This document shows positions 1 to 64,000 of a stretch of 64,000 nt of DNA, one piece after another. This DNA is from Antrodiella citrinella. Taxonomy: Eukaryota > Basidiomycota > Agaricomycetes > Polyporales > Steccherinaceae. The DNA lies in the NCBI GenBank assembly GCA_004802725.1, contig SGPM01000046.1, forward strand, positions 1 through 64,000, written 5' to 3'. The notes beneath the pieces are model-generated. The model was not told the origin of the DNA and did not search any database. It saw only the letters and a list, made by a program, of their open reading frames with translations. The position numbers were made by a program, and so were the translations under genes. Numbering within the stretch: the first letter of the stretch is position 1; each line of letters starts with the position of its first letter.

Positions 1-222
1 TGGAGGATGGATGGAGGACGGGCCGAAGACCGGACCGAGGATGGGTCGAGGACGGAAGATCCATCGAGGATGTATCGTGGCCTCCGTGGCCTCCTCGTGG
101 TGATGGAATGATGCAGACAGTTGATGGATTGCCAAGTCATGGATGGCCGAGACGTGGAGGGTGGATACCAGAATGGAAAGGCGGGTGAAGGATGGATGAC
201 GGACAGCGGCGGATGAGTCAAT
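1..222. repeat. Left arm of a long inverted repeat
   Basis: The first ~222 bases reappear in reverse complement at about 1940-2162 with high similarity, apart from small gaps and substitutions near the inner end. The arm is rich in GGATGGA-type words. The right arm continues past the homology, so the window edge probably truncates the left arm. This is seen directly. Reading it as the terminal repeat of a mobile element is inference. Confidence 0.8.
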
Positions 223-1939
223 GGACACGATATGACGGCCATTGGTTCCGGACGGAGGAGGTCGCACGCGATAGGAAATAAAGGACTATGTGTAGATTAA
301 TGTAAGCAGTAAAGTCAATATATACATGCACTGTGCTGCACATAGCTAGTCAGTTGACGTTGATCGAGAAGGACTTTCGGAACTCACATCAAGAACAAAA
401 CGACTGAGTGGGGGTGGGCGTGACTCGGTACAGAGACTGAGGGCATCGTTAGAAACGAGACGAAAAATGAACGGTGCACGTACATCGAGAATATCCGTCT
501 ACAACACCTACTCTGCGTTCCTATCCAAGGCTCCAGCCTCGACGGCACTGTTGGCGGCTTTCGCAGCACGTTTAGCGTGTCTGTCCGACTTGAGGATGGC
601 GTCTGGATAGGGCCGAACGGGAATGTGGATCGGCGCGCTCGAAACGACGCCGTTCGTGTCTAATGCCCGAATATTGCAATGCAACCTCGCGTCCGAGCGC
701 GAGGTGTGCGGTGCGTCCCTGTAAACGCGTGAGTCGAAATCATGAGAGATGGAGCGGAACGTACGTGACCAGAACCATCGGAGTATCCTTTGGAACGCGA
801 TTCGCTTCCTTCGCTATGGCGTCCTCGATGAACTTGCGCTTGGTCGTGCTTGAGCTGAGCAAGTTGTCCTTCCAAAAGACGGCAGGTGTTTTCTGTAAAG
901 ATAATGAGCGTGAGCGGTACCCCGACTGACTTCCCAATCGCAGGACGTACTACAGAGCTGAATAAACGACAGAGCTGGGAGGGGCGCGTAGTGCGGAACG
1001 TGAGGGAAATATAGAGCATCGCTGGTATACTTTGAATATATGTCAACGGACGGAAACAACGAACATTCTCATGCTGGTAAACCAGCAGGAGACATACTTT
1101 TCTATGAAGAGACGCTTGAGTGGTGAGATTATGAAGAGTTGGATTGATGAATAGGAAGTTGGAGGAAAGATTCTAGCACAATAAGAACAGGTGTAAACGA
1201 AGACAAGCAACACCCCAATACCGTAAAGCAGCATAAAATTTGAATATCAGATCACACACCTCGAAGTAGAAAGAAAAACTCGGTGCAGAATGATATGAGA
1301 GGAGTATTAATGGTCTTGAATCAGACAGAGGACGGTTGCTGGAAAAGCCGGCAGGTTGAGGATGATGGTGCAGAAAGAGTGACAGAGCGCGAGAGAATGA
1401 GGCACAGCTAGTGTTTTAATTCATACAGCGCGAGAAGATACACAAAAATCTTGATATTTGAAAGCAGAAACTGCATTGCAGACGTCGAAAACAACAACAT
1501 ATCGATCGTGGCGTCCATCGTCCTGAAGGATTCTACGACTACATACTATGCCACAGCCGTATCGTTCATGTCGCGAAGTCAATGGGGTGATAACGCGTAG
1601 AAGTACCGAGAGAAATGGACTGGTGCTGGTATACCAGCATAAATCCAAAGGCCGTCGCGTCGTTCCATCCACAGATCGCGTCCGTCTGGTCAATGGACGG
1701 CATTTGCCGAGTCTCAGCCCGGGACGCCAACGACCCGAGCCGGTAACGTCTTCTAATGCGTCACCGTGGCAGGACGCCTACGTGACCTTAAGGCGAAACC
1801 GGTTTATAAGACAAGGAAATTACATCACAACTTCCAGTGTGGTACGACTCGTACGAGTCCAATGCGAGTTCGAAGAAATGCGGTAGGTTCGTGTTCAATG
1901 TCCCGGACCTTACAGTAATAGTAAGTATTCGTTTCGACC
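223..1939. other. Interior between the inverted repeat arms, no recognised gene
   Basis: Several overlapping short open frames occur on both strands, but none has a recognisable domain, a convincing exon chain or sustained codon-like composition. I found no transposase motif. The segment could be the inside of a non-autonomous or decayed element whose ends are the long inverted repeats. Confidence 0.4.
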
Positions 1940-2162
1940 GTGTCCACTCTCCATCGCCGCCGTCCGCCATCCGTCCTTCACCTTTTCCATTCTGGTATCC
2001 ACCCTCCACGCCTCGGCCATCCATGACTCGGCCATCCATCCACTGTCTGCATCCTTCCATCACCACGAGGAGGCCACGGAGGCCACGATACATCCTCGAT
2101 GGATCTTCCGTCCTCGACCCATCCTCGGTCCGGTCTTCGGCCCGTCCTCCATCCATCCTCCA
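1940..2162. repeat. Right arm of the long inverted repeat
   Basis: Reverse-complement copy of bases 1-222. Similarity is best in the outer ~180 bases and decays toward 1940. The same CCATCC-rich composition continues a further ~40 bases to about 2205, which suggests the complete element ends there. Confidence 0.8.
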
Positions 2163-2205
2163 TCCATCCATCCTCCATCCTCGGTCCTCTATCCATCCAT
2201 ATATT

Positions 2206-2926
2206 CCGTAGCGTAAGCTTCAAGTGAGCCAAAATGGGGCACGCGGGGATCACATTTGGGAAACGTTCATCGTATTCCTCATGTAAACATCGCATTTCCC
2301 GTGTTGGAGTGCTTGAAGAAGACGTAGGCAGTAACCCATGTGTTTCCGCGATTAGTTTTTGCGTCGCAGATGCAAGGGTTACTGTCCTCGTTAAGTTGGT
2401 ATATTTGTCGGGTTTTCCTAGTTGTGTAACTGATTGTTTATCATACGTTTACGGACGTCGTAAGCTCATAATATACATTGCATTTTTTGTGTCGACGAAC
2501 GCAAGGGTATCACAACGCACTTTCCCAACGTTTCCCGCAGGCGAATATGTCGTCATTACGCCCACCATGTTCTGCATATTCACTCAGCAGGCATATTCAC
2601 CGGAAACGAAAAGATTATGTAGGGCGTAAGCTACGTGTTTGTCGACTTCGAGGACGCGCTGCACGATTTGGAGATAACGGGCAGCGTGATCTAATCGTAA
2701 TCTCACGTGGGAAACGATAAGGATTGGGCGACAATCCTTTGCGTAATCAACGCGTAATCCAAGGTGGAAAACGGGACTTTGTCCGCAGTGTCGGGTTGCA
2801 GAAGCGGGCGCTTATGGGTGTCATAACCTTTCTACTCAACATTGACCTGTGCTCTTCACCTCAACTTTCTGCATGACCTCCGTCGACAAATAGTCCATTT
2901 ATCTTCACCACATTTTCTTCACTAAT
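2206..2926. other. Intergenic stretch upstream of the TAM41 gene
   Basis: No coding exon chain was recognised. Open frames here are short and have no domain signature. The final ~100 bases before 2927 are pyrimidine-rich, with CTTCACC and TCAACTTTC tracts, as is common just upstream of basidiomycete start codons, so the promoter and 5' leader of the next gene probably lie here. Confidence 0.4.
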
Positions 2927-4318
2927 ATGCTCGCCAATGCCGCACGCACTCAGCCTCGCCATTTCCTAGTCCCAACTCGCTCCGTTCGCTTCCTCACCAC
3001 CGAAACCATTACCCCGTCTTCCTCCCAGCTCCCCCCGCCCCATCCTCCCAGACATACCACCAAACCTCCTTCAAAGTCTCGTATCAACCCAGCACCCCGC
3101 CGTGCGACACCCCACAACAGGCATCAGGCCCTCCCTACGCTTCCGCCCTCTTTCGGGCGAAACCAGATCCTCCCCGTAGCCGACTCAACCCGAGCACTCC
3201 TCGAGTCCATCGTCGCGCAGTTCAACGCCCCCATCCGGTATGCATTTGCGTATGGAAGCGGGGTGTTTGAGCAAGATGGGTACCAGGCGATGAGCAAGGC
3301 GTCGCAGGAGCCCCCGATGCTAGATTTCTTGTTTGCTGTGACACACGCGCAGCATTGGCATTCGATCAATATGAGCCAGTATCCGGGTCATTATCCGTTG
3401 TACGCGCGTGCGTTGGGGTCGTCGTTTGTGTCCAGAGTAGAGGAGGTCAATCCGGGTGTCTGGTTCAACGCGTTTGTGCCCATGAACGGCGTGGTGCGTG
3501 CACTCATCCTCTCTGCCCCGCTGCTACTTTAATGACTGTTGTGGCGTTCAGACCATCAAATATGGTGTGACCACAGTAGACAATCTGTGCTCAGATCTTC
3601 TCAACTGGCACTCCCTCTACCTCGCTGGTCGCATGCACAAACCGATCAGGATAATCAAGGATGACGCCCGTGTGCGCCTCACGCAGCAAGTCAATCTCAC
3701 CTCCGCCGTACGCACGGCCCTCCTCACCCTCCCTGAGAACTTTTCCGAGACGGAGCTCTTCGAACGGATAACTGGATTCAGCTATGCAGGGGATCTGCGC
3801 ATGTCGCTTCCGGCTGAGAACCGAGGGAAGGTGGGGAACATCGTGAGGAAGCAGGGACCGCAGTTCAAGGAGTTATACCACCGTCTGGTGGTGGCGCTAC
3901 CTGGTGTGCATTGGCCGGACTACTCGTCGTCGATTCAGCAGGACATGTCTCCGCACACGCGAGCTGCGCATCTGCGGAAGCTGCCCTCGCATCTGTCGGC
4001 GATGGTCACTACACACTTCGATTCAGCAGGATTGCCGCCTAGAGAATCGGATGAGAGCATGTATTGGTCGCGGTTAGCGGGAGATGCGCGGTTGCCGCAG
4101 GTCCTGCAACAGGGTGCGTGCACTTGCCACTTTGAGGTTGGGAAACTTGCTCACTGATGTCGTGCACAGAGATGGTCAAGATTGTGCGATACCCGTCTGC
4201 TGTGCAAAGTCTCAAAGGCATAGTCAGTGCTGGTGTGGGGAAGAGCCTACGCTACAGTTCAGCGAAGGTAGGTAAGTGGTGGAAGAGCAGCAGCAGCAGC
4301 AAGACTGGGTCTTCATGA
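2927..4318 (+). CDS. TAM41: Mitochondrial phosphatidate cytidylyltransferase (Tam41/Mmp37 family)
   Basis: Makes CDP-diacylglycerol from phosphatidic acid and CTP on the matrix side of the inner mitochondrial membrane, the entry step to cardiolipin. Exons 2927-3493, 3552-4113 and 4170-4318 keep frame and give 425 residues. The N-terminus is Arg/Ser/Thr-rich with almost no acidic residues, like a mitochondrial presequence. The nucleotidyltransferase signature YGSG lies near residues 109-112, followed by MLDF near 131-134, where the acidic residue fits the metal-binding position. Later family landmarks include YPGHYP, the GVTT segment after intron 1 and SLKGI near the C-terminus. Introns of 58 and 56 nt have GTGCGT donors. 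The product ends in a short Lys/Ser tail. Family assignment rests on motifs and overall length; there is one clear start codon at the presequence. Confidence 0.9.
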
Positions 4319-5114
4319 TCCCCTGTCTGCCCTTTTCTTCGAGCATTGAGCGTTGTGTTGCGTCACTCTTATTATCTAGAACACTATGGAGGGTCCGAAC
4401 CCTTTCAGTATTTGCATAGGTCTCTTCCATCGCTATAATGACAATCACCCCCACTGTATCAGTAACGCAAGACGTTCACACATCTCAGTACCCTGTGTCG
4501 ACGAAGCGTGTCGCGCTGCAGGTCAAGTGGCCCACACGTATGAAACCTTGTGCGGCATGGTAGCCTCGTGTGTGCTGTGGTAACCGCCAACAATTTCCAA
4601 TCGATTCAACACGACGCGCCGTTGTCAAGACAGAAACGCGCGGAAGTACACTGTCTCACAGAACATATCCTCGTACATGGTTATGGGTAGAACGTGTATC
4701 GACCAATCCAAGACCGCCAACGCGCGAGTGTGTGAGGACCAGATATGGGTTGTTGTGATGGAATGAGTATTACGATGCGAGTGCGGGCGGCTGGCGTCGG
4801 AAAGCATTCTCTCTCCTCCTGTCATCCTCCTCATCCCCCGTCGTACTTTGTTGTTCGACTTCGCCAACTTGAATTCGTACGTTTCTCTGTGCTCGGTCTC
4901 TCCGCTGGTCATTAGCCTCCACACGTCGTACCTTCCATCCCCTTTCTTTTATAACAAATTACCACCAACCCAACTTCCCCGGTGGTGCTTCTGCGCACTT
5001 CACACTTGACGACGTTCAGAGCTTCTTCTACACATCATTTCGCCTCCCGCCGATCATCCACTCTACTCTGCCCCGACATCACATAGACTTGAGAAGGAAA
5101 GAGCGTAGAAGGAA
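4319..5114. other. Intergenic, promoter side of the NDK-like gene
   Basis: No exon chain was recognised. The open frames present overlap on both strands without domain signatures. A CT-rich tract at about 4800-5080 just before the next start codon fits a basidiomycete promoter and 5' leader. Confidence 0.4.
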
Positions 5115-6725
5115 ATGTCGTCTGCCCCGTCTTCTCCCGCGTCCGGGAACAACTCGCCCATCGAGGGGTCCGTGTCCTCCAGCACCTCGTCGCGTACCAG
5201 GACCGTCGCTATCATCAAACCGCACGCGTTAGACCATAGATTTGACATTGAGCTGCGCATATCTGAGGCAGGCTTTGAGGTTCGTACCGCTCCATGTCGT
5301 CAAATAAAGGAATCGAATTGACCGGGTTTATGCTTTGCAGATCGCGAAGGAGAGACAGGTGGAATTTGACGTCGAGACGGATCCGGAAACCCTTTTTGAA
5401 CTGTTTGGTGCAGACTACGAGTCCTTCGCCGAGTGAGTGCCATTCATTCCCCCTTAATCTCCCAAAGGCGCGGATACTCATATGTCATTAGAGGCCCTGT
5501 GTGGGTGTACGTGCTCGAACGGCGACGCGCCGTTGAGGTTTGGAACACGCTGATGGGCGACCCCGACCCCGAAGTCGCCAGGGAAGAGACCACGAACTCC
5601 CTTCGCGCGCTGTACGGTATCGACAAGCAACAAAACGCGGTCATGGGCTCTGCCAACGCGGAGATCGCAGAGATACAGATCCAAGCTATCTTTTCGTCGT
5701 CCCCGCCGTTCCCGAATTCCGAACTTCCTGACGTGGGTAACAGCACGTCTCGCTCGACGAGCTCCTTCATACTCGCATCGGAGGACGGGTACGCTTCCGC
5801 CACCACGTCGGACCGCAACCGCAAGAGCCTGTTCCGCGCCCGACCTCTGCCTGCTACGCATGACCAGCCGGATATCGTCCCCCGTATGACCAAGGCCGCG
5901 GCTCTTCGCGCCGGTATCGTTATAACATCCCCCGAACGCGCCCCTCCGACGAAGGAGCGTCTCAAACAAACGTTCCTCAACGTCCCGGGCCACAAACGCC
6001 AAGAGGTTATCTCCGTTGCTTCGACCGCCCCCCCTATTGTTGCACCCCGTATGACCCGAGCCGCGTCCTTGCGACTAGGTCAGGCACTTCCTCCCAAGCC
6101 TGCTAGACCGTCTGTCTCGAAAGAAACCACCTTCGAGGGTGTACCGGGACATAAGAGGCGAGAGTCCATTTCGGTTGCTAGTACAAAGGCTCCTGTTGTT
6201 GCTGTTAGGTCGAACCGTAGTGCGAGTTTGCGTGTCCAGAAGGAAGTTGCTCCGCCAACCTCGTACATGTGTAAGTATTTTGCACTTCTGGTCATATCAC
6301 CCGAATATCACTAATAGGGACGTTTGATCACAGTCCGTTCCTCTTCAAAGGAAGCAGCTGCTCCATCCCGTTCCTCGTCTCGTCAATCACTCAACCTGCC
6401 CGACTCTGCTCGTCCGACGTTCTCTCGTCCTGATTCCTCCGCTTCCGCCTATGCGTCCGCCTACACCAGTCGCACCGCAGCTCCCCGCGGGTCCACCGGT
6501 GCACCTCCCAGCGCGTTCAGTGCTCGCGGTAGTGCAGAGCACTCACGCACGGCACCTACGCCTCCTCCCCGCCCACCCAGCACCCAGCCTGCGCCGCCCA
6601 CGATCGCTCCTAGGACCAACAAGAGCGCATTGTTGCGTGCAGCGAAGATGGCTACCATCGCTGCGGCGAAGGCGGCTACGAGCCCAGGCAAGAAAGTCAT
6701 GTCGCAGAAAACAGTGTCAGTATGA
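5115..6725 (+). CDS. NDK-domain protein lacking the catalytic histidine, with repeated basic motifs
   Basis: Exons 5115-5279, 5341-5432, 5492-6270 and 6334-6725 join in frame to 475 residues. Residues ~30-150 follow the nucleoside diphosphate kinase fold, with the opening TVAIIKPHAL, then GPVWVYVLE, AVEVWNTLMG, SLRALYG and the active-site segment. In active NDKs that segment reads NxxHGS with the phosphorylated histidine. Here it reads NAVMGS, so the histidine is Met (codon about 5643-5645), and a trans-phosphorylation role is unlikely. The remainder is Ser/Pro/Ala-rich and probably disordered. It carries four copies of a short motif of the type PRxxKxAxLR (PRMTKAAALR, PRMTRAASLR, VRSNRSASLR, PRTNKSALLR), two of them inside a longer repeat beginning VPGHKR. 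Function is unknown. I infer a nucleotide-sensing or scaffolding protein, possibly cytoskeletal because of the basic repeats. Confidence 0.85.
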
Positions 6726-7403
6726 AGAACTTAGAAACAAGACGCGATCTCAACAGAAGAATCTTATGCTCTCCACCACCTGGTTGTCCGGTTCACTCTC
6801 CTTCATTCAATATTCAAATCATATAACACGGCGTGTCTTTAACAAATGTTGCGCCAGGCTGCGCTCTTTTTGCTTCCTTATACCTCATCTATGCTCGTCA
6901 TCTATCCATCCTGCTTGGTACACACGGTAACGTAGTCTGATTTCCCCCTCTCTTGCTTCTCTTGGTGTATATTTCAAGACTGTTCCTCGTTCTTTCCTCT
7001 TGTCTGCTGCCCCCCGCGCGTTGAACGTTCTTTCCAATTTCTTCCCTGCCCCATATGCTACCTTCAAATACGTAGTTTCCTCCTGCCCTGTGGGCTTCTG
7101 ACTATGTACTAGTACGCATACGCTATCCGAAATCGTTCGTTTGAATGTCGGTCTTGTGCTATTCGCGAATTCAGGTCTCCAGGTACGCCGACCCGTATGA
7201 TGGGCCGCTGTCTGTGGGTGACGGTGTCACCTGCTATAAAATAAATGGGCGTCTGCACGTATGGGCCGACTCTTTTACCGTCGTGTCATTCCACTCCTTC
7301 CCCGCACCAGCTCAACTTGATACCCTTTCCTCCTTCCTCTTTCCTTCATTTATCTCCCAACAACCATTCTTTTACGCCTTTCCCTACCTTGAATCCGACC
7401 ACG
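6726..7403. other. Intergenic between the NDK-like and ERG26-like genes
   Basis: Contains the 3' end of the upstream gene and the promoter of the downstream one. Pyrimidine-rich runs precede 7404. No additional exon chain was recognised. Confidence 0.4.
7235..7244 (+). promoter_or_regulatory. TATA box candidate upstream of the ERG26-like gene
   Basis: The string TATAAAATAA lies about 160 bases before the start codon at 7404, followed by a CT-rich tract that could hold the transcription start. It is a good match to the eukaryotic TATA consensus; function is inferred from position only. Confidence 0.5.
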
Positions 7404-8911
7404 ATGGCCACACGCGGACGGGACAGCTACATCGTTATTGGCGGCAGCGGCTTCTTGGGCCGACACATCGTCGAAGCGCTGCTGGCGCGGGGAGACGTGG
7501 TGTCTGTGTTCGATATCGTACAGCGGTATCACGACGTGCCGTTCTATGTCGGTGATATCAGCGAGGAAGACCAGGTTGCGTCTGCGCTCGAGAAGGTGCG
7601 TTTGAGGCTTCACTACCTCTTGAACTCTGTTTCTGCTGGCGGTGGTGGTTCTGACACGCACATACGTATCGTTGTAGAGCAGCGCAACGGTGATCATCCA
7701 CACTGCGTCGCCAGTCGCAGGTATCCAAGACCCTGCGCTGTACTGGAAAGTGAACGTCGACGGGACGAAGGCTGTCATCGCCGCCGCGCAGAAGAAGGGT
7801 GTGCGCAAGCTGGTGTACACCAGCTCGGCGGGTGTCGTGTTCAACGGTGCAGACATCATTGACGTGGACGAGCGGATTCCTTTCCCCGAAAAAGCTATGG
7901 ATGCGTATAACGAGTCGAAAGCGAAGGCGGAGGAAGCTGTGTTGGCGGCGAATGGGCAGAATGGGTTGTTGACTGTTGCGTTGAGACCTGCGGGTATCTT
8001 TGGGTACGTACCGTGCCGTTTCCCCGTTTCAGACGACCATATCTCACAACTGTCTTGCAGTCCTGGTGACAGGCAAGTCATGGCTGGCTTGTGTCAAGTC
8101 TACGAACGCAACCAGCTCCACTTCCAAATCGGCGACAACAACAACCTGTTCGACTGGACGTACGTCGGAAACGTCGCGCACGCACATCTGCTCGCCGCCG
8201 ACAAGCTCGGCGAGACCCTCGCCGGTACCTTCGACATCAACAAAGTCAAAGAGGACATCACCACCCTCGTCCTACCCCCAATCGTCAAGACCACCGGACA
8301 GCTTCGCATCCTCTCGTCTGTATCTCGCCCACTTGGTCCGTACCTCTACCGCCCAGAGAACGCCGACGAGCTCGAAGGCAATTGGCGAGACCCGAACTAC
8401 AAGCCCGCGGCCGAGCGTGAGCTCCGGCGGAACAAGTTCGACCAATTCGCAGAGGCAAACATCCTGCACGACGACTCGAATCTGAGCGTCGCGGGGCAGG
8501 CGTTCTTCATCACGAACGGCGAGCCGATGTACTTCTGGGACTTCCTGCGGGCGGTGTGGCATCGCCTGGACGAGGCGAACGGGCACACACGCAAGGAGAA
8601 GTCGAAGATCGTGTTCTCGAAGCCGATTGGGATGATCTTGGCGAGCGCGGCGGAGTGGTGGGGGTGGTTGTCGGGCAAGGAGCCGGCGTTCACGAAGTTC
8701 AAGGTCACGTTCTCGTGTGCGTCGCGTTGGTATAACATCGAGAAGGCGAGGAGATTACTTGGGTATGAGCCGGTTGTTGGTATGGATGAGGGTGTGGACA
8801 GAATGGTTAACGTGCGTCATTTCCGCTCAATGTCAACTCGTCCGTGACTAACGGACCCGTCTTCAAAAACAGTGGTATTTGGCTAACCAAACTAACCAGG
8901 CCAAGGCATGA
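7404..8911 (+). CDS. ERG26: Sterol-4-alpha-carboxylate 3-dehydrogenase-like protein (3-beta-HSD family)
   Basis: Exons 7404-7595, 7678-8003, 8061-8811 and 8873-8911 keep frame and give 435 residues. The Rossmann dinucleotide motif GGSGFLG lies near residues 12-18 and the catalytic YxxxK (YNESK) near 141-145, preceded by the YTSSAGVVF strand usual in the family. Further landmarks are RPAGIFGPGD, the NLFDWTYVGNVAHAH block and FFITNGEP. In ergosterol synthesis the family member oxidatively decarboxylates the C4-carboxysterol with NAD at the ER, between the C4-methyl oxidase and 3-keto reductase. An insertion with ELRRNKF lies between the substrate-binding blocks, and the hydrophobic GMILASAAEWWGWLSG stretch near the C-terminus is a likely membrane contact. 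The last exon is only 39 nt. A related 3-beta-hydroxysteroid dehydrogenase cannot be excluded. Confidence 0.85.
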
Positions 8912-9042
8912 AAAGCGATCGTTCTCGCACACATTACTAGATACCTCTTTTCATCGATGTTACTCTATGCTCTATTTACTGTGTCTGTTTAAGTAGACAC
9001 GAACTTGGATAATTTTGGCGACTATGAGTTGAGGGATGAGTG

Positions 9043-11315
9043 CTATGCGCACAACATCTCTCCTGTTATTGAGGTCTTATGCGAACTGATACATGACTGA
9101 GGACAGCACGGACGAGTGGTTGAGAAATGCACGTACAGATCTGGGGTAGAATCAAGCCCATCCTCGCCTAGGACCGACTTAGGTGTCTACAACGGTGAGT
9201 GAGGTGAAACGTAGGACATGCAGTACAAACAACACGTACATCGTCTCCATTACTGGATGGAATGACTTCCAACTCCATCGTGACGCTACGTCCGCCCTGT
9301 ACATACGTCTCAGCTCCAATTGAACACGGACTAAGTGCGTCAGAACGTACCTTGGAGGTGATATTCAGAGGGGACAACGGTCGCTGACCTAGGCCTGGGC
9401 CACCAGTTAATCCAGTCCCACCTATACCGGTTGACCTGCTTCGCGTGTTCAGACTTTCTTCCTCATTGAGCCCGCGACCGTGGAATGGGATCCGTGAGTT
9501 CAGCATCGCGAGGAGGCTGTTCGCATATACTGGAAATGGTAAGCGTAAGTGGGAAGGGAAGGATGAGATGAGATGAAGCAGGGGTGACATACGACATACC
9601 TTTGCCAATGATGAAGTAAAAACAGACCCAGACGTACTGTCGCGGCATAATGACAAACTACAGAATCAATTTAAACAAAGGCTTGAAAGCAAAGGGTAGC
9701 AAAAAAGGGTACGAACTGTAAGCAGGAGAGCCATTTGTGTGATCCTTTAGTTAGTGTCAGGGAACATTCAATATTCAGTCACATAAACTTTGTCTGGACT
9801 CACAGGAACAAAACACCGCGACTCAGTGCATGCAAGACGCCTGTGTCAAACCATCCATCGGGTCTACACGCCATCAGGCCCGTCAGCACACCTGCTGAGT
9901 AGTCAGTCAGAGACCTCATACATTCGCATCCCAGGCTGCTTGCTTGGCTGTAGGTGATAGTGTTGTGCTGCGACGATGAGGATGCTGGATAGGGTCGCGA
10001 GACCGGCACTTAGCCCAGCCATAAGCTAGTAGCAGGTTGTTCACGCTGACTATCAACAAGCAAAGAAGGATGAAGTTACCTCGACGCTAGATGAGACGAT
10101 ATCAATAAAGAACGACTGTTTGGACCTGATAAGAAAAGTCGTCAGTCGTGAAGTCGCTGTAGAACAGTCAGACCACCATTACATTTCGACGGATGTTGCT
10201 ATTGCAAGAGCTGCCGAGTAAACGAAGTCAAGCTTTGCGTAAAGGGAGAAAGACAAGTACACGCTTACCAAAAGATGCTACGGAGATGGACGCCTAGGAA
10301 ATTTCGGGGTCAGACTTCGCCAGTATGTACATAGATACTGATGGAATAAGGTACCATTACGGCGGGTATCGTCGGACGGTGTCCGTTTACTAGGCGGCGC
10401 AGGAGCAGATGTCAGAATAAAGAATAAGAGTCTGCATAGGACGCACCCATCCATATCCGTTGAGCATAGAATCTGCACGGACGTGTCAGAACACCTAGGC
10501 TTATGACATTGAAAGGAACGTACGATTGAACAAAGAGAACTTCAGCGTTCTACGACATGAGTTAATCTTGCGACTAGTAAAGCCAGACTCAATGCGGATT
10601 GAAACGTACAGTGAGAGCGAGTGCAGTCTGCGAGCTAAATATTCAGAACAACTGTCGACGGAGCCTGAGTGCAGTGACCAGAGACACTGCTCACAATGAA
10701 TGTCCTGGGCAGCAGTCAATATCGGATGAAACTTCTCCGGGATACATCCAAAGGAGCTTACCTTAGTACGTTGAGACGATCGAAAGAGACATTGAAATCG
10801 TTGATGAGGTATTGGTACATGCTGAACCTTGCACGTCAGAATTCAAATTAGGGTTGCCATCAAGCCACCTACGTCTGAGACACTGCACGTTTGCAGACGG
10901 GTAAGACGAAAGTCGGATACGAGACAAAGGTTGCGAGCTTACTGAGTCCTGTAATGACTGTATCTGCCGAACTAGAACACAAGCAGTGTAAAGATACGCG
11001 CTCCGGAACAGAGCATTGATATCGTACCATAGCAGACCAACCTGGTGACATTGACGATCAACCAGAGAAGGCAGCAAAGCAGGTCGATGACTCACGACGC
11101 TCTTGGTAGATACATTCTCGCTGGGGTATCTGGTATAGAACACATAGCACTCTATAACGCGTCATAATCTCCAAAGCACCCAATGAATGAATGTACCCAC
11201 GGAAAAATACGCATCCATAGAATGCGCTCGCAAACATGAACCCTACGAACAGAACACCAAATGTAGCACCCAGTCCTTCACCGGAGGGCTCGATGAGGGT
11301 GATTTGCGAACTCAT
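9043..11315 (-). CDS. Multi-span membrane protein, DUF6534-type, with microexons
   Basis: Transcribed leftwards from the ATG at 11315-11313. I could chain most exons by frame: 11315-11201, 11151-11096, 11041-11028, 10971-10943, 10882-10873, 10821-10762, 10704-10695, 10627-10610, 10549-10524, 10472-10447, 10389-10355, 10293-10269, 10210-10183 and 10125-10080, then segments down to a stop near 9043. Two exons are only 10 nt and one is 14 nt. The peptide shows the family's order: first membrane span GVLFVGFMFASAFYG, CYVFYTRYPSE, MYQYLINDF, EVLFVQSFYAQRIW, NGHRPTIPAVM, FFIDIVSSSVE, a span ending ILIVAAQHYHL, then MPRQYVWVCFYFIIGK with YANSLLAMLNSR. The soluble tail starts about 9500. One junction at ~9900-9950 could not be joined without a one-base shift, so the gene may be intact with an unusual join or may be frameshifted. 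Function is unknown; the family is common in Agaricomycetes. Confidence 0.6.
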
Positions 11316-11887
11316 GTAAGAGCTCCTGTGCCGTGGTGAAGTGTAGGAGTAAAGACATTCAAGACGACAACGATTCAGAGCCGCCGCACTGGCAACAGCC
11401 TAGTTTCACAGGGAAAGCAATTACACAATTTGAAATCATGTACCTCTTCCGGCTAGCCCCGATCATTAATCGCTTTCTGAAGCTGGTTAATGTACCGGTT
11501 AATATTTGATAACGACAGAGTGCTTGTTTTACATGGGCTAATTGTGTTAGAATCCTCAGGCTTTCAGAAAGGCTATCCATCAAGAAGGCCTGCTAGACGT
11601 GGATGTTAACCGCATCCTAGAAATTGGCAGACCTTTGTTTTCTGGAGATAGTGATTTCATGACGATGGCTGGTGGGCGAGATCAAGTGAAGAGGAATGGG
11701 TGGCAGGAGGGGTCGGGATCGTCGACGTTCCTGTTTCGGGACTCGGTGTCTGACGTTCTCAAGAATGTGCGGGGGTGCGGGGGTGATGCAGATGACGAGG
11801 AGCTGGAATGATGAGGGGGCGAGATCTGAGTGCAGTGTCGTAGGCTGCGTTGAAATGGAAGGTTGGAAGCAGCGACGCTGTCGGTAC
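11316..11887. other. Intergenic, no recognised gene
   Basis: Open frames on both strands are short and overlap. No domain or exon chain was recognised. It contains the presumed promoter of the leftward membrane-protein gene. Confidence 0.35.
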
Positions 11888-12582
11888 CGAGGTTGATGCA
11901 CGGGTGGAACTCGAAGGCATGCTCGTGGGCGTTGGCCAGAGCAGCGACGATCAGGACGAGCAGCTCAGGCTCGTCGATGAAGTCGAATGAAGTCGAATGA
12001 AGCCGACTTCATCAACCCAGAGTGGTCACCGTAGTAGACAGTGGCCTTCGTTTCTTGAACAGCCATGCCAGTCGCGAACACCCGGATGCCATGCGTGAGC
12101 ATCGACTTCGTGTGCATTGCCGGGATGATCTCGGCCTTGTCAAGCAGTCTGGAGCTTGGAGGCAGGCGAGGAATCTGAGTGGCGATGGAAGACTCATCAC
12201 CTGGGCACCCGAATTTGTACGATTGTGGCAGCCCTACCTAGGACGACTCCAGGGTTGTACTGAGCGACGGCGTCCGAGTCGCTGATGACCTTGAAGACCC
12301 ATGGTCCTCGAGCGTCCCCCTCGTCGTCGTATGCACGAGGCATTTTGATATAAGACTCCAGGAAAGAGACTCGCAGTTTATGTGTGATACCAAGCCGAAG
12401 AGATGGGTGGAACCCGAGGACCGACGTGTGGGCATTGGAAAGAGCACCAATGACCAACACGAGCAGTGCAGGCTCCTCGATGAAGTCGAAGGGCTGGGAC
12501 TTCACGATGCCGAAACGGTCCCCGTAATACAGGGTGATTCTGGACTCTTGTATAGCGAGACCAGTTGCGTACAGTCGAAGTC
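11888..12582 (-). pseudogene. Chimeric FunK1 pseudogene built from two paralogues
   Basis: Read leftwards, 12582-12200 is nearly identical to about 21420-21800, inside the FunK1 gene at 20376-22569. 12190-11888 instead matches the reverse complement of about 30945-31250, inside the FunK1 gene at 30259-32495. The two pieces meet at about 12190-12200 with ~10 bases of unmatched filler. Both cover the same stretch of the protein, from about the ATG[ML]A[IV]QE motif to GFHP, so the region is repeated rather than continued. A ten-base direct duplication (AAGTCGAATG twice at ~11979-11998) shifts the frame. There is no start, no HRD region and no C-terminal part, so no working kinase can be made. 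The high identity of the first piece suggests recent copying. Confidence 0.85.
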
Positions 12583-12613
12583 CATGACCGTTCTCCTACT
12601 AGAGTTCATCTTT

Positions 12614-12654
12614 GAGTCACAGAGAAAGACGGATCCTGTCTTTCTCTGTGACTC
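12614..12654. repeat. Perfect short inverted repeat (hairpin)
   Basis: Two 17-base arms beginning GAGTCACAG and ending CTGTGACTC are exact reverse complements around a 7-base centre containing GGATCC. It begins about 30 bases beyond the right edge of the FunK1 chimera. It could be a cruciform former, a foldback insertion scar or a recombination footprint. Confidence 0.8.
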
Positions 12655-13962
12655 GAAGACGTTGTCTTGGAGCATATGAAAGAAATAACACAAGGGATGA
12701 CCCGCAATGTGCGAGCGGATAACGATGGGAGGGGCGGCGTTGATTGCGAATATAGAGGGATAGGTATGGCTTGGAAAGGGGAATGTTGCACATTTTGCTA
12801 ATCCGGCCGCTCTGTCCTCATTGCATGTTGTGAAGACTGTTACTTGAACGGGGATGGCAGTTGCACCAATGACAACATGAAAGTATTCAGCGAACCAGAG
12901 ATTCGCGGAGATGGACGATGTGGACTGGAGAAGCTACGCAGCACAATATAAATCGCCTGTAATCACAAAACAAGGCTGAAGAGAATAGACGTACCTTATG
13001 ATTTGCACTCCTGGCATACACATCATTGTGCATCGAACTGGGACGATGTCCACACGCAGACAACGCTGTCCCAGTTACATCGGCTCTCCGAGCCTGGAGG
13101 AGGGGTGGAAGAGAGCAGGGGAGCATATCTTGCGCGAGGCTGCTCGCAGCTGAAAAGAAATGCGATGTTGACTTGGGGGTTCGATGCATGACGCGGAGGT
13201 CGTTCAGGAGAGGCAAAATATCACAACAGGTATGAGAGGGTAGAAGAAGGTAGATGCTCTGAGGAATTCCGAACCGCATCGCACCTTATATATATAGCTT
13301 GGGAGGTAATGGCACAAAAGACATAGGATGCCTACTGTACATACTGGGAAGCAAGGGATGAAAGCCGATGCATCAAAGCTCGAAAGAGAGCAAAGGCAAA
13401 GGTGTCCCAACGCGAGATTGAAATTTCGTACGGATATGGTTGTTATGCCGAACGACCCACAATGCGGTATGTGTGCATACACGAAGGCCTTTCATGTTCT
13501 CATTTGCAAGAACATGCAGTTGGCGGCACTGTAAAAGACATGAATATTTGAATGGCATAAAGCAGTTGAGTGAAGTGGCACCGACCTCTTTGCTGAATCA
13601 CGGTGAGAAGGGGAGTGGCATCATCAAAGAGACGTAGCGTTTCGTTTGACTACATGTCATTCAGTACTAGCAGTAGTAGATTTGGACTATGGTCACGGCA
13701 GACTGAAAGCACGGTGGTGAGAGCGTCAAGGAGGTCACGGTGAAGAGAAAGAGTTCGGAGCTGTCCGGGACTCGAGCTCTATCTGGATCGCTGGTTTGAT
13801 CAATGAGAGAACGACTATCTTCTCTCGTAAGGTCAGCTACGTGAGACTAGTTTGATCCGTTCAGTACTCAGTTCCACCGCGAGTAAGGGCGTACATATAT
13901 GTCGTATGATACTAAAACGTCATTCCATATAATAAGTAGGTACATCGAGAACACATCAAAAA
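12655..13962. other. Gene-poor stretch downstream of the zincin gene
   Basis: The longest open frame, about 130 codons on the minus strand at 12887-13279, has no recognisable domain, and its Cys/His/Leu-rich composition gives no family. Nothing else could be chained. The leftward 3' end of the zincin transcript must lie between about 13700 and 13962. Confidence 0.35.
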
Positions 13963-16900
13963 TTAACCGCGTTTGACACGAGCACCGACCTCATCTGAGA
14001 GCAAGTCAAATTCTTTCTGCATAGCGGCACGAACAGCTTCCATCGCCCCCGCAGACACGTTGGATTTCTTCAGAATCTCATCGATATCTTTGAATAACGG
14101 AGAGGTTTGAGGCTCGTCCTTTCCACCGTCAAAACCGTGGGAACGATCAACGTCTCCTGTATCTGCCGTTGCTGCGTCGTAATCCGCGTCTGGAATGAAG
14201 AAGTCGGCAGGCAGCTTCTTGGGCATGTCCACGGTCTTGTCTGGGTCCGGCAGTTGCATGATGTAGCCTAATATCTGGGGCAAGAAATTTATCAGAAATG
14301 GCATGTCACGAAAGACAGGTACTTATGGGCTTACCTGGGGACCGGGGATACGAACCACACAGCCGTCAGAACACTGTTGGAAGCTGTACAGGTTTTCGCT
14401 GCCAGAGGATGAAGAACTCTGGCTGTACGAAAAGCAAAGTACACCACCCGACGCAGAAGCATCTTGGGCCATGCTACGTTTCGTGGCGCCGGTTTTCGAC
14501 TCAGACTCGCTGATCTTGATCGTGATGTCCTGTAGAGAGTTAGATAAATGGAGAACGTGTATCTGACGCGTGATATGCGCACCTTGCACAATATGTACCC
14601 GACAGGCCACGCAGGGAGAAGAGCCTGACTTCTGTCGTTGGAACGAGACCAGGACACGGCAGGATCAATGTGGTAGAACGACCCCGACTGCTTGAAGAAC
14701 TGCGGCTGGAACCACCCTGCGCGGTCCACCGTGACCAAAGTGGCACGGAAGCCTATCGTCACGTCATTCACGTATGTCGCGGATTCGCTACCCGCAAAAG
14801 CCTCGCTGCTCGACTGGCTTGTGCTAGCAGACAGCCACCACAGATTGACGTTCATGTTCATTGAATTGGCGGTCGCACTCGTCTGCTGACGGGAGTAATC
14901 GCTCTTGACCGAGTGATGCATCGTGATCTCCTGCCATCGGCTGCCGCCAGCAGTGTCGTTGGCTGCTGGGAAGTCTGGAATGTCGATAAGGGACGGTTGG
15001 TCGGCAGCTACCTTGGAGGGAGCAGCAGGCCGTGCATTCGTCTTGTTTAGCGACGTGTACCGCGCAGTCAGCTCGTTGATGTCACCAGTGATGCCCTCGA
15101 TGTGCAGACGGATCTGCTCCTGTTGCTGCTGCGTGTCCGTTGCCTCAGAAAGGGCAAATCCAGCCAAAGCCTGCGAATACGCTCGAGATGCGCTCGTCAA
15201 CTGCTTCTGTGCGCTCGACGTGGATGCTAAGTCCGTGATAAGGGTTTGTGCGACAACGCCCACCAAATCTTTGCTGTTGACCAGCTCAGTGACTTGACTT
15301 TCGACTAATGACCCGTCCGCGGCGTAACACGTCTTCACCATCGCCAGTACGTTCGACGAATACTTCATTGCGAGTGACGCTTGAGCATCGTCCAGCGACT
15401 CCTGGGCAGTCGCAACCGCTTGCCGCAGCTGAGCGGGATCGCCTCTTGCACCGAACTGCAGCGCCGTCAGCTGCTGATTCAGCACGTCCAATTGCTGCGA
15501 CTTCGCCTTGATCTGTTGGAAGATGAGGTCTGGGTTCTGGGTCAAATCCTCCAGTTTGAAAGACGTTGACAGTCCCTCGAACCAGTCGATCGGCGTCATC
15601 TGCACAGGGTACACATTCAGACTGCCGTCTAACGAGCTCATCGCCGCCTCCCGCAATGAGTCCTTCGCATCCTGTAGAGCTTCCGCTGCTGATTTGACGT
15701 CCAAATAGCCGACGTATTCGCGCACATTGTGGGAGTACCCACGGACGACGGCATCGGAATACTTGGCAGCCAACTGCGCCTCGCGGACGGCGGTAGTATG
15801 AGCGAGCTTACGCGTGACGTTGTTCAGCGCAGTCTTGGACTCATCCGTGCCCACCTTCAGCAGCAGCGCCTGCTCGATCATGCTATCTCGCTCCACCTCC
15901 CATGCCTGCTTCGCTTCCAAGTACTCCTGCATCAGCGCGTTACTGAGCTCCATACGGTTCACAGTCCCATTGTCCAGCTTATCTGAGATCGCGAACGCTG
16001 GCTTATCCACGTGAGCAGTCTGGCCAGACTGATCTTCCGCAGCAGTCTCGGAATCGTCGGTGGAACTCGGTACGTTGACTGTGTGCTGGGAGTTCAGTAG
16101 TTCGCGAATCCAGGACGCCGTCTTCACCTCGCGAAGCAGCCACTGACGAATTTGGTCCTGCTGCTGTGCTAAGCCGTTGCTGCGGAAGACGGGGAGAAGG
16201 TTGTTGATGAGCTGGTCGTAGACCTGGGACATCGAGACGCCGTTCGGGCCACTGACAACCTCCGCAAGATCGTACAGCTGATCGGTGAGACGGAACTCGC
16301 TCTCGTTGACGACAACCGGCTTGATGAACTGGCCATACACCCCAGCAGAGCCGGTGTCCCAAGCATATTGGCTGATCTGCAGAAAGCGACCAGGGAACTG
16401 GAGGGTGAAGATCTGGTTTCCGCCGGGTTTAAAGAACTTCTGGAGGGATTTGATGAGCACGGGTAGGAATTCACCCTCCGTGCGCACTCGTCCGTCTGCA
16501 GTGGCAGGATCAGTATCATCGAGGCCGTATCCGGCCTGAAGGACGGGATCATTGAGCCCTAAGTTTGGCCTGACACCCTTGATGATTGGTCCGAATTCTG
16601 TGTACAGAGCTTTTGCAAGTGCCTCGCGGAAAGCCTTGACGGCCGCGAGGAACGGAGCATCAGCCTCTGGAGTGTCTCCTCGCGCAGGATAGTTCTCCAC
16701 CATCTTGAGCAGTTTAGGCCATGTCTTCTTGGGTAGCTCAAGCTTCTTCAACGCTCGTTCCAGGCCATCTGTATTTTGAGCGTATAATGTCTATACTCTT
16801 CATCAGTATGGATGTATGCATTCCTCAAGACACGATTTCTTACCTTAACAAACGCCTTGTCTTTTTCCGAGATGACCGTATTGAATTTCGTCACGCGCTT

Positions 16901-19814
16901 GACTGCCTTTTCACCCAACTCGCGTCGAAGCGTCCGTCCATGGTACAGCATAATGGAGTCGGGATCCCAGCTTGTCCAGAGACCAATGTCATCGGGGAAG
17001 ATATATCGACCTTTCTCGCCGTATTCCGTCTTCGTATTCGGACCCTCATGCTCGTGGTAAAGACCAATTGCATGACCGACCTCGTGGAAGCATATCGCCT
17101 GCACCTCTTCCTGAGTAAGATTCTGCATCGCAAGATACATGGAAGTACGACTCGTGCCGACTCCTTGATTAGAGCCCGGGGTGTTGTCGAAATTCGTGAC
17201 AATCGTCCCTAGCTCGGTCCAGCTCGTTGGGTAGGTGGAATTCTTGGCATATGCTGGATCGGTGAACCATATTCTCAGGTCTGATTGACGATCACCTTCA
17301 ACAAATTTGAGCTTGGAGATCCTGGACCATTGCCTAAATGCCTCGAGAAGGGCGGCACGGCGAGGAGCACGCGAAGCAGTCAAATCGGCGTCCTCTCCAC
17401 GAAATTCGACTTGCTGGAAATAATACTTGATGGTTGCCCCGGGTGCCCAGAAGTGAGAATTGCGACCGCCAACAGCTCGAGCAACCCCGTCGGTAAGCTG
17501 CACCGACTCGACTTTTTCAGGGGTGCCACACCAATCGCTGAGCTTCACCAGCTCACGCTCACTGAGTCCTCCGTCCTCTATCTCCTCCTCCTCGGTCCCT
17601 TCTTCTTCCTCTCCTTCCTCCTCCTCCTCTTCCTCATCGATATCACGACCAGGTCCAGAAGGGGTGGCCGATGCACGCTGGGTAGCGGTCCAAACAGTGA
17701 ACTTCTCGCGAATGGCTTCTGCGTCGCTCTCCGCGAGGATATCTGCTTTGGTGGTTCCGGTCACACCAGCAACGTCCAAAGCGTGGGACAGCGTCCAGTT
17801 TGCATCCTTGGACTGGAAAGGATAGTTGATAACCATATAGGCCTTGTCGAGCTCCGAAAGAGCGTTGTTTGGCTTGATTTCGAGGCCTTGATTGTTCATC
17901 TCCTTCGGCATCATGTATCTAGAGTTCAATGAATATCAGTGGGAGGCGGATGAGAATACGAAGTACATACATCATGACCGAGGTGACGTCAAAATGCGAA
18001 TAGTTGCTCGTATCGCTTTTGTTGTAGACATCAATGATCTGCGCCTTGATCGTGGCCGCTGACCAGCCTTGCGTATCTGCATAGTACTTGTAGACGTCTA
18101 GACGACTAAGTGTCAAAGGGCGAAAACACGAATAAAGAGATACTGCTCACTTGGTTCGTTGAGGGTGATCGTGCCTCCCCTCGCAGGAGACTGGTGCTCG
18201 TGCATCATGCCGAGCGCATGTCCGAATTCGTGCAAGATGCTGCCTTTTTCGTCTCCGGTTAGATAAGGATTGGGAGTAATCCAACCCAAGTTCATTGTCA
18301 CTTCATCAGCTGCCAAACTCAGCACCTGCTGTCCAACATACGACCAAGATCCGTCGTTGGAGTTGAACGTGATGCGAATGAGGCCTCCTGTGTCAACACG
18401 AGTGATATTGAGGTTCGCGTATTTCATCCATTCTTGTACAACACTGGTCACTTTGTCCTGCTGGGCTCGGTTCCCCCCTAGGAACCTGTACGTGATCATC
18501 TGCAACGAGCAATGTCAGCGCAAGGGTTTTGGAGGGCCTATAACCACAAACCCTTCCGTTCTCCCAAAGGAGAGAAGACTGCGCAAATACAGCGCGAGCG
18601 GCCATCTGATTCGTAACCTCCTCCTCCACTTCCGCGGCATCCTTCACAAGGTCCGAGCAAACACGTCTATACCACTCTGGAGTCAACCTCGGACCCTCAG
18701 CGGCACGTCCGGCATTGTCGCCATCGTCAAAGTCAGGCCTCAACAGCTTATCTGCGTTCCAGATCGCGAACTGCTTCCTCACGTCGTTCGGTCGGGCGAG
18801 CAGCATCGCGTGCATGTCGTACGGCGGAACGCCCATCATGGCAAGTGCGTGGTCCAGCGTCCAGGCCTTCGCAGTGGGATCCAACTGGGAACGAGGGTAG
18901 TTGATAACCATGAACGCCTTGTCGTGATCAGACAGATAGTCATTGGGGGTGACGTTCTGTTGATCCGTATTCATCTCGCTGGATATGAAGCATCTATGGC
19001 CGTCACAATAAGCATGGTCGCAGACATTGATGATGGCAAAAGTAGGACCCACTTCATTACAGACGTGTCGTCGTAGCGCAGATAATTCGTCAAGGTACCT
19101 TGGGCATACACGTCCAAGATCTTCGCTTGGATGTCAGCGTCTGCCCAACCTTGAGAGTATTCATAGAAAGCCTTGGTGGCTAACAATACTTATCAGATCC
19201 TTCATACGTTCATCGAGCGCAAATAGTAACTCACTATCCGGATCCAGTGGGACAGTCCTGGGGTGTTCGTGGGTGAGACCCAGTGCATGACCGAGTTCAT
19301 GCAGGATCACGCCTTTCTCGAAAGGCTTCTCGTCCGCACTATCAAAGATCCAACCCAAGTTCATAGTGGCCTGAGAAGCCGGGACGTTATTCGCGAGGTT
19401 CCCGAGCACCGACCAGTTCCCGAGGGGGGCATTGAACGTGATACGGACGAGAGGAGGTGGAGTAGCGGTGGCGGCGACTAGGGAGAAGGTGACACCAGCA
19501 TATTTCGACCACTCGGAGATGTATTTGTTGACTTTGTTCTGTTGGTTGGTGGTCCCAACAAAGCTGCCAGGAAGATACGAGTATGTGATGTTCTGTCAAC
19601 CAGCGCGTTCAATAATCATGATCAGAGTGACAGAATGATGTGCGCGACTTACAGTGCCATTGTTCCACAGAACGGTGGTCCTCGCGAAAACAGAGTAGGC
19701 AGTGGAATCCGCGCTCTTTCTTGTGCTGGCAGATCCAACCACAAGTTGAAGGTGTTCCGGAGTCAAGTCCGCGCAATTCGTCTGGTACCAACCCGGCGCT
19801 GCCTGCGTGGACAT
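13963..19814 (-). CDS. Triple zincin metalloprotease with a large C-terminal module
   Basis: Ten exons join in frame: 19814-19653, 19592-19235, 19179-19053, 18993-18552, 18499-18151, 18097-17971, 17918-16844, 16790-14583, 14529-14335 and 14274-13963. The product has 1,784 residues. Three zinc-protease domains follow one another, each with HExxHxxGxxHE and a Met-turn: HELGHALGLTHE (~152) with TSVM (~212), HEFGHALGMMHE (~453) with TSVM (~518), and HEVGHAIGLYHE (~800) with SIMLY (~843). This is the astacin/matrixin-type metzincin signature, and all zinc ligands and the catalytic Glu are kept. The domains are joined by related linkers containing DKA[FY]MVINYP and WTLxHAL. The third domain has an acidic Glu-rich insert (~615-635). 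Residues ~890-1784 are a long, partly helical region with coiled-coil-like stretches (~1200-1480) and an aromatic C-terminal block with GWFQPQFFKQ and PAWPVGYI; I do not recognise it. There is no signal peptide at the chosen ATG, the first in frame. Substrate is unknown. Confidence 0.85.
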
Positions 19815-20375
19815 GTTGAGTGCTTCTGTGTTGGGGATAGCTGGCAATTATCCGTGTTGACTTTATACGTCTTCTCAGTACGTGGAATGGATACGGGGAT
19901 TCGATGTTTGCCATGGACACGCTGAAGCACCGACCATCCGGCGATTGTGAGTCGGACGGCGGGACAGACAATCTCCGCAAGAGTATCAAGGTATAGTCAG
20001 GAACACAGTACGTGCAACATCGCCTTTACGACCAAAAGTTTCGAGGCTAGAGTCGGCATTGAAACATTAAAGCGACACGCAACATAACGAGACAAAAACA
20101 GAGAATCTGAGAGATAGTAGTCCGGAGAAGAATGGAGAGGAAGTCGAATTCGACTTCAAGCGCCCTGTCCGGTAACGCTACTCTAGCGCGTAGCGCAAGT
20201 AATACGCCGACGCTAAGCACCAGGGTTCGAGTTCCATTCCTTCTACTTGGGTAGACAATGTAGTTGCTGAATATTATATCAAGTATAGCAAACAGATACA
20301 TAAGGATACAGATATAGCAACGAAAACAAACTGTCCATAGCAACCCTCAGCCGCCGTCTACTAGGTCCGTTCGCT
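19815..20375. other. Intergenic between the zincin and FunK1 genes
   Basis: Holds the promoter of the leftward zincin gene and the 3' end of the leftward FunK1 gene. A GC-rich block at 20155-20235 with a GGTTCGAGTTCC string looks superficially tRNA-like but does not fold (see rejected items). No gene was recognised. Confidence 0.4.
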
Positions 20376-22569
20376 CTACACCCAATTCTCATTCTCTCCT
20401 ATGGCCTCCATGAAAGCGGAAAAATCAGGATCAGGGAGCTCCACCTGCTCCTCCTCTTCTTCTTCCTCGAGCTCCTCCTCAGGTCGCAAGCCGTAGGCCC
20501 ACCTCAGCTTATGCGCCGTGCGACGGAAGAGCGACAGCAGCGGCCTGACCCACGCCTCAATGAGCTCCCTGTACTCTTCATGTGCGTCCCTGAACAATGT
20601 CTCCATCGCTTCGTCCTGTGAGCGAGCGTACAGAAAGTCCGTCTTCGCGTATACGCAATGCGCCTTGTCCGCCTGCGACCATGACTGGATAGGCCTATCG
20701 TAGTCGAGGATTGCTGGGTTGTGTGCGACACAATAGAAGCACAGAAGGTAGAAGAACGACTCAAGATCATGATGATACTTGTGGACGATTGCGACCTCCG
20801 AGAGCAGCTCGATCGAGATGAACGGGAGCGTCCCGACGCACTCTATACGTGATTCCGGTAGCAAGCCATCTTGTGCCAGAGCACAGTCGTACTCGACGTC
20901 TTCTCTTCGACGGCAAAGGTCAAAGCCTGTCAGGATCCCATGAGGAGTATCGTTGTCCATAAAGTAGGCAACGTTGTTGGTGCTGATGTTCCTGTGGAGA
21001 ATTCCAGCGTACTCCCATACGCAACGGTGTGCTGCGATTGATAAGGTTAGGACAGGAAACAAGTGGAAGTTTGCGCTATGTTACACACCTCGAAGCACAT
21101 CCAAGAAGACAACCTTGAGTTCCCCCGCATTTCTAAGGGTAAACATGGGCAAGTAAGCATCCGTCACGATGCTTCGGCAGATCCGAGGGACGTTGCCCTC
21201 CACGTCGCCAAAGAAGTTCCTCGCGAGGCCCATTTGCGAGACCGACGCTTTCATCGAACAGTACAAACTTGCGACGTGCTTCGCAGCGTGCACATTGTGC
21301 TTTGGCAGCTCAACGTGGATCATACGCAGAGCATCATCCTCCGGCATGTACTTTTCCGAGTTCCAAACGGTCTTTAGGTAAAACTTTTTATCTCCAGTGT
21401 CCTCAGGGTCGGCAGGGTTCCTGGGCACCCGAACTTGTACAATGGTGGCAGCCCTACCTAGGACGACTCCAGGGTTGTACTGAGCAACGGCGTCACCGAT
21501 GATCTTGAAGACCCACGGTCCTCGAGCGTCCCCCTCGTCGTCGTATGCACGAGGCATTTTGATATAAGACTCCAGGAACGAGACTCGCAGTTTAGGTGTG
21601 ATACCAAGCCGAAGATATGGGTGGAACCCGAGGATCGACGTGTGGGCATTGGAAAGAGCACCAATGACCAACACGAGCAGTTCAGGCTCCTCGATGAAGT
21701 CGAAGGGCTGGGACTTCACGATGCCGAAACGGTCCCCGTAATACAGGGTGATTCTGGACTCTTGTATAGCGAGACCAGTTGCGTACAGTCGAAGTCCATG
21801 GCAGAGCATGGTCCTAACGAAGAGAGCGGGGACGATTTCATCGCCGTTGAGTGGTCTGGGGTCGGGCGACACGCGAGGCATCGCGGGGCCATCGTTGACA
21901 TCGTCCGTGAAGGGGATGCGGATTGACCTTGGAGGCTCCGCGGCGCCATCTTGAGCTCCCTAAAGCAAAGCATGAGCTTACTAAAAGCTAGCACCGCCGC
22001 CAAAATAACAAACATACCTCTCGTGGCTCGACGGCCACCCGAATGTCGTCTACCAGATTGTAATCCTGCTCCACCTCCTTCTGCACGTGTACGAAAGCTC
22101 CCAAGGTGTCCCACGTATCCTTGGAAGAAGAGCTGAAGGAGATTGACGGCGCGCACAGATCTTCAGGATCCGCTCGCTGATAGAAAGCGCCGTAAGGGAG
22201 CCTTCCCTTGGCCATGACCAGCTGGCGACGAGTTGAGGAAAGGATCCTGCGCAGAGCCTTGCTAGCAGCGAGTGCGCTGGTTGCGGTACCATATTCGTTG
22301 AGATAAAGGTGGGGAATGGTGATGTGGGGTATATTGTGCGCGCGATTTTTGATCATGCTTGGGTCGAATTGCCAGACACGATTGACAACCTCTAGAACGG
22401 GTGCATCACGAATGATATGGTTCCTGTAAAGGTACTGGGTTGCCCTGACATCTTCGGCATCAAGGAAATCTGGAATGGGGTTGGAAGGAAGGGGGTTTCG
22501 AGGGAGAGCAGGGGAAGCAGGTCGTGAAAGGTCATTATGGTCGTGAGGGATGGCGGAGGTGGAAGCCAT
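20376..22569 (-). CDS. FunK1-type protein kinase-like, probable pseudokinase
   Basis: Exons 22569-22018, 21959-21089 and 21031-20376 join in frame to 692 residues. The layout is that of FunK1, a fungal kinase-like family expanded in Agaricomycetes: a long N-terminal region (KDTWDTLGAFVHV, YYGDR, EPELLVLVIGALSNAH), then a kinase C-lobe with SFFYLL, and an acidic tail before NENWV. Two catalytic positions are altered. The catalytic-loop motif reads HRNIS instead of HRDIS (~residue 487), and the metal-binding motif reads GFD where the paralogue at 30259 has DFD (~512). Loss of both aspartates argues against phosphotransfer. The frame is intact, so I infer an expressed pseudokinase rather than a dead gene. 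Both introns sit at the same positions and phases as in the paralogue. A ~380-base piece is copied into the pseudogene at 12200-12582. Confidence 0.9.
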
Positions 22570-23229
22570 GACGATAAAAAGACAATAGAGGATGGAGGAG
22601 AGAGGAAGAACAATTAAGAGGAGACTGACAGCTCACAAGGAGGCTGAGGTCAAAGTGTGAATGGGAGCAAAGCTAAGGAGAAAGCAACCAGAGGAGAGTG
22701 CCACTCGTATTTTGGTTTGCTCGGCCACCGCACGTGTCTAAGCGGCGGCTAGATCTCGTTGCACCCATAAGGCATTTGTTTGGCCGTTGTGTGTATTATG
22801 GACCCACAGCGCGACAAGCGCGCTATGCACGAGTGGCCCTTCTCTGTTTCTCTCCTTGACATGACGTCCGAATCTGCGATACTATGAACATGATGGTGAG
22901 CGAATCATCAAGACTGTTAGGTACCCGAGTTCTGACCTTTCGACGCTGTCGCGGCACGATCGGGACTAACTACAGACATGTTTGCATTCATGTCCGCAGG
23001 CTGTGATCGCGGGCCACAATCCCCAGAACGTGTAATCCCTATCCGTTTGTTAGGTGAGTTCTATGCCTGATGATCGTAAGGTATCACTCACTGAATAGAC
23101 AAAGCGTGCGCAATTCATCGCGATCTTGCATTCGCTTGGACCAACAAAGCGACGGTGCATAACCTGAATGCAATTGTCTGCTAGGTAGAATCCGGCATGA
23201 GTCAATCGGCCTCCTACTTACCAATTGCC
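22570..23229. promoter_or_regulatory. Promoter region of the FunK1 pseudokinase gene
   Basis: About 22570-22850 is homologous, in the same orientation relative to the gene, to the region 5' of the other FunK1 gene (about 29990-30258). Shared strings include AGCAAAGCTA, CCATAAGGCATTTGTTTGGC and GTTGTGTGTATT. Within it, 22699-22837 is bounded by short inverted ends (CCACTCGT), as is 30003-30141. Past 22850 I see no further match and no gene. Confidence 0.6.
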
Positions 23230-24230
23230 ATAGACGACATCTCTGCTGTCCTTTGGCTTGTATTAGGCACAAGCCATCGATTCGTGCTTCAAACAGCTAT
23301 CCTCGCTGTTGAACCTCGCATCACTTACCGGAGCAATTCACCACATTGATCTCGCATTCTTTGCGATTAGCTATCACCAATCGCAAAGAGCTAAGAGAAT
23401 AACAAGGTGCATGTCCCACGTAAGCTGCTTCCTCGAGTGCTGTAGCTATCCCCTGCTTTACGCTGACACCACTTTCCGCAGGAAACAGGCCTCTGTCAAT
23501 GCCGTCGTAAAGCAATCGCGATCTCCGGGTCCAAGATCCGTCACCGTCGAGCATACAGCAATAGGTGAGCGTGGTCCAGCATCCATCGTTCATATAGGAT
23601 CGCTTCTACGTTCCCTCTCTCTTTGTGTAGGCGACAAGGACGGTCAAAGCGTCCTTTCCAAAGCTTGATGATTCTCGACTTTCCCAGATTGGCCAAGGTC
23701 CTTCGCCGTCCCAGATACAGCGATAGGTGAGCATGGCACTAAGTCCCCTTTCTTCATCTAGGATCGCTACCATGGGCCTTGCCTCTATCGCGCGAGCAAC
23801 AAAGACGGACAAGGCGACCTTCTCAAAGCTTGCCGATTCCTCGACCTGCATAGGACGTGTCCCAAAATCCTTCACCGCTTCTGACACAGGGACATATGAG
23901 GCTCTACGAGGCTATTCCAGAGTCCTTCCTTCCTGGTGAATCGCTTCTAAGGGACGTTTGCTGAGCCTCTTTTGTGTAGGCAGCGAAGATGGTCAAAGCG
24001 TTTCCTTTGACAGTCATCTTGACCTGAAAATGGTCCTAGCTTTGTCACTGCAAGCGTGGCACGTCAAGCCATGGTCAAAGCAACGAGGTCCAAGCAGATC
24101 CAAGCTGAGCACGAGGTCTTTTGTGTCAAGGATGGCAATCGCTGAACTGAATGATAGGACCACATACGAAGTGCACAACGCCACGAATCCTTTCAAAGCC
24201 CATAATTCATCTTCCTCCATTCATCTTTGA
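23230..24230. repeat. Diverged tandem repeat array, period about 165-170 bases
   Basis: At least three degraded units align: about 23560-23723, 23724-23892 and 23893-24030. Recurring landmarks are AATAGGTGAGC / ATAGGTGAGC, AGGATCGCT / GAATCGCTTCTA, AC[AG]AAGACGG-type strings and AAAGCTTG. Flanking sequence suggests further, weaker units. None of the units keeps an open frame. Unit borders are approximate because they were aligned by eye. Confidence 0.55.
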
Positions 24231-24865
24231 CTGCAGATATCTCCCTGGTCCGAGTGTTGTCAGTGAGGGCGCTTTGCAACTCCGCCTTTTGTTTGCGACG
24301 ATGTCGGGGTCAGCGTTTCTGGAGGGTGGGTGCATGTACAGAGTCGGAGTGGGAGGCTTTCATGGGGGAATCGAGTTAGGAAAAATATTTAGAAGTGCAG
24401 TAAGGCAGATTCGTCGTGGATAAGAGAGTCGGGACATGTTGGTCCTTGTTGGGGACGCTCGCGGCGGGCGTTGATTGGCTCTCAGGACAGATTTGGGCAT
24501 CATAGGCACCGACCCAGCCCCCGCATCCTCACATCATGTATTCACGCAATCTCGCATTTGCTACACAACATTCGAAATTACGCAGTTTCCTAGTGCGAGA
24601 CTTCATCCTGCTATTGCATGTGCAAAATTGTCACGAGAGCAGTGTGAAGCGTTCGTTATGCGTACACATCTCTGACTGAATCTCAGACGCGACTCATGCA
24701 TTAGTGGCAAGTGTATCTGAGGCACTGGAGTGCACGGAGCGCAGAACTTCTAGAGCAACAAGAAAGCACATCCCTGTCGATGTTATTATGTTACATTTTT
24801 ATTCCCGAATCTTACTTCTCATTATCGTACAACATACGTATCCGACACGGGATCACAGAACCTGC
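24231..24865. other. Intergenic, no recognised gene
   Basis: Short overlapping frames only. Likely contains the 3' end of the leftward DUF427 gene. Confidence 0.35.
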
Positions 24866-25377
24866 TCAGTCCTGGATTGTGACCTTGCTCTACAGTACCG
24901 AGCTATCAGTCAAGAAATCATATACACATGAAAGGCTCGCGCGAACCTTGTAGAACGCAACATGGTCCTTGATGTTCTCTGCCTTGGACTTAGGCGCAGG
25001 GTAATACCTACGACGATTTTGGAATGTGAAGTGAGCAGAACTCGACCACCTATGCGTTGAATACACACCAAGCGACGTCTTTCACCGTATTCCCTCCGAC
25101 AGAGGCATTGTAGTATGAAGCAAGTCTGGACGAACAGTGAGCATAGACCCCTGTATCCTGGTCAGATCATAACGCACCCCTTCCAAGGACATTCAGAGCT
25201 ATGATGATGAATCAGATGATGCAATATCGTAAGCTTTGAGTGAGTAACGTACGTGGTGTTGGACTTGGAGAAGATCTCCATCTTGACACTGTCAGGAGGG
25301 AAGTAGTAGTTGCCTTCCACGACGGGAGGGTTGGCAGCCTCGGCGACGACGGTTCCGTTGAGGGTGACTTTGACCAT
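24866..25377 (-). CDS. Small DUF427-domain protein
   Basis: Five exons, 25377-25253, 25198-25178, 25125-25069, 25007-24947 and 24889-24866, join in frame to 95 residues. One exon is only 21 nt. The whole product is one DUF427 domain: MVKVTLNGTVVAEA, EGNYYFPPDSVK, SECPWKG, ASYYNASV, TVKDVAWYYPAPK and NIKDHVAFYK, ending VTIQD. The family is a small beta-rich fold found in bacteria and fungi with no established reaction. The CPWKG motif is the usual conserved core and is split here across three exons. The short length matches stand-alone fungal members. It starts about 600 bases from the divergent carrier gene, so the two may share a promoter region. Cellular role is unknown. Confidence 0.88.
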
Positions 25378-25975
25378 ATTGGCGAGTGTTGGTGAGAAGC
25401 TTCGAAGTGGTGATGGGTGCAGAGATGAAGTGTGCACCGTAGCCGCAAGAGGCAACGTCATTCGCAAGCTTACATAGGCATCCGCCGTATGACGATAACC
25501 TGCTAATGACCAAGCGGCACGACGTCGGTCACGCATGCGAAATTCCTACACAGTACGATGCATAGAATAGCTCGAGGATGGCGAAGGGACATCGAGAAGT
25601 CCATAATTACATCTGATATCTATGAATACCTGAGCGACGACCAGATGCCTCCAGAGATACCGGGATGAAACAAAAACTCCTGAGCACTCTTGAAATGCGG
25701 AGATGAATGCGGGGTAGTTATAGTAGCCTAGAGTATTATAAAGAGATGTCGAGGAGACAGTTGCTGATCAGCCTCGGAGCTGGTTGGGGTAGGTCCGGGC
25801 AGATCCGGCGAGTTTAACCGTGGTAGTGCTCGCCACCGACTGTGTGCGGACATTTGGCAATTGTAAGAATTTGTCGAGCCGGACCTTGACTCTGCCTGCC
25901 TCGACTGACTCGCCGCCATTCCCTCTCAGGTCTTTGTGACCTTCCCCTGCACTCCCCGCCGTCAATAGCTCGAGA
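25378..25975. promoter_or_regulatory. Shared upstream region of the divergent DUF427 and carrier genes
   Basis: A 598-base gap separates the start codons of the leftward DUF427 gene and the rightward carrier gene. No coding exon was recognised. An AT-rich string (ATTATAAAGA) lies near 25735-25744. Bidirectional control is inferred from layout. Confidence 0.35.
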
Positions 25976-27278
25976 ATGGCGAGCGCAAACAGCATGATCG
26001 GTACGTCCTTCAAATCTTTCTCATCCCCCGAGCACTCGCACTCATATCATCGGTCCTCCACACAGCTGGTGCGGGGGGTGGCTTCGTCGCTAGTATTGCT
26101 ACCTGCCCACTCGATGTCATCAAAACAAAGTTGCAGGCCCAGCAAGTCAAGACGGGCCATGTTAATTATATGGGTGTCGCTGGTGAGGGCTTCAGCTCAT
26201 AAAGCGGCCCGCAAGAATGCGAGTTCGCTCAACGTACGTCCTGTTCAACCCTACCCATCTCTAGCCACCGTCAAAACCATCCTCAAGCACGACGGCTTCC
26301 GCGGCCTCTACCGTGGACTCGGCCCCACCATCCTTGGATACCTCCCGACATGGGCCATCTATTTCGCGGTGTACGACGGCATCAAGAATCATTTCGGCGA
26401 AAACCCCTCGGGCGACATACAGCATATATACCCTGCTGCTCAGGTCAAGGGATATCAGCCTCTAGCACGAGACCACCCATGGACACTTCATATTCTTTCT
26501 GCTATGGCCGCCGGTGCGACGAGCACCTTGTGTACCAATCCTTTATGGGTAATTAAGACCCGTTTCATGGTGCGCACACGACCAACATTCTCTTTCTCAC
26601 AATGATGCGCTGACAGGCGTCGGTAGACCCAATCGCGTGACGAAGTCAGATATCGACACACACTAGATGCAGCCATCACTATTTATCGAACAGAGGGCCT
26701 ACCCGCCTTCTTTCGCGGCCTATTCCCCAGTCTGCTCGGAATATTGCACGTCGCAGTGCAATTTCCACTGTACGAACAGATGAAACGCTGGGCACGTAAG
26801 TCCCCCACATTATGACTCACCACATCACACCAACCTTTTTTGACGATGTGTTGTTTCAGGACGACGATCGCACAGCGATACATTGTCGGCCAAAGATATC
26901 CTCCTCTGCTCTTCTGTCGCGAAGATGACGGCATCAATAGCGACGTACCCGCACGAAGTCGTGCGCACGCGACTGCAGACACTCCGAATACACCGGAATA
27001 CCATTATCAACGGGGAGGGAAACGCGCACCCACCAACTGGCGTGATTCGGACTACACGGAACATCATCGTCAATGAGGGATGGAGGTCGCTGTACAGAGG
27101 GCTATCAGTGAATCTCGTGCGAACTGTGCCGAATAGCGCGGTGACAATGTTGACGTGAGTTTCCTCCGTTTCCGTTCCGGAGTGGAGGAGATGGTTCACT
27201 AACCGACTGTGTATCTTTTGGGTGTGTAGGTACGAGATGTTGATGAGGTATCTTAATTCGCGCTCCAGCTCGTCATGA
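25976..27278 (+). CDS. Mitochondrial carrier, NAD+/pyrimidine-nucleotide type
   Basis: Exons 25976-26000, 26066-26182, 26265-26569, 26627-26795, 26860-27154 and 27230-27278 keep frame and give 319 residues. Three mitochondrial carrier repeats are present, each with the signature Px[DE]xx[KR]-type motif: PLDVIK, PLWVIK and PHEVVR. Matching Gly-rich partners are GFRGLYRGL, GLPAFFRGL and GWRSLYRGL. The protein should be a six-span solute carrier of the inner mitochondrial membrane. The second-repeat NPLWVIKTR and first-repeat PTWAIYFAVY resemble the fungal NAD+ carriers (Yia6 type) and the related pyrimidine-nucleotide and folate/FAD carriers. I favour NAD+ but cannot separate these from sequence reading alone. 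The first exon is only 25 nt. The second intron, 82 nt, is longer than most here. Confidence 0.88.
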
Positions 27279-28740
27279 TGCTGAGAGTAAGACAGAGCGC
27301 GTACAAGACGGGGAGGCAGCAGCAGATAGGCGGAATCATTACGGTAGAGGTTTGTTTCGACGATGGAGCAGCATACGCCGGGCGTACAGTTATCTCGTCC
27401 CGCGACATGACATAGACGGAGAGGTCCAGGGTAGGGCTTATCAACCTATTGTATTTTGCTCATATTGCTTTTCTTTCTTTCTTCTGTTCTCTCATACAGC
27501 ACCGATTTCCAACTCAAGTGTTTGCCTATCACAAGTCCGATCTTTTTGTACTCATTTCCATTTCCATTTCCCTCTTTCCTCATCTCGCAACAGGATTCAT
27601 GTTGTATACATCCTTGTGTTCCTGTGTGCGAGTGGTTACAGTCAGTTACAGAAGGGACATTCATGCGTTGGCCACATCGAGCGCGTGCCGGAGAGGGTAT
27701 CTGCAAAGTTCACAGAGTTGATAGTATCTGCTACTCCTACGTTCTCCAACAAGTACCAGGGACACGCAGGCATGGGATTGTAATCCGGCCCAGGAGTATC
27801 TGCCAGTGCCAGTCTTGTCGTGGTTGCAGATCGTGGTATGGCAAACTTCCGCTGGCAACATAAACTAGCGATCCCGCGCGTACGTATCCCCAATGTAAGG
27901 TATACAAGTCGCGAAAGACCAGTAAAACCATCGCCGTTCGACGTGCAGAAACCTGTGTATAGAGTCAGACGAGGATTGACGCAAAAAGAAAAGTGCTCAC
28001 CTGAAGACCCATCTCCACCCTCTTCTATTTGACTTTGCTATCGTCCAGAGCTCTGCTTTGGTCGTTGTGAGCTTGAGATGTCTTGAAGCTGCAGATGCCG
28101 GTGTAGAGACAGAGAGACGTAGAAAGCGAAGCTATAAGGACATTTGCAGTATCCAATTGAAAACCAAGCAGGTCACAGCAAAAGAGGAATGAAGGAATCG
28201 TGTTCTAGCAAGTAGTATGTAGTAGCACATGTACGAGAGCATCGAGGTCATCGTCAAAGCGGGAGGAACGACAGAGATGGGGGGCTGGGAACGTGCCTGT
28301 CATGCCCAAATTTGTCGGGAAGCATGCAAACAACGCGCCTACGCCTCCTCGCCTCCTCCCGGCCGTGGCGTATCCCACCAGTACCACACACATAACTCTC
28401 GTCAACAAACTGCTATTATTTCTCATTGTCAACGCTACGAAATGCTCTCAGCATTCCCAGGACGCTTTGTTACACCCCAAAAACCACACCCATTGTCCTC
28501 CGCTTGGGCCGGACAGACGCAACAACAACCCTCGCTTGCCCAGGCTGGGTGGTGGATTCGCAGAAAGGCGTCGAGACGTACCGTAATGGGGGTTACGAGG
28601 GTGTATTGTTGTCACAGACTTGTGCGTTATTCTGTTCTTCAGCATCAGTGGGCTGACAGGTTCAAACAATAGCGCTGCTCAGCTGAGGTTCCGCTGCTTT
28701 GACCATGACTGGTAGCGAATCCTTGAGTGAAGAATCTGGG
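27279..28740. other. Intergenic, no secure gene
   Basis: A minus-strand candidate at about 27640-28040 has a possible small exon pair ending in ECPFCN, but its splice frame could not be fixed and no domain appears. Other open frames overlap each other on both strands. I do not call a gene. Confidence 0.35.
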
Positions 28741-29290
28741 GATGCCTCATGGCCGCTTTGATTGCAAGGACCAAGCTTGGTTCACTTGTAGTGTCTGTGG
28801 CGGTATGCCTGGAAGGGACTCTCTGGACCAGCTATACCATGGCGAGATACGCCGGGGCACGACTTCATGGCTGGTTTTGCTTGCGAGGATTATGCTTGGT
28901 TCATTTCTGTTGCCTATGGTCGTATGTCGGGAAGGGGCACCCGGTCCAGCTATAATTGCGACGTGCAAAGAGGCAGAAGCTTGGGTGACCAATGCGACGT
29001 ACACGAGGAATGAACCAGGAGGGTTTAATTCGCCTCTTCTCGTACATCAAGGTGTTGACAGTCTAGGACGCAACGAGATGCACGAGGAGCTGTTCACTCG
29101 TATCAACTAGATGACACGCAGCAAACAGGAATGAACGCTCCTCAGATCTGCAAGATCCTTTTCGTCGTATTGCAGGCCTGGCAGGAGTCGAGTCCTGCGA
29201 GGAGCTGTATATCTTGATTCGCAAGTATCAGCTAGACAACACGCAACAACGAGGAAGAACGCACCTCGAATCTGCGAGATCCTGCGTTGG
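28741..29290. repeat. Diverged direct repeats, period about 118-123 bases
   Basis: A ~95-base block from about 28748 recurs from about 28866, with shared CATGGC, GCTTGGTTCA, TATG[CT]C[TG]GGAAGGG and CCAGCTATA landmarks at roughly 70% identity by eye. A second pair, CTAGATGACACGCAGCAA at ~29107 and CTAGACAACACGCAACAA at ~29231, has a similar spacing and continues to AT[CT]TGC[AG]AGATCCT. It may be one decayed array. Confidence 0.5.
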
Positions 29291-29989
29291 TCAGCGGAGA
29301 TCATGCAAGTCCTAGCGATACTCGGCATCTTAGCGTGAAGACTGCATCGAGGCAAGCCAGGCAGAAGAGAACCGACCATGAAGGAAGTCGTCGACCTTCG
29401 AGAGACGTGCGATGCAGTCTTGTTCTTGGAAATCCGCCTCGAACATCAGAGCGTCGTGGATCTGCAAGATTAAGGCTGTTAGTTGCACGTCTAAGGATCA
29501 CAGTCAAGACCGACCTTGTCGCGTGGATGGCAGCCACAGTGGTGGCGAGTACACTACACAATCAATGCAACGCGTCGTCAAAGAAGAATAGTGTAAGTAC
29601 AATGGAATGCATCGATAGCTTTGACCTGCCTACGCTTGGTATGGATCCCAGACCTACATGCGATGTGGCGCTATGTGGCCCAGCGAATGAACGACATCGC
29701 TTTGCATCAACCGTATGTCGCTGCGATGCGGGACAACATCACGTCTATTGCATTGTACGTGACTCTCGGTATTGAACAATTGCATTGAGACTCACCTAGC
29801 AACCGGGTCCAGGTATTCACCACCCTGGGATTGTGGCCCGAGATCGCAGATATGAAAGCAACATGTCTGCGAGTAGTCCAGATCGCGTCGCACTAGTGTT
29901 TAAAGGTTAGTTCCGACTTGACTATCTGCCAGAATTGATACTTACGGCGTCGTAAACTTCTCAGTGTCGCAGAGTTGGATGTAAAGGAA
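29291..29989. other. Intergenic, no recognised gene
   Basis: The longest plus-strand frame, at about 29287-29775, has no domain signature and is interrupted by likely non-coding composition. Nothing further was recognised. Confidence 0.35.
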
Positions 29990-30258
29990 GAAACTAGAGG
30001 AGTGCCACTCGCGTGTGGCGCGCTTGTTGTGCTATGGGTCCGCAATACACACAACAGCCAAACAAATGCCTTATGGGCTCAACGAATTTCAGCCGCCGCT
30101 CGAACACGTGCGGTGGCCCGGTAACGACAACACGAGTGGCCATCGTCTGGCTGCCTTCTCCCTAGCTTTGCTACCAATCACGCTTTGGCCTAGCCCTTTT
30201 GTGAAGTTGTCTCCTGCTTTTAATTGTCCTTGTCCATCACCTATTGTCCTTCTTCATC
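29990..30258. promoter_or_regulatory. Promoter region of the intact FunK1 gene
   Basis: Homologous to the block 5' of the other FunK1 gene (about 22570-22850) but in opposite genomic orientation. The 30003-30141 segment is bounded by short inverted CCACTCG[CT] ends, like a small foldback or MITE-type element. A CT-rich tract just before 30259 is the likely leader. Confidence 0.6.
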
Positions 30259-32495
30259 ATGTCTTCTTTCTCCTCGTCCTCCATTCATGATTCTTACGAT
30301 TCTTCGGACGAGAGCTTAGGCTCTCGATCGTCAACTTTCTCCCGTCCTCCCTCTCCACCCCCACACGTGCCTTCTCTCTCTCCATCAGAGGTGAGGGAGA
30401 CTCAGCTCCTGTTCCAGGGGCGTGTCGTTCGTGAAGTGCCGGTGTTGGACATCGTGCGGGAGGCCTGGCGATTCCAACCGAGCGCAATATGCCTTCGACC
30501 TTTCTCCTCTCCCCCCATCACAATCTCACACGTCCTGCTACAAGCCTACGGTGATGCGATCGCGCCAGCTGTATACGTCAAGGCGTTCCTTGATATCATC
30601 CTTTCTATTCACAAGCAACTGGCCTTGGCGAAGGGCCGTTTCCCGTTTGGCTATTTCAAACAACATACCAAGGCAGGCGTTCGCGAGCCGGAGATCGTTT
30701 TCGGTACGCAGAAGAAGGATACATGGAACACGATGGGAGCTTGGGTGCATGTGAGCAAGGAGATCTACCATGACTACGCGTTGGAGGAAGACATCTGTCT
30801 CGATGTCGACGAGTTCAAGGTACGTCGGAGGCTCGAGTATCATCACGTTTCGTCCAGCATCTCTGACGTTTTTCTCTGCAGGAGCTCGGCCTCTACGATA
30901 ACGTTGAACACCATGTTCAACGAGTAAGGCGGGTCAATTTCGTGGTCGATGCTTCCATCGCCACTCAGATTCCTCGCCTGCCTCCAAGCTCCAGACTGCT
31001 TGACAAGGCCGAGATCATCCCGGCAATGCACACGAAGTCGATGCTCACGCATGGCATCCGGGTGTTCGCGACTGGCATGGCGGTCCAAGAGACGACGGTC
31101 ACCGTTTACTACGGTGACCACTCTGGGTTGATGAAGTCGGCTTCATTCGACTTCATCGACGAGCCTGAGCTGCTCGTTTTGGTCGTCGCCGCTTTGTCTA
31201 ACGCTCATGAGCGTGCCCTCGGATTCCATCCCTGCATCCGACTCGGCATTGACACCGTCACTGCTTCTCTGGCCACGTCGACTCTCCATTTCAATGCAGC
31301 CTACGAACTGGACGGGAACCTGTCGAAAAAGTGGAATTGGGAGGTGAAACAGGTAAGGGGAAAGCCTCTGCAGCTCTTCAACCACCAACACGTACTGGGA
31401 AAGCGCACCAACGTCGTCCCCATTCGGATGGCTGCCGTCCGGAATAATGTGGTCAACCCTTTGTACACCGGCAACACGGGCTTGGTGATGAAGACCTATT
31501 GGCCGAAGGAGAAGCATGTCTCAGAGGATCACGTACACAGGGTGCTGTACGCCAAGCTGAGGAATAAGCCGCATGTCCGCCAGCACATCGCGTCGCTCGT
31601 ATGCTCTGTGAAGGCGTCGATGGGCCAGCTGGGTCTTCCAAGGGCGTTCCTCGGAGACGTGGAAGGGGCCGACTGCAGAATGTTTTGTTGCATGGTCATG
31701 ACTGCTTATCGTCCCCTCGCTAGCCTGAAGACGGCCGCAGATTTCAAAATTGTCTTCCTCAATGCCGTCAGGGGTGAGTATCGTCTGTCTTTACGAAGTC
31801 TTTCCTTCCGCTAATTTTATTGCTCCACTTTAGCACATCACAGTCTATGGGAGGATGCTGGCTACCTTCATCGTGACATCAGCACTGGCAACATCATGTA
31901 CCTCGAGGAAGAAGGCAGAATTCGCGGTGTCTTGACCGACTTCGACCTGGCCCGTCCCCGGGAAGACATAGAACGGGATATCAAATTCGACGAGTACGAG
32001 CTCCTCTCAGAGAGCCGGATGGTCTACGTTGGCACTCGTCCTTTCGTGGCGTTGGAGCTTCTTGCCGATATGTCGCATGTCCAAACCTACCGCCACGACC
32101 TCGAGTCATTTTTCTATCTCTTGTGCTGGCATATCGCGGCACACAACCCCGAGATAGCGGCGTACGACGAACCTATCGAGGACTGGAGGGACGAGGACAC
32201 GCTGCACTGCATTTCGGAGAAGGGCGTATTCTTGTACTGCCGGGACGAGAAAGAGGCTATCGACACCGTCTTCAGCCGTTCCTATGAGGAGTACGACGGC
32301 ATCATAGAGGAGTGGGTCAAGCCTTTGCTGCGTCTGTTCCGCCGGGTGGGGCACAAGTTGAGGTGGGAGTACGGGTTGAGGGAGCAGGAGGAGCTCGAGG
32401 ACGAGACTGAGGAGGAGGCTGCTGAGCTTCCGAACGTGGACTTTGCCATGTTCATGGCGGCCATTGGGGAGAATGTGAACTGGCCCGCGGCGTAG
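30259..32495 (+). CDS. FunK1-type fungal protein kinase, catalytic residues kept
   Basis: Exons 30259-30819, 30882-31773 and 31834-32495 join in frame to 704 residues. Organisation matches the paralogue at 20376-22569: a Ser/Pro-rich start, a FunK1 N-terminal region (KDTWNTMGAWVHV, YYGDH, EPELLVLVVAALSNAH) and a kinase C-lobe. The catalytic loop reads YLHRDISTGNIM (~residue 497) and the metal-binding motif DFDLAR (~520), the family's form of DFG. Both are intact, so the protein may be an active kinase. SFFYLLCW and an acidic tail follow. FunK1 proteins are abundant in Agaricomycetes; their substrates are largely unknown. Intron positions and phases equal those of the paralogue. A ~300-base internal piece is copied in the chimera at 11888-12190. 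Confidence 0.92.
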
Positions 32496-32823
32496 AGAGA
32501 ATACTTGGGGACGATCTGTGTTGGGGAGGTAAAGCCCGGATCGGTAAATAAAGCTGTACTGTATCTATACTTTGCTCTTTGTTGTTTTCTTGCTTTGTAT
32601 CTCTGGTAAATGCTTTTGTATTTTACGCCACATTCAAGCTGCTGCTATAATAGCACTGGCGACTCTGGTCTGCCGTCATATCTCATATCTTTGTGATCGT
32701 GGGAACATTGACTACCGTTTTCGGCATCGATAATATTGACCACCTGCTATGACATGAACAGCTTGTCTGCAAACTCCATCGTATTCTGCTCTTTCGCTCT
32801 ATTTTGTTATCTCTTTGAATACG

Positions 32824-34979
<2,156 letters not shown>

Positions 34980-37565
34980 AAACGTGCTTCAAGTTGAACC
35001 GCTCAGCGCCGCGCAGAGAGGTGATAATACAAAGGGGAGATCGCCGTCGTCGTTGCAGTGGACGCTCCTTTTTTATATTCGTGTCGCCACTGACTCTCAC
35101 CATCGTCATGCAATCATGTAGAAATCGCTGACCACACGATCGAAACGAAATGGAAATGATAAACGTTTTTTGTCTTATTGTTGTTCTTTCCATGTGTGGA
35201 CCGGTCGGTATCTGTTATACTGATCTGTCCTTGTCTGCGGGCGAGGACGCCCTCACCTCGCCTTCATCGCGTGGCGTTCATAATCTCACAGTGGGGTGTG
35301 TTTACGTGTTGTCAAGCTCCCCCCACTCCCCCTCATGACCGCTTCGCAACTTCGCGGACATCCTCACAACGTCCGGATCCGAAGCACCTCCAGTCAGCCT
35401 GCCGCGAACCTCGACCGAGGCAACTGCAACCTGAGCAGTTGCGATGATTCTGACGTCAAACGGACGGTCCGGGTTTCTGGAAGACGGAAAAAAACAAACT
35501 GGACGACACGAGGCGTTCGAACGCCCAAGGCTTATTGTGGTACCTACAAAGACCTGGGGGCAAACGCGCGGCATCGCACACACTCGAAGAGACGGTGGTC
35601 TAGAGGTGAGAACGACCGCAATGTTTTGCACGTACATAACACATGAGGAGACTTCACGGAGGGCTGGACACAGGTCTATTTTCTACGCAGAACGGTCCTA
35701 ACGGTCATGTCCCAAGCTCTATATCCACTGACAGTGACAAGCATTACCGTTACCCAGAGCTGGTGTGGGTTCTGACGGCTCAGTCCGTGGCATTCCCTTG
35801 TCGACGGTTGGTTTAGGCATGCCACGGTCCAGTGGTGTGGGTACGAGCTGCTAGTTCTCACATGTCAGGGTGGGTGCAATGTCAGGAAGGACGTCCACTG
35901 ATCGGTACAATCGCACACCGTATGCGCTGTATGTGGTCAGTCATGGAACCAGGAAGAATGTTGAACGTCCGATAATCAGCCGCCCATTGGGACGTTTGCA
36001 CCTCCGCTGGCCCCCCAGTGTGTGTGTGTAGGGCCTCCGCGGACCTGTACTACCAAACTCAAGTCCTGAGTGATTGACTGAACTTTCGACTGATCGTGAC
36101 TGACTGACGCAAGGGCAGAGATTGACGGGTGACGGGCGAGGGTCTTCGGGTCGGTCCTTGCCATGCATGCATGTGGAGGTACTAGATGCCCGAGTCTAAG
36201 GCAAGGAAGAGCACGGAAAGGACGCTTTCGGTGGAGCAAAGTTGAACGCCAGTTGCTGATCCTGTTATCAACATTCAAGCTTACTTTCATGAATGCGTGC
36301 AGCTCAGCTCATCAAGCAAGCACAACAACGCCTAACGGAGCCCTACCGAACGCCAGGACAGGCTTTGCCTCCACAGGGAGAGGGCGATAGAGTTTGGATT
36401 GAGGGGCTGATAACACGGATGAAGGATCGGGCGCGTTTGGCGATGTAAGGCAATGTGGACATACCGTTGTGCACATACTATGGATGGGAACCGCAGGCCG
36501 CAGTTTCATTGTTCAAACGTTCATAAGACATTTCCACATACCAAGAGGGGTGTACGCCGTGGTCTGAATCGCCGTGACCATGTCAGATTTCAAACGGCTG
36601 CAATGCAATGATGAACGGGAGTAAGTATAAATGGCCAGGGGGAAAGAGCCTAATTGCATTGCGGACATTCGAACTGTGTTTTTAGGTACACATTGTGAGC
36701 GTAGAAACCCACTTCGAGTAGTGATAAGATAAAATCACCGTGCGGTCCGAAAGTTTTAACTTTCAATACCCATCTTCGGAGGATGAAAAGCCGTTATTGA
36801 GGCGTAGTCTCCGAATTTTGCTTCGGAACAACATACTTGCTGGAGAACTTGCAAGCAGAGATTTTCTTTTCTTTTGCTTCTGGGGGGAGATACTTAGCAG
36901 TGGTACGCCGAAGCCGGTAGAGAGCGTGCTTGAGCGCAAACAATTTTATAGAGCAGTGTTGTGGCGCTAGTGCCAATCGGCGTCGCTCCGACCGACGACG
37001 CGCCAGGGGAACGAGAGAAGCTGGAGAAGTCGCTCGGACGTGTTCTTATAGCTTATAGATCCCAGACGAAACGCGATAGTTTACGTATGGGTGGTAGTAC
37101 GGGGCAAGAAGTCGGAAGATTAGATATGAAAGGGATCGTTCGTTTGAATCGTTTCGCCACGCCACCGCATGTGCAAGACAAATTTGAGTGGCGATGCTTG
37201 GTCGTCGTGACTTGGTGGTGACAAAGGCGCACTTTGCAGTCGGGAAGGAAAAATGCAAAGAAAAATGCAAAGGGAGTTCGGCCCTTGGCGCAAGGGATAT
37301 TTGGCGGTTGGGAACCTCGTGGCCCGATGAGAACTCAGGTGCAGAAAGCACTAAGGATGGATCATCTGGGATTGAAGAGGATACAGAATGCTACGACCGG
37401 CAAGGCAACGGAGCGACGAACACGAGGAGACGGACGAGAGGGTGTCGCTGTGCGCCTGCGCCTACGCCTGATGGTCTTTCCCATCCCTCCTCCCACCTAA
37501 ATATGACCGAAATCTTTCCTTCTCCCTCTTTCTCTCCCTGGCCCCTCCTCTCTCTTGCTCCTCCA

Positions 37566-37596
<31 letters not shown>

Positions 37597-37624
37597 GTCC
37601 GTGACCTGCCATCCCACACACCCT
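34980..37624. other. Long intergenic stretch, no recognised gene
   Basis: 2.6 kb between VMA2 and the TCP11-family gene. Open frames up to ~115 codons exist on both strands at 35296-35646 and overlap antisense to each other, the usual sign of chance frames. No domain, repeat family or RNA gene was recognised. The AT-richer part at 36650-36960 is the least gene-like. Confidence 0.4.
37567..37602 (+). repeat. CCTCGT simple repeat in the 5' leader of the TCP11-family gene
   Basis: A run of CGTCCTCGTCCTCGTC type lies about 25-60 bases before the start codon at 37625. It is a pure hexanucleotide-like microsatellite and probably length-variable between strains. No role can be read from sequence. 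Confidence 0.7.
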
Positions 37625-40132
37625 ATGGACGACTTTCACAATGATCTCCATCCCATGAGCCGCAAACGCAAGGCAGATGCTGACGATTGTTCATGTCAAC
37701 AGCGCCCCGTCGTGCAGGACGGACCCTCCGGGATGAGTTCTTCCGACCCCACCCCCGTCTCTGACCCCATGTTGCTGCCTCCAGCCGCCACACCCAGGGT
37801 ACCCGCAGACTCGCCCGACCACGCTGCCACTTCATGGCACAGGCCTCGCCATAACTCAGCGCCCCTCCTCACAAACTGGTCCCCCTCCCCGTCCTCTTTG
37901 TCCATCTCTTTTGTCCCGGCACCCACCCCCCGCGACGGACCCTCCAAGCCAAAACGTCCTCGCATCGAGATACCCCAACCTCTTCTCCAATCTAGAAAAG
38001 GACGCAGAGCCCGTACTCCCTTCACCGCTCTGCCCTCTCCCCACAATAGAATGTCTCGTCCGCCACGTCTCGGCGAGTATAGAGACACGGGTGTCGTATC
38101 CGCGACCGAGCCGCGTCCCAGTAGAAATACCTTCCTTCGTGCTGGTCACTTGTCGCTTCCGAACCGCCCTGCCCACTCTGCACCCGTCTCTCCTACTGTT
38201 GTTGAACCCATCTCGCCTCACGTCCCATCCCACCAACCTCCGATCAACAAAGAGACCCTAAAGGAACTTGATTTGGAGGCTATCCTTCGTAATCCACAAC
38301 TTCGTCAGTCCCACCGTGTACTACGCGTATCTACCTGTTCGCTCATTACCCTCTTCTTGATCGCATAGGTCATGATCTGCTCTTTGATTCTGGTCTGCAG
38401 TTCCGTCCGACTTCCAGTCGCAGGAAGCGAGATCTGGCGGACAACTACTGGAATGCCATTGTGCGCGAGCTTGAGAGTGGGTGCACATGTGCCACTGTGG
38501 ACGCGCATGGGAGGCTCTTGAAAGGCCTTTGCGTCTGCGCGACAGTACCTATTCCCATTGGACGGCCCTTTGTCCTCCCGTCCAGTACTTTCACGACCGT
38601 TCGCACTCCTTCTCGTCTGAAGCCCCTCCTCACGGAACTCCTTGAAGTCCTCATCTCCATCATTCAACCTGTCGTCGCACGGTCGCCCAGCCTCAGTCTC
38701 CACCCTGGATTGTTACACCCGCAGTACAACCAAAATGCGTCCCACGTCGCAATGTTGCGCTCCATCCTAGATGCAGACCTCATCCAGCAGGAAATCGATC
38801 ATCGCCTGTTCGACCCTTGTGGAGTCTTCCAAACCATAGGAGATATTATTCGCTGCTACTGTGCTCCCATGCGAGACCACGCTGTCGATCAGATGGTCAA
38901 ACTGGCCCATTCTTGCTCTCCGGGCGGGACAGGTACTAAAGCCGACGCCGTTCGTGCTATTCGTCTGTGTTTCGAGATAATGGAACTGATGAAACTGGTA
39001 TGTATCATTCTTGTCTAACCGTCTGGTGATTGTACCAAGGTCTGATCATCACCTCGTGTCTTAGGACGTGGCAAATCATCAACTGCAGACACTTCGGCCT
39101 TATCTAGTCCACTCTGCCGCGCAGTTTGAACTCAAGACGTTCCAGGAAAGTCGACAGAAGGGCCAACTCTCACTCTCTGTCACGCGCCAGTGGCTGAAGA
39201 CTGCTCATGCGGAGTTAGCCGACGAAAACGTCCGACCGGAAGGCATCCCAGTTTCACCAGCGGCGAGCTTCTTACGCAGTTTGAACAAACCATCGCGGCA
39301 CGTTCAGATTCAGGTGGCTGTCACGAAGGCGTTCGTGAACCTCATCTTCGAACCTCCGTCATCGTCGTCGGCGTCACCCTCTGCCTCGCCTGCATCTCGT
39401 TCCAGTCCAGCGGCTGCAGTGGGTACGAATTACCCTGAGACCCTGTACCTCGATCATGCGAGATTGAACACTTTCAGCACGGACGCTGCAGACTTTACCG
39501 CGCTGTATATGCTCATGATGCTCCATCGGCAGCTTCTTCAATCCGGTGCCCCATTGAAGACCGATTCCGTGTTGAAGACGGACGAGCTTCTCATCCTGAA
39601 GAAGGAGATTTGGGAGATTGGACCCCAGCACTTTGGGCTGTGCTTCCGTAAAGATGCAGATGACGAGAGGGAATGGGACAAGTGGCGCGACGACATTAGC
39701 AACGCTGTATTGCACCTTACGGTCCATGCCAGTGAGACACGCTCTTCTCGATCGTCTTCTGCATCTTCTATCGCCACGCCTACTTCCTCAGACTCTTCAG
39801 AGTCGCTGGCTCGACGGGTCCCCGATGCCAACTTGCTCACTCTCGCCACGAACTGGGTTCACTCGAACTTGCGTCACGACTCGCCACTCAGCCAGCTCAT
39901 GCGGAAGCGTCTTCGGAACAAGGTGGAAGAAGTCGCCCTTGGACTCGTTCTGCCGTCGATCAAGAAGCCGTCCTCCTCCGAGAGCCCGACATCGTTGTCG
40001 GCGTCCACCTCGGGCCTCGAACCGCTCATGCCAGAGATCACACACCTGGCCGAACGCCTGGTGAAGCTCGTAGGCATCCACACGAACGTCTACGGTGCGC
40101 TGTATATGCAGCCTGGCTTCGTCTTCCCGTAA
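37625..40132 (+). CDS. TCP11-family protein (Sok1-like)
   Basis: Exons 37625-38303, 38369-38997 and 39065-40132 keep frame and give 791 residues. The first ~220 residues are Pro/Ser/Arg-rich, probably disordered, with basic KRPRIEIP and SRKRKAD clusters that could serve nuclear import. From about residue 230 the sequence becomes helical and matches the T-complex protein 11 family: NPQLRHDLLFDSGLQFRP, ILDADLIQQEIDHRLFDP, GDIIRCYCAPMRD, RAIRLCFEIMELMKLDVANHQLQ and RPYLVHSAAQFE. Yeast Sok1 of this family suppresses loss of cAMP-dependent kinase; the biochemical activity is not known. A Ser-rich loop interrupts the domain at ~550. The C-terminus ends shortly after GIHTNVYGALY, a usual family end. 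The first in-frame ATG was taken. Confidence 0.88.
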
Positions 40133-40865
40133 CACTCGACTCGCCCGCGCTGGGCTGACTGGACATTACGCCCCCAGCCCCACTTCACCCGACACGCGCC
40201 GTCCATGCGGCGACGGCTGATCGCGAGGGCCTGCAGGCAGGTTTCTTACCAACCTGGCACGACGCTAGCTACTACCACCGCAAAGCGTTGTGCCTGTATA
40301 CCTTTACCTCTGGACCCCCCACCTCACACACCCTCCGATCGGTCCGTTCGGCCTGCTGTCGCACCGCATTCTTGCCTCGTTCCCGCGACGCTGTTGTTCC
40401 GGTTTACCTTTTCCCTCTTTCTTCTTAATGGTTGGACAATCAGATCGGGGTTGCCAGCTGCCTGCCTTGCTTGCATTTTTTTCTCTGCTCACGTTTTCTC
40501 CGACTGTTACATACTTGTTACGAGGTTCTCCGTCCGTCTGTTTTTTTTTCTGTTCACGATGATGACTTGGCATGCGCATGTAAGTACATAGTAGTAATCA
40601 CTTCCCGCGACGCTTAATGAAAGAAAGAAAGAAGTTCCAACGTTTTCCATCTCACATGTTTTTCGAAGCGAGTTCGAGCGTGTTTGTGACTGAAATCAAA
40701 TGATTGCCACAAACAGTTCAAGAGAAAAGATGATCGGTTGATGACCTCATTTAGGTGACATACTAATCCCTTTGACGGCGCCCACTCCTCCGAGTATATC
40801 CATCCTACCTACTACATACTACATGTTTGGCTGAGCCATTCAAGTTCCTCTAACATATCCTTACG
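40133..40865. other. Intergenic between the TCP11-family and small membrane genes
   Basis: No gene recognised. It contains a GAAAGAAAGAAAG microsatellite near 40618-40631 and a run of T residues near 40540-40550. Confidence 0.4.
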
Positions 40866-41798
40866 ATGTCCTCGACGTCGACGACGAGTCCGACGGCGAG
40901 CAGCGGTAGCTCTGGCTCTGGCACACCGACCTCTTCCTCCACGAACAGCCCGACGACCACCGACGACGGCGGTGGGTTCAGGAACTCGTCAACGCCTCTG
41001 TACCTGTACGTCCCCCCCTCTCCCTGTTTCTCCATCTCACTTTACATATTTACATATTTTCATAGATTCACATTCCTCGCGACCCTCCTCGTCCTCCTCG
41101 CGGTGTCCTGCGCGATCGTCCTGCGGTCGTTTTACCTGCGCCGGGGGATGCGCAGGCGGTACGAGGCTGCGTTCGCCGCGGGGCTCATCCCCCCGTCTGA
41201 AATCATGCTGACGACGGGGCAGAGGATGCGCAGGGAGTTTGGGGAGAAGCCAAAGCTGTACGATGCGGCGATCGTGCCCGCAAAAGTGTATGGCGAGAAG
41301 TGGGATCATGTGATAGTACGTTTTTTGGGCTTGTGCTTCTCAGTTTGCGTGAAGAGACCGTATGCTGATTGGTGTGTTTTGCTTTTGTGGTTGTGTGGGG
41401 TGGTTTTTTTTTTGTAGCCTGTTGCTGCGAAAGTATTGAATATACCATCGTCGCCCGAGCCTCAGACGATACCCGAAACCCCTGCACAAAGAAGTCGATT
41501 GGGCGCACTGACGGATCGAGCTAGACGGACTTTCTACAGACGACCGTCCATCCGTCCGTCATCTGCATCATCCTCTCCTCCGTCCTCTCCGAACCCGGAC
41601 GCACCATCCGAGGAAGACGTGGAAGAGACCCTGGCGAATGCGAGTGACGTGCAAGTCACCGTGTTGATCGTGATGCCGCACTTACACGAGTCACGGAGAG
41701 GGGACAAGAGTGGAGATCATTATTGGGACGACGAAGAGGGGGAGGTGCCGGATGTGGTTATCGGGGTGTCGCGAGTTGCGTTAAAGAAGCAGCCTTAG
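40866..41798 (+). CDS. Single-pass membrane protein of unknown function
   Basis: Exons 40866-41005, 41066-41315 and 41418-41798 join in frame to 256 residues. The first ~45 residues are almost entirely Ser/Thr/Gly/Pro, consistent with a glycosylated outer region. One hydrophobic segment at about 47-69 (TFLATLLVLLAVSCAIVL) is the membrane span, followed at once by basic residues (RRGMRRR), so a cytosolic C-terminus is likely by the positive-inside rule. The cytosolic part has GEKPKLYDA and GEKWDHV, motifs I associate with an unnamed Agaricomycete family, then a Ser/Pro-rich stretch and an acidic end. No enzyme motif is visible. The second-intron acceptor lies after a long T run. Confidence 0.75.
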
Positions 41799-42083
41799 TT
41801 GGTTGTGCGGTGGTGTATGGGAGGTGTTTGATGTTGCTCTAATGCGGATCGACTCCTGCTCGTGGTTTTTTCGCGAGTGAGTGGGTGGATGCTGCACGAA
41901 ATGAACGTATTATGTAGGCATTTTAGTCTTATTCTTGGATATTGTGTTCGTCTGATGTTTTATTACAAGCACTGCTTCACGAGATTTGAATGCTCAATCT
42001 ACTTCGTCTTCTTTGCTCTCCTACGTATGATCAGTATAGTACGAAACGTATGCTACATTGAATGTGTATACTACTGCCCCAGA

Positions 42084-42116
42084 TCAGTCCACACCAAGCC
42101 AGTATGCTGGACCATT

Positions 42117-42149
<33 letters not shown>

Positions 42150-43990
42150 ATCATCATCCTCACCCTCATCCTCGTCATCCTCATCCTCGATCTCATCATT
42201 CTCCCAGAAATCGTCGTTGTCGTCCAGATCCATGTCAATGATGCTCCCATCGTCGTCCTCATCCTCATCGTCCGAGTTCTCAAAGTAATCAAACACCTTC
42301 AACCCGGACCTCTCCTTGAACCACCACTCCTCCTCTTCAGTCAGGCCGTCGTCCCGCTCCACATACAGTTTGGACAGCGGCACACCAACTGCCGTCCGCG
42401 CCTTCACGAGCGCAGTGAGGTCGTCCCCCTCAAGGCCAGACGAGTACAGCGTATCAAGCCTCGGTGCAGTGACACCGTGCGTCGCAGGCATAACATCCGT
42501 ACTCCCCGGCAACAGCGCATGGTACCAGTCCCTCGAGAGAAAGTTGAAGTTCATGCGCAAGGTCGTCACATTCTGCAGCGTCCCCATCGCCTCCGCAATC
42601 GCGGGCCGCTCGCACTCGCCGATGCCCTGCAGGTGCAGCGCGGTGAGGTTCGCGAGGACGGACTTGCCCGAGACGCGGTGCGGCTTCGCGAGCAAGGACA
42701 CGAGCGGGCTGTAATCGCCGTCCTCGACATCGAGGCTGAGCGTGGCGAGGCTTGGGAAGACGAGTCGCTCCATGAGGTCCACGGCGTACCCGCAGTCGAC
42801 GTAGGCTAGAGAGAACTCCTTGACGGACGGGAGTGTGATTGTTGTTGAGAGTTCTTTGGGCGCGACGGCGCGTCGACGTCTTCGGAGATGCTGGCGAGCC
42901 AGTCGACGGGTCGGCCTAGAGGCCCAGATTGGGCGATGGAGAGCACTTCGAGGTCGGGGGAATCTCGGAGGATACGCGCAAAGTCCTTGAACGGGGGATA
43001 CAGGTCTTCTTCGTGATACGCCAGTTGTAGTACGTGCAGACCACTGAGGAACATGGACGCGCCCCAGTTCAGATGGACACCCCATAAAGTGAGATCGATG
43101 AGTCGTGGTACGTTTCCATGAAAAAGAATGGGCTGCGGCTCCCTGTCACGAGCTCCTATTGAGGACACCTGTGGCATGTCCTCATCGTCGTCGTCGTCGC
43201 TATCTTCGTAATGATATAGCTGAAGTACCTCGAGTTCAGGTGCTTCGGGGATCTGGGCGAGGAAATGCAGCGTATGCACCATGTACTTCCAGAAAGTGAC
43301 CATGATCTCCAAGCTTTGCGTATGGGACAAATGAGGTCGGATGATCTCGCAGATAGTCCGGTAACGGTGCAACAGGTCTTCTTTGCGAGACTCGGCGGTT
43401 GCCCCGTCAACCTGGTTCCATATTTTTGAGTTGTCGTCTTCAGTATAGTCAATAGAGATGGTAATGGGTGCGCCCTTGGACCTTTCCAAATACGTGATGG
43501 GCTTCTCGAGGGACGCGGTGTCGCTGAAGTTCAGGTTGGACCACAGCTGCGGCGTCCCGATCGCCACTTCCCGCCACCGCTTGCAGACCTGCGTGACCAG
43601 CAGCTCCCAATTGTCCTCATCAAACCACTTCTTCTGGCGATCCTCGTCCTCCACGTCCTCGTAATCGCTATCCCCGTCGTCCTGCGGTATCGCCGCTACA
43701 TCCACATCCACACCCACCGGCCTGTACTCTGGGTACTCGCGGGAACCGAAGTCGTTCATCGCCTTCTCCATACGCGACTGGTACTCGTCTTCAATCTGCT
43801 TCTCGGCCGCTTCTATCTCCTTGCTGTTCAGTATCCATCCGAGGAGGAAGATATGTGATAGCAGTTCCGTGGGTAGCTCGTTGATGATGCAACGGCCGTC
43901 ATTCGGAGGTACAGAGGGGTCCGGTGGGAGCACGGAATGAGGCAGGTTAGTGAGAGAGGCTCGTGGCTGTGGTGAGGTTGACGACGCCAT
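42084..43990 (-). CDS. F-box/leucine-rich-repeat-like protein gene with one frame break
   Basis: Read leftwards from the ATG at 43990. An F-box-like start (INELPTELLSHIFLLGW, ~residues 30-46) and the CKRWREVAIGTPQLWSNL block typical of basidiomycete F-box proteins are followed by LRR-like segments (LEVLQLYHYE, LIDLTLWGV, LEVLSIAQSG). Near 42870 the frame must shift by one base: the first frame would end at 42806, while the next frame continues the repeats (EFSLAYVDCGYA, SLATLSLDVEDGD, LTALHLQGIGE) and ends in a very acidic tail, stopping at 42084. No intron fits the shift. Either the gene is a young pseudogene, or one base is missing or added in the assembly in a CG-rich run. F-box proteins recruit substrates to SCF ubiquitin ligases; the target is unknown. 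Confidence 0.75.
42118..42262 (-). repeat. GA[GC]/GAT-type trinucleotide runs encoding an acidic tail
   Basis: On the minus strand this stretch is an imperfect GAG/GAC/GAT array coding for a Glu/Asp-rich C-terminus of the F-box-like protein. Such coding microsatellites commonly vary in length. Confidence 0.7.
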
Positions 43991-44486
43991 CGTAGAACTT
44001 GTGTGAGATGTCGATGCGTCCAACTTTTTTGGTTGTGGCGGAAGACCTTGTTACTGTTGTCAGTGAAAGAGTTTTTACGATCTCTTGATTGTAACCGTCG
44101 TCTTATCGTTATCTAGACGCCAAAGACGAAGCCATCTAATCTGCTCTGCTTGATCGCGAGTTAGAGGCCAGGACGCGGTGCGGTAGACATTCTCCAGTGA
44201 CAAATGGCAATAACAAAATTCCCAATGCAAACGAAAGATCATCGCTCGAAGCATGAACAATTGCTATCTTACATTGCGAGTGCCCACCATGTCGTTTCTA
44301 CTTGATTCCTTTACATCTTACTTACACTGCCGCGGTATGCGACTATATCTCAAGCCTCTTCCTATTGCAACATGAGCTGAACGCAGCGCTGTGCAGCGTC
44401 CTTGACGGTGCTAAGATCCTGAGACGACCTAACAAAATAACCCACATCGTGAGAAAAATGGATTGCACGAGAACAGGATGGGGAGG
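43991..44486. other. Intergenic between the F-box-like and TBCD-like genes
   Basis: Both neighbours are transcribed leftwards, so this holds the F-box gene promoter and the TBCD 3' end. No gene recognised. Confidence 0.4.
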
Positions 44487-47400
44487 TCAGCAGTACCATT
44501 CAGTCTCCAAAATGACATCCTCTGCTTCTTCGGTATCGTAACCCAGATCCTTGGTCTGCAGGATGAGGTACAAGTACTCGGCCGCGTCGGCCCTAATCTG
44601 TAAGGACACATGAGCCCTATATGACGGCGGATGAAAATTTTGACTTCAGTCATACCTTTGGGTACCGATGGGCGAGGAACTCAGACAACTTCTGAATGCA
44701 TTGTGGCCGCAGCTCGGGTATGGGTAACATATTGATCAAGCTGTCCTGTTGTGAGCACATGCTACCCGCTAGAACGGGAGATACAGACGTACATTCTCAT
44801 GCAAGCGCCGATTCTTTGGACATTGTTGATCTTGGATACGTTCCTCGCCGCGATGGAGTACATTGCCTTCAAGCTACGCGGTCATCGGTACCTACAAAAA
44901 AGACATCGATCGGAGAGTAGACCCACCTCTGACACTTCGCCGGATCTTCATAGATGGATTCAAACGCGTCCCCTTCGAGTAGGATGTTGAAGGTCTGCAA
45001 TACCGGAATGACGACGGCGTTTGACCCTAGGTTGCGTGAACATTGTGCGACAAGATCTTCCGCCAAGTGTGGAAGGCTATAGGAGATACCGGCGGTCTCT
45101 TCTGTAGGCAGCGATTTCGCATAGTTGACCAAACTAGTGGATACCGGACGTTGCTGAATGCATTGATTGAGCACCTCATCGAGACTCGAAACGGTCCCCG
45201 ACTTACGGTGCTATCTGTTCGGCTATTCACGCTCAGCACAAACCCGGAGAGCAGCTTCTGGCGGTATTCCGGGATCTCCAGTAATCGGACTGCTTTCGGG
45301 AACAGCCAAGATCCCTCATGCCATCCGCTTATCTCTTCACCACTAGGACCGAAAGGTAAGAGATGGTGATATGGCACATATATCCCGACGCACCTCAAGA
45401 ACAGCTGACGCATGAGAGCATCACCGTGGATCAACCACTGGCCATTTCCTGGGAAGTCCGGTACTTGAAACTCGAGCAGACGCAATATCTGCTGTCCCGC
45501 ATGTTGACGGACGTTGTCCAATCTCTCAACGCCCTGCTTCAATGTCCCACCGATAGCATCATGGAATTTTGAAGGCGGAAAGTAGTCGGGCAGGGCCGGA
45601 ATATGAGCACCGTTGTTCAACAAGACGATCGCTACGTCGGTGAGACCCTTGATGCAAACCATCCGAATCCACGACCCTACATCGCCCCTCTCATCGGTGG
45701 TGTAGTCCTGAAGTCCGGCCAGTAAACAATTGAGCATCTCGCCGACCACGGAGGGGGTGAGATCTGTTGAAAATGTCAACCAGAAATGAGGCCGATGTAA
45801 AGTACTGTCTCACGAGTGCTGAGCCTGGGCACCACGTTTCCTAAAATCTGAGAGATCGAAACATAAGAATTTCTCCGTGCCTCGACATTCTGAAGCACAG
45901 TTGACGACTTTGAACGTCCTGTTTCAGTAGAGCAATACAATGAACATAATGATGAACGTACCTGGCGGTCAACACTGTCCACGAGATACCGCAGCACCTG
46001 CATAAGTCCATGAGGGTGCCTATTGTAGTCGAGCATTCCCAACATTCGACAGAGTGCCTGCTGTGCTGCAGGTTGTTTGGCCTCTAGAATCAACGTGCTC
46101 GGACGAGTAAGACATCTGCGCGTGACGTAAATCAGTGTCACTCATCTTTCGACAGCTCCCGAGCAATCTACGAGCTTGCTGATGGCCGACATGGCTTCAG
46201 CAGCAGCTTCCTGTATGGCAACGCCTCTACTCTTCAGGCCAAACTCTATGATCTTGCGCCATGGTGGCACAACTTTGGGATTTGCCTCAACGTCTTCGAT
46301 AGCGATACTTGCAGCAATCAGATTGCACGCAGCCGCAGTGACAATTTCGTGGCGCGCCGATAGAACCGTAGTTGAAGGAATGTCCGCGATGTACGAGAAT
46401 ATCTGTTCACAAGGATCAACAATCTACACTGCGGCGACACCATTGTTCGTACCAGGCATTTCAAATGCTTTAATTCCTGTGAGTCGCCACAAGCAGCTGC
46501 CAACTCTGTCAGGGTAAGCAGTGCGCCATGGACATCTGTTGAATCAGAGAATGCCAGGTATTCGGACTGATCCATGAAACAGCCTAGGTCAGGTAGGAAC
46601 GTGTCCGAACGTCTCGACGAGCTCACCAAGCGAGCCGTAATATCAGGAACCAAAGTAAGCATGTCCGATTGGCAAATCTCCCGAAGCGACTGCGCCCCAA
46701 GTTGTCTCAAAACAGGATCCCAATGGCGAAGTGTCACGCTAACGACATGTTCTATGAGGACCGACCGATACTCTTCGTACACAGCAACCTCTGCGGCGGC
46801 GACTAGGAAAGCATTTCGCTTCAACCCGACGGAGTAGAAATCGGTCTTTCCGAGAACGGGTATACCGTGTGGGCATAATTCCTACGGCCACGTATAAGTC
46901 CTGAAGTAGAATAGACAAGTAGGATTCCAAACCGTTCTTCCAACGCATTCTTGGAATGCGGCGCTGGCTGCTCGTCTGATATGCACCTCGCGATCATAGA
47001 TAGACACCGTAATAAGCTTCTGCGAAAGATCAAGCATGAACGGGGCAAGAGCATCGACACTCTGTGCTTTGGCGAGCGACCAGATAACGTATGATGCTGC
47101 ATCCCTGACGCTTGAGCCGATCGAGTGAGCACCTTGGCGGATATCGAAGTACAGTGCCTACACAATCCAACGGATCAGTCCGTGTGGCGTAGATACGGAA
47201 CATTTACGAACCTTTCCTTGCCACTGCAGAACGTCGCTCAACTTATCGTCCGCGATAAGACCCCTTCTTGCTAGTTCTGCGCAAGCCAGAGACGCGCCGT
47301 GCCAAGTTGCCTCTGCGACCGTGGGCAACTCATGCATCTGGGCAAGAGCCATGGAATGAATGGTATAAAGTTGCAATATGGTATCCAAGATTTGATCCGA

Positions 47401-48840
47401 GAATTCAGATGGTAATCTGTCTGCTATCCGGGCAATTCCTTTGGCCGCAGAATATCTGACAATGGTATCCTTGAAAATGTTCAGATATTCTCCTATGATA
47501 AAGCACCGTGACGATATACCTTATCCTGCAGGCGTTGCAGCAACTCGTCTAGAATAGGCTCTGTCTCTTCTGGAACGTCAAGATCCTCGTCTCCTTGATG
47601 TTCGGCGTGAGACTCGTCGGACTTTGCAACAAGAACTTTCCCTGACGATCCGCGTTTGAGTCATCTAAATTGTGAAATCGAGCCCTGAGACTTACCACGC
47701 TGACGAGGCTTCCTCTTGTTCGCAGGAAGGAGTCGCAGAATGACACGAGAAACTAGCTTGGTCTTCAGCTTACGGATGACAGTATTGGACATCAAGTTCT
47801 GGTGTTCTGACGTCGAAGTTGCAATGTCAAGGAAGGATGGTAGATGGTCTTGGACAAGCTCAGCAGCGCCGGATTTTGTCAATTCGCATAGTACACGCAA
47901 GACGCCCATTACCTGGAAAGCGTGAGCACCAAGTCGCGAAATACATCGTGTTTTGAACGCATACGAAGAATATGTTGTCGCTGGCATTCACTACCTCCTT
48001 GCACCACTGGAGAAATATAGGGAATTTAGGTATCATATCTTTCCTTGAGACAGGTTTAAATCAATATGGCAATGCACTATAACGTGTTACTCACCTAGTA
48101 TATAGACGTGACAAAAGGATAGCGGCCGCATCACGTTCGACGCCAGCTTTGTTCAGATGAGATTTTGCCACCAATTCGATGTTACTCGCTGTCTGTCCTC
48201 GATGTTCATGCTCGTCGAATTGCTCAAGATCGAACGGGAGCATGCAAATGAGTGACAGCCACAGTAGCATAACATATCTCAACGACCAATAACGAGCCAC
48301 GGTCGCGGGTCCATCGGGGAGTAGTAGAAATCCCAGTGCTATGTCCAAGTCCGCGATCTCATGAGGGAAGAATCTAGCTAGGTCGGATATATGAGCGTGC
48401 AGCAGAAAGAGAATAAAGACGAATACTGACTTATCGTCTTGTATCCACGGAACTTCACGTATAAATACAGAAGAAATGCAAGCCGCCCAATGTGTTCTTG
48501 TTCCACGGGTGTAAGGGTGTCGGATTGAGCATGTCTGGCCGCGATCTTCAGTTGATCAACAGCTGGTGTCAAAAGCGACTCCAGGTGAGAATCTAACAAG
48601 TATGCTTGCTCCAGATATTCGTCGAACTAGTCGTGTGTAGTTGAGTTTTTATGCAGTGTCAAGCAACGCGGTACTCACAATGACGGAGATAACCGCCAAG
48701 ACCTTGCCATAGTTCTCTTCGTCCTCTCCGTGTGTGTTTAGAATTCGTTTGGGGTACAGTATTCTGTCTTGAAGGTCTATAAACTCCTGTCGTTTCTCAA
48801 AGGCCGTGAAGATCTTATTATCGAGCTGTGATTCGTCCAT
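44487..48840 (-). CDS. Tubulin-folding cofactor D (TBCD/Cin1/Alp1 family)
   Basis: A many-exon gene read leftwards from the ATG at 48840 (MDESQLDNKIF) to the stop at 44487-44489. Introns are about 50-60 nt, and I estimate around 1,100 residues without fixing every join. The product is an all-helical ARM/HEAT-repeat protein. Family landmarks in order include YVKFRGYKTITRFFPHEIADL, RYWSLRYVMLLWLSLICMLPF, VMGVLRVLCELTKSGAAELV, DLTPSVVGEMLNCLLAGLQDYT, DERGDVGSWIRM, HIPALPDYF and the C-terminal TEEAEDVILETEW. TBCD binds beta-tubulin and, with cofactors E and C, builds the alpha-beta tubulin dimer. The start lies 288 bases from the divergent BUD22-like gene. No frame break was noticed, but several small exons were inspected only by eye. 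Confidence 0.85.
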
Positions 48841-49128
48841 TACAAACACTTCCTGCCGCGAGTGTCTCGATTCAAGGCTCAAGCCACAGCGATGTATGAG
48901 AACTAAGCGCCAAAGTTATTCCTCAGTCGTAGATGCAGCAAAACAAAGAGCAATTGTGACTTACCTCAACCCTTCTGCCAGTGTAATAGAATCGGAGGAG
49001 GAGCATTGAGCACTGAGCAGCACCTTGATTATGGGCGCTAGCCTGAGCATAACACTTCGAGCGGCTAGTGTAAACTTCGATTTCTTTTGGTTTTCTTGAA
49101 TCGCTTCACTCACATCTCTATCCGCACT
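48841..49128. promoter_or_regulatory. Divergent promoter between the TBCD-like and BUD22-like genes
   Basis: The two start codons are 288 bases apart on opposite strands, with no room for two full separate promoters. The CT-rich part at 49080-49125 fits the BUD22 leader. Confidence 0.5.
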
Positions 49129-50740
49129 ATGTCTCAAGAGGGGCAGACAACTGGAAACAAACGCAAGAGGACCGCCCTCGATACAACTGTATGTACCATA
49201 ATGTGTGTGTATATCCGAAAGTCCGGCTAAACGAGACTAGCAAGACGTAGGTGTGAAGCTCAAAAGCAAATTGGTGAGTCTTCATGCTTGATGCATCTCA
49301 GATTCACGCGTACTGACGGTATGAAGTTCTAAAGCATCATGGCGTGATAGAAGTCCGAAGAGCAGTCAAGAAGGTTAAAGGACAGGAGTTGCAGAAATGC
49401 GTCAAAAGGCTGAAGAATGTTAGGTGCGTTCTCGTCTGATTTTGCGAAAGCCTATCGTGAACGAATGTTGTAGGGAGAAGGAACCTCCGCCATTCGATAT
49501 CTCTCAGCTAGATGCTGAACTGAATTATCTGAAGGTAACAGTTCCCTCTACCTTGTGCCCTTTTCGTACTGAGGTCTCTACGACAGGCACTGGACGTTGA
49601 GTTATTCGGTGACACTGCGCTGTATTCCAAGCTCAAGAAAGACAAAGTCCTTTCCTCAAACGAGCATTTCATCGACGTGCTTGCCTCTGAACTGTCTGGA
49701 AGCTTGGTCGCTCCAGCTAAGCCTGGCTCACCGGAAGCTAAAGTAGATGCTCGTCTTCTCAGCTCGAAAGCTCTAGCATCGGAAGTCTCTACCGTGCTTA
49801 CATCTCTCAGGAGTATTATCAACCCACCGCCGAGGGTTCAAAGGCCAAACGAGGTTGAGGACCCTGAACAGGACGGTCCCGCGCATCCGAAGAAAACCGC
49901 CAAGGTTCTCACTGCGTTTAGTACAGAAGACGGTATTGACGAGGAGGAGGCTTCCGGAGACGTTTCAGATAGGCTTGTTCCTGAAGAAGAAGATGATGAA
50001 GTGGATGATGGCGGATGGGAATCCGGTTCAGTGAACAGCGAAGATGAGGGTGTTTCCGAGGATGAAGACGGTGTGTCACGAGGGAATTACGACGAAGAAC
50101 GTGACGATAGCGATGACGAGTTTCCTCCGCCGAAAAAATCAAAGCTTGCAGCAGCAGGAAGTAAAGTCGCGACCAGGCCTATTGGTGGCTCCACGTTCTT
50201 ACCGTCACTTTCGGTCGGGTTCACTCGTGGTGACTCTGACAGTGAGCCCGAAGATGTCGACGATGATGGTTGCAAGAAGAACCGAAGAGGTCAACGTGCA
50301 AGGAGAGCGTGAGTAATTTACGCTGCAACACGTAGTCGCCGTACTGAACCATTATGCAGTATATGGGAAAAGAAGTATGGCAAGAACGCGAACCATGTGA
50401 TAACGAACCAGAAAGCAGAACCGAAGGGTCGCACACGTCCTGGCTTTACACCTGCAGACCGACGGCAGCAAGGAGACGGACCGCCACATCGCACACAAAG
50501 TGGCAGTAACTATGCCCCGTCAATGCCCTCTCAGCCACATAGATCTGCGCCTCCAGGTACAATTTATTGGCAACTTTTGTCATTGTTGTCTTACTCACAA
50601 CATTGTTGCGATGTGTAGCGAGACCTTACGCTGACGACAAATCACAAGCATTGCATCCTTCCTGGGAAGCCAAGAGGAAAATGAAGGAGAAACTAAACCC
50701 CAGCATTGTACCATCACAGGGAAAGAAGATCGTGTTTTGA
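49129..50740 (+). CDS. BUD22: BUD22-family nucleolar ribosome biogenesis protein
   Basis: Exons 49129-49188, 49241-49273, 49335-49423, 49474-49534, 49587-50308, 50360-50556 and 50619-50740 keep frame and give 427 residues. Signature blocks are HHGVIEVRRAVKKVKGQELQ near the N-terminus, a long acidic Glu/Asp/Ser central part with KKSK patches, and the C-terminal NRRGQRARRAIWEKKYG followed by LHPSWEAKRKMKEK and the terminal VPSQGKKIVF. The family acts in early 18S rRNA processing and 40S assembly in the nucleolus. Acidic blocks alternating with basic ones are typical of nucleolar factors. Acceptor choice for exon 3 was set by frame: an earlier AG would meet a stop. Confidence 0.88.
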
Positions 50741-52839
50741 TTCCAAGTGTAGGTTCGAGCAGACTGTACGTCTCTACTCTATGTTTCAACTTTCATTAAC
50801 GAAGACATGGGACTTATGGCATACGTCTTCAACGATCTGACGGGTCCAGTCTTCGCAGCTTGGGCACTGGGTCATAGATCCCAGTAGACGACTGCCTCTG
50901 TTGAGGCAGTGCATGGCACGCAACAAGACTGTAATCCGTGAAATATCCCGCGATGCTCCATGATTGGCAGTGCATTAGACTTTCGCGTTCATTGCCGGGA
51001 AGAGTGTCGGTGCACCCGCGAATATTAAAAAGAGAAAAGAAGAAGTATGACATACATGGAAGAATGTGCATCCGATGACGAGCTTTGTCCCTGCATGAAC
51101 CGCCTGATCTGCGGCAATGTAGCTTTGAAGCCGCGGTGAACAAGGAGGGATGGCCTGAAGGAGAGACGTCTGACATTCTGAGACTCGGACCTGCGTGTCT
51201 CCCAGCCTCTCTGTAGGCAGGCGGGAGGAAGAACCGTTACAGATTTCGCGATCCATGTTCGACTGGAAAACTCACTTCCATGAACATCAGCGCAGTATCG
51301 CTACAAGTGGGCAAGCTGCTTGCTGCACGTTGGTAGTGCGCAGAGTTTGAGCCCAGCTCTCCCGGGCTGACCCATGATCACGTAGCAGCCCAGAATATCC
51401 GAGGGTCTTCCGCGATATCTGCTTGTCAAACACTACATTTCACGAGATAGCGACTCCGCATTCAAATCGCAACACATACCGAAAACGAAGGTTCCCAGCG
51501 GCAGATCTTGACGCATGTCTATCTTATCCTTCTTCCCTCTTGGATATCTAGATATCGATTTAGGGTAGTTGCTACTGATTGAAGCTCGTGAATATTCCAA
51601 TCGCTATCTATCCTCCGGTACCTAAAGTCCCCGCTAGGCAGCATCCTAGGATAGAGAGCGACGATCACGACAAATTTTGTCGGAAACTGGGGAAGCCAAA
51701 GGGAGGACAGAGGAACCTGGTTGATCCTCACATCCTCGCGAGAACCGGACCGCGCATTCATGAGGAGGAGCTAGTCCCGTCCTGTTCAAACGGCGGAGAC
51801 GCGGATGGAAGGACTCCGTGGGATTGAGCAGCCGTAGGACTCGAAGGGACTTGGTGAAAGAACGGTCGTGGAGCTCGATACATATGTTCGCCGCACCTGA
51901 TGCACACTGCCTGCACGGGCCTCTGTAGGATTCAACTAGAAGACGGTGCGCAGCTCTAGACTCCAGGACGTCCTGTAGCAGGCAATGAGGTTTTTTTTGG
52001 AGAGGGGGAGAGGTGCAAGCCCGGTCACACGACCACTTGTGATTGTGCAGGAGGGAGATTCATCCTTTGCGCCTTCACAGAATCCGCAAGTGCAGCTGGA
52101 CTAAAACGTGCCCAATATCAGACGTATCGCATGCAGCGAGGATGATGACCGTGACGGCATCTGGAATTCTTTAATTCCCACCTGTTACGATGATTTGCAA
52201 GCTCAGAAAGACACACATCGGGGGCGTACCATTTCTAAAACCCCACCAATCGTCTCGCCACAAACGTTCTGAGCATGAGAATAAGCTAACGTAGGCATAT
52301 TTCCAAGGTCAACGGTTGGTCAACGGCATTGTTGAGGAACAGAAGCGCCCACGATGATGACGGAGTGTCCGGCATGCAGGCGCTTGTGGGCGTCGTTCTG
52401 AACCTCGTCCACCAAACAGACCTTTCGCTCTTCCAAGACTCTTGGCAATGGCAACAACGGTCTGACTCGTCTTCGTGATGTGGTAGTCAGCAAAAAAAGA
52501 GGAACAAGCGTCTGGGGTACCCAAGCACGGTCGTTCATATATCCCAAAACCACTCATCCTCGCTGGTGCAGACTTGGAACTCGTGGCGACGGCATGGGGA
52601 CATCGTCCCGATCACAGGCTTCCTGCACGCGGGGGAAATTAAACCAGTGACGATGTCCTTCCATTGAATAACATCAATGGCGTATCGTCCTGTCCAGGCA
52701 CTGTCCGTGGTTCCACCGAATGGGCCCGAAGTCTTCCTATGCTTTCCATGCCTTTACTCGTGTGACCTTCCCATTTACAGTCTCTACATAAATTTCGAGG
52801 AGCAGAGGTATCCTATTTTCACCCAAACACCTCTTTCTC
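50741..52839. other. Long stretch with broken minus-strand frames, no named gene
   Basis: Minus-strand peptides at about 50975-51256 (LLQAIPPCSPRLQSYIAADQ) and 52309-52560 (HAGHSVIIVGASV; DYHITKTSQTVVAIAKSL) look coding-like, but stops and frame changes separate them, and I could not build a splice chain or name a family. A decayed gene is the likeliest reading. Confidence 0.3.
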
Positions 52840-54021
52840 ATGGCTGAGCACTCTTTTCAAGGTTCAGGTTCTGAATCAACTGCTCTCGCGCATCGCGGTC
52901 GCGACCAGCGACCAGGCATCACGGTTAGTTTGATTGTGTTTCTTTCAAGCTTGATGACGTATACTGATGTCCTTTATAGCGGGTATATCATACCTGGCAT
53001 GGTCAGACTATGGGGTTGAGCCATTTCGAGGACTTCATGCTCGAGATTGGAGCTGATCCCAAAGCCGTACACTTGTGCTGTGTACCTCGTCAAGGTGTGT
53101 AGCCAAAGCTTTCGAGCTAGCTATGATTCTGACACACCTCATCAATTACGACAGGGCTCACTCCGCGTCGCTATTCGCACAAAGACTCTCCAAAGTCAAA
53201 GGGGACACTTCATGGCGAAAACTTGCTAGAATCTGAGGTACGCATTTATTCATCAACAGTCTGGTCCATGTTATCAATTGACGACGCGTTGTTAGGCTTC
53301 CAAGCTTGACCGAGGCAGGCCTCCGATCAAAAACTACGATCCTTACCCGGGTCATGAAGCCAAGCTAGAGCATCACAAACAAGCTCTTGTTCCTCGACCG
53401 AAGCGTCACACATTGTCCTCCCCATTTGCGCCTCTAAGCGCCTCCACTCAGCAGCTCAAAGCCCGCCCCTCCTCATCCGTCCACGAAAACAGCTATTCCG
53501 GCTCATTTGCGGGTCCTGCTTCCCTCATCTCCGTTCGTGATGCCCTTGTTGCAATCACTCAAAGCTACTCGATATCGCAGCCCTCGAATCATGAGCCAGT
53601 ATCGTCCGCGGATACATGGACCTCTGATGCTACACCACAATCATCGGGTGTGCAAATTTCATCACCGGAGCCAATACCAAGTACATCCTCCACATCTACT
53701 CTCACCGTCCGGAGTCGGACATCTTCTACCGCATCCCTTGCAACGGCTTCTTCCTCAGAAGGCCCAGAGACTCCACGAGCGCATTCTCCGTTGATCTCGT
53801 CTTCGCGGGAACTGCATCGGAGCTTGTCCGAATTGGAGCATACGTCTAGGTTCCGAGCCCCTGCTCGGTGCGTGACCTGCAAACGGTCGGGTTCCAACTA
53901 TCCTTGTTGCCCGAAGTGTGGTGACATGTGGTGCTCCAGGCATTGTAGGGTGGCTTCCGGGACGGACGGAAAGCACTCCTGTAACTGTAGAGGAATGGAG
54001 CCGGCGATTGTATACGCTTGA
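52840..54021 (+). CDS. MYND/HIT-like zinc-cluster protein, copy A
   Basis: Exons 52840-52923, 52980-53094, 53155-53237 and 53296-54021 join in frame to 335 residues. The first ~100 residues have a small ordered-looking segment (VYHTWHGQTMGLSHFEDFML). The middle is Ser/Thr/Pro-rich. At the C-terminus (from ~286) lies a cysteine cluster: CVTC, then PCCPKC, WCSRHC and KHSC, spacing C-x2-C-x9-C-x2-C-x4-C-x3-C-x9-H-x-C. That resembles MYND and HIT zinc fingers, which hold two zinc ions in a cross-brace, except that the last pair is H-x-C rather than H-x3-C. The gene at 55179 ends with the same cluster. Role is unknown; protein-protein or nucleic-acid contact is inferred. Confidence 0.75.
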
Positions 54022-55178
54022 GAAGAGCGTCCAGACGAAACGAGAGCTGAGGTTTCCATGAAGGCTCCTGAAGGTTGGGTCCATTCTATTTGCGTTTTCT
54101 AAGCTATTTGCATTACTTAGACCTCGATGGTTCTTGTTTATGCTTCTTGGTCTCACCTATGTCTTCAGGAATACACTATGTTCAGTTTTTGGTCGTGTGC
54201 TCTGAATGTTTCGGTACGTGATCCGTGAGCGGCGCCAGAAGACGGCGAACTTTTTGTTCACCCTTGTCTTTGTTCGCACGACAAGTTGAATGCAGCGCCC
54301 TCCTGACCGACAACCTCACACCACATTGATTTTCTGCATCGCATCTTACTCTCCAACGAAGTCGGCGTATTTATGATGGCGACGATATATGCCCATGACC
54401 TCAACATCATGGTCAGCGGATTCAAGTTGTCTTTCTTAGAGTCGGAGAAGTGTAGACGTGTTGATAAGGTGGATAGCGTCTGGTAGCGATACGTCTAGAT
54501 TACCAGCAGGGTCATCTTGGGGTCATCTGCGTGGCTATCACTGACGTATTCTCCCATGCACACAACATGCACAAGGCACATTAATACGTACTTCACATAC
54601 ATCGGAATCCTTCTGGCCAGTGAACTTGCAACAAGTCTACACAAGCTCCGGAAACAAACGTACGTACAGTACTGTACTGTCATGCTACCAAGTACCTCCG
54701 GGCTACCGGCGACATGACGACAATTTGCACCTTTCTTTTGCCTTTCTTCATGCATGCCCGTACAATGGTCACAAATAGCTGTCCGAACTGTCACATAATC
54801 GGCCGCGGCCCACCGACAAACGGAGGAATTTGGGCTGTGGTTCGTTTGAGGGTCCTTATCATCGTCGTGCGATTCGCTCGTGGTCGTTGTTCTGTATTTC
54901 CGACTTGTTCACTTGCTGATTCTGATTGTCTCAAGGTTCCCAACCACACTGCAGACAATACAGTAGAGCACGTGTCGGCACAAGCCGCGGGCCCAGGCCG
55001 GGTACCGCCACCCGGCGATGCGGCCAAATTTTGGTCGTGTGACATGAACTTGCGGTCTCCACCAAGGGACAGTATATAACAACCGGCTACCGCTGTTCCT
55101 ATCCACCTCTTTCTCCTCCGTCCTCAACTTGCTCAACGATAACGCCCTCGTCCTCCGCCCTCCCGGACGTCCGCCTCA
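54022..55178. other. Intergenic between the two zinc-cluster paralogues
   Basis: No gene recognised. It contains the TATA candidate of copy B near its right end. The open frames present overlap antisense. Confidence 0.4.
55072..55079 (+). promoter_or_regulatory. TATA box candidate of zinc-cluster copy B
   Basis: TATATAAC-type string about 100 bases before the start codon at 55179, followed by a CT-rich leader. Spacing fits a TATA element; function is inferred. Confidence 0.45.
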
Positions 55179-56326
55179 ATGTCGTACACATCAACGTTAC
55201 CCGCCACTGAGGCCCCTATCTACCAAACCGTATGCCCCATCAACTCTGCTTATCTCGAGCTGGACCTCATTGACCGTAACCTTGTGAACAGGCTACACAA
55301 AAAACTAGCCGTCGAGCTCGCCCAGTTCTTCGCATATCAGCACAGGCACCTCCTGCGTTAATTCAGTCGAATACACCGTCTGGGAGCAGTGTTGCGAGCG
55401 GGAGTCAACCGAGGCTGACTCCGCAGGAGCGCACCATTTGCCATGCAGGGACAGGTCATGCAGATGCGTTATTTCCTACCACATCCTCTGGTGCTGCCTC
55501 TGTCGGCGATATCCTACCCGTGACACAGCCGTCAGACAAAGCAACCCGCACACGATCCCCACGTTCGCACCATCGTGCACAATCCACAACGGCAGCACCT
55601 CATTTCGCTCAACAGCACAGTTCTCTAGCTTTCCCCTGTGTGCATCCAAAATCCGTCTCATCTGTTTCACATTATCACGACAGCTCTCGGACCCCTCGCC
55701 CCCGGGTCTACTCCCTCTCGACATTAGCTGCTTCAGGAGATTCGCCGAAAACTGAGGCGTTGACACCTTTAGCTGTAGATGGCGATGAGACCATAGGTTC
55801 CTTCACTCCTACAAGCTGTCCAAGGCAACATATCCACTCCATGTTGGGCTCAATGGCCCGACCAAATTTTTTGACCATTGCTCGCCGCCGCCTTGCTCTC
55901 GGCCTTCGCGCATCATCCTCATCCTACAAGTCGAGTATCTTCAATCACGATGATAATGACGATTCCTCATTAGACGATTCTTCCCCACCTGCATCTCCGA
56001 TACCCTCCATTTGCCGCACGCCGTCTTCCGAATATCCCCCAGAGTCGGATTATTTCCCAACTGCTCCGTCTTCTGCCGGACCTTCCACTCCAACTCACTC
56101 CCACTCTACAGTTCCAAGTATACGGAGTGGCAGCATCTGCCTCACACCATCTACTCTTGCAGCTTTAGAAGAGAGTTCCAAGTTTTGCGTGCGCACGTCC
56201 TGCTCGGCGTGTCATAGACCGGGTTCGAACTATCCTTGTTGTCCCAGGTGCGGAGAGATGTGGTGCTGCAGAGAATGCAGATTGGCGAGTACAGGTGGGA
56301 AGAGACACGTTTGTACAAGCAAGTGA
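55179..56326 (+). CDS. MYND/HIT-like zinc-cluster protein, copy B
   Basis: Exons 55179-55229 and 55292-56326 join in frame to 361 residues. The body is Ser/Thr/Pro-rich and likely disordered, with one basic helix-like stretch (TIARRRLALGLRA) and an acidic NHDDNDDSSLDD patch. The C-terminal cluster (from ~321) reads CSAC, PCCPRC, WCCREC and RHVC, with the same Gly-Ser-Asn-Tyr-Pro core as copy A. The rest of the two proteins is barely alike, and copy B lacks the N-terminal segment of copy A, so only the finger is under strong constraint. The two genes stand head-to-tail 1.16 kb apart, suggesting an old tandem duplication with fast drift outside the finger. Function is unknown. Confidence 0.72.
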
Positions 56327-57949
56327 AGTGGTGTATCTACTAGATTGTTAGCTCGTTATCTTCTTCCTACTTCCTGCTTCCAACACGATATACCTTCGAT
56401 CCATTTAGACACATATTCGCATCACTGGTGAATCATGCTTGGTTCTGTATCTCTCGTTGTAGCTACTGGAATCTTAACATTACACTCCAAACTCAAACCT
56501 CCTTTTTACTACCCTTTGCAAAAATTTTGCCAGAAGCTCCCGCGGAGACTCCTGACTTTAGCGCTCGATCATCTACGTCATGCAGTCCATTGCAGAGATT
56601 ACAGTCGGATCTGATCGGTGTGTGAATCTCACAACAGATCTCAAGTCTGGGCCGCCGGCATCTCAAACTTGTTGAACATTTGAAAACCAAACTCGAGCTC
56701 GACGCCCTCGACACTGCTTGACAGTATGAGACAGTGTGGACCGGAAATAACGAACAGACATATTTGATTCTTGACAAAGGTGTGTATGAAACCAATGTCC
56801 GTCAGGAGGAAAGAGCTGTCGATTTTTTCCCCGACTTGCGCGATAAGTAATTATCGCCAGGCTGCCAGTGGTTGCTTGGGGTTGTTCGACTTGCTTTGCA
56901 TACAGTCAGGACCATGGTTTGCCAATGCGCAGTAATATGTCTAGCTAGCAACTATACAGAACTCCAATACGTTGAACAAGGTTGAACATCACGCGTCCAG
57001 CAATTGCCATTTTGAATTCGACACGCAGGAGTGCGTACGGTCTACCTGACGTAGTGCTTTAGACTACCAAGTCTCCTGCTCAGCGGTTCCTAGTACTGCA
57101 GTTGTGTCGGACGACATCGAATCTCGGAATTTTGCCAGGTTCACGCTCCAAGGAGGGCGACGTTACTTCTCCTCGGCCCTCACCTTTGGAAGACGGAGAG
57201 GTATAAATACGGTCTACTATATGACGCATCGTAAGCTGAAAGTTGTTTGAAAACCGCTTTTCTTACTTATCGATCTCCATTAGCAAAGCTAGTCAGCAGC
57301 TGCCATTGTCTCCCGAGTCCGCAACATTAGGCAATGTTCAGACTAGTACTACATTACCGGAGTCGACCGGATCACCGTACAAATCATAACAGATCGTATG
57401 GCTACGAACCTATGCCCTCGGCGGAGATCAGGCTTGCGACACACTTATTGTACAGGGCCATGCCTGCTCATGTTCGTGATGGGTGCAAGAAGGTATCCGA
57501 GTCTGTCGTCTGCTGCTTCAGGCTGGAAACACCTCAAGCTTAAGTCTGAATACGCACGTTCACCGCTCATCTGATCATTCTCCGCACCCGAAGTGTCCCC
57601 GCTTCCTCCCTGAAGTCCCCAGATACAGTCAGATACCTCCAGATGTGTTGGGATCTCATCAATATTTTCTCCCGCGATGCTGTTTGCCTCGTTATCCCCT
57701 TCGAGCTATTTGTAGTATGTGCTCGGACGGAGAAGTGGGACGAGTCATAAGGCGGACCTAATCATTGATCATGAGGTCGAAGTTACGAGCTGGTTACGTT
57801 ATCTGGGGCAGTCACACTGGCAGCCGAAGGAGATCGACGGGAGACCAGAGTTTGTGGCGCAGATGGGAGCAAGATGGGAGGCCCCAAATGATAAGACTAT
57901 CATTGTACTTAGATACAGTGTTAGGGTGTTATACACGAAGGATTTGTCG
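56327..57949. other. Stretch with one possible small gene near 57334-57955
   Basis: A TATAAATA string at 57202-57209 precedes an ATG at 57334 that opens a ~55-codon frame up to a GTATCC donor-like site. Another open segment at about 57720-57955 (VTSWLRYLGQSHWQ) could be a later exon. No domain is recognisable and the joins are not decided, so I do not call a CDS. Confidence 0.3.
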
Positions 57950-60235
<2,286 letters not shown>

Positions 60236-61184
60236 GTTTAGACTGTGCTGCAGGTTGAATGAGCGATCTGGACACGGAACAACCTGAGGGGGATTACATA
60301 CATACCTCCCAAGAACAGGACCTTTTTCAACCAGCGTTGGTTTTTTTCTTGCTGTTCAAGTAATGGGGTAAACGTGGGCCGGAACAGAGTTGGCAAAGGT
60401 TCTGATCTCAATCTTGAGCGACTCACGGCTCACGGAAGCAAACACACGTGGAGATCTGGTTGGAGGCGCCTCACGAAAGATCTGAACGCTGTTTGAAATC
60501 AGCAAAGGGCTGATGCATGGTATCCGAGTCATATTCAAATGTACAAGTTTGCGTCCGTTCGCAAGAAGGTCCTTGTGAAAGCTGTCCATATAGGATTTGA
60601 ATTGCAAGAGGTCAAGCGAGAGATGTGCGAACCCGCCGTACTTACAGCCATCTGGGATTCTCGTCGCGAAGAATGTTGCATTGCTACATGCGCGATGCGC
60701 CTCGTCTTTCGACTCCGAGGGCTTCAAATGATCACGGAATATACTCCTTGGCCTCCTACTACCACGACGCACCTCTAGAAGACCACAAGCTTTACATGCC
60801 CCAAGGGTCGTCTGCCTCGCCACAGGTTCGAAACGCCGCACCGAGGTCTCAAACGACGCGACCCCTCAGCACCCTGGGCCCAGCGAGACGCCATCAGCGC
60901 AAGCCAGGGAGCCATAGCCAGCAAACGGAAACGCGCCCAAGAACGGCTTGTTCAAGTATAAATTCGCCCCGTGCGTGCAGACGTTGCAGCATCTGTCATT
61001 CCGTTATAGGCACTCCCAAACCCTTTTCGACGGACAGCTTCCGATTGACTCTTTGCTCTGCACGTCCACGTAGTATTATCTCCGATCTACTTCAGCCCTC
61101 TTTTCCTCTCGTTCTCTCGACTTTCCTCTCTCCAGACTTCTTCAGTGGTTTTAGATCCCAACCAACCTTTGGTCGTTGTCCGTC
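60236..61184. other. Gap between TRM61 and the PAS gene, possible small minus-strand gene
   Basis: Minus-strand reading at 60240-60640 gives coding-looking peptides (LLEQQEKNQRWLKKVLF; a GTAAGT donor after a short ATG-led frame near 60650), but I could not choose a frame-consistent exon chain or a family. If real, it would be a protein of about 100 residues or fewer. The interval also serves as the upstream region of both flanking genes. Confidence 0.3.
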
Positions 61185-62570
61185 ATGGATAGCTCGTCGT
61201 CGCATGTGTCTTTCAGTGAGTCGCTATCCGTCGTCTGCGCGCCGATCATCACTGACTCCTTGCTCGCTGTGCTCCGTGCATCAGTTGGCATCGTAGATTT
61301 CACCGAAGACGTATGGACAGGTCCTTGTGGTACTTGACGACGATGCTGATCCACCCTCATTTCTCATAGGCGCGCTGGCTCTACGCCTCCGAGTCTGTCC
61401 AGGACTTGCTAGGTGCGTCTCTCCCCCGCCTTCTCATCTTCCCGCGCGACGCCACATCTCACTGTCCGATATAGGTTTTGAGCCCCATGAGCTCATCGGC
61501 AGTCCTTCCCTCGACCTCGTCCATCCAGACGAATTTCCTCAAATTCGGGCTCTGCACTACAGCACGATCAAGCAAGACAAGGCTGCTGTCCTGGTCTACT
61601 TGCGGATGCGTCACAAAGACCCGTGCAAAGGATATGTGCTGTGCTGCGTTGTGCGTATATTTTCACCCCAGCAGAGAACAAAGCCACCGACCATTGACTC
61701 GATTTGTTCCAGACAAGAACAGTTTGTCAGAATGTGCTGGTCGGTAGCGTTTCGTTTGCTGCACCAGGACCGAGGGCCATGCACAACAACTCAACCGCAC
61801 AAGAAGTGACTGTCGTTACACCGTACGCGACAGATTTCGAATTTAGAGTGAGGCCTCCTCTATACTTCGCACAGTGTTTCACATCTGACATTATTGTTTG
61901 GATAGCGGTGGCATGATCCCAGCCCCATGCCGCCTTGTCCAGTACCTGGCTTTGCGTTGCCTCATCCATCCGACCCTCTCGCGGCCCCGTTGCGATACGG
62001 ACCGCTGCCAGAACAATCAGTCCGCACAGCACTGATCTTAGACCGATTTTCCGAAAGATGCGGAATATTGTACTGTGCCAACGACAGCATCTTGCCGACC
62101 ATGAAGGTGATGGGCCGCAGTTTCTTTGATTTCGTCATTGCCAGAGACGAGGAAGTCGTTCGGAACTGGATTGAGGTCGTCAAGGGTTGGGGCGTCAATG
62201 AGCGGGGGCAACCAAGTGACGGGGGCTTTGGCTTTGGAAAATTTGCAGTCTGCACAGAGGGCAGGGATTCAAGGTTTGTTTCACTTGAGCACTTCTTCTA
62301 GAACGAGCTTTCATCCTAAAGATTTACTTCTTCAGCCTCCCTATACCAGATCTTCAGCCCCCTAGGCACCGCGATAGGCTGAACTCTCGAGCACGAGACC
62401 GTCCTTCCCACTCTCATAACACCTATCGTCCCCACACGCATCCCGGCCGCGAGTCCAACACAAACAGTGGGAATTCCCGGCCGCGCCCGAGGATAGAGGA
62501 GCTGATTGTCGACGCGATTTTCTCGGCGCACTCGGACGGATTGATGGTTATCCTGAGGCTGGCGAGCTGA
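61185..62570 (+). CDS. Protein with two PAS domains
   Basis: Exons 61185-61215, 61285-61310, 61370-61412, 61475-61650, 61713-61847, 61906-62273 and 62336-62570 keep frame and give 337 residues. PAS 1 spans about residues 10-130: IVDFTEDARWLYASESVQDLLGF, PHELIGSPSLDLVHPDEFPQI, then a C-terminal strand after CCVTRTVCQNVLVGSVSF. PAS 2 spans about 170-260: ALILDRFSERCGILYCANDS, MGRSFFDFVIARDEE and GGFGFGKFAVC. PAS domains sense small ligands, light through flavin, or mediate dimerisation. Neither copy shows the LOV flavin-cysteine motif, and no DNA-binding or kinase domain is attached. The tail is Arg/His/Pro-rich and ends in a short helical segment. The first three exons are 26-43 nt. I infer a signalling adaptor; the ligand is unknown. 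Confidence 0.85.
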
Positions 62571-64000
62571 TCAAGAGATTGCATCCTTATTCACTCGTCC
62601 GTCGTATGCATCATCTCATCTGTTGTCTGTTATTGTAACATTACCGCAAGATAGCTGATACGCTCGTCACATCCCGTCGCTGTTCCTTTTGCTCTCATCT
62701 TCCGATTACCGGACCTGGTCTGAATTTCGAGTCGTACGTCACAAGCCCTACCGAAGCCGTACTAGCGGCTGCTTTCGTCTGTCACCGCATTCCTTCATTA
62801 TTTGAAAGCCTCGTACGGAGGTCACCGGTCAAAGCTGGTCAGAGCTGGTCCCGCGCGAAAGATGGTAGCTCCTGTTTCCCTATTCATTTCCTCCCCTCCT
62901 ACAATATTATCTCTCCTTAGTTCCCCATTTCCCCACTTTTCAGGGACAGGCTGCGTTAGTACTCCTCACACCGCTTGCTTAAAGCTAGATAAACTATGTA
63001 TTGTATATTGCAGGACGACAGGAGAGAAGCGTGATGTGATACGGGTACATAGTCACATCTAATTCTTGCTCGGGCCCTCGGTTATGTCAGTTCCAAGTAG
63101 TATCCCTCGTTCAATTTCGAACTTCAAGTTTCAATACGAAAGTCTCCGAAAGATCGCGATCCTTGCTCACCGGGCAGATTCTATCCGGTGATGGCAATTG
63201 GTCTACCCTGCGTATTCTAGATCCGCTCCACGAATTCAGTAGGTTTAAAGAGATCTAATGGATCATGACAGACATACGTCTACAGTCTTTTGCCTGATGG
63301 GGATGCATGATGATCCCGTCAAGCTCAGACCTAGTTCACATCTGGCTCGTGTCGGAAGGCACGACCAGCAGACCTAGTTCGAGCAGTTATGGTCCCATCC
63401 GTCGCGTTTCGTGGGGGCTAGCAGTACAGAATCGGTATGATATCGGAGGAAGTCCTGTAATTGAATGCCTCTGTTAGGGAAAACGAATCGCACCGCAGCG
63501 GGATGAATGTGGATAGCAGGCTAAGAATCCTGCGGCGAGTCTAATTATGCAGGGACCTTCGAGCTACACACCTTCTCGCCAGTTTTCTGAATAACGAACT
63601 GCTGGACTGGCTTTCCAATGGATTCCGCTGGATCAGAGCTCTAGATGTTGGTGTATTCAGCGAAGGTGATGCGAGCGACTCGTCCACTCCGAGCTCTCGC
63701 CATCCGCGGCGTTGTGAATGGCATGTATACCGTCTGCTTGCAGGGCCATATAATATCCTCAGACCGCTTGAGAATGAGTATGTGAGGTACCATACTGTGG
63801 TTCCAGGAGTACCGTCTTTACCTGTCTCTTAGCAGGGAACCCTGCCAAGGTCTAGATCTGTCTGGGGGTGTACTCTTCCCATGGGGTTCGCAGGAGGCTA
63901 GAAAATCCTGCGCCAAACGGGGTGAAATCGATGCTTCAAACTTATGCACGATGCTCAGTATACCAGCGGTTAGAACGACATGAATCGCCTGTGTGGCTGA
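62571..64000. other. Right end of window, no recognised gene
   Basis: Open frames are short. Two similar short strings with AATCCTGCG occur near 63526 and 63905, but no larger repeat could be aligned. A gene beginning beyond 64000 may extend its regulatory region here. Confidence 0.35.

What the first reader, a model, noticed from the sequence alone, without database searches (positions are those of the whole stretch)
13963..19814. One gene encodes three complete tandem zincin proteases plus a ~900-residue tail
All three domains keep HExxHxxGxxHE and a Met-turn, and the exon chain is open for 1,784 codons. From general knowledge, most astacin/matrixin-type enzymes have one catalytic domain and a secretion signal. 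Here three sit in one polypeptide with no visible signal peptide, joined by related DKA[FY]MVINYP linkers. A multi-protease intracellular or unconventionally released effector or defence protein is an inference; the architecture itself is seen in the sequence.
Basis: partly seen in the sequence, partly recalled or inferred. Interest (0 to 1): 0.88.

Follow-up and report, generated by a model that had tools for sequence, protein, structure and literature searches.

The report
Fungal tandem zinc-enzyme chain with tail
A wood-decay fungus carries one long gene with three zinc-protease-like units in a row plus a large tail that bacteria also have; in related genes the number of units varies, and the first unit has often lost its catalytic residue.

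Summary
The ten-exon minus-strand model (19814..13963) is open for 1,784 codons and equals deposited protein EUX98_g2707 of Antrodiella citrinella. Units 1 and 2 (type A, astacin-like) share three introns at the same sites and phases, so they look like tandem DNA duplicates; unit 3 (type B) is matrixin-like. The 'linkers' DKA[FY]MVINYP are the ends of A domains. Of 68 relatives examined, 35 are A-B-tail and 8 A-A-B-tail; the rest carry up to four units. Two regularities: (i) 10 of 72 A units lost the catalytic Glu while no zinc-ligand His is substituted, at least seven changes on the tree; here all three sites are intact. (ii) A Cys precedes 58 of 59 A and 48 of 50 B units (background 16%), like a cysteine switch. 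The tail gave no significant Pfam or fold match and has free-standing bacterial homologues. No signal peptide is visible by hydropathy. Best reading: a latent cytoplasmic zinc-hydrolase array, perhaps for defence. Protease activity is unproven: the nearest characterised relative showed none (passages).

The parts
13963..19814 (-). whole gene: ten exons, 1,784 aa (deposited as EUX98_g2707)
18891..19700 (-). unit 1 (type A, astacin-like zincin; residues 39-250), spans introns
   Evidence: PF01400 1.2e-7 on its main exon
19263..19301 (-). active-site motif of unit 1, HELGHALGLTHEH; catalytic Glu intact
17816..18629 (-). unit 2 (type A; residues 338-556), spans introns
   Evidence: PF01400 3.1e-10; PDB sequence match to myroilysin 9.3e-24
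18194..18232 (-). active-site motif of unit 2, HEFGHALGMMHEH
16779..17494 (-). unit 3 (type B, matrixin-like; residues 664-884), one intron near its C-terminal end only
   Evidence: PF00413 3.3e-8; collagenase sequence match 1.4e-4
17048..17086 (-). active-site motif of unit 3, HEVGHAIGLYHEH
19773..19775 (-). Cys14 (NCADL), putative cysteine switch of unit 1
18657..18659 (-). Cys328 (VCSDL), putative cysteine switch of unit 2
17528..17530 (-). Cys652 (WCGTPE), putative cysteine switch of unit 3
18630..18890 (-). linker 1, with WTLDHALAMMGV...VRKQFAIWNA
17495..17815 (-). linker 2, with WTLSHALDVAGV...IREKFTVWTA and an acidic tract (17567-17638)
13966..16640 (-). tail (residues 931-1784): helical region, then a beta-rich domain with two Ser-rich tracts; no Pfam match; bacterial homologues
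   Evidence: (model of a relative's tail)
14775..14918 (-). first Ser-rich tract of the tail's beta domain (residues 1505-1552)
14362..14517 (-). second Ser-rich tract of the tail's beta domain (residues 1621-1672)

Best explanation
One gene encodes a large protein, probably cytoplasmic, that strings three zinc-hydrolase (metzincin-fold) units onto a conserved tail. Shown: one open frame; units 1 and 2 look like DNA-level tandem copies of an A unit, upstream of a B unit; the tail is a separate module that bacteria also have. Inferred: each unit is held latent by its own preceding Cys, which caps the zinc (cysteine switch); the chain is stored inside the hypha and becomes active when the cell is damaged or eaten or when the spacers are cut; the tail holds the array together or brings it to a target, making it a defence or competition effector. 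In several relatives the first A unit has become a zinc-binding pseudoenzyme, probably serving binding or regulation. In this gene all three units keep the residues needed for catalysis.
For: Model and deposited twin. Units 1 and 2 share introns at homologous sites with phases 0, 1, 2. Same order in relatives: 35 of 68 A-B-tail, 8 A-A-B-tail, 2 A-B-B-B-tail, 1 A-A-B-B-tail. First A units of C399, C312, Steccherinum and Cristinia form one starred clade, with their second A units elsewhere, so the duplication predates these species. Glu lost in 10 of 72 A units, no His substituted, at least seven changes on the tree. Cys before 58 of 59 A and 48 of 50 B units against 1,356 of 8,283 background 40-mers. 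[quoted passage not shown] Purifying selection: pN 0.10-0.38 against pS 0.54-0.77 in the seven segments compared between C399 and C312. No strong N-terminal hydrophobic stretch in the window's protein.
Against: No expression, localisation or activity data. SCO6992, namesake of the nearest curated family, showed no protease activity. The Cys could be structural. Pfam found no lectin or toxin domain in the exons of this gene that were scanned. In Cristinia sonorae the deposited A-A-B-B model (P0137) and a tail model (P0001), on contigs of the same length, are separate genes; P0148, P0149 and P0150 have zincin units without a tail. Tail-only fungal proteins exist (P0007, P0012), so the tail does not need the zincins. 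Six of the eight A-A-B-tail proteins lack the Glu in unit 1, so three active sites are not generally required. Hydropathy at the N-terminus reaches 1.86 in one relative (P0143).
Confidence: 0.4

Rival explanations
1. The units are zinc-dependent hydrolases but not proteases: glycosidases such as the beta-glucuronidase reported for SCO6992/AbsR1, or another activity, and the chain degrades polysaccharides or glycans.
For: The whole protein matches NCBIfam NF050131 (beta-glucuronidase AbsR1) with 181.7 bits, 1.9e-53, in three stretches; the main exon of unit 2 alone 1.7e-22 and the exon of unit 3 6.4e-7. Recombinant SCO6992 bound zinc, lacked protease activity and cleaved glucuronides (PMC9705864, passages).
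Against: The score is far below the family cut-off of 650 bits. The glucuronidase claim rests on one report of a fusion protein. Unit 2 also matches myroilysin, a peptidase, at 9.3e-24, and the motif residues fit peptidases.
Confidence: 0.2
2. A housekeeping intracellular processing enzyme, comparable with carboxypeptidase D or polyserases: several catalytic units of different specificity act on fungal proteins, with one unit tending to become inactive.
For: Conserved order of units, purifying selection, and pseudoenzyme conversion mostly at one place in the chain, as in carboxypeptidase D, whose third domain is inactive (PMC11266112, passages).
Against: Unit number varies up to four, six loci including one fragment lie in this genome, and outside the mushrooms only scattered fungi gave hits (three Fusarium proteins and one Pseudozyma), which is unlike housekeeping.
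Confidence: 0.25
3. The long protein is an annotation fusion of neighbouring genes: zincin genes and a separate tail gene.
For: Cristinia has what looks like a split model (P0137 and P0001); tail-only proteins exist in fungi and bacteria.
Against: The coding sequence is continuous from unit to unit through the linkers, without a stop. Zincin plus tail in one model recurs in 60 of 68 relatives examined, under many different locus-tag prefixes. Four paralogues in this genome have zincin units directly upstream of the tail. No promoter or terminator scan was run.
Confidence: 0.05

Closest known systems
SCO6992/AbsR1 (MMP-like sub-family 3, cd04327; NCBIfam NF050131)
   Same: Best-scoring NCBIfam family of the protein; HExxHxxGxxH zinc site
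   Different: Single 359-aa bacterial protein without tail; score far below the family cut-off; its reported activity is beta-glucuronidase, not protease
Myroilysin and astacins (M12A)
   Same: Best PDB sequence match of unit 2; Glu after the third His; myroilysin has a cysteine switch (PMC9848320, passages)
   Different: Described as secreted, with an Asp switch in animal forms; here no signal peptide is visible and several units stand in tandem
Matrixins (M10, interstitial collagenase)
   Same: Unit 3 matches PF00413 and collagenase chains; WCGTPE before it resembles the matrixin Cys-switch motif (that motif recalled)
   Different: No signal peptide visible, no hemopexin domain found; embedded in a chain
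Carboxypeptidase D and polyserases
   Same: Several catalytic units of one fold in one chain, some inactive (PMC11266112, passages; PMC1435904 and PMC5683605, listing)
   Different: Other folds (M14 carboxypeptidases, serine proteases), animal proteins, no such tail
Cytoplasmic fungal defence proteins (lectins, lipases CLT1/CLT2); also the chimerolectin CCTX2
   Same: Mushroom proteins, the lipases and many lectins stored in the cytoplasm and acting on nematodes (PMC10512399, abstract; CCTX2: PMC13324453, abstract)
   Different: No lectin or lipase domain found here; no induction or toxicity data
Bacterial tail homologues (Oscillibacter, Treponema, Anabaena and others)
   Same: The same module of about 750 aa, 23-29% identical to fungal tails in the two alignments made, with IPGPQ and both Ser-rich tracts
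   Different: Free-standing, no Pfam domain listed on any of the 120 shown; function unknown

Membership tests
Metzincin-fold zinc enzymes | HExxHxxGxxH/D zinc site with a Met-turn | tested here: met
   All three units
Metzincin-fold zinc enzymes | Zinc-dependent peptidase activity | not testable with these tools
   Needs an assay; a related protein showed none (passages)
Astacin family M12A | Pfam PF01400 over its cut-off | tested here: met
   Units 1, 2 and 3: 32, 40.5 and 26.8 bits against 22.5
Astacin family M12A | Signal peptide, and in animal forms a prodomain Asp switch | tested here: inconclusive
   No hydrophobic N-terminus by hydropathy, no dedicated predictor run; a conserved Cys stands before the units; definition from PMC9848320, listing and passages
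Astacin family M12A | Extended signature GFxHExxRxDR (recalled) | tested here: not met
   L, M and L at the Phe position and no RxDR (sequence)
Matrixin family M10 (unit 3) | PF00413 over its cut-off | tested here: met
   34.0 against 24 bits
Matrixin family M10 (unit 3) | PRCGVPD cysteine-switch motif (recalled) | tested here: inconclusive
   WCGTPE around Cys652; Cys before 48 of 50 B units
AbsR1 beta-glucuronidase (NF050131) | Curated score cut-off | tested here: not met
   181.7 against 650 bits
Cytoplasmic fungal defence proteins | No classical signal peptide | tested here: inconclusive
   Hydropathy of 68 deposited models, some truncated; window 0.76, highest 1.86
Cytoplasmic fungal defence proteins | Induced by or toxic to grazers | not testable with these tools
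   No expression or bioassay data
Pore-forming proteins (MACPF, gasdermin, aerolysin types) | Fold of the tail's beta domain | tested here: inconclusive
   Such entries are among the top rows, but at E 0.035 or worse and probability 0.15 or less; the domain model has pLDDT 58.8

The most novel reading that the evidence does not exclude
The tail is an undescribed cross-kingdom carrier, possibly pore-forming, that works with interchangeable hydrolases: fused zincin arrays in fungi and separately encoded hydrolases nearby in bacteria. The fungal gene would then be a new kind of multi-enzyme effector whose first unit is repeatedly converted into a zinc-binding pseudoenzyme.
Probability: 0.2. Interest if true: 0.85.

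Novelty: new variant of a known kind. Interest (0 to 1): 0.55.

Why it matters
Proteins with several catalytic units in one chain are few, and here the number of units varies up to four between relatives while the tail stays: a natural experiment in how multi-catalytic enzymes grow and how single units turn into pseudoenzymes. Loss of the catalytic Glu with the zinc ligands kept suggests that zinc binding without catalysis is useful there. The Cys before nearly every unit gives a direct, testable latency mechanism. The tail is a large family shared by fungi and bacteria for which I found no Pfam model over its cut-off; one hit, P0043, carries a precomputed PF27303 label that my scan did not reproduce.

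Tried and rejected
Separate genes: judged unlikely because the coding sequence runs on without a stop and relatives repeat the order. No promoter or terminator scan was run.

Bacterial context: no tail homologue in plasmids or phages with P0090, none in plasmids with P0266, none in viral contigs with A5; three loci in genome contigs. In prokaryote genomes it is rare: 1 of 400, 2 of 291, 2 of 394, 1 of 398 and 2 of 392; each count includes the centre genome itself, and the second hit is a weak partial match (4.3e-5). Five bacterial loci were read (L018, L019, L020, L026, L028). Of the neighbours scanned, M23 lies directly downstream in L020, M15 two genes downstream in L028, an N-terminal Asn amidohydrolase two genes downstream in L018 with a C45-like ORF (below cut-off) between; the scanned neighbours in L026 (one ORF) and L019 (two ORFs) had no match. 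Not every neighbour was scanned. A ribosome-inactivating-protein hit upstream in L020 (0.013) is below the cut-off and I do not rely on it. Five loci are too few to claim a rule.

N-terminal extension of Artomyces P0139: no PDB match for its first 367 residues and no Pfam match there. Literature: ten searches; those aimed at the architecture or the ZnMc family listed no description of it. Most subscription journals are not held.

Limits and dropped rows: unit counts use 68 proteins of the 177 found, those of 1,000 aa or more and P0106-P0150; shorter hits and P0151-P0177 were left out. Units were found with profiles that include the motif, and pieces under 150 aa were left out of the residue counts (under 100 aa of the architecture counts), so badly decayed units may be missed. 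P0147 counts as A-tail because its B match is short; P0011 counts as having no unit because its deposited model lacks the motif, though the DNA (C542) shows HQLLH. For the Cys count 19 units were set aside for unclear starts. Two A units have a gap at the third His (P0037, P0116). The A-unit tree is a quick one with three long branches (P0111, P0085, P0010), 26 of 69 inner branches open, and the Glu column was not taken out; its counts cannot tell gain from loss. The Glu-only pattern against B units gives Fisher p 0.0037 by units and 0.010 by seven tree changes; rows are related, so this is indicative.
Full report
What is there. On the minus strand, ten exons joined by nine GT..AG introns of 52-60 nt give one frame of 1,784 codons, ATG at 19814, stop ending at 13963; an in-frame stop lies 36 nt upstream of the ATG. 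The same protein is deposited as EUX98_g2707 of Antrodiella citrinella (100% over its whole length, contig of 120,278 bases), and the window's contig C399 has that length.

Domains. Unit 1 (residues 39-250) and unit 2 (338-556) match Pfam Astacin best; unit 3 (664-884) matches Matrixin best. Unit 2 matches myroilysin in the PDB at 9.3e-24 and crayfish astacin at 1.3e-6; unit 3 matches collagenases at 1.4e-4. Units 1 and 2 are 43% identical, and each is 23% identical to unit 3. I call the first kind A and the second B. The phrase DKA[FY]MVINYP is the last part of each A domain. After units 1 and 2 follows a stretch that shares WTLxxALxxxGV and F..W.A. The rest, about 850 residues, is the tail, with no Pfam match.

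How it grew. Introns 1-3 in unit 1 and introns 4-6 in unit 2 lie at the same sites with phases 0, 1 and 2, so one A unit was probably copied as DNA. On a tree of 72 A units, the first A units of C399, C312, three Steccherinum proteins and Cristinia P0137 form a starred clade, and their second A units lie elsewhere, so the copy predates these species; the first unit of C224 (P0111), a very long branch, falls apart from them. First units of the Mycena and Favolaschia proteins with two A units form another starred clade. Among 68 relatives examined, 35 are A-B-tail, 9 A-tail, 8 A-A-B-tail, 4 B-tail, 2 A-B-B-B-tail, and one each A-A-B-B-tail, A-B-B-tail, A-A-B-B, A-A-B, A-A and A; 4 have a tail without a counted unit. 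Several of these are truncated or doubtful gene models.

Paralogues in this genome. The tail search finds five further loci. Read piece by piece with tblastn: C312 is A-A-B-B-tail with four intact motifs; C224 and C164 are A-A-B-tail with the first motif HHFGH and HQFGH; C542 is A-tail with HQLLH; C113 holds only the C-terminal part of a tail, with two stops in the match that I did not resolve. Between C399 and C312, nonsynonymous differences are far rarer than synonymous ones in all seven segments compared (pN 0.10-0.38, pS 0.54-0.77); the helical part of the tail is the most conserved (83% identical) and unit 3 the least (44%). Synonymous sites are near saturation, so ratios are rough.

A pseudoenzyme position. 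In an alignment of 72 A units, the first two zinc-ligand His and the Gly are present in 72, the third His in 70 with two gaps, and the Met of the Met-turn in 71 with one gap. The catalytic Glu is replaced in 10: Q in four, T in two, and M, H, V, A once each. Six of the ten are the first unit of A-A-B-tail proteins, so six of the eight such proteins have lost it there; the window's gene and P0115 have not. The tree needs at least seven changes, P0116 left out because of its gap. C164 and C542 add two cases seen only in DNA. B units decay otherwise: of 56, five lack the full motif, and four of these lost a His. Random decay should hit any ligand, so zinc binding without catalysis may be kept by selection. 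Loss of the general base is known in other metallopeptidase families (PMC11266112, passages).

A latency element. A Cys lies 5 to 45 residues before the domain in 58 of 59 A units and 48 of 50 B units with clear starts, against 1,356 of 8,283 other 40-residue stretches of the same proteins. In the window's protein these are Cys14, Cys328 and Cys652; it has ten Cys in all. [quoted passage not shown] I infer that each unit carries its own zinc-capping Cys. This is not shown.

Protease or not. The best NCBIfam match of the whole protein is AbsR1 (1.9e-53, but 181.7 of the 650 bits required). Its namesake SCO6992 bound zinc, showed no protease activity, and was reported to cleave glucuronides (PMC9705864, passages). 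So 'protease' should be read as 'metzincin-fold hydrolase'.

The tail. A search with the tail exon found 105 proteins; the named ones are mostly mushroom-forming fungi, one Fusarium and Oscillibacter, and many have no name. A profile search found 126 (120 listed), among them Oscillibacter, Treponema, Lachnospiraceae, Pseudobacteroides, Thalassocella, Paludibacterium, Anabaena and Nostoc, none of the 120 with a precomputed Pfam domain. On a quick tree of 55, bacteria and fungi are separated by one branch with full support, so one transfer is enough to explain it. Conserved points include IPGPQ and two Ser-rich tracts with aromatic or hydrophobic centres. The model of a relative's tail (P0001) shows a long helical part and long beta strands (pLDDT 74.5). 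No fold match is significant. In the five bacterial loci read, a zinc peptidase gene lies one or two genes downstream in two (M23 in L020; M15 in L028), an N-terminal Asn amidohydrolase two genes downstream in one (L018), and L019 and L028 share an unknown neighbour gene (32% identical).

Most likely function. No N-terminal hydrophobic segment is visible in the window's protein, which fits a cytoplasmic protein. Mushrooms store cytoplasmic defence proteins, some of them enzymes, that act on nematodes (PMC10512399, abstract), and make AB-toxin-like defence proteins (PMC13324453, abstract). A latent zinc-hydrolase array with changing unit number fits that pattern, but an internal processing enzyme fits too, and nothing here decides between them.

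Verdict. Observation confirmed; interpretation partly supported. The architecture belongs to a fungal family whose members are deposited but which my searches did not find described; the tail family, the Glu losses and the Cys pattern are the parts worth following.

Noticed in passing
window 12197-12595 and 20376-21959 (minus strand): Fungal protein kinase (PF17667) frames lie beside the zincin gene at 20376-21080 and 21081-21959; the segment 21420-21800 is 95% identical to 12200-12586 on the other side of the gene.
   Followed up: partly
window 1-229 and 1939-2162; 11830-12191 and 30952-31313; 22562-23066 and 29782-30266: Inverted repeat pairs of 93%, 85% and 72% identity within the window.
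   Followed up: no
window 12609-12659: Short near-perfect palindrome of about 51 bases (92%) beside the kinase fragment.
   Followed up: no
window 17567-17638: Acidic run DEEEEEEEGEEEEGTEEEEIEDGG between units 2 and 3.
   Followed up: no
P0139, P0142, P0143, P0147, N-terminal ~440-500 residues: Relatives from Artomyces, Auriscalpium and Pseudozyma carry an N-terminal extension; no Pfam match there in P0139, P0142 and P0147; the piece from P0139 has no PDB match.
   Followed up: partly
L020 9923-12054: The tail homologue of Anaerotruncus massiliensis is split into two overlapping frames.
   Followed up: no
L028 7046-8182 and L019 8797-9963: An unknown protein of about 380 aa is encoded next to the tail gene in two bacterial loci (32% identical), with no Pfam match.
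   Followed up: partly
P0137 and P0001 (Cristinia sonorae): Two deposited models on contigs of the same length look like one A-A-B-B-tail gene split by annotation; I did not have the DNA.
   Followed up: no
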